A stretch of 57,392 nucleotides of DNA from assembly GCA_021323735.1 (NCBI GenBank), contig JAJPKM010000057.1, forward strand, positions 1 to 57,392, written 5' to 3'. The notes beneath the pieces are model-generated. The model did no database searches. It saw nothing but the letters and a program-made list of their open reading frames with translations, and was not told the DNA's origin. Shown in pieces: positions 1 to 57,392 of the stretch. The translations under genes and the position numbers were made by a program. Every line of letters begins with the position of its first letter. Position 1 is the first letter of the stretch. This DNA comes from Gammaproteobacteria bacterium. Its GTDB lineage: Bacteria; Pseudomonadota; Gammaproteobacteria; Steroidobacterales; Steroidobacteraceae.

Positions 1-917
<917 letters not shown>

Positions 918-962
918 GCACTTCACTGCTGGGAATTTTGTGATGGATAGTTTGGTGTAGAG

Positions 963-999
963 AACCGCCGGTATGTTGTAGTACCGGCGGTTCGTTTTT
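963..999 (+). terminator. Intrinsic terminator between dnaK and dnaJ
   Basis: A perfect 11-bp stem (AACCGCCGGTA at 963-973 with TACCGGCGGTT at 982-992), an 8-nt loop and a TTTTT run at 995-999 lie 46 bp after the dnaK stop. It should reduce read-through into dnaJ, so DnaK would be made in excess of DnaJ unless dnaJ has its own promoter. Confidence 0.85.
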
Positions 1000-1023
1000 A
1001 TGGGCTTGAAGTCTAGGTGAGCA

Positions 1024-2142
1024 ATGGCGAAGCAGGATTACTACAAGCTTTTGGATGTGAGCAGGGACGCGTCTGAAGCGGATATCAAGAAAGCCTACCG
1101 CCGGCTTGCGATGAAATTTCATCCGGACCGCAATCCCGACGATCCGGATGCGGAACACCGCTTCAAGGAGTGCAAGGAGGCCTACGAGGTGCTGTGCGAC
1201 TCCCACAAGCGGGCGGTCTACGACCAGTTCGGCCATGCAGGTCTTGAAGGCAACCGTGGCGGCGGATTCGGCGCCGGCGAGGCCTTCGGCGATATCTTTG
1301 GGGAAATGTTCGGCGATATCTTCTCGGGCGGGCAGCGCGGCCGGTCACAGGTGTTCCGCGGCGCCGATTTGCGCTACGAGCTGGAATTGGATCTGGAGAA
1401 GGCGGTGTTCGGCGTCGAGACCGAGATTCGTATTCCCTCCATGGGGGAGTGCAAAACCTGCAAGGGCTCGGGTGCCGCCAAGGGCGCCACCCCCAAGACC
1501 TGCGATACCTGCCAGGGCCAAGGCCAGGTACGCGTGCAGCAGTCGATTTTCACCATCCAGCAACCCTGCCCGCGCTGCAAGGGCCGTGGCAAAATCATCT
1601 CCAATCCCTGCGATAGCTGCTATGGCCAGGGCCGAGTTCGCCAGGAAAAGACGCTGCCGGTCAAAGTGCCCGCGGGTGTGGATACCGGCGATCGTATCCG
1701 CTTGAACGGCGAGGGCGAGGCGGGCCGCAACGGGGGCCCGGCCGGCGACTTGTACGTGGAAATTCGCGTTCGCGAGCATGCCATTTTCGAGCGCGAGGGG
1801 AGCCACCTGTCTTGCGAGGTGCCCATTACCTTCGCCACCGCAGCGCTCGGCGGCTCGGTGGAGGTCCCCACGCTGGATGGCGAGGTAATCCTGAAGATCC
1901 CCAGCGAAACGCAATCCGGGCGGGTGTTCCGGGTGCGTGAAAAGGGCGTGCGCCCCGTGCGCGGCGGCGCGCCCGGAGACCTATTCTGCCGCGTCGTGGT
2001 GGAAACTCCGGTGAGCCTGCGGGCCGAGCAGAAGGAAATGCTGCGTGCGTTCCAGGCTTCGCTGGAAGAGGGCAGCCATCATCCGAAAGAGCAAACCTTC
2101 TTCGAGGGCGTGAAGAAATTTTTTACCCGCGTGGTTGAGTAG
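1024..2142 (+). CDS. dnaJ: Chaperone protein DnaJ (Hsp40)
   Basis: A 372-residue class A J-protein, the usual length. Domains in order: J domain (about 1-70) with the HPD motif in [10 protein letters not shown], Gly/Phe-rich linker (about 73-110), the cysteine-rich domain with four CxxCxGxG-type zinc repeats ([32 protein letters not shown], about 140-205), then the C-terminal substrate-binding beta domains. It stimulates DnaK ATPase activity and delivers clients. The ATG at 1024 sits just after the dnaK terminator; its TAG stop overlaps the proposed dapB GTG start by one base. Confidence 0.98.
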
Positions 2143-3005
2143 TGGGCGTGCGTCCACCCACGCCGCCTCAATCGGCACAGGGTCGGCCGGCCTCGCCGGC
2201 AGCCCGGCGGTCGCATGCGTTGGTGGTATTTGGCATTACCGGTCGCATGGGGCAGTCCCTGATTCGCGCCATGGCCGAGGGCTCGGTATTTCAGTTGCAC
2301 GGCGCCATCGCCTCGCCCGAGAGTCCGCGGCTGGGTCAGGAGTGCGCCGCAGAAGGGCGGCCGACGGGTGTGATGATCGGCGCCGATGCCGCCACGGCAT
2401 TGAAGGGCGCAGCGGTGGCCGTGGATTTCAGCCTGGGCAGCGCGGTTGGCGCGCACGCAGAAGCCTGTGCCCAAGCGGACGTGCCGTTGCTGGTCGGTAC
2501 CACCGGATTCGATGCGGCGGCGCGCACCCAACTGGCACGCGCGGCGGAGCGCATTGCGATATTGGTGGCGCCCAATACCAGTGTGGGGGTTGCGGTGCTG
2601 CGCGGCTTGGTCGCGCAGGCGGCGCAGGCGCTCGGCGAGGGCTACGATGTCGAAATTTCCGAAGCTCACCACCGATCGAAGCGCGATGCCCCCTCCGGCA
2701 CCGCCTTGAGTCTGGGCGAGGCAGTGGCGGCGGCGCGCGGCCGCGCGCTCCCCGATATTGCGGTTTACGAGCGGCACGGGGTCACGGCTCCCCGCGGCGA
2801 GGGAAGCATTGGTTTCTCCGTGATACGGGCGGGGGACATCGTCGGCGAACACACGGTGATGTTTGCGGGGGGCGGAGAGCGGCTGGAAATCACCCACCGG
2901 GCTTCGGATCGCATGACCTTCGCTCGGGGTGCCCTGCGGGCGGCCGCCTGGCTGCTGGACCGCCCGCCGGGTCTGTACGGCATGCAAGATGTCTTGAAGA
3001 CTTGA
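2142..3005 (+). CDS. dapB: 4-hydroxy-tetrahydrodipicolinate reductase
   Basis: Reduces hydroxy-tetrahydrodipicolinate with NAD(P)H in the diaminopimelate/lysine pathway in the cytoplasm. The Rossmann motif GITGRMG lies near residue 31, and the signature EAHHRSKRDAPSGTA carries the catalytic His pair and Lys. The frame can open at GTG 2142, overlapping the dnaJ stop, which adds about 26 Pro/Ala/Arg-rich residues before the conserved fold. TTG 2220 or GTG 2223 would give a length nearer the family norm of about 270. Function is secure; the start is not. Confidence 0.93.
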   Translation: MGVRPPTPPQSAQGRPASPAARRSHALVVFGITGRMGQSLIRAMAEGSVFQLHGAIASPESPRLGQECAAEGRPTGVMIGADAATALKGAAVAVDFSLGSAVGAHAEACAQADVPLLVGTTGFDAAARTQLARAAERIAILVAPNTSVGVAVLRGLVAQAAQALGEGYDVEISEAHHRSKRDAPSGTALSLGEAVAAARGRALPDIAVYERHGVTAPRGEGSIGFSVIRAGDIVGEHTVMFAGGGERLEITHRASDRMTFARGALRAAAWLLDRPPGLYGMQDVLKT

Positions 3006-3070
3006 GAAGAACCATGGACAGTCATCGACTGCATCGTTAATATTCGCGCCCGGAATCGATCGCGTATAGA

Positions 3071-3109
3071 CAAAGCGGGAGGGCGTTCTTAAGAGCCCCT
3101 CCCGCTTTG
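3071..3109. terminator. Strong stem-loop between dapB and carA
   Basis: A perfect 13-bp inverted repeat (3071-3083 with 3097-3109, core GCGGGAGGG/CCCTCCCGC) encloses a 13-nt loop. Only three T residues follow in the stem itself and no U-tract comes after, so it is either a weak terminator of the upstream operon or a leader structure ahead of carA. The sequence cannot separate these. Confidence 0.5.
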
Positions 3110-3152
3110 CGCATCTGCGCCAGACCGCCATAGGGCAAAGCGAGGAACCGGA

Positions 3153-4331
3153 GTGTCGACACCTGCAGTGCTAGCTCTTGAAGATGGCACCGTGTTCCGA
3201 GGCGTCTCAGTAGGCGCGAAAGGCAACACGACGGGTGAAGTAGTTTTCAATACGGCGATGACCGGGTATCAGGAGATCCTCACCGATCCCTCTTATTGCC
3301 GGCAAATCGTCACGCTGACCTATCCGCATATCGGCAATACCGGCACGACGCCGGAGGATTTGGAATCGGGCGCGGTTTTCGCCGCCGGTTTGGTGATCCG
3401 GAATCTGCCGCTGCTGCAGTCCAATTGGCGCTCCACCGAATCTCTGCAGAGCTTTCTGCTCCGCTGCAAGGTGGTGGCGATAGCCGATATCGATACCCGC
3501 AAGCTGACCCGGTTGCTGCGTGAGAAGGGTGCCCAGTCCGGGTGCATCATGACGGGTGAGAACATCGATCAGAATGCCGCCGTGCGCGCGGCGAAGAAGT
3601 TTCCCGGCCTCAAGGGCATGGATCTGGCCAAGGCGGTTTCCACCAAGAAGGTATACCAGTGGAATGACGGATTGATCTGGAAGACGGCCGCGAAACCGCC
3701 GCGGCCCCAGAGCCGCCTGCATGTGGTGGCCTATGACTTCGGTATCAAGCGCAGCATCTTGCGCATCCTCGCGGAGCATGGCTGCCGGATGACGGTTGTG
3801 CCTGCACAAACGCCGGCAGATCAGGTACTTGCGATGAATCCTGATGGTATTTTCTTGAGCAATGGTCCGGGTGACCCTGAGCCCTGCGACTACGCCATTG
3901 CCGCCATTACCCGTTTCCTAGAGACGGATATGCCGATTTTTGGCATTTGCCTGGGGCATCAGTTGCTGGGCCTTGCCAGCGGGGCCAAGACCGTGAAGAT
4001 GAAGTTCGGTCACCACGGCGCCAATCATCCGGTGGTGGAAATCGACTCAGGGAGAGTGCTCATTTCCAGTCAGAACCACGGCTTCGCGGTCGACGCGGCG
4101 ACCCTGCCCGACAATCTGCGCCCGACCCACCACTCCTTGTTCGATGGCTCGCTGCAGGGTGTGGCGCGCACCGATCGGCCGGCATTCAGCTTTCAAGGGC
4201 ACCCGGAGGCCAGCCCCGGGCCGCATGATCTGCGGCTCCTGTTCGAGCACTTCATGTACCTCATGGTCAAACGCGTGCAGGCCAATTCCCGAGGACGCAC
4301 CCCCGTCAAACAAAAATCGGCGGAGGGATAA
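3153..4331 (+). CDS. carA: Carbamoyl-phosphate synthase small (glutaminase) subunit
   Basis: Hydrolyses glutamine and channels ammonia to CarB, feeding arginine and pyrimidine synthesis. 392 residues. The N-terminal CarA domain ([26 protein letters not shown]) is followed by a class I amidotransferase domain with the catalytic Cys in GICLGHQLL and the His-Glu pair in [11 protein letters not shown]. The start is GTG 3153, preceded by a GAGGA ribosome site. The stop TAA abuts the carB start with no gap, which implies tight co-translation. Confidence 0.98.
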
Positions 4332-7552
<3,221 letters not shown>

Positions 7553-7556
<4 letters not shown>

Positions 7557-7636
7557 CGCGAACTCCCATGACCCTGCACAGAGCTGCGGACGTAAAGCGT
7601 ACTTCTGATGTTTGCCGCGGAGTGCTGCCGCGATGA
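7553..7636 (+). CDS. 27-residue leader frame bridging carB and greA
   Basis: GTG 7553 overlaps the carB stop (GTGA) and the frame ends in TGA 7634-7636, overlapping the greA ATG (ATGA). Its first residues, MTRTPMTL, mimic the greA start MNRTPMTL, and the DNA string ACTCCCATGACCCTGC occurs at 7562-7577 and again at 7642-7657. The rest ([19 protein letters not shown]) matches nothing I recognise. It is probably a relic of a small tandem duplication retained as a translational coupler; whether a stable peptide is made is unknown. Confidence 0.45.
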
Positions 7637-8109
7637 ATCGCACTCCCATGACCCTGCGCGGCGCGGAGCGTTTGCGCGCCGAACTCAAGCAGTTGAAGAG
7701 CGAGGCGCGACCCAATGTCATCAAGGCCATCGCGGAGGCGCGTGCGCACGGCGACTTGAGCGAGAACGCGGAATATCACGCCGCGCGCGAGCAGCAAAGC
7801 TTCATCGAAGGGCGCATCAACCAGATCGAGAATCGCCTGAGCAATGCCGAGGTGATCGACGTCACCAAGCTGACGGCCAACGGCCGGGTGGTGTTCGGTT
7901 CGACGTTGGAGCTCGAGGATCAGGACGGCGGCAACAAAGTCGTCTACCAGCTGGTGGGTGACGATGAGGCCGATATCAAGCAGGGGCTGCTGTCGGTGTC
8001 CTCGCCCATCGCCCGCGCGCTCATCGGCAAATCCGAGGGGGACGTGGTCGACGTGCGCACGCCCGGCGGCACGCATAGCTATGAGATCGTCTCCGTGCGC
8101 TATGTCTGA
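7633..8109 (+). CDS. greA: Transcription elongation factor GreA
   Basis: Rescues backtracked RNA polymerase by stimulating transcript cleavage through the secondary channel. 158 residues from ATG 7633 ([18 protein letters not shown]), the standard GreA length. The N-terminal coiled coil carries the tip acidic residues in [17 protein letters not shown], and the C-terminal FKBP-like domain includes [14 protein letters not shown]. An upstream TTG 7612 in frame would add seven residues but breaks the family N-terminus. It sits after carB, linked by the short frame at 7553-7636. Confidence 0.96.
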
Positions 8110-8121
8110 TTCGTAGCGACG

Positions 8122-8526
8122 ATGCTGCGTAACGTTTTTCGGATACTGTTCGTGCTGTGGGCGGGCAGTCTATGGTCGCTGGCCGCCTGGGTGGCGCCGA
8201 CCTTGTTCTACATGCAGACCGATCGGCACCTGGCGGGTGTACTGGCCGCGAGGTTGTTCAGCATCGAGACCTATGTCGGCGTCGGCGTAACGGCGCTCGC
8301 GCTGCTGCTCCCCGGCAGGGCGAAATTCTTGTGGGGTTATCTGGCGGTAGCTCTCCTGTCGGTCAATGAATGGGCGTTGAAGCCCGTCATGGGTCAGGCT
8401 CGGCTGCACGGCACCGCGGCAGGACTGGGCTTTGGCGCGTGGCACGGCGTGTCGGCCGTTCTGTACGTGCTGGCTTGTCTCGCGGTGCTGCGGCTGGTCG
8501 ACAGATTCGGCGCGTCGCTCGCCTAA
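8122..8526 (+). CDS. DUF4149-type small integral membrane protein
   Basis: 134 residues with about four hydrophobic segments (roughly 5-30, 48-65, 68-88, 105-125), the layout of the DUF4149 family, which often sits beside greA/yhbY/ftsH in gammaproteobacteria. The conserved N-terminal part includes LWAGSLWSLAAWVAPTLF. Molecular function is unknown. ATG 8122 lies 12 bp after greA. The gene converges on yhbY with only 7 bp between the two stops. Confidence 0.75.
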   Translation: MLRNVFRILFVLWAGSLWSLAAWVAPTLFYMQTDRHLAGVLAARLFSIETYVGVGVTALALLLPGRAKFLWGYLAVALLSVNEWALKPVMGQARLHGTAAGLGFGAWHGVSAVLYVLACLAVLRLVDRFGASLA

Positions 8527-8533
8527 CTGCCGG

Positions 8534-8830
8534 TTAGTCGGGAATGAGGATTTTCGGCAGCTCTTTGCTGCGCCGGTAGAAGACGCCGACGTTGCCGATG
8601 CGCTGGACGATTTCGCTGGAGGTTTGCGTGGCCAAATCATCCAGCGCCGCATCGCGCGCGCTGCGCTCGCCGACCCGGGCGGAGACTTTTACCAATTCGT
8701 GATCGCCCAACGCCCGTTCCAGTTCCTGCACCACCCCTGTGGTCAAACCGGCATTCCCCAGCATCACGATGGGCCTCAAGGGGTGCGCCAGGCGGCGCAG
8801 ATGTTTCTTTTGTTTCTCGGTGAGTGCCAT
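8534..8830 (-). CDS. yhbY: YhbY/CRS1 RNA-binding protein
   Basis: 98 residues from the ATG at 8830 (MALTEKQKKHLRRLAHPLRP). A CRM/YhbY domain covers nearly the whole protein, with the family motif around VMLGNAGLTTGVVQELE and the later GNVGVFYRRS. The family associates with pre-50S ribosomal subunits. The frame could open 18 codons earlier at 8884, but that segment would overlap rlmE and lacks family similarity. It is transcribed divergently from rlmE, 32 bp away, as in other gammaproteobacteria. Confidence 0.92.
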   Translation of the reverse strand: MALTEKQKKHLRRLAHPLRPIVMLGNAGLTTGVVQELERALGDHELVKVSARVGERSARDAALDDLATQTSSEIVQRIGNVGVFYRRSKELPKILIPD

Positions 8831-8862
8831 CGCAGGATTATAGTCTCTAACCGCGGTCGTGA

Positions 8863-9495
8863 ATGAATATGCCCAAACGTTCAAAGAGCAGTTCCCGATG
8901 GTTGGCCGAACATGCCAACGATGAGTTCGTGAAACGCGCCCACAAAGAGGGCTGGCGTTCGCGCGCGGTGTTCAAACTCGCGCAGATCCAGGACACGGAA
9001 CGCCTGTTGAGGCCGGGCATGCGCTGCGTCGATTTGGGCGCGGCACCCGGCGGCTGGAGCCAGTACGCCGCGCGGATCATCGGCGGCAAGAGCCGCATCG
9101 TCGCAACCGATATATTGCCCATGGATGCCATCCCGGGCGTGGACTTCATCCAGGGCGACATTCGGGAGGAAACAGTGCTCGAGCAAGTGCTGCAATCCGT
9201 GGGCGCGGACAAGGTCGACCTTGTTTTGTCCGATATGGCCCCCAACATGGCAGGCATAGATGCCGTGGACCAACCCCGTTCCATGTATTTGGCCGAACTT
9301 GCCCTGGAGTTCGCGGACCGTGTTTTGGCGCCGGGGGGCGATGCACTCGTGAAATTATTTCAAGGCGCCGGCTTCGAACAGATCATCCGGGATGCCCGCA
9401 CTCGTTATGGCCGCGTGGTGACCAAAAAGCCGAAGGCGTCACGAACCCGCAGTCCTGAGATCTATCTGTTGGCGCGGCAGTTTAGGATGGTGTAA
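8863..9495 (+). CDS. rlmE: 23S rRNA 2'-O-methyltransferase RlmE (FtsJ)
   Basis: Methylates the 2'-hydroxyl of a uridine in the 23S rRNA A loop using S-adenosylmethionine. 210 residues, normal length. The SAM site is [15 protein letters not shown], and the K-D-K-E catalytic set can be matched to the Lys in [10 protein letters not shown], the Asp in [10 protein letters not shown], the Lys in DALVKLFQG and the Glu in [12 protein letters not shown] 8863 or ATG 8869 can start it; 8869 gives [12 protein letters not shown], closer to relatives. ftsH follows, the classical rlmE-ftsH order. Confidence 0.96.
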
Positions 9496-9549
9496 GTTGA
9501 GGAACGCCCGTCAGAAATCCTTGTCCCAGATGACGGTTGCAGGTGAAAC

Positions 9550-11460
<1,911 letters not shown>

Positions 11461-11475
11461 AGGCTGCGGGAAAAA

Positions 11476-11536
11476 CTTGCGACGCGATGCTGTCCTGCAT
11501 CGCTGCAAGCCAGGGTTCGCCGTCCGTGGCGAACCC
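11476..11536. other. Two stem-loops in the ftsH-folP gap
   Basis: The first pairs CTTGC (11476-11480) and GCGATGC (11484-11490) with GCATCGC (11497-11503) and GCAAG (11505-11509). The second is a perfect 9-bp stem, GGGTTCGCC (11513-11521) with GGCGAACCC (11528-11536). Neither is followed directly by a T-run, so these may be mRNA 3' end structures of ftsH or a leader ahead of folP. No gene is visible in the 198-bp gap. Confidence 0.4.
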
Positions 11537-11658
11537 GCTCGGCGCATGCGCCTCGCCCGTGTTTTTCCCGCTCCGGGAATCGACCCCCCGAAGCCCGCCC
11601 GTAGTTACATTTTTGAACCCTTATGCTGCTGGCCAAAGAGTTGCGCTGTTAAACCCTC

Positions 11659-12495
11659 ATGCTGTGGCGTTGCCGACATCGCACGATTGATCTGACGCGG
11701 CCTGTGGTCATGGGGATACTCAACGTCACGCCGGATTCATTTTCCGATGGCGGGCGCTATGCGGCCACCGAGGCGGCGCTGGCGAGAGCCAGGCAGATCG
11801 TCGCGGAAGGGGCGGCCATCGTCGATGTGGGCGGGCAATCGACTCGTCCGGGCTCCCTCGAGGTGGAGGAGTCGGTGGAAATGGCGCGTGTTTTGCCGGT
11901 GATCGAAGGCATTGCAGCCACCTGCGATATTGCCATTTCCATCGACAGTTCCAAGCCGGCGGTCATGGCCGCTGCGGTCGCGGCCGGCGCCTGTATCATC
12001 AACGACGTCTATGCGCTGCGTGCCCCGGGCGCCCGCGCGGCCGCGGCTAGAACCGAAGTCGGTGTGTGCCTCATGCACATGCAGGGCGAGCCGCGTACGA
12101 TGCAGGAGAGCCCGCACTATAATGACGTCGTGGCTGAAGTGGGCGATTTCCTGCTGCGCGAACGGCAGGCCTGCCTCGATGCCGGCGTGGCGAACGAGAG
12201 CATCGCATTCGATCCCGGATTTGGCTTTGGTAAGAGTTTGGAGCACAACTTGACGCTATTGAGAGAGCTGCCGCGCTTGGCGGCGCTGAATGCCCCTTTG
12301 CTGGTCGGTGTTTCGCGCAAGAGCGTCATCGGTAAAGTGCTGGGGAAAACGGTCGATGATCGTCTGTACGGCGGCTTAGGTTTGGCGGCCCTCTGTGTGG
12401 CGGGGGGCGCCCGCATCATTCGCACCCACGATGTGGCGCCGACACACGATGCCATTCGCATGGTCAGCGCCGTGCTGCAGGGATGGGAGGCATGA
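11659..12495 (+). CDS. folP: Dihydropteroate synthase
   Basis: Condenses p-aminobenzoate with the pterin pyrophosphate in folate synthesis; it is the sulfonamide target. 278 residues. TIM-barrel signatures are MGILNVTPDSFSDGG, VDVGGQSTRPG (Gln where most relatives have Glu), INDVYALR, CLMHMQGEPRTMQ, FDPGFGFGK and LVGVSRKS. ATG 11659 gives a short pre-barrel extension. The stop TGA overlaps the glmM start as ATGA, the conserved folP-glmM coupling. Confidence 0.97.
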   Translation: MLWRCRHRTIDLTRPVVMGILNVTPDSFSDGGRYAATEAALARARQIVAEGAAIVDVGGQSTRPGSLEVEESVEMARVLPVIEGIAATCDIAISIDSSKPAVMAAAVAAGACIINDVYALRAPGARAAAARTEVGVCLMHMQGEPRTMQESPHYNDVVAEVGDFLLRERQACLDAGVANESIAFDPGFGFGKSLEHNLTLLRELPRLAALNAPLLVGVSRKSVIGKVLGKTVDDRLYGGLGLAALCVAGGARIIRTHDVAPTHDAIRMVSAVLQGWEA

Positions 12496-13844
12496 CGAAT
12501 TATTTCGGTACGGATGGGGTGCGCGGGCGCGTAGGTACCGCGCCGATGACGGTGGATTTTGCACTGCGCCTGGCCAGTGCCGCGGCCCGCGTGCTCGCGC
12601 CGGACGGGGGGCGTGTGCTCATCGGCAAGGACACGCGCGTGTCCGGCTATATGTTCGAATCGGCACTGGAAGCGGGTTTTGTCGCCGCCGGCGTCGATGT
12701 CATGTTGATCGGGCCCTTGCCGACGCCGGGCATCGCCTATATGACGCAGCGTCTGGGCTGCAGTTTCGGTGTCGTCATCAGCGCCTCGCACAATTCTTAC
12801 GAGGACAACGGCATCAAGTTCTTCGACGCGACGGGCAGCAAATTGTCCGATCGCGTGGAGCGGGAAATCGAGAACCTGCTCGAGCTGGCCGTGGTCACGC
12901 AGGAATCCCAGTTGTTGGGAAAGGCCATTCGCATCGATCGCAGCCGTACGCAGTATCAGGATTTTTGCGCCTCGACTATTCCGGCCGGCATGAACTTGAA
13001 AGGCTTCAAGATCGTCATCGATTGCGCCAACGGTGCAGGATACAAGGTCGCGCCGCGGGTGCTCGCCGACCTCGGCGCGGAAATCGTGCCCATCGGCTGT
13101 TCGCCCAACGGCCGCAACATCAACGACGGTTGCGGCTCTACCTCGCCGGAATTGCTGCAGCTCACGGTGCCCGGAGTCCGCGCCCAGGTCGGGCTGGCGC
13201 TCGACGGCGATGGGGACCGGGTGGTGATGGTCGATGAACTCGGGCGCTGCGTGGACGGCGATCAGCTGCTGTTCATTCTCGCCACCGCACGCCGCTTCGC
13301 CGGTGAGCTGAAGGGCCCCGTGGTCGGGACCGTGATGAGCAATCTGGGCCTCGAGCATGTGCTTGCCGAACTCGGGGTCGAGTTCCTGCGCGCCCAGGTC
13401 GGCGATCGCAATGTGCTTGCCATGCTCAATCAGGCCGGCGGTACCTTGGGTGGGGAGACTTCGGGACATATCTTGTGCCTGGACAAGACCACCACCGGCG
13501 ATGGGCTGGTCAGCGCACTGCAGGTGCTGGCCGTCATGAAGCAAACCGGATCGGGGCTTGCCGAACTGGCGGCCGGCATGAAGAAGTATCCGCAGGTGCT
13601 GCTGAATGTGCGCATCGCCAAACCCTTCGATCCGGCGAAGGAGCCGGCCGTGTTACGCATGGTCGATGAGGTGGAGGGGCGCCTCAAAGGTCGCGGCCGA
13701 ATCGTGCTGCGCGCCTCGGGCACGGAACCGGTCATCCGCATCATGGTCGAGGGTTCGGACGCGGCGCTGGTCAAGAAGGGCGCCCAGGATATCGCGGCGG
13801 CAGTCGAAACCGCTGCCGGCAATCATTCCCGGGGCCTGTCTTAA
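12492..13844 (+). CDS. glmM: Phosphoglucosamine mutase
   Basis: Interconverts glucosamine-6- and glucosamine-1-phosphate for UDP-GlcNAc synthesis. The N-terminus is MTNYFGTDGVRGRVG; the phosphoserine loop is ISASHNSYEDNG; the metal loop is LDGDGDRV; the sugar loop is GGETSGH; the phosphate loop is RASGTEPVIRIMVEG. ATG 12492 overlaps the folP stop and gives 450 residues. ATG 12483 in the same frame would add MGG. A GGGAGG at 12485-12490 is too close to serve 12492 well, so the exact start is open. Confidence 0.95.
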   Translation: MTNYFGTDGVRGRVGTAPMTVDFALRLASAAARVLAPDGGRVLIGKDTRVSGYMFESALEAGFVAAGVDVMLIGPLPTPGIAYMTQRLGCSFGVVISASHNSYEDNGIKFFDATGSKLSDRVEREIENLLELAVVTQESQLLGKAIRIDRSRTQYQDFCASTIPAGMNLKGFKIVIDCANGAGYKVAPRVLADLGAEIVPIGCSPNGRNINDGCGSTSPELLQLTVPGVRAQVGLALDGDGDRVVMVDELGRCVDGDQLLFILATARRFAGELKGPVVGTVMSNLGLEHVLAELGVEFLRAQVGDRNVLAMLNQAGGTLGGETSGHILCLDKTTTGDGLVSALQVLAVMKQTGSGLAELAAGMKKYPQVLLNVRIAKPFDPAKEPAVLRMVDEVEGRLKGRGRIVLRASGTEPVIRIMVEGSDAALVKKGAQDIAAAVETAAGNHSRGLS

Positions 13845-13926
13845 GGCCTAGCAGGGGCTTGCAGTTACCAGGCGGCGCGGCTAATCTTCGCCGCCTTTCC
13901 CGCAGGACAATGTCCCAAGGTTGGCT

Positions 13927-14688
13927 ATGCGTCGTCCGATGGTCGCCGGCAATTGGAAAATGCACGGTTCACAGGCCACCAATCAGGCGTTGCTCGCCGA
14001 GTTGGAAGGTCATGTCAGACCGGATTGGCCGATCGACATCGCGGTATTTCCGCCTTATGTCTACCTGGCCGATGCCGTCCGGGCATTGGAGGATGGGCGG
14101 ATCCAGGTCGGCGCGCAGGATGTCTGTGCCGAAGCGGGCGGCGCCTTCACGGGACAAGTGGGCGCTTCCATGCTCAAGGACGTGGGATGCAGCTATGCGA
14201 TCGTGGGGCATTCGGAGCGACGCCGGTGGTACCACGAGGATGACACCCTGGTAGCCCGCAAGTTTGCCGCGGCCCTGGCCGGGGGGCTGAAACCCGTGCT
14301 CTGCGTGGGCGAAACTCTGGAGGAGCGCGAGGCAAGGCAGACCGAGTCGGTGGTGGCTCGACAGGTAGACGCCGTGATCGCCATGCACGGAGTCGGCGGG
14401 TTTGCCGATGCGGTACTGGCGTACGAGCCGGTGTGGGCGATCGGCACCGGCCGCACTGCATCGCCCGCGCAGGCCCAGGAGGTGCACGCATTCCTGCGCA
14501 GTCGGATCGGGGCGCATGATGCTAAGATGGCGGCTCGGTTGCGCATTCTGTATGGCGGCAGCGTAAAGGCCGGGAATGCCGCAGAGCTGTTCGCCATGCC
14601 CGACGTGGATGGCGGATTGGTGGGTGGCGCGTCTTTGAGCGCCGATGAGTTTCGACAGATTTGCGCGGCTGCGGCCGTTCATCACTAA
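13927..14688 (+). CDS. tpiA: Triosephosphate isomerase
   Basis: Interconverts dihydroxyacetone phosphate and glyceraldehyde-3-phosphate. 253 residues from ATG 13927 ([15 protein letters not shown]); AAGG at 13917-13920 is a suitable ribosome site. TTG 13921 is a less likely start. Catalytic residues are visible: Lys in GNWKM, His in VGHSERR, Glu in [11 protein letters not shown], with the phosphate loop [10 protein letters not shown]. The tpiA-secG order is conserved in proteobacteria. Confidence 0.97.
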
Positions 14689-14699
14689 AGAGATTTCCT

Positions 14700-15104
14700 A
14701 TGTTGCGTGGTGTGATTTTGGGCGTGCATGTGCTGCTGGCGCTGATGATTATCGGCCTGGTACTGCTGCAGCGTGGTAAGGGAGCGGAGGCGGGCGCCGG
14801 ATTTGGCTCAGGCGCTTCGGGCACGGTGTTTGGTGCCCGCGGCACCAGCACGCTGTTTTCGAAACTGACCGCCATATTTGCGGGACTGTTCTTCGTCACC
14901 AGTTTGAGTCTGGCCTATCTCGGCACGCACGGACCGGTTGCCCCAACATCCGTGTTGGAGCGCGCCGCGCAAGCTGCCGCCGCCGCGTCCAAGGCCGCGC
15001 CACCGCCGGCCATCACGCCGCCGGTGACCGCGCCTGCGCCGAGTGTGCCCGCGCCGAGCACACCGGTGCCTGAGACCACACCGCAGACGCCGCCGCCGAA
15101 ATAA
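14700..15104 (+). CDS. secG: Preprotein translocase subunit SecG
   Basis: 134 residues from ATG 14700 ([19 protein letters not shown]). There are two membrane segments (about 3-22 and 52-73) separated by the Gly-rich loop [17 protein letters not shown] that marks the family. It supports SecYEG-mediated export. The C-terminal tail is unusually Ala/Pro-rich (about 85-134) and repetitive, which is common and poorly conserved in SecG. It lies 11 bp after tpiA; the tRNA-Leu gene follows after 125 bp. Confidence 0.94.
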
Positions 15105-15151
15105 TCGGGCGGCAAGGTGATGAAAGTTTCTTTGATTAGGTTTTTTTCTTA

Positions 15152-15220
15152 CGGGCGCGCCGCGCGCCCGCTAATTTACGGGGTTAGCGCAGCGAACCCC
15201 GGGAAAAAATGGGCGGAGCC
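15152..15220. other. Cluster of GC-rich inverted repeats before tRNA-Leu
   Basis: Three short hairpins follow one another: CGGGCGCG/CGCGCCCG (15152-15159 with 15163-15170), GGGGTT/AACCCC (15180-15185 with 15195-15200) and a TGGGC/GCCCA pair near 15210-15222. A T-run lies upstream rather than downstream of the first, so it is not a standard terminator in either direction. These may shape the secG 3' end or the tRNA precursor. Confidence 0.35.
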
Positions 15221-15229
15221 CATAATCCA

Positions 15230-15314
15230 GCCGACGTGGCGAAATTGGTAGACGCGCTAGTTTGAGGGGCTAGTGGGGCAACCTGTGCCGGTTCGAGTCC
15301 GGCCGTCGGCACCA
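15230..15314 (+). tRNA. tRNA-Leu (anticodon GAG), CCA encoded
   Basis: An 85-nt class II tRNA. Acceptor arms GCCGACG (15230-15236) and CGTCGGC (15304-15310) pair fully. The anticodon stem CTAGT/GCTAG encloses loop TTGAGGG, giving anticodon GAG at 15264-15266. A long variable arm is followed by the T-arm with GTTCGAGTC. Discriminator A 15311 and CCA 15312-15314 are encoded. A tRNA-Leu between secG and nuoA is a common gammaproteobacterial arrangement. Confidence 0.96.
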
Positions 15315-15319
15315 ACCTT

Positions 15320-15351
15320 GTCGCGCGGAACACTTGCAGGTTCCGCGCGAC
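15320..15351. terminator. Stem-loop after tRNA-Leu
   Basis: A perfect 11-bp stem, GTCGCGCGGAA (15320-15330) with TTCCGCGCGAC (15341-15351), has a 10-nt loop and starts 6 nt after the tRNA CCA. No T-run follows. It may stop or process the tRNA transcript, or form the leader of nuoA, whose ATG is 59 bp away. Confidence 0.5.
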
Positions 15352-15409
15352 GCAACGCACTTGCGCCTGATACAATTATGGTCAATCCGCATCGTCAACG
15401 GCGCCGATA

Positions 15410-15766
15410 ATGTTGCGACAGTATTTGCCGATATTAATTTTCTTGAGTTTGGCCACCATTTTGGGGGTGGTGCTGTTCACCGTCGGTTGGGTGCTGGGGC
15501 CGCGCCGGCCCAATGCCGAAAAACTCTCGCCCTATGAATGCGGCTTCGAGGCCTTCGAGGATTCGCGCATGCGCTTCGACGTGCGCTACTACTTGGTCGC
15601 CATCATTTTCATCGTGTTCGACTTGGAGATCGCCTTTTTCTTCCCTTGGGCGGTGTCGCTCCAGATCACCGGCACCTTTGGTCTCCTGTCCATGTTGATC
15701 TTCGCGCTGGTGCTGGTCGTGGCGCTTGCCTATGACTACAAGAAGGGGGCGTTGGAATGGGATTAG
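15410..15766 (+). CDS. nuoA: NADH-quinone oxidoreductase subunit A
   Basis: First gene of complex I. 118 residues with three membrane helices (about 5-27, 60-82, 90-110). The conserved loop [20 protein letters not shown] carries the Glu-Cys-Gly motif at the quinone-site entrance. Start ATG 15410. The last ten bases overlap nuoB, starting a chain of overlaps that runs through most of the operon. Confidence 0.96.
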
Positions 15767-16236
15767 AGGCCGACAACCCGGTGCGCGGCTTCGAGGTGAC
15801 CACCGTCGACAAGCTCATCAATTGGGCGCGCACGGGGTCGCTCTGGCCGGTGACTTTCGGGCTGGCTTGCTGCGCGGTTGAAATGATGCATGCGGGCGCC
15901 TCGCGCTACGACCAGGATCGCTTCGGCATCATCTTCAGGCCAAGCCCGCGGCAATCCGACGTCATGATCGTTGCCGGCACCCTGGTGAATAAAATGGCGC
16001 CTGCGCTGCGCAAAGTGTACGACCAGATGACCGAGCCGCGATGGGTGATTTCCATGGGCTCCTGCGCCAATGGCGGCGGCTACTATCATTATTCGTATGC
16101 CGTGGTGCGGGGCTGCGATCGCATCGTGCCGGTGGATGTGTATGTGCCCGGATGCCCGCCGACCGCCGAGGCGCTGCTCTACGGCATCATTCAGCTGCAG
16201 AACAAGATCAGACGCAACAAGGCGATTATTCGATGA
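15757..16236 (+). CDS. nuoB: NADH-quinone oxidoreductase subunit B
   Basis: 159 residues. Carries the terminal N2 [4Fe-4S] cluster, with ligand cysteines in [19 protein letters not shown] and [11 protein letters not shown], including the characteristic adjacent Cys pair. It passes electrons to quinone at the NuoD/NuoB interface. ATG 15757 lies inside the end of nuoA. The stop overlaps the nuoC start as ATGA. Confidence 0.97.
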
Positions 16237-16988
16237 GTTCGGACCCAGTCAATTCGGCGGCGGTTGCAACACCGACCCGCCTGGAAGCGCTGGCTCAGGC
16301 GTTGAGCTTGGCTTTGCCGGGCAAGCTGACCCGCGCGCCGAATACGGCCGGCGAGCTTACCTTTGAGGCGACGCCTGAAGCGCTGTTGGGCGTCGCTCAA
16401 GTGCTGCGCGACGCGCCGGACCTTAAATTCGAGATGTGCATGGATGTATGCGGGGTGGATTACCTGTCGCATGGCCGGGGCGAATGGACCACCGAGAGTG
16501 CGACCTCTTCCGGGTTCAGCCGTGGCGTGGCGCGCGGCGCGCAGCGCCAGGGTGAGTTGCCGCCGGGACGCCGCTTTGCCGTGATCTACCACCTACTGTC
16601 GATTTCGCTGAATCAGCGGCTGCGATTGCGCGTGTACTGCGCCGACGACGAGCAGCCCATGGTCGACTCGGTGACGGGAATCTGGGCCGGCGCCAACTGG
16701 TTCGAGCGCGAGGCCTTCGACCTGTTCGGTATTCTATTCAAGGGGCATCCGGATCTGCGCCGTTTGCTCACCGACTACGGCTTCATCGGTCATCCGTTCC
16801 GCAAGGACTTTCCGCTGTCCGGAAATGTCGAAGTGCGCTACGACCCGGAGAAGGGCCGTGTGGTGTACCAGCCTGTGACCATCGATCCGCGGGTTCTCGT
16901 GCCCAAGGTCATCCGGCACGATAACCGCTACGATCCGCAGCTCACCAACGCCCCCGTTCACCCGAGCAGCGCGAAAACCGATGGCTGA
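16233..16988 (+). CDS. nuoC: NADH-quinone oxidoreductase subunit C
   Basis: 251 residues from ATG 16233, overlapping the nuoB stop. The 30-kDa subunit signature is near the C-terminal half: [20 protein letters not shown] and [16 protein letters not shown] Ser/Gly/Arg-rich insert (about 87-105, near [10 protein letters not shown]) interrupts the N-terminal part. It is a separate protein, not fused to NuoD. It is part of the peripheral arm connecting to NuoD. The end overlaps nuoD by 8 bp. Confidence 0.96.
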
Positions 16989-18234
16989 AATACGCAACTA
17001 CACCATGAACTTCGGCCCGCAGCATCCGGCCGCGCACGGTGTGCTGCGCCTGGTGCTCGAGTTGGACGGCGAGGTGATTCAGAAGGCCGATCCGCTTGTT
17101 GGTTTGCTGCCCCGAGCCACCGAGAAACTCGCCGAAAGCAAGCCGTTCAACCAGTCCATCGGCTACATGGACCGGCTCGACTACGTGTCGATGATGTGCA
17201 ACGAGCATGCGTACGTCATGGCCATCGAAAAGCTCCTAGGGCTGGAGCCGCCGGTGCGCGCGCAGTACATCCGCGTGATGTTCGATGAAATCACCCGGAT
17301 CCTGAATCATCTCATGTGGCTCGGCGCGCATGCCCTGGACATCGGCGCCATGACCGTGTTCCTGTATTGCTTCCGCGAGCGCGAAGACCTGATGGACTGC
17401 TACGAGGCGGTCTCGGGTACCCGCATGCATGCGACCTACTACCGGCCGGGCGGTGTGTACCGCGATCTGCCCGATGCCATGCCGCAATATCAGCCGTCGC
17501 AGTGGCGCAGCAAGAAGGACGTGGATCGCTTGAATTCCCGCCGCTCCGGCGGCTTGCTGGATTTCATTGCCGACTTTACCAAGCGCTTTCAGGCATGCGT
17601 CGATCAATACGAAACGCTGCTCACGGACAATCGCATTTGGAAGCAGCGCACCGTGAATATCGGCGTGGTCAGTCCGGAGCGCGCCATGCAGCTGGGATTC
17701 TCAGGTCCCATGCTGCGCGGTTCGGGCGTCGAATGGGACCTGCGCAAGAAGCAACCCTACGAAGTGTACGACCGGATCGACTTCGATATCCCGGTTGGGC
17801 TGAATGGCGATTGCTACGATCGGTACTTGGTGCGCATTGCCGAAATGCGCCAGTCGAATCGCATCATCGAGCAATGCGTGGCGTGGCTCCAGGCGAATCC
17901 CGGATCGGTGATGATCGATGACCGCAAGGTGCGGCCGCCGCGGCGCGAGCAGATGAAGGGAGACATGGAGTCCCTGATCCATCACTTCAAGCTCATGACC
18001 GAGGGCTATTGCGTGCCGGCAGGCGAGGTCTACGCCGCGGTCGAGGCGCCCAAGGGCGAACTCGGCGTGTACCTGGTGTCCGATGGGGCGAACAAGCCCT
18101 ACCGCCTCAAGGTTCGGGCGCCGGGATTTCCCCATCTGGCGGCGCTCGATGAAATGGTGCGCGGTCACATGCTGGCCGATGTCGTGGCGGTGATCGGCAC
18201 CCAGGATATTGTGTTCGGCGAGATCGACCGATGA
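16981..18234 (+). CDS. nuoD: NADH-quinone oxidoreductase subunit D
   Basis: 417 residues, the 49-kDa subunit that forms the quinone pocket with NuoB. Signatures are [50 protein letters not shown], and a C-terminal [15 protein letters not shown]. The start is ATG 16981. Its TGA at 18232-18234 overlaps an ATG at 18231 that opens a ten-codon frame into nuoE. Confidence 0.98.
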
Positions 18235-18263
18235 ACGGAGTGCTGGCGGTGATGGCGAAATGA
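18231..18263 (+). CDS. Ten-residue coupling frame between nuoD and nuoE
   Basis: ATG 18231 overlaps the nuoD stop (ATGA). The frame encodes [10 protein letters not shown] and stops at TGA 18261-18263, overlapping the nuoE ATG at 18260 (ATGA). This would keep terminating ribosomes moving to nuoE without a gap. It is too short to assess as a protein; the architecture is what supports it. Confidence 0.4.
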
Positions 18264-18745
18264 GCGCGCAATTATCGGATCACGTCCGTGCCGAGATCGA
18301 TCGGTGGGTGGCCAAGTTTCCCCCCGATCGCAAGCGCTCCGCGGTGATTTCGGCGCTGCACGCCGTGCAGCACGAGAACCAGGGATTCCTGACACCTGAA
18401 TTGATGGACGCGGTGGCCGCTTATTTAGGCCTGCCGAACATCCTGGTCTACGAAGTGGCGTCGTTTTATTCGATGTTCGAGACCAAGCCCGTCGGCCGGC
18501 ATCACATTTCAGTCTGTACCAATATTTCCTGCATGCTGCGCGGCTCGCAGGAGGTGGTGGACTACGTCGAGAAGAAGCTCGGCATCAAGACCGGCGAGAG
18601 CACCCCCGACGGACGGATCTATCTGAAGCGCGAAGAGGAATGCCTGGCGGCTTGCACCGGGGCACCAATGATGATGGTCGATCATGTGTTCCATGAGAAC
18701 CTGACGCCGCAGATCATCGATAAAGTATTGGACGAGTTGACGTGA
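18260..18745 (+). CDS. nuoE: NADH-quinone oxidoreductase subunit E
   Basis: 161 residues from ATG 18260 ([16 protein letters not shown]). The thioredoxin-like 24-kDa subunit holds the off-path N1a [2Fe-2S] cluster, with four cysteines in [11 protein letters not shown] and [10 protein letters not shown]. It works with NuoF in the NADH-oxidising module. The frame is open further upstream to 18209, but that part overlaps nuoD and is not family-like. Confidence 0.96.
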
Positions 18746-18758
18746 GCAGGTGCCGCTG

Positions 18759-20081
18759 ATGCCTTACGAACAGAACCTGGTGTTATTCGAGGCGCTGAAG
18801 TACGAGCGCCCGTGGACGCTGGAAGGCTATCGCCAATTCGGCGGCTACCAGGCCTGGGAAAAAATCCTGCGCGAGCAGACGCCGCGAGAGAAGATCATCG
18901 ATGAAGTCAAGGCTTCGGGGTTGCGGGGCCGCGGCGGCGCGGCGTTTCCGACGGGCGTGAAATGGAGTTTCATGCCGCGCACCTCGCCGGTGCAGAAGTA
19001 CGCCGTGTGCAACTCGGACGAATCGGAGCCCGGAACCTGCCACGACCGCGACATCCTGCGCTACAACCCGCATTCCGTGATCGAGGGCATGGCGATCGGC
19101 GGCTATGCCATGACGGCCACCGTCGGATACAACTACATCCGCGGTGAATTCCTGGCCGAGCCCATCCCGCGGTTCGAGGCGGCCCTGGCAGAGGCCTATG
19201 CCGCGGGCCTGCTGGGCAAGAATATCCTGGGCTCGGGCATCGGCTTTGATTTGCATACCTTCATCGGCGCCGGTGCGTACATCTGTGGCGAGGAAACCGC
19301 GCTGCTCGAGTCCCTGGAAGGCAAGCCCGGCAAGCCGCGCTTCAAGCCGCCGTTCCCGGCCAACTTCGGCTTGTTCGGCAAGCCCACCACCATCAACAAC
19401 ACCCAGAGCTTTGCCACGGTGCCCACCATCATGAGCAAAGGCGCGGCCTGGTTTGCCGGGTTGGGTCCCGTGAACTCGGGGGGCACCGCGATTTTCTCCG
19501 TCTCGGGCCACGTCGAGAGGCCGGGCAATTTCGAATTGCCGATGGGGATTCCTTTCAAGGATTTGATGGACCTGGTCGGCGGTGTGTGGAAGGGCCGCAA
19601 GTTGAAGGCCGTCATTCCCGGCGGGTCCTCCTGCATGGTCGTGCCCGCCGAGATCATGTGGAATACCAACATGGACTATGACTCGCTGAAGAAGGCCGGT
19701 TCCTCCTTCGGTACCGGTGCGGTCATCGTCATGGACGAGACCACCTGCATGGTGCGGGCGCTGGAGCGTCTGGCGCGTTTCTACATGTCGGAATCCTGCG
19801 GCCAGTGCACGCCCTGCCGCGAAGGCACGGGTTGGCTGGATCGCATGCTCAGGAGAATCATCGCGGGCGAAGGGCGCGGCGAGGATTTAGGTTTGCTGCT
19901 GGACGTGGCCAATCGCATCGAAGGGCACACGATCTGCGCCCTGGGTGACGCGGCCGCCTGGCCGGTACAGAGTTTCTTGAAGCATTTCAGGCCCGAATTC
20001 CAGTACATGATCGAGCACAAAGGTCGCTCCATCATGGAAGGCGCCACGCACTTGGACGGCCGTCCGGCCGTCGCGGCTTAA
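18759..20081 (+). CDS. nuoF: NADH-quinone oxidoreductase subunit F
   Basis: The 51-kDa subunit: binds NADH and FMN and the N3 [4Fe-4S] cluster. Features are the NADH-binding [22 protein letters not shown]-region [18 protein letters not shown], and the cluster motif [16 protein letters not shown] with a fourth Cys in [16 protein letters not shown] 18759 gives 440 residues and has GAGCAGG 8 nt upstream; GTG 18750 would add three residues. It follows nuoE closely. Confidence 0.97.
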
Positions 20082-20085
20082 AATC

Positions 20086-20736
20086 ATGGCAGACGATACG
20101 GTCAACATCGAAGTCAACGGCATACCCTTGAAGGCCCGCAAGGGTCAGATGATCATGCAGGTCACGGACCCGGCCGACATCTACATTCCGCGATTCTGCT
20201 ATCACGACAAGCTGACGGTCGCCGCCAACTGCCGCATGTGCCTGGTGGAAGTGGAAAAGGCGCCCAAGCCCCTGCCGGCCTGCGCCACTCCCGTCACCGA
20301 GGGCATGAAGGTATTCACCCGTTCGCCCAAGGCGGTGGCGGCACAGCGCGCGACCATGGAATTCCTGCTCATCAATCATCCGCTCGACTGCCCGATCTGC
20401 GATCAGGGTGGGGAGTGCGAGCTGCAGGATCTTGCCTTGGGGTACGGGCGCGACATTTCGCGTTTCAGCGAACGCAAGCGGGTGGTCAAGGACAAGAACT
20501 TAGGTCCCCTGGTTTCGACCGACATGACCCGCTGCATTCACTGCACGCGCTGCGTGCGTTTCGGTGCGGAAATCCAGGGCTACCCGCAGATGGGTGCGAC
20601 CGGCCGCGGCGAGCATATGGAAATCGGCACCTACATCGAACACAGCGTCGACCATGAATTGTCGGCCAACATCGTCGATCTGTGCCCGGTGGGCGCGCTC
20701 AACAACAAGCCCTTCCGCTACCATGCGCGCGCCTAG
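20086..20736 (+). CDS. nuoG: NuoG N-terminal part, ending at an internal TAG
   Basis: 216 residues covering the NuoG iron-sulfur region: N-terminal [2Fe-2S] ferredoxin fold (FCYHDKLTVAANCRMCLVE), the His-Cys3 site (HPLDCPICDQGGECELQD) and a CxxCxxC cluster site (CIHCTRCVRFG) followed by DLCPVGALNNKPF. The frame then meets TAG at 20734-20736, in the position where relatives read Ala-Arg-x-Trp-Glu; here it reads ARA-stop-EMT. A full NuoG is about 670-910 residues, so this is only the electron-transfer third. The next frame continues in phase. Confidence 0.9.
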   Translation: MADDTVNIEVNGIPLKARKGQMIMQVTDPADIYIPRFCYHDKLTVAANCRMCLVEVEKAPKPLPACATPVTEGMKVFTRSPKAVAAQRATMEFLLINHPLDCPICDQGGECELQDLALGYGRDISRFSERKRVVKDKNLGPLVSTDMTRCIHCTRCVRFGAEIQGYPQMGATGRGEHMEIGTYIEHSVDHELSANIVDLCPVGALNNKPFRYHARA

Positions 20737-20739
20737 GAA

Positions 20740-22245
20740 ATGACCCAGGCGGCGGTGATCTCGCCGCACGACGGCTTCGGCACCAACTTGTATGCACACG
20801 TGCTGCGCGGGAAATTGATGCGCATGGTGCCGCGCGAAAACGAGGAGATTAATGAAACCTGGATCGCGGACCGCGATCGCTTCGGTTTCGAGGGCATGTA
20901 TTCCAGCGATCGCGTATCTCAGCCCATGATGCGCGTCGACGGTGTCTTGCAGGCGGTGGATTGGGAGGTCGCGCTCACGGCGGCTGCCGAAGGGTTGCAA
21001 AAATCTGCCGCCGCGTCCAAAGCGGCGAGCGGATTTCTCGCCTCGCCGCTGGCGACCGTGGAGGAGCTGTACTTGTTGGCGCAAATCGCCCGTGGCTTAG
21101 GTACCGCCAACATCGACCATCGGTTGCGGCAGCTGGATTTCCGAGCCCAGGAACATGAAGCGCCGTATCCGCATCTCGGGATCAAGATTGCCGATGTCGA
21201 GCGCCTCGAAGGCATGCTGATCGTGGGTTCCGACGTTCGCCGGGAGATGCCCCTGCTGGCGCATCGCATTCGCAAGGCGGCGGTGAAGGGCGGAGCGCAA
21301 GTGGCTTTCTTGAATCCGCGCCGCTTCGAAATGATGTTTCCGGTCGCCGGATACCTGGCCGAGACCGACATGGTCGGCAGCCTCACCGCGTTGGTGCATG
21401 CGGCGGCGGGCGTCGCAGGAAGGCCGGTGCCGGCCGGCGTGGGCAACGCGACCGTGACCGACGCTCATCGGTCGGTGATTGCTGCGCTGTCTCATGGAGC
21501 GCGCCATGCGGTGATCTTGGGCACCCTGGCGCAGCGACACCCAGCCTATTCGCAGCTCAAGGCCTTGAGCGCCCTTCTCGCCGATTTGTGCGGCGCCAGC
21601 GTGGGCTGCATCACCGAGGGAGCCAACGCCGCGGGTGCGTACCTGGCGGGGGCCGTGCCGCATCGGAACCCTGGCGGTGCGCCGGCTGCGAGCGTGGGTT
21701 TATCGGCACGGCAGATGTTGGATACGCCGCTCAAGAGCTATGTGCTGTTCGGCGGCATCGACCCGGCGCAGGATCTGGCCGTCGATTCTGGGGCGCTGGC
21801 GTCGGCCGATCTGGTGATCGCGATCACCACCCATCTGCCCGAATCACTGCGCGGCATCGTGCATGTGGTTCTGCCTATAGGCTCGTTCGCCGAGACCTCG
21901 GGCACCTACGTGAATGCGGAAGGCCGCTGGCAGAGCTGGGCCGGCGCGGCGAAGCTTCCCGGTGAAAGCCGCCCAGGCTGGAAGGTCCTGAGAGTGCTCG
22001 CGAATTTATTGGGCTTGCAGGGTATCGACTACGACAGCTCGGATCAAATTCGCGATGCCCTGAAGAGCCTCTGCGGTGCGCGCATCGAGGCGACCGGCGA
22101 GGTTGCTCGGAGCGCAATTCCCAACGGCCAAGTGGCGGGCGGCTCCTGGGTGGATATTCCACCGTACCAAAGCGATGTGCTGGTGCGCGGTTCGGAAGCC
22201 TTGCAGAAGACCAAGGACGGGCGTCTGGCCCGGTCAGTGATCTGA
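20740..22245 (+). CDS. nuoG: NuoG C-terminal part (molybdopterin-oxidoreductase-like domain)
   Basis: 501 residues from ATG 20740, in the same phase as the previous piece and 3 bp after its TAG. It starts in the middle of the NuoG fold ([19 protein letters not shown], then [20 protein letters not shown]) and has the C-terminal family segment [20 protein letters not shown]. It could be made by re-initiation, TAG suppression, or not at all. Reading through the stop would give 719 residues, a normal single NuoG. No other degeneration is visible, so it may be a recent nonsense change, an assembly error or a true split gene. Confidence 0.85.
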
Positions 22246-22247
22246 TC

Positions 22248-23324
22248 ATGTGGGATTGGACGCCTATTCGCGACTGGCTCTCCGGCTACATCACGCCGTA
22301 CTGGACCTTCCCCGCGCTGACGGTGGTGCAGGCCCTGATCGTGATGATCGGCATCATCTTGGTGATGGCGGTGTACACGCTGGCCGAGCGCAAGGTCATC
22401 GGCTGGATGCAGTTGCGGCGCGGACCGAACCGCGTGAATTTGTTCTGGATTCCGGGCTTAGGCCAGCCGTTCGCCGATGTGGTCAAGCTCATTTTCAAGG
22501 AAATCCTCATCCCGGCGGATGCGAATGGATTTTTGTTCCGGGTGGCGCCGTTCCTGGCGCTGGTGCCGGCCCTCGGCATCTGGGCGGTCATTCCGCTGCG
22601 TCCCGAACATGCCTTCGCGAATATCGACGCCGGACTCCTGTACGTATTGGCGCTGACCTCGATGGGCGTCTACGGCATCATCCTGGCCGGATGGGCCGCG
22701 AACTCCAAATATGCCTTTTTGGGCGCGATGCGCTCCGCGGCGCAAATCGTCGCCTACGAAATCGCCATGGGCTTCGCGATGGTGGGTGTGCTCATGGCCT
22801 CGGGCAGTCTCAACATCGGCGAGATCATCCACGCGCAGCGGGGCTTGTTCGGCTGGAATTGGACCTGGCTGTTCCCGTTGTTCATCGTGTACTTCATCTC
22901 GGGCGTCGCGGAAACCAATCGGGCACCCTTTGACGTGGCGGAGGGCGAGTCGGAAATCGTCGCCGGATTTCATATCGACTACTCCGGCATGGCGTTCGCG
23001 CTGTTCTTCATCGCCGAATACGTCAACATGATTTTGATCTCGGCGCTGACCTCGATTTTCTTCTTTGGCGGATGGCTGTCGCCCTTCGATGGGTGGCTCT
23101 CGTCCGATTCGTGGTTGGCACAGCCGAGCTTCTTCTGGCTCGCGCCCAAGGTATTCTTCTTCATGTTCGTGTTTCTGTGGTTCCGCGCGACTTTTCCGCG
23201 CTACCGCTACGATCAAATCATGCGCCTGGGTTGGAAGGCGCTGATTCCTGTCACTCTGATTTGGCTATTGGTTGAGGGCATCATGGTGTACAGCCATGTC
23301 GGCCCCTGGAAGGGGCACCCGTAA
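22248..23324 (+). CDS. nuoH: NADH-quinone oxidoreductase subunit H
   Basis: 358 residues with about eight to nine membrane helices. It forms the quinone-chamber wall and proton path at the arm junction. Family motifs are [34 protein letters not shown], the acidic loop [20 protein letters not shown], and [20 protein letters not shown] 22248 lies 2 bp after the nuoG stop; its TAA overlaps the nuoI ATG (TAATG). Confidence 0.97.
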
Positions 23325-23812
23325 TGCAAGGTATCCGCAGCTTCATCAAGACGTTTCTGCTCTGGGAATTGTTGCAAGGCCTCTGGGTGACTTTGAAGAG
23401 CATGTTTCAGACCAAGATCACGCTCAACTATCCGGAAGAGAAGACACCGCAAAGCAACCGCTTCCGCGGGCTGCATGCTCTGCGGCGCTACCCTAACGGG
23501 GAAGAGCGCTGCATCGCCTGCAAGCTGTGCGAGGCGGTTTGTCCGGCGCTCGCCATCACCATCGAGTCGGACGTGGCCAGCGACGGTACGCGCCGCACCA
23601 CCCGGTACGACATCGACCTGTTCAAGTGCATCTACTGCGGCTTTTGCGAGGAAGCCTGCCCGGTCGACGCCATCGTGGAGACGCGGCTGCACGAATACCA
23701 CATGGAGAAGCGCGGCGAGAACATCATGAGCAAGGATAAGTTGCTCGGTATCGGCGAGCGCTACGAAGCCATGATTGCGGCGGACCGTGCCGCCGATGCG
23801 CGGTATCGCTGA
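23324..23812 (+). CDS. nuoI: NADH-quinone oxidoreductase subunit I
   Basis: 162 residues. Two ferredoxin-type [4Fe-4S] sites, [12 protein letters not shown] and [12 protein letters not shown], are the N6a and N6b relays between NuoG and NuoB. The N-terminal amphipathic segment (about 1-30) would dock on the membrane arm. ATG 23324 overlaps the nuoH stop by one base, and the stop overlaps nuoJ (TGATG). Confidence 0.98.
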
Positions 23813-24414
23813 TGTTTCCCACCATATTGTTTTTTATTTTTGCCGCCGTGCTCATCGGCGCGGCCTTAGGGGTGATCCTATCCCGCAATCCGGTGTACTC
23901 GGCGCTGCTCCTGGTGCTGTGCTTCTTCAACGCCTCCGTCATCTGGGTGCTGCTGGATGCCGAGTTCTTAGGGATAGTGCTGGTGCTGGTCTATGTCGGC
24001 GCCGTCATGGTGCTGTTCTTGTTCGTGGTCATGATGCTCGACCTGAATCTCGAGCGGCTGCGCCGTGAATTCGCCGGTTATTGGCCCTTGACCGTCGCGG
24101 TCGCTGGCTTCGCGGTGTTTGCCATGATCAACGTCATCGTCGTGAAGCATCTGGGCGGCGCGGGATTGCAGACCGCCCCGGCGCTTGCGGCGAATTATTC
24201 CAATACCCGCACCCTGGGCGTGGAGCTGTTCACCCGCTATGCCTATCCGTCCCAGGTTGCCGCGCTCATTTTGTTGGTGGCCAGCGTCGCGGCCATCGTG
24301 CTGACTCTGCGCCAGCGCAAGGGCGGCAAGCCTCAGGATATTGCGCAGCAGGTCGCGGTCCGTGCCAAGGACCGCGTGCGCATCGTCAAAATGGCCTCAG
24401 AGAAAAAGCTGTGA
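23812..24414 (+). CDS. nuoJ: NADH-quinone oxidoreductase subunit J
   Basis: 200 residues, five predicted helices. The third helix region [19 protein letters not shown] contains the pi-bulge segment typical of NuoJ. It contributes to the first proton channel with NuoA and NuoK. ATG 23812 overlaps the nuoI stop. The TGA at 24412-24414 overlaps the GTG of nuoK (GTGA). Confidence 0.96.
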
Positions 24415-24716
24415 TTTCCCTCACCCACGTGCTCGCCTTGTCCGGCGTCTTGTTCGCCATTGCGGTGGCCGGCGTGTTCTTGAATCGCAAGAACATCATC
24501 GTGCTGCTGATGTGCATCGAACTCATGCTGCTGGCGGTGAATTTCAATTTCGTGGCTTTCTCGCGTTTCCGCGGCGACATCAGCGGGCAGATATTCGTCT
24601 TTTTCATCCTGACCGTCGCGGCGGCCGAGGCCGCTATTGGCCTCGCGATTCTGGTGGTGTTGTTCCGCGAACGCAGCAGCATCGACGTCGAAGATCTCGA
24701 TACCCTTCAGGGCTAA
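24411..24716 (+). CDS. nuoK: NADH-quinone oxidoreductase subunit K
   Basis: 101 residues from GTG 24411 ([18 protein letters not shown]), overlapping the nuoJ stop. Three helices; membrane-embedded glutamates sit in [15 protein letters not shown] and [14 protein letters not shown]. This length matches the family (about 100). No ATG in the frame gives a sensible N-terminus, so the GTG start is preferred. TAA is followed one base later by the nuoL ATG. Confidence 0.95.
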
Positions 24717-24717
24717 G

Positions 24718-26676
24718 ATGGAAATACAGTCCATATATCTCACCATTGTCTTGTCGCCGCTGGTCGCGTGCATCATCGCCGGACTGTTCGGCAAGGTCAT
24801 CGGCAGAGTGGGTGCGCACAGCGTCACGATCCTGGGCGTGGGAATTTCCTGCGCGCTGTCCCTCTACGTGTTGTACCAGATGGTGTTCGAGGGCAGCCCC
24901 GAGTACAACGGTACGGTCTATACCTGGCTGGTGAGCGACGGGCTGCAGCTCAACGTCGGATTTCTCATCGATCATCTGTCCGCGATGATGATGGCGGTGG
25001 TGACCTTCGTCTCTCTGATGGTCCACATCTACACCATCGGCTACATGGCCGACGATGACGGTTATCAGCGCTTCTTCAGCTACATCTCCTTGTTCACCTT
25101 CTCCATGCTCATGCTGGTGATGGCGAATAATTTCCTCCAGCTATTCTTCGGCTCGGAGGCGGTGGGCGTGGTGTCGTACCTGCTGATCGGCTTCTGGTAC
25201 AAGCGTCAGTCGGCTATTTTCGCCAATCTCAAAGCATTCCTGGTCAATCGGGTGGGGGATTTCGGCTTCGTTCTCGGCATCGCCGCGGTACTGCGCTACA
25301 CCGGATCCTTGGACTATGCGACAGTGTTCTCGCACGCCGAACAAATCGCCGCGGCGCAGGTTCATATCACAGGCGCCGTCGCCTGGTCGGCCATCACCTT
25401 CACCTGCATTTGCCTGTTCATCGGCGCCATGGGCAAGTCGGCGCAGGTGCCGCTGCATATCTGGCTGCCCGATTCGATGGAGGGCCCGACACCCATCTCG
25501 GCACTGATCCACGCGGCCACCATGGTGACGGCCGGTATTTTCATGGTGGCGCGCATGTCCCCGCTGTTCGAACTGTCGGACACCGCGCTGTCGTTTGTGC
25601 TGGTCATCGGCTCTACCACGGCATTCTTCATGGGCCTCTTAGGCATCGTCGCCAACGACATCAAGCGGGTGGTGGCGTACTCGACGCTCTCGCAGCTTGG
25701 ATACATGACCGTGGCCCTCGGGGTGTCGGCGTATGGTGCCGGGATTTTTCACCTCATGACCCATGCCTTCTTCAAGGCGCTGCTGTTCCTGGCCGCAGGC
25801 TCGGTGATCATCGCCATGCACCATGAGCAGGACATGCGCAAGATGGGGGGCTTGAGGAAATATATGCCCATCACCTACTGGACTTGTCTGGTGGGGTGCC
25901 TGGCACTGATCGGTTTTCCCGGGACGTCCGGATTCTTCTCGAAGGACTCGCTGATCGATGCGGTGGGCGCCTCGCACCGGGTCGGCTCGGGATATGCGTA
26001 CTTCTGCGTGGTCACGGGTGTCTTCATCACCGCGCTGTACACCTTCCGCATGTTCATCATGACTTTTCTCGGCAAGGAGCGCATGGATCATCACACCCAG
26101 GAACATTTGCATGAAAGCCCGTGGGTGGTCACGGTGCCCCTGGTCTTGCTGGCGATACCCTCGGCGCTCATCGGCTGGTTCACCGTCAAGTCCATGCTGT
26201 TCGGCAAATTCTTCGAAGGCGCCATTCATGTCGCGCCGGCCAACAACGTGCTCGAGCATCTCGGCGAAGAATTTCACGGCCCCGGCGCATTCATCTTGAG
26301 TGCATTGCTGCAATTGCCGGTGTGGCTCGCGGGCTTAGGAGTGCTCACGGCCTACGTATTCTTCCACTGGAGGCCCGCGCTGGCCGATGCGGCGGAGGCG
26401 AGGTTCAAATGGCTGTACACCATCCTGGTGGATAAGTTCGGGTTCGACTGGTTCAATGAACACGTCATCATGGTGGGCGCCCGCCGGTTGGGCGGGGGAT
26501 TGTGGCGATTCGGCGATCAAGTCGTGATCGATGACGGTCTGGTGAACGGCAGCGCGCGCACCGTGGGTTGGTTGGGCTCGGTCATGCGCTATGCGCAGTC
26601 CGGATACCTGTATCACTACGCATTCGCCATGATCCTAGGCTTGGCGGGGCTCTTGATGTGGCTGATCTGGCGATGA
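24718..26676 (+). CDS. nuoL: NADH-quinone oxidoreductase subunit L
   Basis: 652 residues, antiporter-like distal proton pump with a long C-terminal lateral helix. Motifs include FLIDHLSAMMMAVVTFVS, the key Glu in LFFGSEAVGVVSYLLIGFW, GKSAQVPLHIWLPDSMEGPTP without its ends altered, and the helix-breaking HAATMVTAGIF. ATG 24718 follows nuoK by one base. The frame stays open upstream, but only inside nuoK. The stop overlaps nuoM (ATGA). Confidence 0.97.
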   Translation: MEIQSIYLTIVLSPLVACIIAGLFGKVIGRVGAHSVTILGVGISCALSLYVLYQMVFEGSPEYNGTVYTWLVSDGLQLNVGFLIDHLSAMMMAVVTFVSLMVHIYTIGYMADDDGYQRFFSYISLFTFSMLMLVMANNFLQLFFGSEAVGVVSYLLIGFWYKRQSAIFANLKAFLVNRVGDFGFVLGIAAVLRYTGSLDYATVFSHAEQIAAAQVHITGAVAWSAITFTCICLFIGAMGKSAQVPLHIWLPDSMEGPTPISALIHAATMVTAGIFMVARMSPLFELSDTALSFVLVIGSTTAFFMGLLGIVANDIKRVVAYSTLSQLGYMTVALGVSAYGAGIFHLMTHAFFKALLFLAAGSVIIAMHHEQDMRKMGGLRKYMPITYWTCLVGCLALIGFPGTSGFFSKDSLIDAVGASHRVGSGYAYFCVVTGVFITALYTFRMFIMTFLGKERMDHHTQEHLHESPWVVTVPLVLLAIPSALIGWFTVKSMLFGKFFEGAIHVAPANNVLEHLGEEFHGPGAFILSALLQLPVWLAGLGVLTAYVFFHWRPALADAAEARFKWLYTILVDKFGFDWFNEHVIMVGARRLGGGLWRFGDQVVIDDGLVNGSARTVGWLGSVMRYAQSGYLYHYAFAMILGLAGLLMWLIWR

Positions 26677-28190
26677 TGCTAAGCGCTCACCTTCTCTCGT
26701 GGTTGATCTGGGTGCCCGTCATCGGCGGCTTCGTGGTGCTGGGTTTGGGGCATCGAGCCACGCTGGCCAAATGGCTGTCATTGGCGGTCAGCGGGCTGGC
26801 GTTGCTGTTGAGCATACCGCTCTGGACCTGGTTCAAACCGGGTACGGCGCAAATGCAGTTCGTCGAGCGCTCGCCGTGGATCTCAACCATTCACTCCGAG
26901 TTCTACATCGGCGTCGACGGCATCTCGATGCCGCTGATTCTGCTGACGACGTTCACCACGGTGCTCATCGTGATCGCCAGCTGGCAGAACGTCGAGAAGC
27001 GCGTGGCACAGTATTTCGCCGCCTTCCTCATCTTGGAAGGCCTGATGATCGGCGTCTTCGCCGCGCTCGACGGCGTGCTGTTCTACGTGTTCTGGGAGGC
27101 GATGCTGCTGCCGATGTTCATCATCATCGGCGTCTGGGGCGGACCCCGCCGGGTCTACGCCACCATCAAGTTCTTCCTGTATACCTTCATCGGCTCGCTG
27201 CTGATGCTGGTTGCACTCATTTATCTGTACCTCAAGTCCGGCAGCTACGAACTCGCGGTGTTTCAGCGCATGCCGCTCACCATCACCGAGCAGACGTTCA
27301 TCTTCCTGGCCTTCTTCGCCGCCTTCGCGGTCAAGGTGCCGATGTTCCCGGTGCATACCTGGTTGCCGGATGCGCACGTGGAAGCACCCACCGGGGGTTC
27401 CGTGGTACTGGCGGCCATCATGTTGAAGATGGGCGGATACGGCTTTCTGCGCTTCTCGCTGCCCATTGCCCCGGATGCCAGCCGCGAGCTGGATTGGCTG
27501 ATCATTGCGCTGTCGTTGATCGCCGTGGTGTATATCGGCTTCGTGGCCCTCGCGCAGCGCGACATGAAGAAGCTCATCGCCTACTCGTCGATTGCGCACA
27601 TGGGCTTCGTCACGTTAGGGATGTTCATCGGATTTCAGATCGCGGCGCACACGGGCAAGACCAGCGGCATCGCACTGGGCTTGGACGGCGCGGTGGTGCA
27701 AATGCTGTCGCACGGCCTGGTGTCGGGCGCCATGTTCCTCTGCGTGGGCGTGATGTACGACCGCGTGCACAGCCGGGAAATCTCCGCCTATGGCGGCGTG
27801 ATCAATACCATGCCGAAATTTGCCGCCTTCATGGTGCTGTTTGCGCTGGCAAACTCCGGTTTGCCGGGAACCTCGGGGTTCGTGGGAGAGTTCCTGGTCA
27901 TACTGGCCTCCTTCAAAGCCAATGTCTGGTATGCCTTCCTGGCGGGCACGACGCTGATTCTCGGCGCGGCCTATACGCTTTGGCTGGTGAAGCGCGTAAT
28001 TTTCGGCGAAATCGCCAACGACAAGGTGGCGGCGCTCAAGGACGTGAACGGCCGTGAGTTCCTGGTGCTGGGCGTGCTCGCGGTGGCCGTGCTGCTGGTG
28101 GGTATGTGGCCGGCACCGTTGCTCGACGTGATGCGGGCATCGACGCAGCATTTAGCCGAGCAGCTGCTCATCTCCAAGATTGCTCCATAA
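26673..28190 (+). CDS. nuoM: NADH-quinone oxidoreductase subunit M
   Basis: 505 residues from ATG 26673; ATG 26676 is the next codon. Antiporter-like proton-pumping subunit with 14 expected helices. It has FYIGVDGISMPLILLTTF, the conserved Glu in YVFWEAMLLPMFIIIG, the Lys helix in AVKVPMFPVHTWLPDAHVEA, and AYSSIAHMGFVTLG. It overlaps the nuoL stop and is followed by nuoN after 7 bp. Confidence 0.97.
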   Translation: MMLSAHLLSWLIWVPVIGGFVVLGLGHRATLAKWLSLAVSGLALLLSIPLWTWFKPGTAQMQFVERSPWISTIHSEFYIGVDGISMPLILLTTFTTVLIVIASWQNVEKRVAQYFAAFLILEGLMIGVFAALDGVLFYVFWEAMLLPMFIIIGVWGGPRRVYATIKFFLYTFIGSLLMLVALIYLYLKSGSYELAVFQRMPLTITEQTFIFLAFFAAFAVKVPMFPVHTWLPDAHVEAPTGGSVVLAAIMLKMGGYGFLRFSLPIAPDASRELDWLIIALSLIAVVYIGFVALAQRDMKKLIAYSSIAHMGFVTLGMFIGFQIAAHTGKTSGIALGLDGAVVQMLSHGLVSGAMFLCVGVMYDRVHSREISAYGGVINTMPKFAAFMVLFALANSGLPGTSGFVGEFLVILASFKANVWYAFLAGTTLILGAAYTLWLVKRVIFGEIANDKVAALKDVNGREFLVLGVLAVAVLLVGMWPAPLLDVMRASTQHLAEQLLISKIAP

Positions 28191-28197
28191 GGCAAGT

Positions 28198-29658
28198 ATG
28201 ACCGCAGGCGTATTCAATCCGGGTTTCTTCAATTCAGGCCTGGCGTATGCGTGGCCCGAGATTTTCCTGTCATTGGCGGCATGCGTCATCTTGGTGCTGG
28301 ACCTGCTGCTCAACGACACTCAGCGGCGCTGGAGCGGCGTGCTGGCCGTGGTCAGCTTAGTTGTAACAGCGGTGCTGGTGCTCGCGCATCCGGTAGCTAC
28401 CCGTGTCGTCGCCCTGGGCGGATTGTTCGAACTGGATCGAATGGCCCAGATCCTGAAGGCCGTGACGCTGCTGACGGTGGCAGCCGTATTCGTTTATTCG
28501 ACCGACTATTTGCAGCGGCGCGACATCTTCAAAGGCGAGTACTTCGTCCTCGGACTGTTTGCCACCGTGGGGGGCATGGTGCTCATCTCCGCGGGCAGCC
28601 TGATCACCCTGTACTTGGGATTGGAGCTCATGTCCCTGTGTCTGTACGCCATGGTGGCGTTCGACCGCGACTCAGGCATTGCCGCCGAGTCGGCGATCAA
28701 GTACTTCGTCTTAGGTTCCATGGCGTCGGGAACCCTGCTGTACGGTATGTCGATCATCTACGGTGTAACGGGCAGCTTGGAACTTGCCGGCATTGCCGGT
28801 GTGGCCAGCAACGCGGCCATCGCGGGCAATATCGGCCTGCTGTTCGGCGTCGCCTTCCTCATTGTCGGCGTGGGCTTCAAATTCGGTGCGGTACCCTTTC
28901 ATATGTGGATACCGGATGTGTACGAAGGTTCACCGACGTCCGTCACCGTTTTCATTGGAACCGCGTCCAAGCTTGCCGCATTCGCGCTGGCCATGCGGTT
29001 GCTGCCGGAGGCATTGGGCGCCGCCCAGACGGATTGGAGCCAGATGTTGGCGGTACTGGCCGTGTTGTCGATGGCGATCGGCAACATCGTCGCCATTGCG
29101 CAGACGAATTTGAAGCGCATGCTGGCGTATTCGACGATTTCGCATGTGGGCTTCGTGCTGCTTGGAATCCTCTCCGGTACGGCGCAGGGCTACCAGGCTT
29201 CCATGTTCTACATGATCAGCTACGTGATTGTCGCGGCCGGCGCCTTCGGCATGATATTGCTGTTGGCCAGAGAGGGTTTCGAAGCCGACAAAATCACCGA
29301 CTTCAAGGGCTTGAATGCCAGAAGCCCCTGGTTCGCCGGCATGATGGCCATCCTGATGTTCAGCTTGGCGGGACTGCCGCCGTTCATCGGATTCTGGGCA
29401 AAGCTGGGCGTGATCCAAGCAGTTCTCGGTGTGCATTTCACCTGGCTTGCCGTGGTCGCCGTGCTGTTCTCGGTGGTTGGGGCATTTTTCTATTTGCGAA
29501 TCGTCAAGCTGATGTACTTCGACGAGCCCACCGATACCGCGGTGATCGGCGGCTCGGTGCTGATGCGCACGATGCTGAGCGCCAACGCGCTGCTGGCGTT
29601 CGGGCTGGGCGTCATTCCGGGATCACTGCTGCAGATTTGCCAGCGAGCGTTGCAGTAG
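28198..29658 (+). CDS. nuoN: NADH-quinone oxidoreductase subunit N
   Basis: 486 residues from ATG 28198 (MTAGVFNPGFFNSGLAYAWP), the last complex I gene. It has the antiporter-like core with the Glu in YLGLELMSLCLYAMVAF, the Lys region GFKFGAVPFHMWIPDVYEGS and AYSTISHVGFVLLG. AAGG just upstream is the ribosome site; TTG 28180 would place the start inside nuoM. No clear terminator follows, but a 20-bp tandem repeat does. Confidence 0.97.
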   Translation: MTAGVFNPGFFNSGLAYAWPEIFLSLAACVILVLDLLLNDTQRRWSGVLAVVSLVVTAVLVLAHPVATRVVALGGLFELDRMAQILKAVTLLTVAAVFVYSTDYLQRRDIFKGEYFVLGLFATVGGMVLISAGSLITLYLGLELMSLCLYAMVAFDRDSGIAAESAIKYFVLGSMASGTLLYGMSIIYGVTGSLELAGIAGVASNAAIAGNIGLLFGVAFLIVGVGFKFGAVPFHMWIPDVYEGSPTSVTVFIGTASKLAAFALAMRLLPEALGAAQTDWSQMLAVLAVLSMAIGNIVAIAQTNLKRMLAYSTISHVGFVLLGILSGTAQGYQASMFYMISYVIVAAGAFGMILLLAREGFEADKITDFKGLNARSPWFAGMMAILMFSLAGLPPFIGFWAKLGVIQAVLGVHFTWLAVVAVLFSVVGAFFYLRIVKLMYFDEPTDTAVIGGSVLMRTMLSANALLAFGLGVIPGSLLQICQRALQ

Positions 29659-29699
29659 GGGTGGAGCGATCGACACTCGAGCGAGCGCCCCTTAAGAAA

Positions 29700-29816
29700 C
29701 CGATAGCTGAGCAAACGACCGATAGCCGAGCATAGAGACTGGTAGCTAAGCCCAGAGGCTGATAATCAAGCCCAGAGACTGATAACCGAGCAAAGAGACT
29801 GACAGACAGGCGAGGA
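29700..29816. repeat. 20-bp tandem repeat, five copies plus a degenerate sixth
   Basis: Imperfect units related to CTGATAACCGAGCAAAGAGA begin at 29700, 29719, 29739, 29759 and 29779, with a decayed unit at 29799. The first unit is 19 bp and the others 20 bp. Conserved positions are the starting C(C/T)GATA and the AGC near the centre. The array fills the gap between nuoN and the GST-like gene and ends at that gene's ribosome site. I do not recognise it as a known repeat family. Confidence 0.85.
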
Positions 29817-29826
29817 GGGGTTGTCC

Positions 29827-30423
29827 ATGATTGCGCTATATCATTCCCCGCAGAGCCGTTCAGCCAGCATCGTATGGCTGCTGGAGGAACTCGAGGTTCC
29901 CTACCAAACCAAAGCGGTGGATTTTCGCCGCTCCGACGGCAGCGGCTCTCGCGATGCCGCCAATCCGCACCCGCACGGTAAAGTCCCTGCGCTGACCGAC
30001 GGCGGCGAGACGATATTCGAAGGCAGCGCCATCGCGCTTTATCTGACCGACAAATACCGCACCAAGAAGCTCGGCCCCGCGGTCGGCGACCCCAAGCGCG
30101 GCGAGTATCTTTCCTGGCTGGCGTACCGGCCGGGAGTCTTGGAGCCGGCCATCCTGTCGCGGCGCTTTCAGATCAAGCATGTATATGGCGCCATGGGCTG
30201 GGCGCCGGCGGATGAGGTGGAGGAGGTGCTCAACAAGCATCTAGCACCGCGCCAATATTTTCTCGGCGATGAGTTTTCCGCGTTGGATATTCTGCTCGGC
30301 GGCGGCCTGCATTTTCTGATGATGGCGAAAATGATCAAGGAAACGCCCGTGCTGAAAGCCTATTCGGCTCGCATCTCTGATCGCCCCGCGTATCGCACGA
30401 TGATGGAAAAGGACAAGCGTTGA
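29827..30423 (+). CDS. Glutathione S-transferase family protein
   Basis: 198 residues from ATG 29827, with AGGAGG 8 nt upstream; TTG 29821 is possible. The N-terminal thioredoxin fold (about 1-80) has a serine-rich first helix, YHSPQSRSASIVWLLEEL, a cis-Pro segment HGKVPALTDG and the glutathione-contacting EGSAIALYL. The helical C-terminal domain follows (EYLSWLAYRPGVLEPA, FLGDEFSALDILLGG). Substrate is unknown. A role beside tRNA-fMet is not implied. Confidence 0.88.
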   Translation: MIALYHSPQSRSASIVWLLEELEVPYQTKAVDFRRSDGSGSRDAANPHPHGKVPALTDGGETIFEGSAIALYLTDKYRTKKLGPAVGDPKRGEYLSWLAYRPGVLEPAILSRRFQIKHVYGAMGWAPADEVEEVLNKHLAPRQYFLGDEFSALDILLGGGLHFLMMAKMIKETPVLKAYSARISDRPAYRTMMEKDKR

Positions 30424-30464
30424 AAGGATGGCGGAGCAGGGTAAGTCTGCTTTCGTTTTGCGGC

Positions 30465-30492
30465 TTGCTTTAACTGACCGGCCTAGTACAAT
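30465..30492 (+). promoter_or_regulatory. Likely promoter of tRNA-fMet
   Basis: TTGCTT (30465-30470), a 16-bp spacer and TACAAT (30487-30492) resemble a sigma-70 promoter ending 15 bp before the mature tRNA 5' end. The GC-rich stretch just after the -10 element is typical of stringently controlled stable-RNA promoters. Confidence 0.6.
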
Positions 30493-30507
30493 GGGCGGCT
30501 CTTCCGG

Positions 30508-32193
<1,686 letters not shown>

Positions 32194-32197
<4 letters not shown>

Positions 32198-32979
32198 TTT
32201 TTCCTCGACGCTACACGGCGCCGCTTCGCCGCCGCATCCCTCTGCCGCTTTCTCTGTGATCGGCCAGTCGATGCAAGCGCGTGCGCTTTTTCCATGTGGT
32301 CGGTACCTGGGCAGTATTTCCGACTTGGCTTCCCAGGCCCTTGGCGCTTGATCCTGAAAAATCTCTGGCATGACGGCAGTGCGCAGCGTCCGACCTCAGT
32401 AAGATCGCCCTGCGCGCTCTCTGTTAGGAGCAACGCCGCCGATACTGCCCAATCTTTGCGATCGTTCGCGCCCGGAACCCTCCAGCCCATAGAGGCGCGG
32501 CCGGATTTATCGAACTTCAAAGTCGCGTAGAGCGCGAGATTGGACTGTTCATCGATATCTCGAATGCCGCTTAGAAACTTCGAGAGGGGCAGCAGCCCTT
32601 TGGAGGCAGCATCCAGCACCTCCCTGGCATAGCTGCGCTGGGCCTCAACACTCTCCCAAAACTGCGCCAATGCAAATTCGCGCGGCGCCCTTACGAGTTC
32701 CTTAGTTTTAGGGTGATTGCAGAGATACAATTCCACGCCGTTGTCGTCGAACGCTACGTCCAGCATGTCAGCGTCGCTACTTAGCGGATGCAGATCTACC
32801 TCAGGTTGCACATCGCCGTTCGCAAACGCAATGACGCCATCGACTATGTTGTCCGGCACGAAGCCAGCACCGAAGCTCGTTCCGAGCTGAAAGTCGATGT
32901 GATTTGGGCTGTCGGAACGCTTTCCGGCACCGTCGTCGGTCTTCTTTGAATCACTACTCGCGAGCCTGGCCTCAATCAT
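32194..32979 (-). CDS. Hypothetical protein with C-terminal zinc-finger-like motif
   Basis: 261 residues from the ATG at 32979 (MIEARLASSDSKK); the frame is open to 33075. No N-terminal fold recognised. Near the C-terminus CALPSCQRFFRIKRQ and RKYC, followed by a basic stretch, resemble the CGNR-type zinc finger (Cys-x4-Cys, then Cys-x3-His), suggesting nucleic-acid binding. It is translationally coupled to the integrase, so it may be an accessory or directionality factor; that role is inference from position only. Confidence 0.6.
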
Positions 32980-33000
32980 TTCTCGTGCCCCTCTGTAACC

Positions 33001-33045
33001 GCAACCGGTAAATGGCGTAAAGCCGGTTTGTTGCCGGTTGCAACC
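33001..33045. promoter_or_regulatory. Operator-like repeats between divergent integrase and replication operons
   Basis: GCAACCGG (33001-33008) is inverted as CCGGTTGC (33034-33041). GCCGGTT is repeated directly at 33022 and 33033, and GGTTGCAACC (33036-33045) is itself palindromic. They lie in the only gap between the leftward integrase operon and the rightward early genes, where a repressor or AlpA-type regulator would bind. Confidence 0.5.
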
Positions 33046-33097
33046 GCTTAATACTAGATTAACGGTGACGACCACCTAAAGGCAAGAGATATCGGCA

Positions 33098-33289
33098 ATG
33101 GCGCTTCCTCAGCATCTCCAACACTACCGCGGGCTCATAGACATAATTTCCGCCACGGTCGTCAGCCAGATCGAGGCCGAGCGCGCGGCCGAAGCCGAAT
33201 GCGAGGCGCCAAATTCAACGCTTGCGCACGTAGGGTCTCGCTTCACGACTGAGGCCGGCAAGAGCCACCACTTGAGCGCCGCATCGTGA
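33098..33289 (+). CDS. Small hypothetical protein, element early region
   Basis: 63 residues (MALPQHLQHYRGLIDIISAT at the start). First rightward gene of the element, with a modest AAGAGA site upstream. Glu/Ala-rich in the middle; no domain recognised. Its stop overlaps the GTG of the next frame (GTGA), the pattern used throughout this region. Confidence 0.5.
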   Translation: MALPQHLQHYRGLIDIISATVVSQIEAERAAEAECEAPNSTLAHVGSRFTTEAGKSHHLSAAS

Positions 33290-33496
33290 GCGCCGCGCCT
33301 GATCTCGCCGCCGAATTCGCGAAGCTCGACGAATGCACGCGCGCCTACTTTAGAACGCGTTGCCGGCAAGACCGGCCCAGACGCGCTCAAGGCCTGGCTG
33401 CGATTCACCGGCTTCCGCGATGAGGGTGCACGGATGAGCGTCAGCCTGCGCATCGCGCAGGCTCAGAAGAACGCATTGCTCGCCACGAAGGAGTGA
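33286..33496 (+). pseudogene. Small gene interrupted by a one-base shift
   Basis: From GTG 33286 the frame reads MSAAPDLAAEFAKLDECTRA and then turns Arg/Pro-rich to a stop at 33423. Skipping one base at about 33352, after TAC TTT, restores a protein-like continuation (ERVAGKTGPDALKAWLRFTG ... LATKE) to TGA 33494-33496, making about 69 residues. The break lies at TTT-AGA, so a +1 frameshift at a rare Arg codon is conceivable. A simple inactivating indel or sequence error is as likely. Confidence 0.4.
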
Positions 33497-33535
33497 GCTA
33501 CGGCTGGGCAAAAAAGCTTGACTACGAAAAAAGTG

Positions 33536-33664
33536 ATGAGAATATACATGCACAGACAGCCAGGAATCCAAAACCTGGCCGAGGGGCTGATGCCCTTCGT
33601 GTTATCAGGGCTTGATGCCCAGGACATGGCACGGAAAACCGTACTGATCCTGGAGGCCCTGTGA
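33536..33664 (+). CDS. Small hypothetical protein upstream of the AlpA-like gene
   Basis: 42 residues from ATG 33536 (MRIYMHRQPGIQNLAEGLMP). The stop overlaps the GTG start of the next gene (GTGA), which is the main support. No family recognised. Confidence 0.4.
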   Translation: MRIYMHRQPGIQNLAEGLMPFVLSGLDAQDMARKTVLILEAL

Positions 33665-33957
33665 ACGACCACGCCGCTCAATCTCCACTTTCGCTTTTGC
33701 GGATTCCCGCCGTAATGGCGCGCACCGGCTTGTGCCGGGCATCCCTGTACCAGCGCATCGCCGCCGGCTTATTCCCGCGCCCCGTGAAGGCCTTCGGCCG
33801 GCAGCGCGCTGGGTGGCCGTCGAATGAAATCGACACGCTGATCCGCGCCCACATCGAAGGCGCCAGCGAATCGCGCATTGGTGAAATCGTCTCTGAGTTC
33901 CACGCCCGCCGCGGCGGTCACGGCGCGAGCACTACCGAGCAGCCGCGCGCAGCGTGA
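33661..33957 (+). CDS. AlpA-like helix-turn-helix regulator
   Basis: 98 residues from GTG 33661. The segment LLRIPAVMARTGLCRASLYQRIAAGLFPRP is split here as LLRIPAVMARTGLCRASLYQ then RIAAGLFPRP, and with GWPSNEID it matches the AlpA/excisionase winged-helix pattern (recognition helix then wing). AlpA proteins of P4-like and other elements activate or control integrase and excision. It lies at the head of the rightward replication genes, consistent with that role. Confidence 0.85.
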   Translation: MNDHAAQSPLSLLRIPAVMARTGLCRASLYQRIAAGLFPRPVKAFGRQRAGWPSNEIDTLIRAHIEGASESRIGEIVSEFHARRGGHGASTTEQPRAA

Positions 33958-34067
33958 ATTCTCAAGCTCCAGAAATGGCGAAGGCCGCAAACCCCGGCAA
34001 GGGCGCGGCCTTCAATTCCAACGCAACGGGAACATCAACGCGATGCGAATCCTACACCATGACGTGA
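33954..34067 (+). CDS. Small hypothetical protein
   Basis: 37 residues from GTG 33954, which overlaps the AlpA-like stop (GTGA). Begins MNSQAPEMAKAANPGKGAAF; low complexity, no family recognised. The following zinc-ribbon gene starts inside it, so either could be the translated frame at the overlap. Confidence 0.35.
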   Translation: MNSQAPEMAKAANPGKGAAFNSNATGTSTRCESYTMT

Positions 34068-34447
34068 GCGAACCTCAAGAAGGGTTCGATCAAATCGACT
34101 GCCCCGCGTGCGGAACTTCGGTGCGAGTAGCGCCGGGGCCCCACGCCCGAGAACGCGCAGCAACCAATTGCCCAGCCTGCCATCGAAGGGCGCTTCCCGC
34201 GCGCAGTGCTGCCGCCCAGGGCAAATCAACGTACAAGCCGAATGCCCCACCGGGCAAGGTCTGGCCCGACTGGGAAACCAATCAGCACAAGAAAATGTTA
34301 CGGATAATCGAGCAAACCAAGACCTCCACCTGCGCCTGCTCTATCTGCAATAGCGAGTTCACCCCGAAACGCAGCGACGCCAAGACGTGCAGCTCGGCCT
34401 GCCGCCAGGCCGCATATCGGCTCCGGCTCGCGCAGGCGGCAGCATGA
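34043..34447 (+). CDS. Zinc-ribbon hypothetical protein
   Basis: 134 residues from ATG 34043. It has two cysteine sets: CPACGTSV with CPACHRR in the N-terminal half, and CACSICNSEFTPKRSDAKTC with CSSACRQAAYRLR near the end. The second is a short treble-clef motif common in phage and plasmid proteins. Probably nucleic-acid binding; exact role unknown. The frame is open upstream to 33878. The stop overlaps the primase-like ATG (ATGA). Confidence 0.6.
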   Translation: MRILHHDVSEPQEGFDQIDCPACGTSVRVAPGPHARERAATNCPACHRRALPARSAAAQGKSTYKPNAPPGKVWPDWETNQHKKMLRIIEQTKTSTCACSICNSEFTPKRSDAKTCSSACRQAAYRLRLAQAAA

Positions 34448-34863
34448 GCGCAGCGTCGAAAGTACTGGATCGGTGCGCAGGCGCGAAGCAAACGGGCGCC
34501 GGTCGCTGGATCGCTCGTTGCCCGGCGCATGATGACAAATCGCCAAGCCTGTCGATTCGCGAAAACGATGATGGCCGCTGCCTGCTCCACTGCTTCGGCG
34601 GATGCGAGACAAGTGACGTTCTCGCCGCCATCGGCCTGTCATTCGCGGATCTGTTCGACAAACCGTTGGAGCATCACTTACCGCCAATCCGCGGCGGGTT
34701 CTCTGCGCGCGAGCTGCTCGAACTCAACGCGCACGAGGCTACTGTCGTTTCGCTATTGGCGGAGAAAGCGGCGGCCGGTTCGCTCACTGAAGACGATATT
34801 AAACGTCTGACACAGGCCGCGGCCCGCCTCTCGAAAGCTCAGGTGCTTGTACATGGCCGCTGA
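34444..34863 (+). CDS. P4-type primase zinc-finger protein
   Basis: 139 residues from ATG 34444. The segment RCPAHDDKSPSLSIRENDDG followed by CLLHCFGGC is the CHC2/P4 primase zinc-binding motif. Only this N-terminal domain is present; the Toprim catalytic domain normally fused to it is missing here and in the neighbours. It overlaps the RepA-like gene by 11 bp and likely works with it in replication. It may recognise template DNA or act as a regulator. Confidence 0.75.
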   Translation: MSAASKVLDRCAGAKQTGAGRWIARCPAHDDKSPSLSIRENDDGRCLLHCFGGCETSDVLAAIGLSFADLFDKPLEHHLPPIRGGFSARELLELNAHEATVVSLLAEKAAAGSLTEDDIKRLTQAAARLSKAQVLVHGR

Positions 34864-35998
34864 GATCACCCATTTGCAAGCGCGGATGGATCGAGTCGCC
34901 CAGGGTAACGACGACGAGCGCCCCAAGTATGAACCGCTGGCTGTCGAGCCTGCTTCGCAGCTAGTTGGCCGCGCGCCGCCGCCGCCACGGGACTGGGTAT
35001 GCGAGGGCCTCGGACTACCTGCGGGCCGCGTGACATCGTTTATTGGGAATGGCGGATTCGGCAAGACCACAGTCGCGCACCAAATCGCCATCGCGTGCGC
35101 TACGAATCGGTCGATTTTCGGAATGCCGGTCAGCGGCGGCCCCGTGCTCAGCATCTTCTGCGAGGACGAACAGCCGGAACTTGACCGCAAGACTCGAATT
35201 ATTTGCGAGGCGGAGGGCATTGACCTCGGCCTACTGGACTCGGCGTACCTACTCAGCCGGGACGGCAGCGACAACATCTTGTGCAGCTTCGAGCGTGACC
35301 AGATCGTGCTCACGGATTTCTATTGGCAACTGGATGCCACCTTCGCGAGACTTAAGCCACGGCTCGGAATCATCGACACCGCAGCTGACACGTTCGCCGG
35401 AGATTTCATGTCGACGCCGCATGTGCGGCAGTTCATCAAAGTGGCCCTCGGCGGCCTGTGCCATCGCCACGGTTCCGCAATTCTATTGCTAGCGCATCCA
35501 TCAGCTTCGGCCATGGCTTCGGGTGACGGCGGCGGGTTCTCGACCGCATGGAACAACTCGGTGCGCTCGCGCCTGTATCTGCGCCGCCCGAAGTCCGACG
35601 ATGCCGAGGAAATCGCCGACCGTCGCGTGCTTGAGATTCGCAAGGCCAATTACGGGCCGAGCGGTGGACTCGTCCCGCTGATCTACAGCAACGGTCGGTT
35701 CATCCTCGACCTCTCACCGATTGAGGAAGGCGCGAAGCCGATCAAAGCAGCCAAGATCGACACCCGTCTGGCCCTCTCCGTCATGGGCTACTTCAAGCAG
35801 CACGCCGCGGCCGGCCAGGTCGTCAGGTTCGGCGCGATCTTCGAGGCCATGCAGAAGGCCGGCGATATACCAGCCGGAGAGTACCAAACGGTTCGCAAAC
35901 CGTTGCAGCGAGTCCTCACGAGCCTTGCCGAGCAAAACCTATTGAGCCCGTGCGACGTGCCGAGAGGGTATCGCATGGTGCGGGAGACAGCGGAATGA
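34853..35998 (+). CDS. RepA-like RecA-fold ATPase/helicase (AAA_25)
   Basis: 381 residues from ATG 34853; TTG 34847 is possible. Walker A is GNGGFGKTT, Walker B is in PRLGIIDTAAD, and motif 3 is AILLLAHPSASAMASGDGG; a C-terminal winged-helix-like region follows. Homologues include RSF1010 RepA-type hexameric helicases and phage replication ATPases. It overlaps the primase zinc-finger gene and is followed immediately by an iteron-like array, consistent with a replication module. Confidence 0.82.
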   Translation: MAAEITHLQARMDRVAQGNDDERPKYEPLAVEPASQLVGRAPPPPRDWVCEGLGLPAGRVTSFIGNGGFGKTTVAHQIAIACATNRSIFGMPVSGGPVLSIFCEDEQPELDRKTRIICEAEGIDLGLLDSAYLLSRDGSDNILCSFERDQIVLTDFYWQLDATFARLKPRLGIIDTAADTFAGDFMSTPHVRQFIKVALGGLCHRHGSAILLLAHPSASAMASGDGGGFSTAWNNSVRSRLYLRRPKSDDAEEIADRRVLEIRKANYGPSGGLVPLIYSNGRFILDLSPIEEGAKPIKAAKIDTRLALSVMGYFKQHAAAGQVVRFGAIFEAMQKAGDIPAGEYQTVRKPLQRVLTSLAEQNLLSPCDVPRGYRMVRETAE

Positions 35999-36579
35999 CT
36001 GGGGACAATCGGGGACAAATTCGGGGACAAACTGGGGACATTAGGGACATAGACCCATACCCAACTGGGGACACTGGGGACAAGCCCCCTATAGGGGCTG
36101 TCCCTTGTCCCCAAGTGGGAGCGTGTCCCCAGCCAGTTAGCGAGTCTTCTGCGGACGGTTTAAGCACGAAGACTTTGCCATCCAAGAGCACCAAGAAGAC
36201 GAAGGGCGCGAAATCTATCAAAGACATGAAAGACGGGCAGGATGGGAAAACCATAGTTTCGCGCAAACAAACTCAAAATTCTTCCGTGGTGGGGGAAGCC
36301 GGCGGCGTTCTCGTCGAGCGTCAATTCAAACGCCGAAACAACATCAATGCGCTGCCCGGCCTCATTCGCGAACACGCTGCGCTCATCAGATTGATACGCA
36401 ACGGCGAGATGCCACTCGACCGCGGCGAGGTCCTATCGCGTGCCTATGCCAGGCACAAAGAGATGGTGACGGCGCTGGAGCAGCGGGCGCAGCTCGCGGC
36501 GATCACTGAGCAGTTGAAGGCGCTTCGCGGCGATCCGTCCCAACAGTTCCTCATCGACGAAGCACAGGAGCGAAAATAG
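35995..36579 (+). CDS. Hypothetical protein whose start lies in the iteron array
   Basis: 194 residues from ATG 35995, overlapping the RepA-like stop (ATGA). The N-terminal 45 residues are low complexity (TGDNRGQIRGQTGDIRD) because they are encoded by the GGGGACA repeats. The middle is Lys/Ser-rich, and the C-terminal part (about 105-194) is helical and charged. No family recognised. If the repeats are DNA-binding sites, the N-terminal sequence may have no protein function. Confidence 0.5.
   Translation: MTGDNRGQIRGQTGDIRDIDPYPTGDTGDKPPIGAVPCPQVGACPQPVSESSADGLSTKTLPSKSTKKTKGAKSIKDMKDGQDGKTIVSRKQTQNSSVVGEAGGVLVERQFKRRNNINALPGLIREHAALIRLIRNGEMPLDRGEVLSRAYARHKEMVTALEQRAQLAAITEQLKALRGDPSQQFLIDEAQERK
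36001..36130. repeat. Iteron-like GGGGACA array with central hairpin (possible replication origin)
   Basis: Direct GGGGACA copies begin at 36001, 36011, 36023, 36034, 36067 and 36076, with the variant AGGGACA at 36043. Inverted copies are TGTCCCT (36099), TGTCCCC (36106) and TGTCCCC (36124). Spacing is mostly 9-12 bp, about a helical turn. Between the orientations, AGCCCC and GGGGCT flank CTATA (about 36084-36100) and the pairing extends into the flanking repeats. The array directly follows the RepA-like ATPase gene. Confidence 0.7.
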
Positions 36580-36672
36580 TGCCGTTAACGTGCCATGACG
36601 AACATCAAGAGGTGTTTACAAATGATTTGCGCTGCCCTACAGTTGACGCCGTACCAACCAGGGATGCTCAAC

Positions 36673-37365
36673 ATGGCAACAGCAATCGGTTACGTGAGAG
36701 TCAGCACTTCGGCGCAGGGTCGCTCAGGTCTCGGACTGGAAGCGCAGCGCGCGACGATAGCTCGCTTTGCCCAGGCGGAAGGCCTGGACGTTGCGCAGGT
36801 GTTCGAGGAAATCGAAACCGGATCTGGCTCCGATGCATTGGAGCGCCGACCGCAGCTTGCCGCAGCGCTGAAGGCTGCCAGCAAGGCGAAGGCACCTGTT
36901 TTGGTGGCGAAGCTCGATCGGCTGTCTCGCGATGTGCACTTCATCTCGGGATTGATGGCGCATCGGGTCGAGTTCGTTGTCTGCGACCTGGGCAGGCAGT
37001 CCGATCCGTTCGTGTTGCACCTGTACGCGGCGCTTGCCGAGAAGGAACGCAGCATGATCAGCGCGCGGACGAAGGCAGGTTTGGCCGCTGCAAAGGCTCG
37101 GGGCACGAAACTCGGCATGGCGGCCCGCAGCGACCGCGCAATGCGCAAGATTGCAGCCATTGGAGCGCAGGCCAACAAGACTGCAGCTATCGCGAATGCC
37201 GAGACGTTGCGCAAGTCAATCGTGGCTGCGCTGGATGGCGGCCGTTCTCTACGCGTAGCGGCAGACTGGCTCAACGATTGCCGCATAGCCTCGCCCGGTG
37301 GCGGTCGCTGGCACGCACCCTCACTGCTCAAGGCTGCGCGTCGCTTAGGGCTGCGAACCGCCTAG
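36673..37365 (+). CDS. Small serine recombinase (resolvase/invertase family)
   Basis: 230 residues from ATG 36673 (MATAIGYVRVSTSAQGRSGL). The resolvase catalytic domain (about 1-140) has the nucleophile Ser in YVRVSTSAQG, the LDRLSRD motif and EKERSMISARTKAGLAAAK; a C-terminal helix-turn-helix-like segment ends LLKAARRLGL. Upstream in-frame ATGs at 36595, 36622 and 36664 exist. It is the second serine recombinase of the element and may resolve multimers or invert DNA. Confidence 0.88.
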   Translation: MATAIGYVRVSTSAQGRSGLGLEAQRATIARFAQAEGLDVAQVFEEIETGSGSDALERRPQLAAALKAASKAKAPVLVAKLDRLSRDVHFISGLMAHRVEFVVCDLGRQSDPFVLHLYAALAEKERSMISARTKAGLAAAKARGTKLGMAARSDRAMRKIAAIGAQANKTAAIANAETLRKSIVAALDGGRSLRVAADWLNDCRIASPGGGRWHAPSLLKAARRLGLRTA

Positions 37366-37414
37366 CAACGCGTTGCAAAGCCCGCCGCTCCCCCATTCGG
37401 CTTGGGGGTGCAGC

Positions 37415-37672
37415 GTGACATCTCCCGCCGCCATTCCACGCCTTGAGGCGCTACAGGCCGACCTCGCAGACGCCGACACATCGGCCCAGCTGTTGAAGAT
37501 ATGCGAGTCCGCCATCGCGGAGTGGCAGACAGTAATCGCGGAAATCGAGGCCAGCGGGCAACCGCGCGCCGACAAGCGCCGTGCATTGTGGAACGCCCGC
37601 AGCCAGCTCGGTGAACTCGAATGCGCTGCCGAACGGTTACGCCTCGACTTACGCCCGGAAGGTGCCGCATGA
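37415..37672 (+). CDS. Small hypothetical protein
   Basis: 85 residues from GTG 37415 (MTSPAAIPRLEALQADLADA). Mostly helical with charged, coiled-coil-like spacing. The stop overlaps the next ATG (ATGA). It lies before the terminase in the position phages use for small packaging or regulatory genes. No family recognised. Confidence 0.55.
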   Translation: MTSPAAIPRLEALQADLADADTSAQLLKICESAIAEWQTVIAEIEASGQPRADKRRALWNARSQLGELECAAERLRLDLRPEGAA

Positions 37673-37815
37673 GCCGCGCCGAACTGGAGCAGCGCCTCAT
37701 CGATCTCGAACGGAGCATCGAGGCGTCGAAAACCGCCATCTGGTTAGCCGAGCACGAACGCGAGCAGCTGCGGTTCGAATTGCGCCGGATGCTCAACAAG
37801 GAGACCCCCACGTGA
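37669..37815 (+). CDS. 48-residue coiled-coil-like protein
   Basis: Starts MSRAELEQRLIDLERSIEAS; almost entirely a charged helix with leucine spacing. ATG 37669 overlaps the previous stop, and its own stop overlaps the next GTG (GTGA). No family recognised. Confidence 0.5.
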   Translation: MSRAELEQRLIDLERSIEASKTAIWLAEHEREQLRFELRRMLNKETPT

Positions 37816-38099
37816 AGCCCCTCAACATGGCAAACGTTCATCCCGCGTGGTCGATGTACACCGAGCTTGCCAAGCCGACGCCATCGCAGGGGCATGGCTG
37901 GGTGCGCCCGCTTCCGAGCGGGGCAAAGGCTCGCTGCGGCGGTCCTGCGATCTGCCGTCAATGCCAGCTTGAGCAAGAGGGCATACCGTCCGCTGTGCGC
38001 CGGCTCAGCGCGCAGGGCTTGACGCCTCACAACGTTGCAGCTTGCCTTCGCGTCAGTGTCGCGGATGTGGAGCAAGCCTTACGCGAGGACGCCGCCTGA
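37812..38099 (+). CDS. Hypothetical protein, possible HTH at C-terminus
   Basis: 95 residues from GTG 37812. It has CGGPAICRQCQ in the middle, a possible small metal site, and a C-terminal GLTPHNVAACLRVSVADVEQ that resembles a helix-turn-helix. It immediately precedes terL, where a small terminase subunit would be expected; that role is a guess from position. The stop overlaps the terL ATG (TGATG). Confidence 0.5.
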   Translation: MKPLNMANVHPAWSMYTELAKPTPSQGHGWVRPLPSGAKARCGGPAICRQCQLEQEGIPSAVRRLSAQGLTPHNVAACLRVSVADVEQALREDAA

Positions 38100-39526
38100 T
38101 GTTCGCGCCTTCCCTCACGCAGACCATTAAAGCAGCTCAACAGGAAATCGAGCGCCATCAGCATGCGCAGCGCGTGCCACGCGTTGTATGGGCCGGCCTC
38201 GCCGAACCGGCTGACGTATTCGCCGCCCGTATCGCCGTGATCCGCCGCACCTGGTCCGGTCGCATTCTGGCTGCGGTCACGCACGGCTTCGCCGTGCCCG
38301 CCGGTGTGCAGGCCGTGCCCTTCGCGCCGAAAATGTTCTGGCTGCTCCATCCAGATGCGCCGAGCCGGTACCGGGCTGGCAGTGGTGGCCGTGGCTCGGG
38401 TAAGTCGCACGGATTCGCCGCCGCCATTGTCTTGCGCATGCTCGACAGGCGGCTGCGGGCTTTGTGTGCTCGCGAGATTCAGCGCTCATTGCGCGAGTCT
38501 GTGCATGCGCTTCTGACTGACAAGATCGAAGCGCTCGGCCTGTCTGCCTTATTCGACATCACTGATCGCGAGATCACATGCACCGCGACCGGGAGCGAGG
38601 TACTTTTCGCCGGGCTTTGGGCGAACATCAACACGCTCAAGAGTCTTGAGAACATCGGCCTGTGCTGGATAGAGGAAGGCGAATCCGTCACCGATAACTC
38701 GCTCTCAGTCCTCACGCCAACCATCCGCGCCGCAGGCTCCGAGGTCTGGATCAGCCTCAATCCAGACGCGCCCGATGCGCCCGTAATGCAGTTTGTCGAC
38801 GGCTCGCGGCCGGACACGCGGCACGTCCACATCGACTTTTCCGACAATCCTTGGTTCCCTCCCTCACTGGAGGGCGAGCGGGCTTATCTGCAAGGCGTAG
38901 ACCCCGATGCCTATGCCCATGTGTGGCTCGGCATGACTCGCACGTACAGCGCCGCGCAGGTATTTCGCGGCAAATATTCGATTGAAGAATTCATGCCCGC
39001 AGCCGGTTGGAACGGTCCATATTTCGGCGCGGATTGGGGCTTCAGCCAGGACCCGACTACCTTGGTAAAAGCGTGGATCAATGGACGCACGCTGTACATA
39101 GAGTACGAGGCTTACGCCATCGGCTGCGACATCGATCGTACCCCGCAGCTATTCGAGACGATTCCGGGATCGCACAGCTACACGATCCGATCGGACAATG
39201 CCCGGCCGGAGACGATCAGCTACCTGCGGTTCCACGGATTTCAGAATGTCGGCCCGTGCGATAAATGGAAGGGAAGTGTTGAAGATGGAGTTGCGCATCT
39301 TCGATCTTATGAAAAGATCATCGTGCACCCACGATGCACGCACACAGCAGCGGAAATGCGGCTGTATTCCTTCAAGGTCGACAAGCTCACGGGCGACGTT
39401 CTGCCCGATCTTGTCGGCAAGCACGATCACATAATCGACGCGCTGAGATACGCGCTCGAACCGCTGGTAAAGCGGCGCACGCAGACGCGCTGGACAGATG
39501 AGTACCGCGGTTTTTTCCAACGTTGA
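38099..39526 (+). CDS. terL: Phage terminase large subunit
   Basis: 475 residues from ATG 38099. The ATPase domain has Walker A GSGGRGSGKSH and Walker B IGLCWIEEGESV, and the nuclease domain has Asp-bearing motifs in YFGADWGFSQDP, IRSDNARPETIS and KHDHIIDALRY. It resembles PBSX-type terminases. It packages DNA into proheads through the portal. An intact terL with a portal gene nearby shows a tailed-phage origin. Confidence 0.92.
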   Translation: MFAPSLTQTIKAAQQEIERHQHAQRVPRVVWAGLAEPADVFAARIAVIRRTWSGRILAAVTHGFAVPAGVQAVPFAPKMFWLLHPDAPSRYRAGSGGRGSGKSHGFAAAIVLRMLDRRLRALCAREIQRSLRESVHALLTDKIEALGLSALFDITDREITCTATGSEVLFAGLWANINTLKSLENIGLCWIEEGESVTDNSLSVLTPTIRAAGSEVWISLNPDAPDAPVMQFVDGSRPDTRHVHIDFSDNPWFPPSLEGERAYLQGVDPDAYAHVWLGMTRTYSAAQVFRGKYSIEEFMPAAGWNGPYFGADWGFSQDPTTLVKAWINGRTLYIEYEAYAIGCDIDRTPQLFETIPGSHSYTIRSDNARPETISYLRFHGFQNVGPCDKWKGSVEDGVAHLRSYEKIIVHPRCTHTAAEMRLYSFKVDKLTGDVLPDLVGKHDHIIDALRYALEPLVKRRTQTRWTDEYRGFFQR

Positions 39527-39552
39527 TTCAACACTACAGGAGCATTCGCCCT

Positions 39553-40215
39553 ATGACTCAAAAATTTACCCGCCGCGCCGCCGGCCCGCAATTCACAGGC
39601 TTCGAGCCCGGCGCAAGACTCGAGCCCGATGCGCATGTCGCCGTCGCACCCGACGCACCGCCCGCCGCCCCCTTGGAATCGGCGGCGGGTGCGGATCATT
39701 GGGCGGCTTTCGAGGCACGCCTCAGCCAGATGCTTCAAGAATGGGACGGAAAATTGAGTGATTTGAAGGCACGCGCCGCCGACTTGAAGCAGCGAGCGCA
39801 TGCAAAAGAGGGGGAGTTCCGAAGGTTGTCTCAATTTGTCCCGGTCGATCACAACAGAATTTCCGCCCTTCAAACCGAAGCCGGCAATCTGGCTCAGGAA
39901 GAGAGACGCCTAATCAACATCGAATTGCCGAAAATGCAGTACGAGCGAGATCAAATTTGCTCAGGCAATCACCCCACTTTGAATGCACTGCGGCTTGTCG
40001 CGCAGAATCGAGTGGCGGCCGATATTCGCGCGAGGCAGCCGAAGACATTGCCGAGTTTCGTAGTCCTGGAGGCTCATTTCGCCTGGCGGGAAAACGAGGT
40101 GACGTTTGGCTTCTCCGAGGGGCAGGTAGTTCGTGATCCTGCTCTCATCGGCAAATTGATCGAGCGCAATGCGCCGCTCTCGTTAGGGGCGACCGGCCCG
40201 AGGGCGGCAGCATGA
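39553..40215 (+). CDS. Hypothetical phage-region protein, coiled coil
   Basis: 220 residues from ATG 39553 (MTQKFTRRAAGPQFTGFEPG), with AGGAG about 10 nt upstream. The middle (about 60-145) is Glu/Lys/Leu-rich and coiled-coil-like, including AADLKQRAHAKEGEFRRLSQ. The C-terminal part ends GEGQ-like and Pro/Arg-rich. No family recognised. The stop overlaps the next ATG (ATGA). Confidence 0.6.
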   Translation: MTQKFTRRAAGPQFTGFEPGARLEPDAHVAVAPDAPPAAPLESAAGADHWAAFEARLSQMLQEWDGKLSDLKARAADLKQRAHAKEGEFRRLSQFVPVDHNRISALQTEAGNLAQEERRLINIELPKMQYERDQICSGNHPTLNALRLVAQNRVAADIRARQPKTLPSFVVLEAHFAWRENEVTFGFSEGQVVRDPALIGKLIERNAPLSLGATGPRAAA

Positions 40216-40604
40216 TCGCCTCGCCGAGAATGCGCGCGGAGTTGAAGGCCGCCGCGGTCGAAGCCGGTATTTTGGACCAGGAGACGCTCAATCTTGTCGA
40301 TCTCTCGCAGGGCGGCGACGCGGCGAAACTAATCCGCGACTTGAAAACGGCGAAGCCTCATCTCTTCAGCGTGGTGCCAAGCGCGAAACCTGGCCCGGCG
40401 CAGAAGCGCGCGATCGACATGACGGACGCCGAGTACCGGACCGAGAAAGCCAAGCTCATCCGCGGCGTCCCGGTGGGCATGACCTCCGCGGAACGCGCTG
40501 ACCTGGAATCGCGCCGCGCCGATGGGCCGAAAGACGCGCGCCAGATGTCAGCCGAAGAATTCAAGGCCGCCAAACGAAAGGCAGCACGCGATTCATATCG
40601 CTAA
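40212..40604 (+). CDS. Scaffold-like phage protein
   Basis: 130 residues from ATG 40212. The N-terminal segment AAAVEAGILDQETLNLVDLS with KTAKPHLFSV resembles short stretches in phage scaffold-type proteins, which pair a D-x-L-x-L-x-D pattern with KPxLF. The C-terminal half is Lys/Arg/Ala-rich. The family link is by pattern only. Confidence 0.45.
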   Translation: MIASPRMRAELKAAAVEAGILDQETLNLVDLSQGGDAAKLIRDLKTAKPHLFSVVPSAKPGPAQKRAIDMTDAEYRTEKAKLIRGVPVGMTSAERADLESRRADGPKDARQMSAEEFKAAKRKAARDSYR

Positions 40605-40633
40605 TTTTCAATCAACGCACGAGGTAATTTTCG

Positions 40634-41248
40634 ATGTCTACAGTCCAGATGACCAGCGGTATCAACGGTACTTATTCAATCCAATTGTTTCCCTCCGGCG
40701 CACTCACGGCATTCGTCAACGGGATTGCTAATGTGAACGTGGAAGACGTGCCCAATGCGTTAAACCAGGGCCTGCAATTGGTGCCTGGTCCGGCGCAGAC
40801 GTGGCCTTCATCGGCCGTGCGACACCTTTCTGCACCGCCGGGCGGAAGTTTTCCGAAATCCGGGACGCTGCCGTTGGTTGACGGCTCGACAGCGACGATC
40901 TCGGGACCGCTCGGGAGCCTGGGTGCGATCACCGGCGGCACTGCGTATACGAACGGCGTCTATCCGAACGTGCCGCTGACCGGCGGCTCTGGATATGGTG
41001 CGCTCGCAACCGTCACCGTAGCCGGCGGCGCCGTGACTTCCGTCGTGATAACCAACGGCGGCCAAAAATATCTTGCTGCCGATACTGGCATCTCTGCTGC
41101 TGCTGCGAGCATTGGCGGGACTGGCTCGGGCTTCTCTGTTCCGGCGGCCACACTCGCGCGGGCAGATGCGCTGATTCCGGTCGCACTCGCAGCTTTTTAC
41201 AAATCGCTCGGATGGAACTCGACGCCTGGTCAAAGCGTGGGTGAGTAG
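40634..41248 (+). CDS. Putative phage structural protein with Gly-rich beta repeats
   Basis: 204 residues from ATG 40634. The centre (about 100-150) reads [20 protein letters not shown] then [20 protein letters not shown], a Gly/Thr/Val repeat typical of phage fibre or head decoration proteins. The N-terminal part is also beta-prone. A role in the virion is inferred from this composition and its place between terL and the portal gene. Confidence 0.55.
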
Positions 41249-41349
41249 CGGATTCAGCTTTCGAGGGCGCACTGCGGGCCGGTCCATTCAGACTCGGCCC
41301 GCACCCCCTGTGCTGGTGATTCAATTAACGCAACGAGGAAACGAATAAA

Positions 41350-42789
41350 ATGCCAGATTTTCGCACACTCAAAGACGGGTACCCGAAGGACCGGGATTTC
41401 CCTGAGCGCACGCATCATCTGCTGGCCCTGACGCGCGTCATTGAGGGGAAGCTGTACGCCGAACTCAAAAACGAGTTTGGCGAGGAAAAGAACGACGCAG
41501 GCGAATACATCAAGCTCGCCGACCGCCGGCCATCGGCGCGCACGCGTTTTTGCCAGACGGTCGTCAATGACTCGGTGGCAATGCTCTTTTCCGAAGGGCA
41601 TTTCCCAGCGGTCGATTGCACTGACGAGAACACCCGCGAAGGGCTGCGCAAAGTGGTCAAGGATTCACGACTGAACGCGGTGATGATTGAGGCGGCCACG
41701 CGTGGCTCTGTCGGCTCGATTTGCATTCTGATGCGCGTGCTTAAGGCGCGCGTATTCTTCGACGTGATGCAGACGCCGTACCTCACTCCGGAGTGGGACG
41801 ATGACGCTCCGGACACTCTGAAAAGCGTCACCGAGCGCTACAAGGTCAAAGGAAAAGACCTGAAAGACACCGGCTACTCGATCAAGGATGATGAGCTGAA
41901 TTCGGATTTCTGGTTCCAGCGCGTCTGGGACGCCTCGGCTGAGAATTGGTACCTGCCGCTCAAGAAGACTGACGCGGAAAAGGGAAAAGAGCCGAAGGTA
42001 GACACGGCGCGCACCGTCAAGCACGGCCTGGGATTTGTTCCGATGGTATGGGTGAAGAATCTGCCGTCGGAAGACGAAATCGACGGTTGCGCAACCTTTT
42101 CGCACGAGGCCATCGACGTTCAGATTGAAGCGGACTACCTGCTCAGCCAAGGTGGCCGCGGCCTGAAATACCAGTCAGATCCGACATTGCATATCAAGGA
42201 ACCCGCGGCCGGCGGCGCCATGGTCAAAGGCGCGGCGAACGCAATTGTGACCAGCGAAAAAGGCGACGCGAAGTTGCTGGAGATCAGCGGCGATTCCGCG
42301 GCGGCCGTCATGGACTGGGTGAAGGCGCTGCGCGAGATCGCTCTCGAAGGCATGGGCGGGAACCGCTCGAACGCCGACAAGCTCGCCGCCGCGCAGTCAG
42401 GCCGGGCCATGGAGCTGATGAATCAATCGCTCATTTGGCTCGCAGACAAGCTGCGCATCAGCTACGGGGAAGGGGCGCTGCATGGCTTGCTCTGTATGGT
42501 TGCTCGGGCCTCGGCGAGATTCGATCTAGTAGATAAGCACGGTCGTTCGATTGGCAAGATGCCGGACGGCGAGACGATTTCGCTGCGCTGGCCGCACTGG
42601 TACGCGCCGAGCTACGCCGACAAGCAGGCGCAGGCCGTAACGCTCGCCGCGCTGCGGTCGGCCGATCTCATCTCGCAGGAAACCGCAGTCAAGGTCATTT
42701 CGGATAGCTACGACATTGAGGATGTGGCCGAGGAGCTTTCGCAGATCGCGAAGGACAAGCCGGTGCAGCCGGTGCCGAGCATCGCATGA
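41350..42789 (+). CDS. Phage portal protein (SPP1 gp6-like)
   Basis: 479 residues from ATG 41350. Sequence pattern fits gp6-type portals: N-terminal clip/wing region, HEAIDVQIEADYLLSQGGRG, then GGNRSNADKLAAAQSGRAME and MNQSLIWLADKLRISYG in the stem/crown part. The dodecameric portal is the packaging channel that docks TerL. No recognisable prohead protease or major capsid gene follows, which is unusual for an intact phage. Confidence 0.83.
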   Translation: MPDFRTLKDGYPKDRDFPERTHHLLALTRVIEGKLYAELKNEFGEEKNDAGEYIKLADRRPSARTRFCQTVVNDSVAMLFSEGHFPAVDCTDENTREGLRKVVKDSRLNAVMIEAATRGSVGSICILMRVLKARVFFDVMQTPYLTPEWDDDAPDTLKSVTERYKVKGKDLKDTGYSIKDDELNSDFWFQRVWDASAENWYLPLKKTDAEKGKEPKVDTARTVKHGLGFVPMVWVKNLPSEDEIDGCATFSHEAIDVQIEADYLLSQGGRGLKYQSDPTLHIKEPAAGGAMVKGAANAIVTSEKGDAKLLEISGDSAAAVMDWVKALREIALEGMGGNRSNADKLAAAQSGRAMELMNQSLIWLADKLRISYGEGALHGLLCMVARASARFDLVDKHGRSIGKMPDGETISLRWPHWYAPSYADKQAQAVTLAALRSADLISQETAVKVISDSYDIEDVAEELSQIAKDKPVQPVPSIA

Positions 42790-43138
42790 CGCTGTGCGCT
42801 GAAGTCAAGCGTGATCGCGGCAGTGTGCCGGCGCAGGCGCTCGTGCAGTCGGGCGGCGGGCTGGCGTCCCGATGATATTTAACCCCGGCATGTCGCTGGG
42901 GCATGGCGTCAGCCGGTGAGTGGCCATGACTCAGAAACCAACCCCGCGCAATCAGGCGAGAGGCAGTAACTCTGCTTAGCGGCAGGTCTCCTTGGGCTTC
43001 GGCGCCAGGTCGTTCTCCCCTACGTAGAAAGGGGCCCCCTCCGTCGCAGGAGCCGCGATATCAACGCTGGCGCTAGTCGGCCATGTCATGGCACCTGAAA
43101 TCGGCGGCGACGACGCGATAACGCGTTATACGTGAACG
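42790..43138. other. Gene-poor stretch after the portal gene
   Basis: A 29-residue frame overlaps the portal stop (ATG 42786 to TGA 42873-42875), then 15- and 17-residue frames follow; none is convincing. A full capsid gene would start here in most phages and is absent. I see no RNA gene. Confidence 0.4.
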
Positions 43139-43165
43139 AAAAAGCCGCCCCGGTATGCTAGCGGC
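43139..43165 (-). terminator. Intrinsic terminator of the leftward gene at 43195
   Basis: On the minus strand GCCGC (43161-43165) pairs with GCGGC (43144-43148) across a 12-nt loop, followed by TTTTT (43139-43143). It starts 30 bp past that gene's stop. Confidence 0.6.
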
Positions 43166-43194
43166 CCTTGAGTGACGGCTGACGTGGTGATCGA

Positions 43195-43926
43195 TCAGGC
43201 TTCGTTATCTACAACCATGCGCAAGAATGAAGGGCGCGGCCGGCGCGGCTCTGGCGCCTCGTTATCGACAACGACGGCCTGCTCAAGCGCCTCAAAAACT
43301 TCGCTTCGGAAGCGATGAAGGATCGAATCCAAACGCGATATCTCATCATCCGCAAGCCGAAAGCGCGGACTGGCGAATTTGCCTAAGCCGCGCCAATGAT
43401 TGCCGTTCCAAGACTTGAGATAACGGAGATTGCTCTCCATGTCATCTAACTGTTGTTCCCTCCACTCTGCCGCCGTTTCGGGTCCAGCGGCAGCGGGTTC
43501 CTTGCTCTGAGGCTCGGATTGCACAAGCACCAGCTCGGGAGCACCCAAGGTACTCGCCGGCTCCGGGATTCCTTCGGGGAACAATTCGCGCACGCCGGGC
43601 ATACCCATGGCAATCTTCGGGACGGCGCAGCGCCTAAGTTTCATGCGCCTCGGCGAAGCCTTCGTTGGCGCTCGGTGGAGCCTGAACCACTTGCCGTGCT
43701 CATCGAATTGGGATCGCCCGCCCCTATGTTTGGCAGCGCGATTATCGATCATTGAAGTTGTAAGGCAACCGGCCGCAATGAGGGCATCCTCCGTGCCCAG
43801 GTAAGTCAAAATTACGGTGTCGCCAGGCCTCCCCAGAGTCCACGTTTCAAGCTGAATGCCGATGCCGCCGGGCAATGTTCCGCGGCGGACCTCGACTTGC
43901 AGAGATTTCCGGTTTCGCTCAGCCAT
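43195..43926 (-). CDS. Hypothetical protein, right part of the element
   Basis: 243 residues from the ATG at 43926 (MAERNRKSLQVEVRRGTLPG); the frame is open to 43980. The N-terminal half is basic, the middle is Pro/Glu/Ala-rich (about 110-160), and the C-terminal half has WREQQLDDMESNLRYLKSW. VVDNEA is present twice near the end, so a small duplication may have extended the tail. No family recognised. It is convergent with the portal gene and has its own terminator. Confidence 0.6.
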   Translation of the reverse strand: MAERNRKSLQVEVRRGTLPGGIGIQLETWTLGRPGDTVILTYLGTEDALIAAGCLTTSMIDNRAAKHRGGRSQFDEHGKWFRLHRAPTKASPRRMKLRRCAVPKIAMGMPGVRELFPEGIPEPASTLGAPELVLVQSEPQSKEPAAAGPETAAEWREQQLDDMESNLRYLKSWNGNHWRGLGKFASPRFRLADDEISRLDSILHRFRSEVFEALEQAVVVDNEAPEPRRPRPSFLRMVVDNEA

Positions 43927-44078
43927 AATTCGAGAGTCTCCGTGTGGTTTGTGGGAAAGTGGAATTCGGTTTGACGGCACCCATTGTCGCGATCATTGCT
44001 GTTGGGGTAAATGACCCGTGGGTAATGAGATAGCGTTACCCGTGGGTAGCGCGCCTGGGAGACGCGATAGGGCGGCGC

Positions 44079-44264
44079 TCATGCCGGCACCGGGTCCAGC
44101 GCATCACGCTGTTCCATCGCGGCTGACAGCTTGGCGTGCGTGCCCACGATGACGTTCTCGTAGCTGTCGATTACGAGGTACTGAATGGTGAGCGGGACGG
44201 TACGCTGCTGGATGATCCGCCAGCGCTCCTTGCTCCAATAGATCGAATCGCGGTCGATGCTCAC
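44079..44264 (-). CDS. Small hypothetical protein
   Basis: 61 residues (MSIDRDSIYWSKERWRIIQQ). The ATG at 44264 overlaps the stop of the upstream gene (ATGA on the minus strand), so both belong to one leftward operon with the ribbon-helix-helix gene. No family recognised. Confidence 0.5.
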   Translation of the reverse strand: MSIDRDSIYWSKERWRIIQQRTVPLTIQYLVIDSYENVIVGTHAKLSAAMEQRDALDPVPA

Positions 44265-44464
44265 TGGGCACCCGCCAGCTTGCGCACCAAATCCTGCGCG
44301 GCGACGGTCTCGGCCGCGGCTCCCCGAAGTTGCTGAGCGGTGGCCTCGGGAATTTTCTGCGCTTCTTCGAGCGCAAGGTCGAGCAGCAGGCGAGCTGCGC
44401 CGAGATGGACGTTTGCCCGGAGCGCGAGACCGCGCCAGGTCCGTGTAGAATTGATTTCAGCCAT
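44261..44464 (-). CDS. Small hypothetical helical protein
   Basis: 67 residues from the ATG at 44464 (MAEINSTRTWRGLALRANVH). Ala/Leu-rich helices throughout; no family recognised. The stop overlaps the next start. It is 83 bp downstream of the ribbon-helix-helix gene. Confidence 0.5.
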   Translation of the reverse strand: MAEINSTRTWRGLALRANVHLGAARLLLDLALEEAQKIPEATAQQLRGAAAETVAAQDLVRKLAGAQ

Positions 44465-44547
44465 TGCGTTGAATCCTTGGTTCAATGTGTGGTTAGGGGC
44501 GCGCGCTGTTAGCGCAGCGCGTTGCCCCGTCTTTCAATCAATGGCCG

Positions 44548-44727
44548 TTATGCCGGCCTACCTCCCTTCGGCGCTTTCAGCACCTTGTACTTGACCAGCA
44601 AATCGTCGATCGCCTCGCGGGCCAGCACAGCACGCGGAATGCGAGTGTCCTTTGCCAGCTTCTTGAGCAGATCAAGCTTCTCGGGGTCGAGGTAGATGGT
44701 TTCGAATGCGCGCGTCGTTTTTCCCAT
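44548..44727 (-). CDS. Ribbon-helix-helix (CopG/MetJ-fold) DNA-binding protein
   Basis: 59 residues: MGKTTRAFETIYLDPEKLDL at the start, then LLKKLAKDTRIPRAVLAREA and IDDLLVKYKVL. A short N-terminal beta strand, helix, turn (TRIPRA) and second helix give the RHH pattern of small repressors and antitoxins. The start codon is 3 bp from a perfect 8-bp inverted repeat, its probable operator. Similar proteins accompany toxins, but the two small downstream genes are not recognisable as toxins. Confidence 0.78.
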   Translation of the reverse strand: MGKTTRAFETIYLDPEKLDLLKKLAKDTRIPRAVLAREAIDDLLVKYKVLKAPKGGRPA

Positions 44728-44729
44728 GC

Positions 44730-44763
44730 GGATACATTAAGCTACATGTATCCTACCTGTCAA
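44730..44763 (-). promoter_or_regulatory. Promoter and operator of the ribbon-helix-helix gene
   Basis: GGATACAT (44730-44737) and ATGTATCC (44746-44753) form a perfect inverted repeat with an 8-nt centre. A consensus TTGACA reads leftward at 44758-44763; the -10 element near 44735-44740 (TTAATG) is weak. The position predicts transcription starting at or near the ATG, and repression by protein bound over the -10 region. Confidence 0.55.
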
Positions 44764-44858
44764 TGCTCCAAGCAGCGGGGCAAAGGCTCGCCTCCACTCA
44801 CAGGCCTACCTCGGGGGCGGCGTTTTTGTATGCGCAGGCGCGCACGGTACAATCGGCC

Positions 44859-45110
44859 ATGGGCTATTTCCGCTTCCGCCGCACCGTTAAGATTCTGCCG
44901 GGCATTCGTCTGAACCTCTCGCGCTCAGGCGTATCGACCAGCATCGGCGTCCGCGGTGCTCACGTCACGCTCGGTCACGGCAAAGTGCGTACAACGGTCG
45001 GGCTGCCTGGCTCAGGTCTCAGCTATTCCCATGTCGAGAAAGCCGTGGGTTGCTGCCAACCGATTGAATCAATTTGCGGTAAAGTGGCGGCGGGGCAGGG
45101 TTGCAAGTAA
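44859..45110 (+). CDS. DUF4236-type protein
   Basis: 83 residues from ATG 44859. MGYFRFRRTVKILPGIRLNL, then SRSGVSTSIGVRGAHVT and TTVGLPGSGLSYS, is the N-terminal signature of DUF4236, a short beta-rich domain of unknown function frequent in phages and mobile elements. The tail after residue 65 is unlike the family and ends 6 bp before the repeat region at 45116, so the gene may have been cut at the element boundary. Confidence 0.7.
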   Translation: MGYFRFRRTVKILPGIRLNLSRSGVSTSIGVRGAHVTLGHGKVRTTVGLPGSGLSYSHVEKAVGCCQPIESICGKVAAGQGCK

Positions 45111-45195
45111 GTGACGAATCGACCCCCCGCTACCAATTCCAATAAAATCCATTATTTATCAGTCACTTACAGGTGACGTGATTTGAACCTGCGGA
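45107..45195. repeat. tRNA-fMet 3' end repeat, copy 2 (probable element junction)
   Basis: CCCCCGCTACCA at 45124-45135 is identical to the tRNA-fMet end, preceded by GAATC as in a T-loop. GTAAGTGAC (45107-45115) and GTCACTTAC (45162-45170) are inverted around it. GATTTGAACCTGCGGA follows at 45180-45195 and recurs at 47923-47938; it resembles a T-arm on the opposite strand. Taken as the right end of the first element and left end of a second. Confidence 0.6.
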
Positions 45196-45425
45196 GTCAT
45201 TGGCAACCAGCCTTCGGTGAACCCGCGCCTTCCTTCGGCATCAATCATTCAATCTGATGGCGCCGGGGACGTTTCATCTGAAGCCGCCGATACCGGCGAG
45301 GAACTCATCGACGCTCTTTCGGCGTTTGCTATTGGTTGCCATGGTTACTCAGTCTCGTCCTGCAACACCCGCTTCGAAATGGACGTGGCGAGTGAAGGCC
45401 TTCGTCAACAATCGGCCCTAAAGTT
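45196..45425. other. Gap without a supported gene
   Basis: A forward frame (45217-45636) crosses here but is Ser/Arg-rich and mostly antisense to the gene at 45426-45866, so it is treated as spurious. Nothing else is visible. Confidence 0.5.
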
Positions 45426-45866
45426 CTATTCGTTGAGTCGCTGCGGTGTCACTATGTCAGCGACAGGCTCATTCTCGAAAATTAGCTCCGAGCTACCGTC
45501 CCGTCGTACAACTTCCGCGACTAGACGCTGCCGGTCGCCCCGGAGAGCGTCACAGAGTCGAGCATGCAGGTCGGAAAATGTAACTGACGCATATTCCACG
45601 CCCGTGAGGACTAACAAGGGCGCCGAATACTCCTGAGCCGAGCGAATCGTGCCTTTAGCTGCACCCTTGATGACAAAGACAACTGCTCGCAGATCAACAG
45701 CAACGGAATTTGGAAGCGCCGGTAGGAATGGGCTGTACGGGTCCGGAACTTCTGTGCCTACATGCGCAGGGACTCCCTGAGCGATAACAGTTACCCACTC
45801 GCAACCGATATGGAACTCGCCGAAACGAGGGAATTGGAGAGCCCACAGGGTCGCATAAATGCTCAT
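45426..45866 (-). CDS. Hypothetical protein downstream of tumA
   Basis: 146 residues (MSIYATLWALQFPRFGEFHI). The N-terminal half is beta-prone and aromatic with GCEWVTVIAQGVPAHVG; the C-terminal half is charged. No domain recognised. It lies 11 bp after tumA on the same strand, so it is probably co-transcribed with the toxin-antitoxin genes. Confidence 0.6.
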   Translation of the reverse strand: MSIYATLWALQFPRFGEFHIGCEWVTVIAQGVPAHVGTEVPDPYSPFLPALPNSVAVDLRAVVFVIKGAAKGTIRSAQEYSAPLLVLTGVEYASVTFSDLHARLCDALRGDRQRLVAEVVRRDGSSELIFENEPVADIVTPQRLNE

Positions 45867-45877
45867 TACGATGACTT

Positions 45878-46240
45878 CTAAGCTACGGCTCGCAAGTCGA
45901 AATCGGCGTGAATGACATCGTAAGGCACGCAGATCTTACGGTCCGCCGTACGCACCACTAGGCCGTGCTTGATCAACATGCTCACATCTTCATGCACTCG
46001 CTTCACGTCGCGATCCAACTCGCGCGCCAGCCCGCGCAGGGTGCTCGGACCTGTCGATTGCAAGCGCTCAATCAGTTCCCATCGCTTCGCGGTAAGAACG
46101 CGAAACAGCGCGGCAGGGGACTCGAATTGCAGCAGATCGCCATCCGACTTGCCGGTCTTCCATGCCTTGACGAATCGTTCACCCATTTCTTTCAGCGCCG
46201 TTTGGCTATCTCGGCGGATTCGAATCGTTGCCTTTTTCAT
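45878..46240 (-). CDS. tumA: TumA-like antitoxin (HVO_A0114-type winged-helix protein)
   Basis: 120 residues from the ATG at 46240 (MKKATIRIRRDSQTALKEMG). The N-terminal part is the DNA/toxin-contacting stretch; FESPAALFRVLTAKRWELIE and GPSTLRGLARELDRDVKRVH make an MarR-like winged helix. Family members neutralise the TumE toxin and repress the operon. The gene overlaps the toxin gene by 35 bp, and the frame is open farther upstream only inside the toxin. Confidence 0.8.
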   Translation of the reverse strand: MKKATIRIRRDSQTALKEMGERFVKAWKTGKSDGDLLQFESPAALFRVLTAKRWELIERLQSTGPSTLRGLARELDRDVKRVHEDVSMLIKHGLVVRTADRKICVPYDVIHADFDLRAVA

Positions 46241-46523
46241 CTGCTGACCTCTGTCGAGATACGTCGGCGAGAAAATCTCGGACCAATGTCTCCACGTCTG
46301 TGAAAACATATGAGCCCTCCGATTCGCCAACGTGCCTATGATCTCCCTTTGGGCGCTCATTGTCGTATCCGACAATTCGCTTTCCAGGGTGGCTGTAGAA
46401 GAGCCGGTATTTGTAGTGATGAGTGCTTCCTTTTACCGGAGTAGGAACGCGCCAGATCACCATCTCCAGAATCGCGCCGTCGTCGAAATCCATCCGGTCG
46501 CGCTGAAGCAATTCGGCCTTCAT
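46206..46523 (-). CDS. tumE: TumE-like toxin (DUF6516 family)
   Basis: 105 residues (MKAELLQRDRMDFDDGAILE). Family features are DDGAILEMVIWRVPTPVKGS, HHYKYRLFY and YDNERPKGDHRHVG, all conserved in TumE proteins, which inhibit growth and are held in check by TumA. The toxin gene comes first, then the antitoxin. The start codon is 1 bp inside a palindrome and the promoter spacing predicts a leaderless mRNA. A decayed second copy of the C-terminus lies at 48243-48299. Confidence 0.82.
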   Translation of the reverse strand: MKAELLQRDRMDFDDGAILEMVIWRVPTPVKGSTHHYKYRLFYSHPGKRIVGYDNERPKGDHRHVGESEGSYVFTDVETLVRDFLADVSRQRSADEKGNDSNPPR

Positions 46524-46558
46524 GTTGGCAATTATGCCAACAGGCTAGGAGTTGTCAA
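46523..46558 (-). promoter_or_regulatory. tumE promoter with palindromic operator at the start codon
   Basis: TGTTGGCA (46523-46530) and TGCCAACA (46535-46542) flank ATTA as a perfect palindrome. Read leftward, TTGACA (46553-46558), a 16-bp spacer and CATAAT (46531-46536) form a strong sigma-70 promoter. Seven bases separate the -10 element from the ATG (46521-46523), so the mRNA should begin at the start codon. Confidence 0.7.
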
Positions 46559-46648
46559 TCGTGAATGCGGTGCGGGACTGTGCCGTGTTTACTGTTGCGG
46601 CGGCCGAATCTCGTACCCTGACTAACGAATACGAGTTTGCGTGGGTAG

Positions 46649-47233
46649 TCACGCGTTCTCCAAAAATGCAAGGAGGGGCTGACAGTCGCCAGCATCTGCC
46701 GCCTGGAGTGCAGCGATGTAACGCGCGCGCAGCTCGTTTGCAGCTACCAGCGAGCCGCGGCCCCATTCGAACCGCCGTCCTGCGAGTTCAGTGAGGAGCA
46801 AATCCGCCATAAGCCGGGCGTGTCGACCATTGCCGTTCGGGATCACATGAATGGCGACGAGGCGATGATGGTAGCGGGCAGCAATCTCTACAGGCGAGTA
46901 GGCTTGATGCTCAATCTGAGCGCGAACGTCGCCGAGCATTTGGCGTAGCCGCACCGGAATTTCGAACCAGGACACGCCTATATTCTTATCCGTGCGGCGC
47001 GACTTTCCTGCCCATTTCCAAGTCTGATTGAACATGCGGCCGTGCACGACATGAATGAAGCGCTCATCCAGTGGGTCTCCGCGCCGGCGCGCGAACAACC
47101 ATGCGGTCGCCTCGAGAATGTTTGATTCCTCGTACTCGTTGAGCTCACGCTGCAATGTGAGATGAGCGGGGATAAGCCCTTTGGCCTCGTCCGGATCGAT
47201 GGGCGTGGCGCCGGGCGCATACTCAAATCTCAT
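46649..47233 (-). CDS. Mobile mystery protein B (Fic family)
   Basis: 194 residues from the ATG at 47233 (MRFEYAPGATPIDPDEAKGL). The Fic fold is recognised by FNQTWKWAGKSRRTDKNIGV and by the active-site loop HVIPNGNGRHARLMADLLL. The loop has Ile where most Fic proteins have Phe, and Asn where active AMP-transferases have Asp or Glu, a feature of this subgroup. It overlaps mobile mystery protein A by 11 bp. Paired occurrence with A on mobile elements is the family hallmark; the biochemical activity is unknown. Confidence 0.85.
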   Translation of the reverse strand: MRFEYAPGATPIDPDEAKGLIPAHLTLQRELNEYEESNILEATAWLFARRRGDPLDERFIHVVHGRMFNQTWKWAGKSRRTDKNIGVSWFEIPVRLRQMLGDVRAQIEHQAYSPVEIAARYHHRLVAIHVIPNGNGRHARLMADLLLTELAGRRFEWGRGSLVAANELRARYIAALQAADAGDCQPLLAFLENA

Positions 47234-47678
47234 GCCACAGCCGTGAACGTTTGCCTTCCATGAGCTTCCGACGCAGCTCCGCAATTTCGCGCTCTAAGTG
47301 CTCCCGACCGGTTGACTGATCTTCCAGCGCCATGGAATGTTTCACGCGCGAGACCTCGTCGCGCGCGATTCGCTCAGCCCGCTCCTCCACTATTTCCTGA
47401 AGCGGACGTTTCGGTACCAGCGCATAGGTCAATTCGCAACCGAGCGCCGCGGCGTATCGTTGCAATGTCGTGAGGGTGATATCGCCTTTGGCTTCGCTCC
47501 GCTCGGCGTCCACGACTGCGGCTTGGGTGACCCCCACCGCCTTGGCCAGCTGGCGCGTGGTCATGCCCAATGCCTGCCGTACCGCGCGAAGCCAGCCGCC
47601 GCTCGGCCGGGATCGTGGCAGAGAGTGCCAAGGGGTGAGCGTCTTATCTAGCTGCTGTAAGGGCAAGGAACGTAACAT
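47223..47678 (-). CDS. Mobile mystery protein A (HTH regulator)
   Basis: 151 residues from the ATG at 47678 (MLRSLPLQQLDKTLTPWHSL). An XRE-type helix-turn-helix is clear: LGMTTRQLAKAVGVTQAAVV with DITLTTLQRYAAALGCEL. A helical C-terminus follows. It probably represses the operon and may act as antitoxin to the Fic partner. ATGs at 47708 and 47741 are also in frame, but the promoter position favours 47678 or 47708 at most. Confidence 0.85.
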   Translation of the reverse strand: MLRSLPLQQLDKTLTPWHSLPRSRPSGGWLRAVRQALGMTTRQLAKAVGVTQAAVVDAERSEAKGDITLTTLQRYAAALGCELTYALVPKRPLQEIVEERAERIARDEVSRVKHSMALEDQSTGREHLEREIAELRRKLMEGKRSRLWHEI

Positions 47679-47688
47679 GGCATTATCC

Positions 47689-47741
47689 GAGTAGCTATAG
47701 CTATTCATTGACACTTTAAATGAGTAGTTATACCTTGTCAA
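47689..47741 (-). promoter_or_regulatory. Promoter and operator of the mobile mystery A/B operon
   Basis: Leftward TTGACA (47736-47741), a 17-bp spacer and TAAAGT (47713-47718). GAGTAGCTATA (47689-47699) and GAGTAGTTATA (47722-47732) are direct repeats, and AGCTATAGCT (47693-47702) is palindromic. The repeats bracket the expected transcript start near 47706, as for an autorepressor. Confidence 0.6.
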
Positions 47742-47848
47742 TAAACAAAAAATTAAAGGCTATAGCCTGTCACCCGGGGCCCTAGGCGGGAGTGGCTTGC
47801 AGCGATAATGAAAGAAAATCTCATGGAAATTCGGGCGGTTATAAATCC

Positions 47849-47938
47849 GAATCACGCCCCGCTACCAATTTCTAGATAACTAGAATAAAAACAATCGCTT
47901 AGCGTGTGGGGAATCCCCATCCGATTTGAACCTGCGGA
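47849..47938. repeat. tRNA-fMet 3' end repeat, copy 3 (probable outer junction)
   Basis: GAATC (47849-47853) then CCCCGCTACCA (47857-47867) match copy 2 and the tRNA end; both copies continue with AATT. TTCTAG/CTAGAA (47870-47875 with 47880-47885) is a small hairpin. GATTTGAACCTGCGGA at 47923-47938 repeats 45180-45195 exactly. This marks the right edge of the toxin-antitoxin cassette. From 47742 to 47848 I see no gene. Confidence 0.6.
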
Positions 47939-47998
47939 CTCCGTTAGCAGAGAATTACGGGCGCGACGATTTCGATGGCTACGAGGTAGCCCATGCCA

Positions 47999-48232
47999 TC
48001 ATTTACGCATCCATTTGGATTTCGGATCGACCATCTGCTTACCATCCTTCGGCGATTTCCACGGGTCTCCATAGACCTTCGAGTGCAAGGCTCGGTCATC
48101 GCCGTCACGTGAGCGCTTGACCACCGCGCGCACCGCATGACGCTCCGCGCGATGCTCGTCGACCTTGAATGGCTTGTCGCTAGGGGCTGTAGTCACTCCG
48201 ATGATTGCGGTTTTTCGGCGGCTCCGACTCAT
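47999..48232 (-). CDS. Small basic hypothetical protein
   Basis: 77 residues from the ATG at 48232 (MSRSRRKTAIIGVTTAPSDK). Charged and Arg/His-rich (KVDEHRAERHAVRAVVKRSR), with a C-terminal DPKSKWMRK. No family recognised. It starts 10 bp after the remnant of a second tumE gene, in the position where an antitoxin would lie, but it does not resemble TumA. Confidence 0.5.
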   Translation of the reverse strand: MSRSRRKTAIIGVTTAPSDKPFKVDEHRAERHAVRAVVKRSRDGDDRALHSKVYGDPWKSPKDGKQMVDPKSKWMRK

Positions 48233-48242
48233 TTCGACACCC

Positions 48243-48299
48243 TCAAGATACGTCAGCGAGAAGATCTCGGACCAATGTTTCCACATCCGTGAAAACGCT
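48243..48299 (-). pseudogene. Remnant of a second tumE toxin gene (C-terminal end)
   Basis: The minus strand reads SVFTDVETLVRDLLADVS and stops at 48243-48245. The intact TumE has YVFTDVETLVRDFLADVS at the same place. About 57 bp are similar at DNA level to 46254-46310; similarity ends abruptly at about 48300, so the gene has lost its first four fifths. Confidence 0.75.
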
Positions 48300-48415
48300 G
48301 CTCTAGATTGAATTCGGACGTGAAGCGTACTGCCGCAGCGGCGTAATGCTCAATGTTTTCCAGGTCGGGATCACGTGGCGGCATCGATCGGTGATTTGCT
48401 GGAAGCCCTCAAATC

Positions 48416-49555
48416 TTACGCGGTGCTCGCCTGGAACGGCAATTCCTCGAGCCATTTGCCCAACGGCAGGATCTTGATTCCCGATTTTTCCTGAGCGCGA
48501 TCAAGATTGAGTACAAGCTGTAGGGATTCGTGGGGCCGCAATTTCTCGGTGTAGTACCTGAGGCTGGTCCCGGGATTGTCGTCGGAGGCTTTCACCTCGA
48601 TGAGCCAATGCACGCGTCGGTTGAACGTCACGACGAAATCAACCTCGCGGCTTTCTTTGTCGCGAAGGTAGAAAATCTCCCAGCTCTGGCCGACCGCGTC
48701 CTTGCGAAATTGAGCGAATTTCAACAGGCTGCCAGCGACTAGGTTCTCGAGTTGCGCGCCGCCGGATTCATCGTATGCGGCGGCACAGTCAAAAAAATAG
48801 ATCCTGCGATCCTTTCGGATACTGCGCGACAGACGGTTCGAGTACGGTGGCAGCAAAAATATGATGTAAAGCTTCTCGAGGAGTTCGACCCAGGATTTTG
48901 CCGTAGGAGGTGAAATGCTCAGCGACTGGGCGAGACTATCGTAGTTGACAGGCTTTCCCACACGTTCGCGCAATAACTCAACGAGGTCTGCCGGGCCACG
49001 CCATGAACTGACGCGCGACAGATCGCGCAAATCCTCGCGGGTGACGAGTTCCATTCGGTCATTGCGCAGCCGCGCCGCCTCTTTTGGGTTGAGATAAGCC
49101 TCCGGGAATCCTCCGGCCGACAGCAGACGCTTTATGCGAGTATCGAGCGTGAGCTGTGGCAAGAATAGTTTCGATTCGGAGGGGTCGATGGGGTGCAGGC
49201 GGTAGAAGTAGTGGCGGCCTGTCAGCGCATCGCCGGTCCTGCGAAACGCATCCAGTCGTGCGCTGCCCGTAACCAGCAACGGAGGCTTGTTGCCGAACTC
49301 ATCGACGACCCCTTTGAGTAAGTTTTTCCACTTGGGTGCCTTGTGAAGTTCGTCCAGCACGACAATCGATGCATCCTTTGGCCAGGCGAGTTCGCGAATT
49401 ATCTTGCGGTCTTTGGTGATATCCCAGTTGAGATACTCCCCACGGTCGTCCAATAGTGACTTGGCAAGCGTCGTCTTACCGCATTGGCGGGGTCCGGCAA
49501 GCAGGACCATCTTTTTCTGCAAATCGTTGCGCAGTCGAGGGGTGATATATCGCAT
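48416..49555 (-). CDS. AAA ATPase with DUF4143 domain
   Basis: 379 residues (MRYITPRLRNDLQKKMVLLA). Walker A is GPRQCGKTT, Walker B is SIVVLDELHK, and sensor-type LLVTGSARLD follows; the C-terminal DUF4143 part has EVDFVVTFNRRVHWLIEVKA with the E-D-x-K nuclease-like core of this family. Such proteins are common beside mobile elements; function is poorly known and a role in defence is possible but not shown. The ATG at 49555 is the only sensible start. Confidence 0.85.
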   Translation of the reverse strand: MRYITPRLRNDLQKKMVLLAGPRQCGKTTLAKSLLDDRGEYLNWDITKDRKIIRELAWPKDASIVVLDELHKAPKWKNLLKGVVDEFGNKPPLLVTGSARLDAFRRTGDALTGRHYFYRLHPIDPSESKLFLPQLTLDTRIKRLLSAGGFPEAYLNPKEAARLRNDRMELVTREDLRDLSRVSSWRGPADLVELLRERVGKPVNYDSLAQSLSISPPTAKSWVELLEKLYIIFLLPPYSNRLSRSIRKDRRIYFFDCAAAYDESGGAQLENLVAGSLLKFAQFRKDAVGQSWEIFYLRDKESREVDFVVTFNRRVHWLIEVKASDDNPGTSLRYYTEKLRPHESLQLVLNLDRAQEKSGIKILPLGKWLEELPFQASTA

Positions 49556-49566
49556 CCGTCCATTCT

Positions 49567-49853
49567 AAAGTATAGTTCAGTTTGGTCAAGCCTGTTCAAA
49601 GACTGGCTTTACTTTGGCCGTCGCCGCATCCGTGCGCCGCCTATTATCAGGCCCACAGTAGGCCGCATGAAAGGTACCCTCCCACGTCATCCTACGGGCC
49701 GCGCCTTTCTGGAAAGAGCCCGGCATCCAGCGCCATGCCAGCGCGGCCGGGAAGGCCAGGCGCAGTGGGGCGCGCGTGCTTTCCGAGACCAGCACGCCAC
49801 GGTCTATAGGGGCTGATACCACCCGGCGGGCCTGGCGGTCGCAGGTGCCGCTG
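49567..49853. other. Gap between the ATPase gene and the TonB receptor
   Basis: A minus-strand frame of 105 codons (49586-49903) overlaps the receptor's 3' end and lacks family character. Nothing else is supported; a convergent or terminator structure is not obvious. Confidence 0.4.
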
Positions 49854-51848
49854 TCAGAACCGACTTTGTGCTTCGAGGAAGATGCTACGGCCTGATTCGA
49901 CACCGGTCGACCCTAGCTGCAGGGGTGCGGCGGTCGTACCGAATTCAAGATGATGCGGATGAAGAAGATTGGACCCTGTGAGCGCCAATGTTACCGCGCG
50001 CGAAACTGCCCAGCTGACATGCGCATTGAGTTCGGTGTAGCCGGGCGAGGCGGGACTTGGCAACGCGCCGATATGATGCAGATCCAAATACAGCAACCCG
50101 TCGCGCGCAAAGTTCATCGTCGAGCGCAGCGCGATTTGATAACTGGGGTCATCACCGGCCAGTGCGATACCCCCGATCCCGCTGCTGCCCGGGTTGAAAT
50201 GCAGGTTCTCGTGCAGCCAATTCCCCCCGGCACTCATCCGCCACCACTCGCTCACCTGATAATTGCCCCAGGCTTCGAGTCCATAAGTATTTCCGGACAT
50301 CCCATTGGCGAAGAACGCGGGCAAGGCGGGGCCGGGTGAGTATTCCGCGCTGCGAAGGTCGCTATACACATTGTAAAATGTCGAGATTGACACCGAACTC
50401 TTCGACGAGGGCTGCGAGCGATAGCCCAGTTCATAGGCCGTCAGCCTTTCGTCTTGAAAGTCCCCACCCCGGATGTACACCACGGGACCCGACACCTCGA
50501 AAAGATCCCGGTCGAGCCGCGAAGGCGCGCGCACAGCCCGTGATGCGGACGCCCACAAAAGATTGCTGTCGGACACCTTCCAGGAGAAGCGAAGGTTCGG
50601 GAGTGGCTCGCCGCGGGTGTAGGCGTCATGCTCGTATTTCGTCCCGACGATCAAGTTGAGTGTCCGGCTCAAGGCGATGGTGTCCTGTAGAAACGCATTG
50701 GAGTAGTCCAACGTGCGCCGCCGCGGAGAAAAAGTCAGTAATTGCGTGCTCGAGAGTATGGTCGGAAAGTTGTCGTCTTCGGTCCGCGCACCGCCGCCCC
50801 ACACGATGCTCTGACGGCTTCCCCAGGTAAAAGCGTGTTGAACATCGAGGTCGTAGGAATTGAGTTCATCAAATCCAACCCCCGGGATCGAGAACTTGGT
50901 GTAATCGTAATAAGCCTGAACCTGCAGGGAAGACGTCTGCGAGAAGGCGTGGTTCCAGCGCGTGAGCAAGTTGTGACCGGAGATCGCCTCATCGGCGGTG
51001 ACGCGCTGGTCTTCCGAACCTGAGTAGAAATCGCCCTGCAAAGTCACCAGATCTCCCGTCGGCATCCAATCGACACGAAATCCACCTTGGGACTTCTGCC
51101 ATGCGTCCCGTGCATTCATTCCGGTGGCGGTAAGATCGTCGCCGTAGTGGAATGAATCCACGTAGGCTCGGTAGTCCACCGCGCTACCTGCCTGACCTCC
51201 ATATTGAACGCTACCTCTTTGTTCGAGGTTGCCGCCGCCGACGCGCAGCGATCCATTCCGCGTGTCGCCTGCCTTGCGCGTGATGATGTTGATGACCCCA
51301 TTCACTGCGTTGGCGCCCCAAAGCGTTGCGCCGGGGCCGCTGATGACTTCGATCCGCTCGATATCTTCCGGCAGCACGTCCTGAATATCCCACGACACGC
51401 CGGAGTGGTAAGGCGTGTAGACACTGCGACCGTCAATGAGCACCAGCAGCTTGGAGGCGGCCGGGCCATTGAAGCCGCGCGCGGTGACCGCGAAGGAATT
51501 CGATGTGATCTGCGCCACTTGGAGGTTCGGCGCCAGGCGCAAAATATCGGGCAAACTCCTTGCACCGGAATTCAAGATCTCCTCGCGCGTGATAACAAAA
51601 ACAGCAGCAGCGGCATCGCTCAGGGGCTCGCCCCTCTTGGAGACGGAAGTGACTTCAAGATTCAACAAGTCCTCGATGCTCAAGGTCTTGAGTGAACTCG
51701 TGGAGAGGTTATCGCCTTGAGCGCCGGGCCCCGCACTCGACCTGTGGGCAACGATGAAGAAGCAGAGAAAGATCGCCACGGTGACAATGCCGCGAGCGAC
51801 CTTACGTGGCTCATCGCGATGGCAATCCGTCGCACGACTCAGCGTCAC
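49854..51848 (-). CDS. TonB-dependent outer membrane receptor
   Basis: 664 residues from GTG 51848. A basic N-terminus and hydrophobic segment (about 21-37) form a signal peptide. The plug domain follows with SIEDLLNLEVTSVSKRGEPL, DILRLAPNLQVAQI, LLVLIDGRSVYTPYHSGVSW and VINIITRKAG, then a beta barrel ending in Phe (EAQSRF). Short plug and barrel place it in the vitamin B12/colicin-receptor-like class. Ligand is unknown. The histidine kinase gene lies directly upstream, suggesting ligand-responsive control. Confidence 0.9.
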   Translation of the reverse strand: MTLSRATDCHRDEPRKVARGIVTVAIFLCFFIVAHRSSAGPGAQGDNLSTSSLKTLSIEDLLNLEVTSVSKRGEPLSDAAAAVFVITREEILNSGARSLPDILRLAPNLQVAQITSNSFAVTARGFNGPAASKLLVLIDGRSVYTPYHSGVSWDIQDVLPEDIERIEVISGPGATLWGANAVNGVINIITRKAGDTRNGSLRVGGGNLEQRGSVQYGGQAGSAVDYRAYVDSFHYGDDLTATGMNARDAWQKSQGGFRVDWMPTGDLVTLQGDFYSGSEDQRVTADEAISGHNLLTRWNHAFSQTSSLQVQAYYDYTKFSIPGVGFDELNSYDLDVQHAFTWGSRQSIVWGGGARTEDDNFPTILSSTQLLTFSPRRRTLDYSNAFLQDTIALSRTLNLIVGTKYEHDAYTRGEPLPNLRFSWKVSDSNLLWASASRAVRAPSRLDRDLFEVSGPVVYIRGGDFQDERLTAYELGYRSQPSSKSSVSISTFYNVYSDLRSAEYSPGPALPAFFANGMSGNTYGLEAWGNYQVSEWWRMSAGGNWLHENLHFNPGSSGIGGIALAGDDPSYQIALRSTMNFARDGLLYLDLHHIGALPSPASPGYTELNAHVSWAVSRAVTLALTGSNLLHPHHLEFGTTAAPLQLGSTGVESGRSIFLEAQSRF

Positions 51849-51936
51849 CGAAACATCCTTTGCACAGGGCGGAGTTTTGTGCAGAGCAGAAACGTTACCA
51901 TGACTTGCATTGAAGCGAGAAGCGCTGACGCCCCTC

Positions 51937-52125
51937 TCACTTTCGGTGACGGTCGGCCGGAGAATCGTTCAGGCTTTCCCCTAAATCGCTACGCGCTCTC
52001 ATACGGGATCGCGGTCGGTTTGGACGGAGATTAACGTCTGCGTTCAAGTCAATCTTGCCAAAGTCCTCGTAAATGCTCGGCGTATCGTCGGCGAATAGGG
52101 TGCGTCGGTTCTCGGAGGAATTCAT
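51937..52125 (-). pseudogene. Truncated response regulator after the sensor kinase
   Basis: The ATG at 52125 overlaps the kinase stop (ATGA). The first 25 residues, including NRRTLFADDTPSIYEDFGKI, fit the N-terminus of a CheY-like receiver (acidic pair DD, then PSIxEDF). After that the sequence becomes Arg/Asp-rich and stops at 62 residues. The phosphorylation Asp and later strands are missing. It is the broken partner of the kinase, or a short translated leftover. Confidence 0.65.
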
Positions 52126-55100
52126 GGTGAGCTCGGTACCGGGTTCATGGGAAATTCAAGTACAAACGCCGCGCCCAACCCAAGGCCATCGCTAAACGCA
52201 GTAATGCTACCCCTCATCGCCTTCGCTGCTAGAGCACAACTGTGCAGCCCGAAGCCGTGGCCATTCTTGCGGGTGGTAAATCCGTGAGAAAACAGTCGCG
52301 TCAGATTCTCCGGCGCTATCCCTTCGCCGTTATCCTCGATGCGGATCCGCACGTGCGGCGCATCGGCGGTCTCTGCGATATCCAGCTTTAATCTAATCTG
52401 ATGCGGTTGCCGACAAGTACCATTGAGCGCGTGCTTGGCATTGCCGATCAGATTGGTGAGGATTTGCAGCATGAGATGCTTATCGAGAAACACAGGCGGC
52501 ACGTCGGCGAATTCTCTTATGATGTTTATCTGATGATGGGCGATAGAGCCGGCATTCATGCGCAGTGCATCTTCCAGAAGATCCTTTACTTGCACCGGCT
52601 CGACCAGGCTGCTCGTGCCGGAGTAGGACTGTTGCGTTGCAACGATTTCCTTGATGTGATCGATGCTCCTGGTCAGGGAATCCAACTCGTCGGTGATCCC
52701 TTGTTTCTCCTGCGCCAGCGCGGCCACTAACTTGTTGAGGTAACCGGGCAGCGCCTTTCCCCTCTCATCCAAGGTGATGAATGTGCCGAGGTCCGCTGCG
52801 TGCTCATTCATTAAATTAACGACTTTAGTCAGTCCGGCCGCTTTCGAATCCCGCAGTTTGTCTCGAATCATTGCCGCCGATACATTGACGCTGTTGAGTA
52901 CGTTGCCGACATTGTGCAGCACATTGTTGGCGATCTCCGCCATGCCTGCCTGACGCGCAGTAGTTACGAGCGTGTCTTGCGCCTGCAGTATCTGCTTGTT
53001 CGCCAATTCTAAGTCACGCGTTCGATCGGCCACTTGCTCGCTGAGAGCGTCGGCCAAATGTTTGAGGCGTCCCACCCGCCAGCGGTAAAAGACGCCCGCA
53101 GCGACCGGAATGACGAGAATGCACAGCAGAATGAACCAAGAGGTTTGATAGAAATGTGGCTTGAGGGTGAAGCGAAAGCTCGCCCCTGTGTCATTCCAGA
53201 CGCCATCGTTGTTGCTTGCGAGGACATGAAATGTATAGGTGCCCGGCGGCAGTCCGGTGTAGTAGGCGGTTCGGCGATTTCCGGCGTCCACCCAGTGCTC
53301 ATCGAACCCTTCGAGGCGGTAGCGGAATCGTGAGCGCGGCGCGGCCAGCAGGCTCAGCGCGGTGTAATGGAATTCCCACTGCTGCCGACCTGGATTCACT
53401 TCCATTCCGTCAATCAATTGCATCGGCGTCGCATCGACCTTCACTTGTTCGATCCGCACCGTTGGTGCAAGAGTGTTGGTGCGAATGTGGGCTGGGTCGA
53501 CCGCGACGATACCGAGAATGCTTGGGAACCAGAGACGGCCGTCGGCCGTGCGGCAGCCTGCAGAGGTATTGCCACCGGCGAATTCGGCGCTGCGCAACCC
53601 GTCCGCGACATCGTAGGTCTGAATGTCGGATGCGACCGATCCACCCGCCGCGAGCGAGTCTAATGTCGCGCGCGGAACTGATGCCAGGCCTTTATTTGAT
53701 GTAAGCCAAATACGATGCTGATCATCCTCTAGGATTTGAAAGATGGTTTCCCGCAGCGGCCCCGCAGAACCGGCCAAGGAGATGAGCTTGCCGTCCCGCC
53801 ACACCGCCACGCCTTCCGTTGTTACGAGCCAAATGACTCCCCGCTCGTCCTCGTAGATTGCGTTGACCCGATTGCTCGGCAGGCCGTCCGCTAGTCCAAA
53901 ATGCCGCGTGTTGCGTCCGTCGAATACAAATAGGCCTTCGGAGGTTGTCGCGATCCAAAGTGCGCCTGTCCGATCTTCGTGAATGAAACCGATTGGCGTC
54001 GGACCGGACTTATGTAGGAGATACTGCATGGAGGTGACCGTTTTCCGGTCAATGAGATCGAGGCCCACGTCGGTGCCTATCCAGACGCGCCCGTTGCGGT
54101 CTTCTATGATTGAGGTGATCGAGCTGCCCGACAAGCCGTTTTGCCGGTTGAACACGGTGACGTGATCCTTTTCACGCCGGTAAAGGCCGGCACCGTCCGA
54201 GCCCACCCACAATGCGCCTTCACGATCTTCGAGTAAGGATAGAACTCGGGCGTTTTGAAAACCCTGTGGTGCAGCGATATGGCTAAATTTTCCTCCGTCA
54301 TATGCGCTGAGACCGGCATCGGTGCCTACCCAAATCCCACCGCCCGCGCGCGGCACGATGCTCCAGGCCACATTACCTTGCAGCCCTTCCGGCGCGCCTA
54401 GGGGCACAAATTTGCCGTTCCACAATCGCGATAGACCGCCGCCGCCGCTGCCGACCCACAGGCTTCCCTCGTTGTCCTCGTACAGGGCTATCTGATCGGC
54501 GCTCGGGAAGTGAGTACTATCGAGCACGCTGAACACCCCGTTTCGCAGCCTCACCAGTCCGGCGCCAGACGTGCCAATCCACAGATTGCCGTCACGGTCG
54601 CTCGTCATCGCCCGGACCGTAGAACCTAGTTGGCCGCGCGGCGCCACGACTTCGTAGCGCACGCCCATTTTTCGATATAGACCTCCAACTTTGGTGCCGA
54701 GCCACAGGGTGCCCTTCGCGTCCTCGTGCATGACAGAAATCGGATCGGCCGGGGAGTCCAGTCCCAAGGTCACCGCCTCGAACGCATTGCCGTCGAACCG
54801 GTGCAATGAGCCGGCGGCAGTCGCCACCCAGAGGACTCCGGTTCGATCTTCCAAGAGTGCTTGGGTCCGGGAACCATGAAGGCCGTCTGAGGTACCAAAC
54901 ACGCGGCTGTGGTCGCCGTCGATCTCGACGATGCCATTCGTCGTACCGACCCAGAGTCGTCGCGCCTTGTCCTCGATAACCTGGAGGATGGCTTCGTGCG
55001 TGAGTCTCGAACCTGCTTGGTATGCCTTGAACCGCCCATTTTCGTACACGGCGAGTCCGTCCTGTGTTCCAATCCAGAGCCTGCCGGCATGGTCGACCAA

Positions 55101-55412
55101 CAGGACGCGGATGTTTTTGCTTGGAATTGCGGGTTCGTTGCTGTGATCGAAGACCGTAAATCGAACTCCGTCAAAGCGCGCAAGACCCTCTTCGGTGCCA
55201 ATCCACAGATAACCATCCGGCGTTCGGGCAAGTGCTTTGGCCGAGTTTTGCGGCAAGCCTTCGGGAGTCTGCCAGGTGTCCAGCACGTACTGACTGGGCT
55301 GCAGGGTTGGGTCCAGCGCGAGCGCACAATTGCCTGTGACCAGGAGCAGAACGCCGACCATTCCACTGATCCAGGCTCGTGTCACGATTGACGCGTCGCG
55401 GGGTTGATGCAT
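52122..55412 (-). CDS. Propeller-type sensor histidine kinase (Reg_prop / Y_Y_Y)
   Basis: 1096 residues from the ATG at 55412 (MHQPRDASIVTRAWISGMVG), with a signal-anchor helix (about 15-33); the frame is open to 55511. Some 14 two-component propeller repeats (pattern LWIGTxxGL...F) form a periplasmic sensor, followed by a Y_Y_Y domain (YRLEGFDEHWVDAGNRRTAY), one membrane helix, a coiled coil and the kinase core. The phosphoacceptor region is ANNVLHNVGNVLNSVNV, the N box LIGNAKHAL, and the ATP lid IEDNGEGIAPENL and KNGHGFGLH. No receiver domain; its response regulator is truncated. Confidence 0.88.
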   Translation of the reverse strand: MHQPRDASIVTRAWISGMVGVLLLVTGNCALALDPTLQPSQYVLDTWQTPEGLPQNSAKALARTPDGYLWIGTEEGLARFDGVRFTVFDHSNEPAIPSKNIRVLLVDHAGRLWIGTQDGLAVYENGRFKAYQAGSRLTHEAILQVIEDKARRLWVGTTNGIVEIDGDHSRVFGTSDGLHGSRTQALLEDRTGVLWVATAAGSLHRFDGNAFEAVTLGLDSPADPISVMHEDAKGTLWLGTKVGGLYRKMGVRYEVVAPRGQLGSTVRAMTSDRDGNLWIGTSGAGLVRLRNGVFSVLDSTHFPSADQIALYEDNEGSLWVGSGGGGLSRLWNGKFVPLGAPEGLQGNVAWSIVPRAGGGIWVGTDAGLSAYDGGKFSHIAAPQGFQNARVLSLLEDREGALWVGSDGAGLYRREKDHVTVFNRQNGLSGSSITSIIEDRNGRVWIGTDVGLDLIDRKTVTSMQYLLHKSGPTPIGFIHEDRTGALWIATTSEGLFVFDGRNTRHFGLADGLPSNRVNAIYEDERGVIWLVTTEGVAVWRDGKLISLAGSAGPLRETIFQILEDDQHRIWLTSNKGLASVPRATLDSLAAGGSVASDIQTYDVADGLRSAEFAGGNTSAGCRTADGRLWFPSILGIVAVDPAHIRTNTLAPTVRIEQVKVDATPMQLIDGMEVNPGRQQWEFHYTALSLLAAPRSRFRYRLEGFDEHWVDAGNRRTAYYTGLPPGTYTFHVLASNNDGVWNDTGASFRFTLKPHFYQTSWFILLCILVIPVAAGVFYRWRVGRLKHLADALSEQVADRTRDLELANKQILQAQDTLVTTARQAGMAEIANNVLHNVGNVLNSVNVSAAMIRDKLRDSKAAGLTKVVNLMNEHAADLGTFITLDERGKALPGYLNKLVAALAQEKQGITDELDSLTRSIDHIKEIVATQQSYSGTSSLVEPVQVKDLLEDALRMNAGSIAHHQINIIREFADVPPVFLDKHLMLQILTNLIGNAKHALNGTCRQPHQIRLKLDIAETADAPHVRIRIEDNGEGIAPENLTRLFSHGFTTRKNGHGFGLHSCALAAKAMRGSITAFSDGLGLGAAFVLEFPMNPVPSSP

Positions 55413-55512
55413 GTGTCTTGATCCTGCGCTCTGCCAGAATGTGACGTCCGCGACGCCGCGCCCGCCCAACCGTAAGCTCGCTGGGCTGCACGCCTCACGC
55501 AAGGCTCGCATG

Positions 55513-55722
55513 AATTGAATCAGGCTCTTATGTTAGCGGCGTGCCTGCGAAGTTCTGAAGTGAGCCGGGTCACGAGAATCGATGATTCATGAGTGGCGAG
55601 AACTGAGTTCATCCGGTGCTGGCTCAATCGAAGTCGTGGGTTCCTTGTCTGCAGCGACTACAGCCCTAGGCTGGATAAGAATCGCGTCGTGAAGCCGAGC
55701 TTTCCACGGCGGCCTCCAGCCT
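55513..55722. other. Gap between kinase and HxlR genes
   Basis: No gene is supported. The kinase promoter should lie in this stretch on the minus strand, but I see no strong consensus. Confidence 0.4.
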
Positions 55723-56112
55723 TTAGGTGGATTTACGGCCGCGCGATTTGCGGCCGCGCATGGTGCGCTTTGCCGGCACGCTTTTCCCGTACTCGCTCCA
55801 CCAAACGGCCAGCGCCTCCATCGCGGGGCCGAGCCCGCGGGCCTTGCGCGTCATCTCGTATTCGACGCGGGGCGGCACTTCCGCAAACACCGTCCGCGAG
55901 ATCAGCCCGTCCGCCTCGAGATCCCGCAGTTGTGCGGTCAGCATGTGTTGGGTGATGCCGGGGATCGCCTTGCGCAACTCCCCGAAGCGATGAACCCGGG
56001 AATTGAGCAGCCACATGATTTCCAGCTTCCACTTGCCTGAGAGGAGCGCGAATGCGCGCCGCATCTCCTCCTGCATGGTGGGTTCTTCGTCGGCCATAGT
56101 CTGTTTTTCCAT
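55723..56112 (-). CDS. HxlR-family transcriptional regulator
   Basis: 129 residues from the ATG at 56112; ATG 56097 is also possible. Winged helix with FALLSGKWKLEIMWLLNSRV, RFGELRKAIPGITQHMLTAQ and LRDLEADGLISRTVFAEVPP, the HxlR signature. There is no cysteine, so it is not a thiol-based redox sensor like some relatives. A Lys/Arg-rich tail follows. It is divergent from the short-chain dehydrogenase gene, 95 bp away, and probably controls it. Confidence 0.9.
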   Translation of the reverse strand: MEKQTMADEEPTMQEEMRRAFALLSGKWKLEIMWLLNSRVHRFGELRKAIPGITQHMLTAQLRDLEADGLISRTVFAEVPPRVEYEMTRKARGLGPAMEALAVWWSEYGKSVPAKRTMRGRKSRGRKST

Positions 56113-56207
56113 ACTAACTGTAATGAATTCATCCTACTTGCAGATATCAATATTGGGCGATATTTTCATCCTGCACAAGATCCTCGGCATCCTCACAGGA
56201 GATGAAC

Positions 56208-56951
56208 ATGGGTAGACTCAACGGCAAAATCGCCATCGTCACGGGCGCCGGTCGCGGCATCGGTCGCGCGACCGCGAAGTTGTTCGCAGCCGAAGGCGCC
56301 AAGGTTACCGTCGTATCGCTGACTCCCGCAAATGTCGATGCGGTCGTCGCGGACATCAAGGCCGCTGGCGGCACCTCGATCGGCGTGGTCGCCGATGTCG
56401 CCAAGGCGGATCAGATCAAGGCAGCGGTCGACAAGACTGTGGAAGCTTTCGGCCACTTCGACATTCTTGTGAACAACGCCTACGATCCGATCGCGCCTTA
56501 CGCTTCGATTCTCGACCTGCCGGCCGAGCAGCTACAGCGCAATTTCGATACGGGCCCGATCGCCTATCTGCGCTTTATGCAGGCGGCCTATCCCCACCTC
56601 AAGGCCAGCGGAACGGGCCGCGTCATCAATTTCGGCTCGATGGCCGGTATCATCGGGCTGGTGGGTTACGGCCCCTACAGCATGGCCAAGGAGGCCGTGC
56701 GTGCGCTGACTCGAACTGCCGCGCGCGAGTGGGCCGCCGACAACATCACCGTGAACAACGTCCTGCCGATCGCCAAGACGTGGGGGCCGGATGTCAAAGT
56801 GCCCCCGCCGGCCAATGCGCTCGGTCGCTACGGCTCGCCGGAAGAAGACATCGCGCCGGTCGTGCTGTTCCTCGCCAGCAAGGACTCGCAGTACATCACG
56901 GGGTCCAGCCTGACACCCGACGGTGGCTGGATCATCGACAGCGCGCGTTGA
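56208..56951 (+). CDS. Short-chain dehydrogenase/reductase
   Basis: 247 residues from ATG 56208, 6 nt after CAGGAG; ATG 56202 is too close to that site. Classical SDR: cofactor motif TGAGRGIG, the NNA motif in [10 protein letters not shown] (Tyr replaces the usual Gly), catalytic Ser in [10 protein letters not shown] and Tyr-x3-Lys in [11 protein letters not shown]-terminal [12 protein letters not shown]. Substrate unknown. Likely NAD(P)-dependent and controlled by the adjacent HxlR regulator. Confidence 0.92.
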
Positions 56952-57022
56952 GCCGCCACGAAAATCCCGCTCGATACAGAGCCCTAATCGGGGCTTCCAC
57001 ATGAAACGGAAGGAGGAAAGCC

Positions 57023-57391
57023 ATGATTGACCATATTTATCTCCCCGTCTCGGACCTGAATCGGTCCGGTGAATTTTACAAGAAGCTGCTTGCACCGCTG
57101 GGCATCGACATGCCTTACAAGTTCGATCAGCTCCACGGTTTCGCCATCAATAACGTTCCGGGTTTCTGGCTGAAGAATGGCGAAGTCGCCAAAAACCTTT
57201 ACGTCGCCTTCACCGCCAAGAGCGCGGACGCCGTCAGGGCTAGCTACCAGGCGGCGATAGGCGCAGGAGCTACCCCAATCAAGGCACCGAGCCTTCGGCC
57301 CGAATGGCGTGCCGACTACTTCGCGGCAAACATCGGCGACCCGGACGGATACAACATCGAGATTGCCTATAAGCCTTGGCTCTACGAATAA
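57023..57391 (+). CDS. VOC-family (glyoxalase/dioxygenase fold) protein
   Basis: 122 residues, complete to TAA 57389-57391. It begins MIDHIYLPVSDLNRSGEFYK and ends in IGDPDGYNIEIAYKP, the two ends of a single VOC module. His at 4 and Glu in YNIEIAY are candidate metal ligands. GGAGGA lies a few bases before the ATG. It is 71 bp after the SDR gene and may be co-transcribed; substrate unknown. Confidence 0.88.
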   Translation: MIDHIYLPVSDLNRSGEFYKKLLAPLGIDMPYKFDQLHGFAINNVPGFWLKNGEVAKNLYVAFTAKSADAVRASYQAAIGAGATPIKAPSLRPEWRADYFAANIGDPDGYNIEIAYKPWLYE

Positions 57392-57392
57392 A

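Follow-up and report, generated by a model that had tools for sequence, protein, structure and literature searches.

The gene for NuoG, subunit G of NADH-quinone oxidoreductase (complex I), is interrupted in this uncultured gammaproteobacterium by one in-frame stop codon, which is probably a recent and ordinary amber mutation, a single-base change in a conserved tryptophan codon, or else a strain variant. The gene occupies positions 20086–22245 on the forward strand of the window, by which we mean the whole stretch of DNA analysed: 57,392 bases that make up the entire contig C1 of a draft genome (58 contigs, 4.19 Mb, 95.9% complete). The TAG lies at 20734–20736 and is followed by GAA and then by an ATG at 20740. 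A sequence-only reading of this DNA had described a nuoG split by a single in-frame TAG, with pieces of 216 and 501 residues in the same phase and 719 residues on read-through. The open reading frames bear this out, since both lie in one frame and are joined into 719 residues when the TAG is read through.

The two pieces of nuoG and their operon

The 5′ piece (20086–20736, forward strand, 216 residues) carries the 2Fe-2S, NADH-G 4Fe-4S and Fer4_Nqo3 domains of Pfam, and the 3′ piece, counted from the ATG (20740–22245, forward strand, 501 residues), carries Fer4_NDSU1-like and molybdopterin-oxidoreductase-like domains. Both match the NuoG profile TIGR01973 on consecutive stretches, the first piece on profile positions 1–208 (357.5 bits) and the second on 213–606 (208.8 bits), and each alone scores below the cut-off of 470.05 bits. 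The break falls between Pfam domains, with the Fer4_Nqo3 match ending at residue 205 and the next match beginning at residue 228, which is residue 10 of the second piece. Eleven cysteines and His98 of the first piece are conserved in the aligned relatives, one of which is incomplete at three of these positions. From motif knowledge, these are presumably the ligands of the iron–sulphur clusters of this piece. The second piece has three cysteines, which vary among relatives.

In its domains, its operon and its expected iron–sulphur ligands, the gene corresponds to the known NuoG, NDUFS1 and Nqo3 subunits, and it differs from them in the stop codon between its two halves. The HoxU model NF005745 also matches residues 7–208 of the first piece, with 136.9 bits against a cut-off of 333. 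HoxU of bidirectional hydrogenases is a stand-alone protein that resembles the first nuoG piece, to the extent of this below-cut-off match, and is an evolved separate subunit.

The nuo operon extends from nuoA (15410) to nuoN (29658). Pfam and NCBIfam matches identify nuoA, nuoB, nuoC, nuoD, nuoE and nuoF upstream of nuoG (15410–20081, forward strand) and nuoH, nuoI, nuoJ, nuoK, nuoL, nuoM and nuoN downstream of it (22248–29658, forward strand). The sequence-only reading had judged the other nuo genes to look functional. By family search NuoA–F and NuoH–N are indeed open frames, and such matches speak for the presence of these subunits rather than for their activity. Among named genomes, those nearest in the nuoG region are drafts labelled Gammaproteobacteria or Proteobacteria, followed by Steroidobacteraceae, and several of the nearest have bog or palsa in their isolate names. 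A plasmid search returned distant homologs only. Just past the operon, a 602-residue open reading frame on the minus strand (window 30563–32371) holds Resolvase, Recombinase and zinc-ribbon domains, and its end overlaps a tRNA-Met gene (30508–30584). It is possibly an element inserted at this tRNA.

The codon in relatives and the age of the stop

NuoG protein was matched in 58 of the 60 genomes searched, this genome included, and 29 relatives were fetched as loci and aligned. All 29 carry TGG at the stop position and ATG two codons on, so that TGG-GAR-ATG is the state of the relatives against TAG-GAA-ATG here. It follows that the methionine at 20740 predates the stop, which is the one new feature. 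The TGG expected in place of the TAG, one base away, stands in every aligned relative. A strict DNA pattern applied to 396 genomes of the order (this one included) found TGG in 88 and TAG in this genome alone; in none of the 396 is the tryptophan position TAA or TGA. No strict pattern of the three matched in the remaining 307 genomes, which are uninformative; the pattern sees only the 88 undamaged nuoG genes and would miss a gene split by other codons or at another place. Within this scope, a nuoG split kept across species was not found. Among the matches listed from the 60 genomes searched, no other genome has a stop inside its best NuoG match, and lower-scoring matches with an internal stop occur, among those listed, in G039 (TAG) and G024 (TGA).

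We then compared substitution rates on the two sides of the stop. The nearest relative gives dN/dS values of 0.028 in the first piece and 0.124 in the second, both close to the bottom of the range of the 36 pairs tested. The eight pairs that include this genome span 0.028–0.078 in the first piece and 0.124–0.218 in the second, within the range of all 36 pairs (0.025–0.097 and 0.121–0.243, respectively). At columns otherwise invariant among 21 same-genus sequences, each piece holds a single substitution unique to this genome, against 0–2 (first piece) and 0–7 (second piece) in the other sequences. Relaxed selection after the stop was detected in neither half by dN/dS or by unique substitutions, and a very recent stop would look alike; with dS at about 0.5–1.5, the pairs are too deep to date the stop further, and very recent relaxation is invisible to the dN/dS test.

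With dN/dS unraised in both halves, the stop is of recent date unless selection still acts on both. Since the residue lost to the stop is present in all 29 aligned relatives and dN/dS is unraised, the split is no chance pattern of open reading frames. The sequence-only reading had also argued against long-standing decay, and it is supported in this by dN/dS on both sides of the stop and by the family matches of the other nuo genes. We infer that the stop is young, and that it is either a genuine mutation or a strain variant present in the population that was sampled.

A possible two-part NuoG by re-initiation

Four options had been listed from the letters of the DNA: a recent nonsense mutation, an assembly error, stop suppression, and a functional two-part NuoG made by re-initiation. 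The recent nonsense mutation fits best, the two-part NuoG is possible, and general stop suppression is disfavoured. On the preferred reading, a single-base change from TGG to TAG would have fallen at the border of the iron–sulphur and molybdopterin-like halves of NuoG. Ribosomes ending at the TAG might resume, with a lower yield, at the ATG that follows after 3 bases, and the cell would then make pieces of 216 and 501 residues, which could assemble or fail to do so. Failing such a restart, complex I would be inactive, and another NADH dehydrogenase, of which an NDH-2-like domain in the genome may be a part, would have to take over.

A working two-part NuoG, in which translation stops at the TAG, re-initiates at ATG 20740 and places both pieces in complex I, is unlikely, although several features of the gene would suit it. 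The break lies between Pfam domains; all 11 cysteines and His98 lie in the first piece, the three cysteines of the second being variable; and dN/dS is unraised in both parts. The gap of 3 bases between stop and ATG also falls within the range of the seven listed native nuo junctions (−10 to +4, by the start codons of the list of open reading frames). This closeness may, however, be luck and is weak evidence, since 14 of the 202 ways in which one base change could create a stop in nuoG would leave an ATG within two codons, and such an arrangement is therefore not very rare. Shine-Dalgarno pairing is poor at a usable distance: in the stretch from −18 to −4, ATG 20740 pairs more weakly than 65 of the 66 internal ATGs. 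When the last three bases before the start are included, its pairing reaches −4.2 kcal/mol and touches the start codon itself, and a Shine-Dalgarno pairing that does so is too close to be usable. The native starts of nuoG and nuoH are also weak in this respect (−1.7 and −2.4). The occurrence of the TAG in one genome only counts further against a two-part protein, as does the age of the methionine, which gives no sign of adaptation to a split.

Known cases of re-initiation and of split subunits offer partial parallels. In the E. coli reporter described in PMC2268962, re-initiation falls by half when the gap between stop and start grows from 1 to 4 bases, and a gap of 40 bases reduces it to background. 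The termination–re-initiation pairs treated there resemble nuoG in the spacing of a few bases between stop and start, whereas a restart in nuoG would have to proceed without a Shine-Dalgarno sequence at a usable distance. A precedent for a divided subunit is found in Euglena gracilis, where the passages of PMC10884005 on this subunit give NDUFS1 of complex I as two subunits, NDUFS1A and NDUFS1B (chain 8iuf_1A), likewise separated roughly into an iron–sulphur and a molybdopterin-like half. As described in the same passages, the Euglena parts are settled subunits with added contacts, and their break lies inside subdomain II, somewhat further on than the break in nuoG. Here, by contrast, the split is one base change seen in the DNA of one bacterial genome. 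The nuoG passages of PMC3661481, PMC4072538 and PMC8762328 do not describe a split bacterial nuoG; those of PMC3661481 report that nuoG insertions in Legionella cause severe growth defects outside the host cell.

It is improbable, in our estimate, that one point mutation at the border of the NuoG halves created a working two-gene NuoG, re-initiated at a pre-existing methionine, and that this genome is a snapshot of the first step toward split complex I subunits of the Euglena type. If both pieces are made and assembled, a core complex I subunit would be splittable by one base change with its function kept, and the origin of split respiratory subunits would become testable in bacteria. An ordinary stop would add one nonsense allele to those of draft genomes, with the warning that gene-calling software would here predict two truncated NuoG proteins.

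Possible consensus artefact, possible complex I decay and the decoding of TAG

An assembly or strain artefact, in which TGG is the codon of most cells and a minority or wrong base entered the consensus, is likewise a doubtful account of the stop. The assembly is a draft in 58 contigs and the TAG is confined to one genome, both as an artefact would have it. We compared 28 contig ends and found exact 107-base overlaps at C31/C36, C5/C7 and C1/C6; C12 and C13 have identical first 107 bases, and the overlap of C21 and C16 is 28 bases long. Positions 1–107 of the window match, as reverse complement, the opening 107 bases of contig C6. The 107-base overlaps point to k-mer (de Bruijn) assembly of short reads, in which isolated consensus substitution errors should be uncommon. 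A long-read basecalling error was set aside on the same ground. Assembly error had been one of the options of the sequence-only reading, and of its two forms a random base error is made less likely by this mark of short reads, whereas a strain variant is still conceivable.

A second isolated premature stop lends the artefact some weight. The ftsK gene of this genome has an in-frame TGA (L136:5873–5875, contig C5) at residue 704 of the frame as read, between the motor and gamma domains of Pfam, where glycine stands in 22 of 23 aligned relatives and a gap in the other. In other genomes, the ftsK match of G007 has a TAA close to its N-terminal end, and G013 has a TGA in a weak partial match. A premature stop in ftsK makes a genome-wide cause (strain mixture, a consensus fault or unknown suppression) less remote. 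The cut of FtsK in the linker between motor and gamma domains might also mean that the lineage tolerates splits at domain borders.

A wider survey of the genome argues against an artefact. In a protein comparison with a same-genus sister (G008), covering 142 genes one way and 145 the other, nuoG and ftsK were the only internal stops accepted in this genome and none was accepted in the sister, further asterisks on both sides having been dropped by eye as upstream start extensions or shadow frames. Since nuoG was sampled because the finding pointed to it, the unbiased count of broken genes is one. A coding-score scan gave 11 candidates in the first 396 kb of this genome, 12 in another 769 kb of it and 30 in 1.10 Mb of the sister. 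Per base, this genome is not above the sister, in a comparison where few candidates were resolved by Pfam and the 30 of the sister were left unscanned. By Pfam, the 11 candidates of the first 396 kb are mostly borders between genes, one being ftsK and one nuoG; no Pfam family was found for either side of candidate L123 or for the downstream side of L140. Five of the 12 candidate pairs in the 769-kb set were scanned, of which L214, L212 and L215 (minus strand) are gene borders, and no Pfam family was found for the pairs L265 and L199.

The stop could also be a first step in the decay of complex I following a change of life-style, which we consider quite unlikely. An NDH-2-like protein might replace complex I in such a case, and an NDH2_C domain is present in a 758-residue frame of the same genome. 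The name NDH-2 is tentative, given the length of this frame and the behaviour of the NDH2_C model, which misses E. coli and matched in 4 of 14 control genomes. Decay is opposed by the other nuo genes, which are open frames by family search, and by the dN/dS of nuoG, which is not raised.

As far as this can be tested, TAG terminates translation in this organism. The gene for release factor 1, prfA, is present and has no stop inside. For the codons at gene ends, 93 ortholog pairs between this genome and the same sister were chosen by score; the 77 pairs ending within 8 residues of each other were used, and the 16 with differing ends were left out of the stop count. These 77 ortholog-supported ends in this genome comprise 40 TGA, 26 TAG and 11 TAA. 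None of the 43 tRNA matches, two of which are repeats in contig overlaps, has a CUA anticodon. Internal stops are absent from all 57 ABC_tran matches, and 1 of 28 Pyr_redox_2 matches holds a TAG, in a weak match under the cut-off. Numerous in-frame TAG codons in conserved genes were not found among the 142 compared, where nuoG (TAG) and ftsK (TGA) were the only cases accepted. Recoding or general amber suppression is disfavoured by prfA, the 26 of 77 TAG ends, the lack of a CUA tRNA among those matched and the stop-free ABC_tran matches, and the first three of these likewise weigh against the stop suppression listed by the sequence-only reading, taken as a general trait.

Programmed or general read-through of the TAG by a suppressor tRNA or recoding, giving full-length NuoG, is therefore very unlikely: the frame is conserved on both sides of the TAG and a suppressor could be hidden among the tRNAs missing from the assembly, tRNA-Trp included, but the prfA gene without a stop, the TAG gene ends, the stop-free ABC_tran matches, the TGA rather than TAG of ftsK and the lack of a stop in the strict pattern of any other of the 396 genomes all stand against it.

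The tRNA set of the assembly is incomplete, tRNA-Trp and tRNA-Thr(ggt) not being among the tRNAs found; these two were perhaps lost in a repeat gap. Contig C18 stops just past tRNA-Tyr and tRNA-Gly(tcc), at the end of L132. A tRNA called Ser(cga) on contig C55 (L125:8360–8434) is 75 bases long, which is short for a tRNA-Ser, and a second tRNA-Ser(cga), in L127, has 93 bases.
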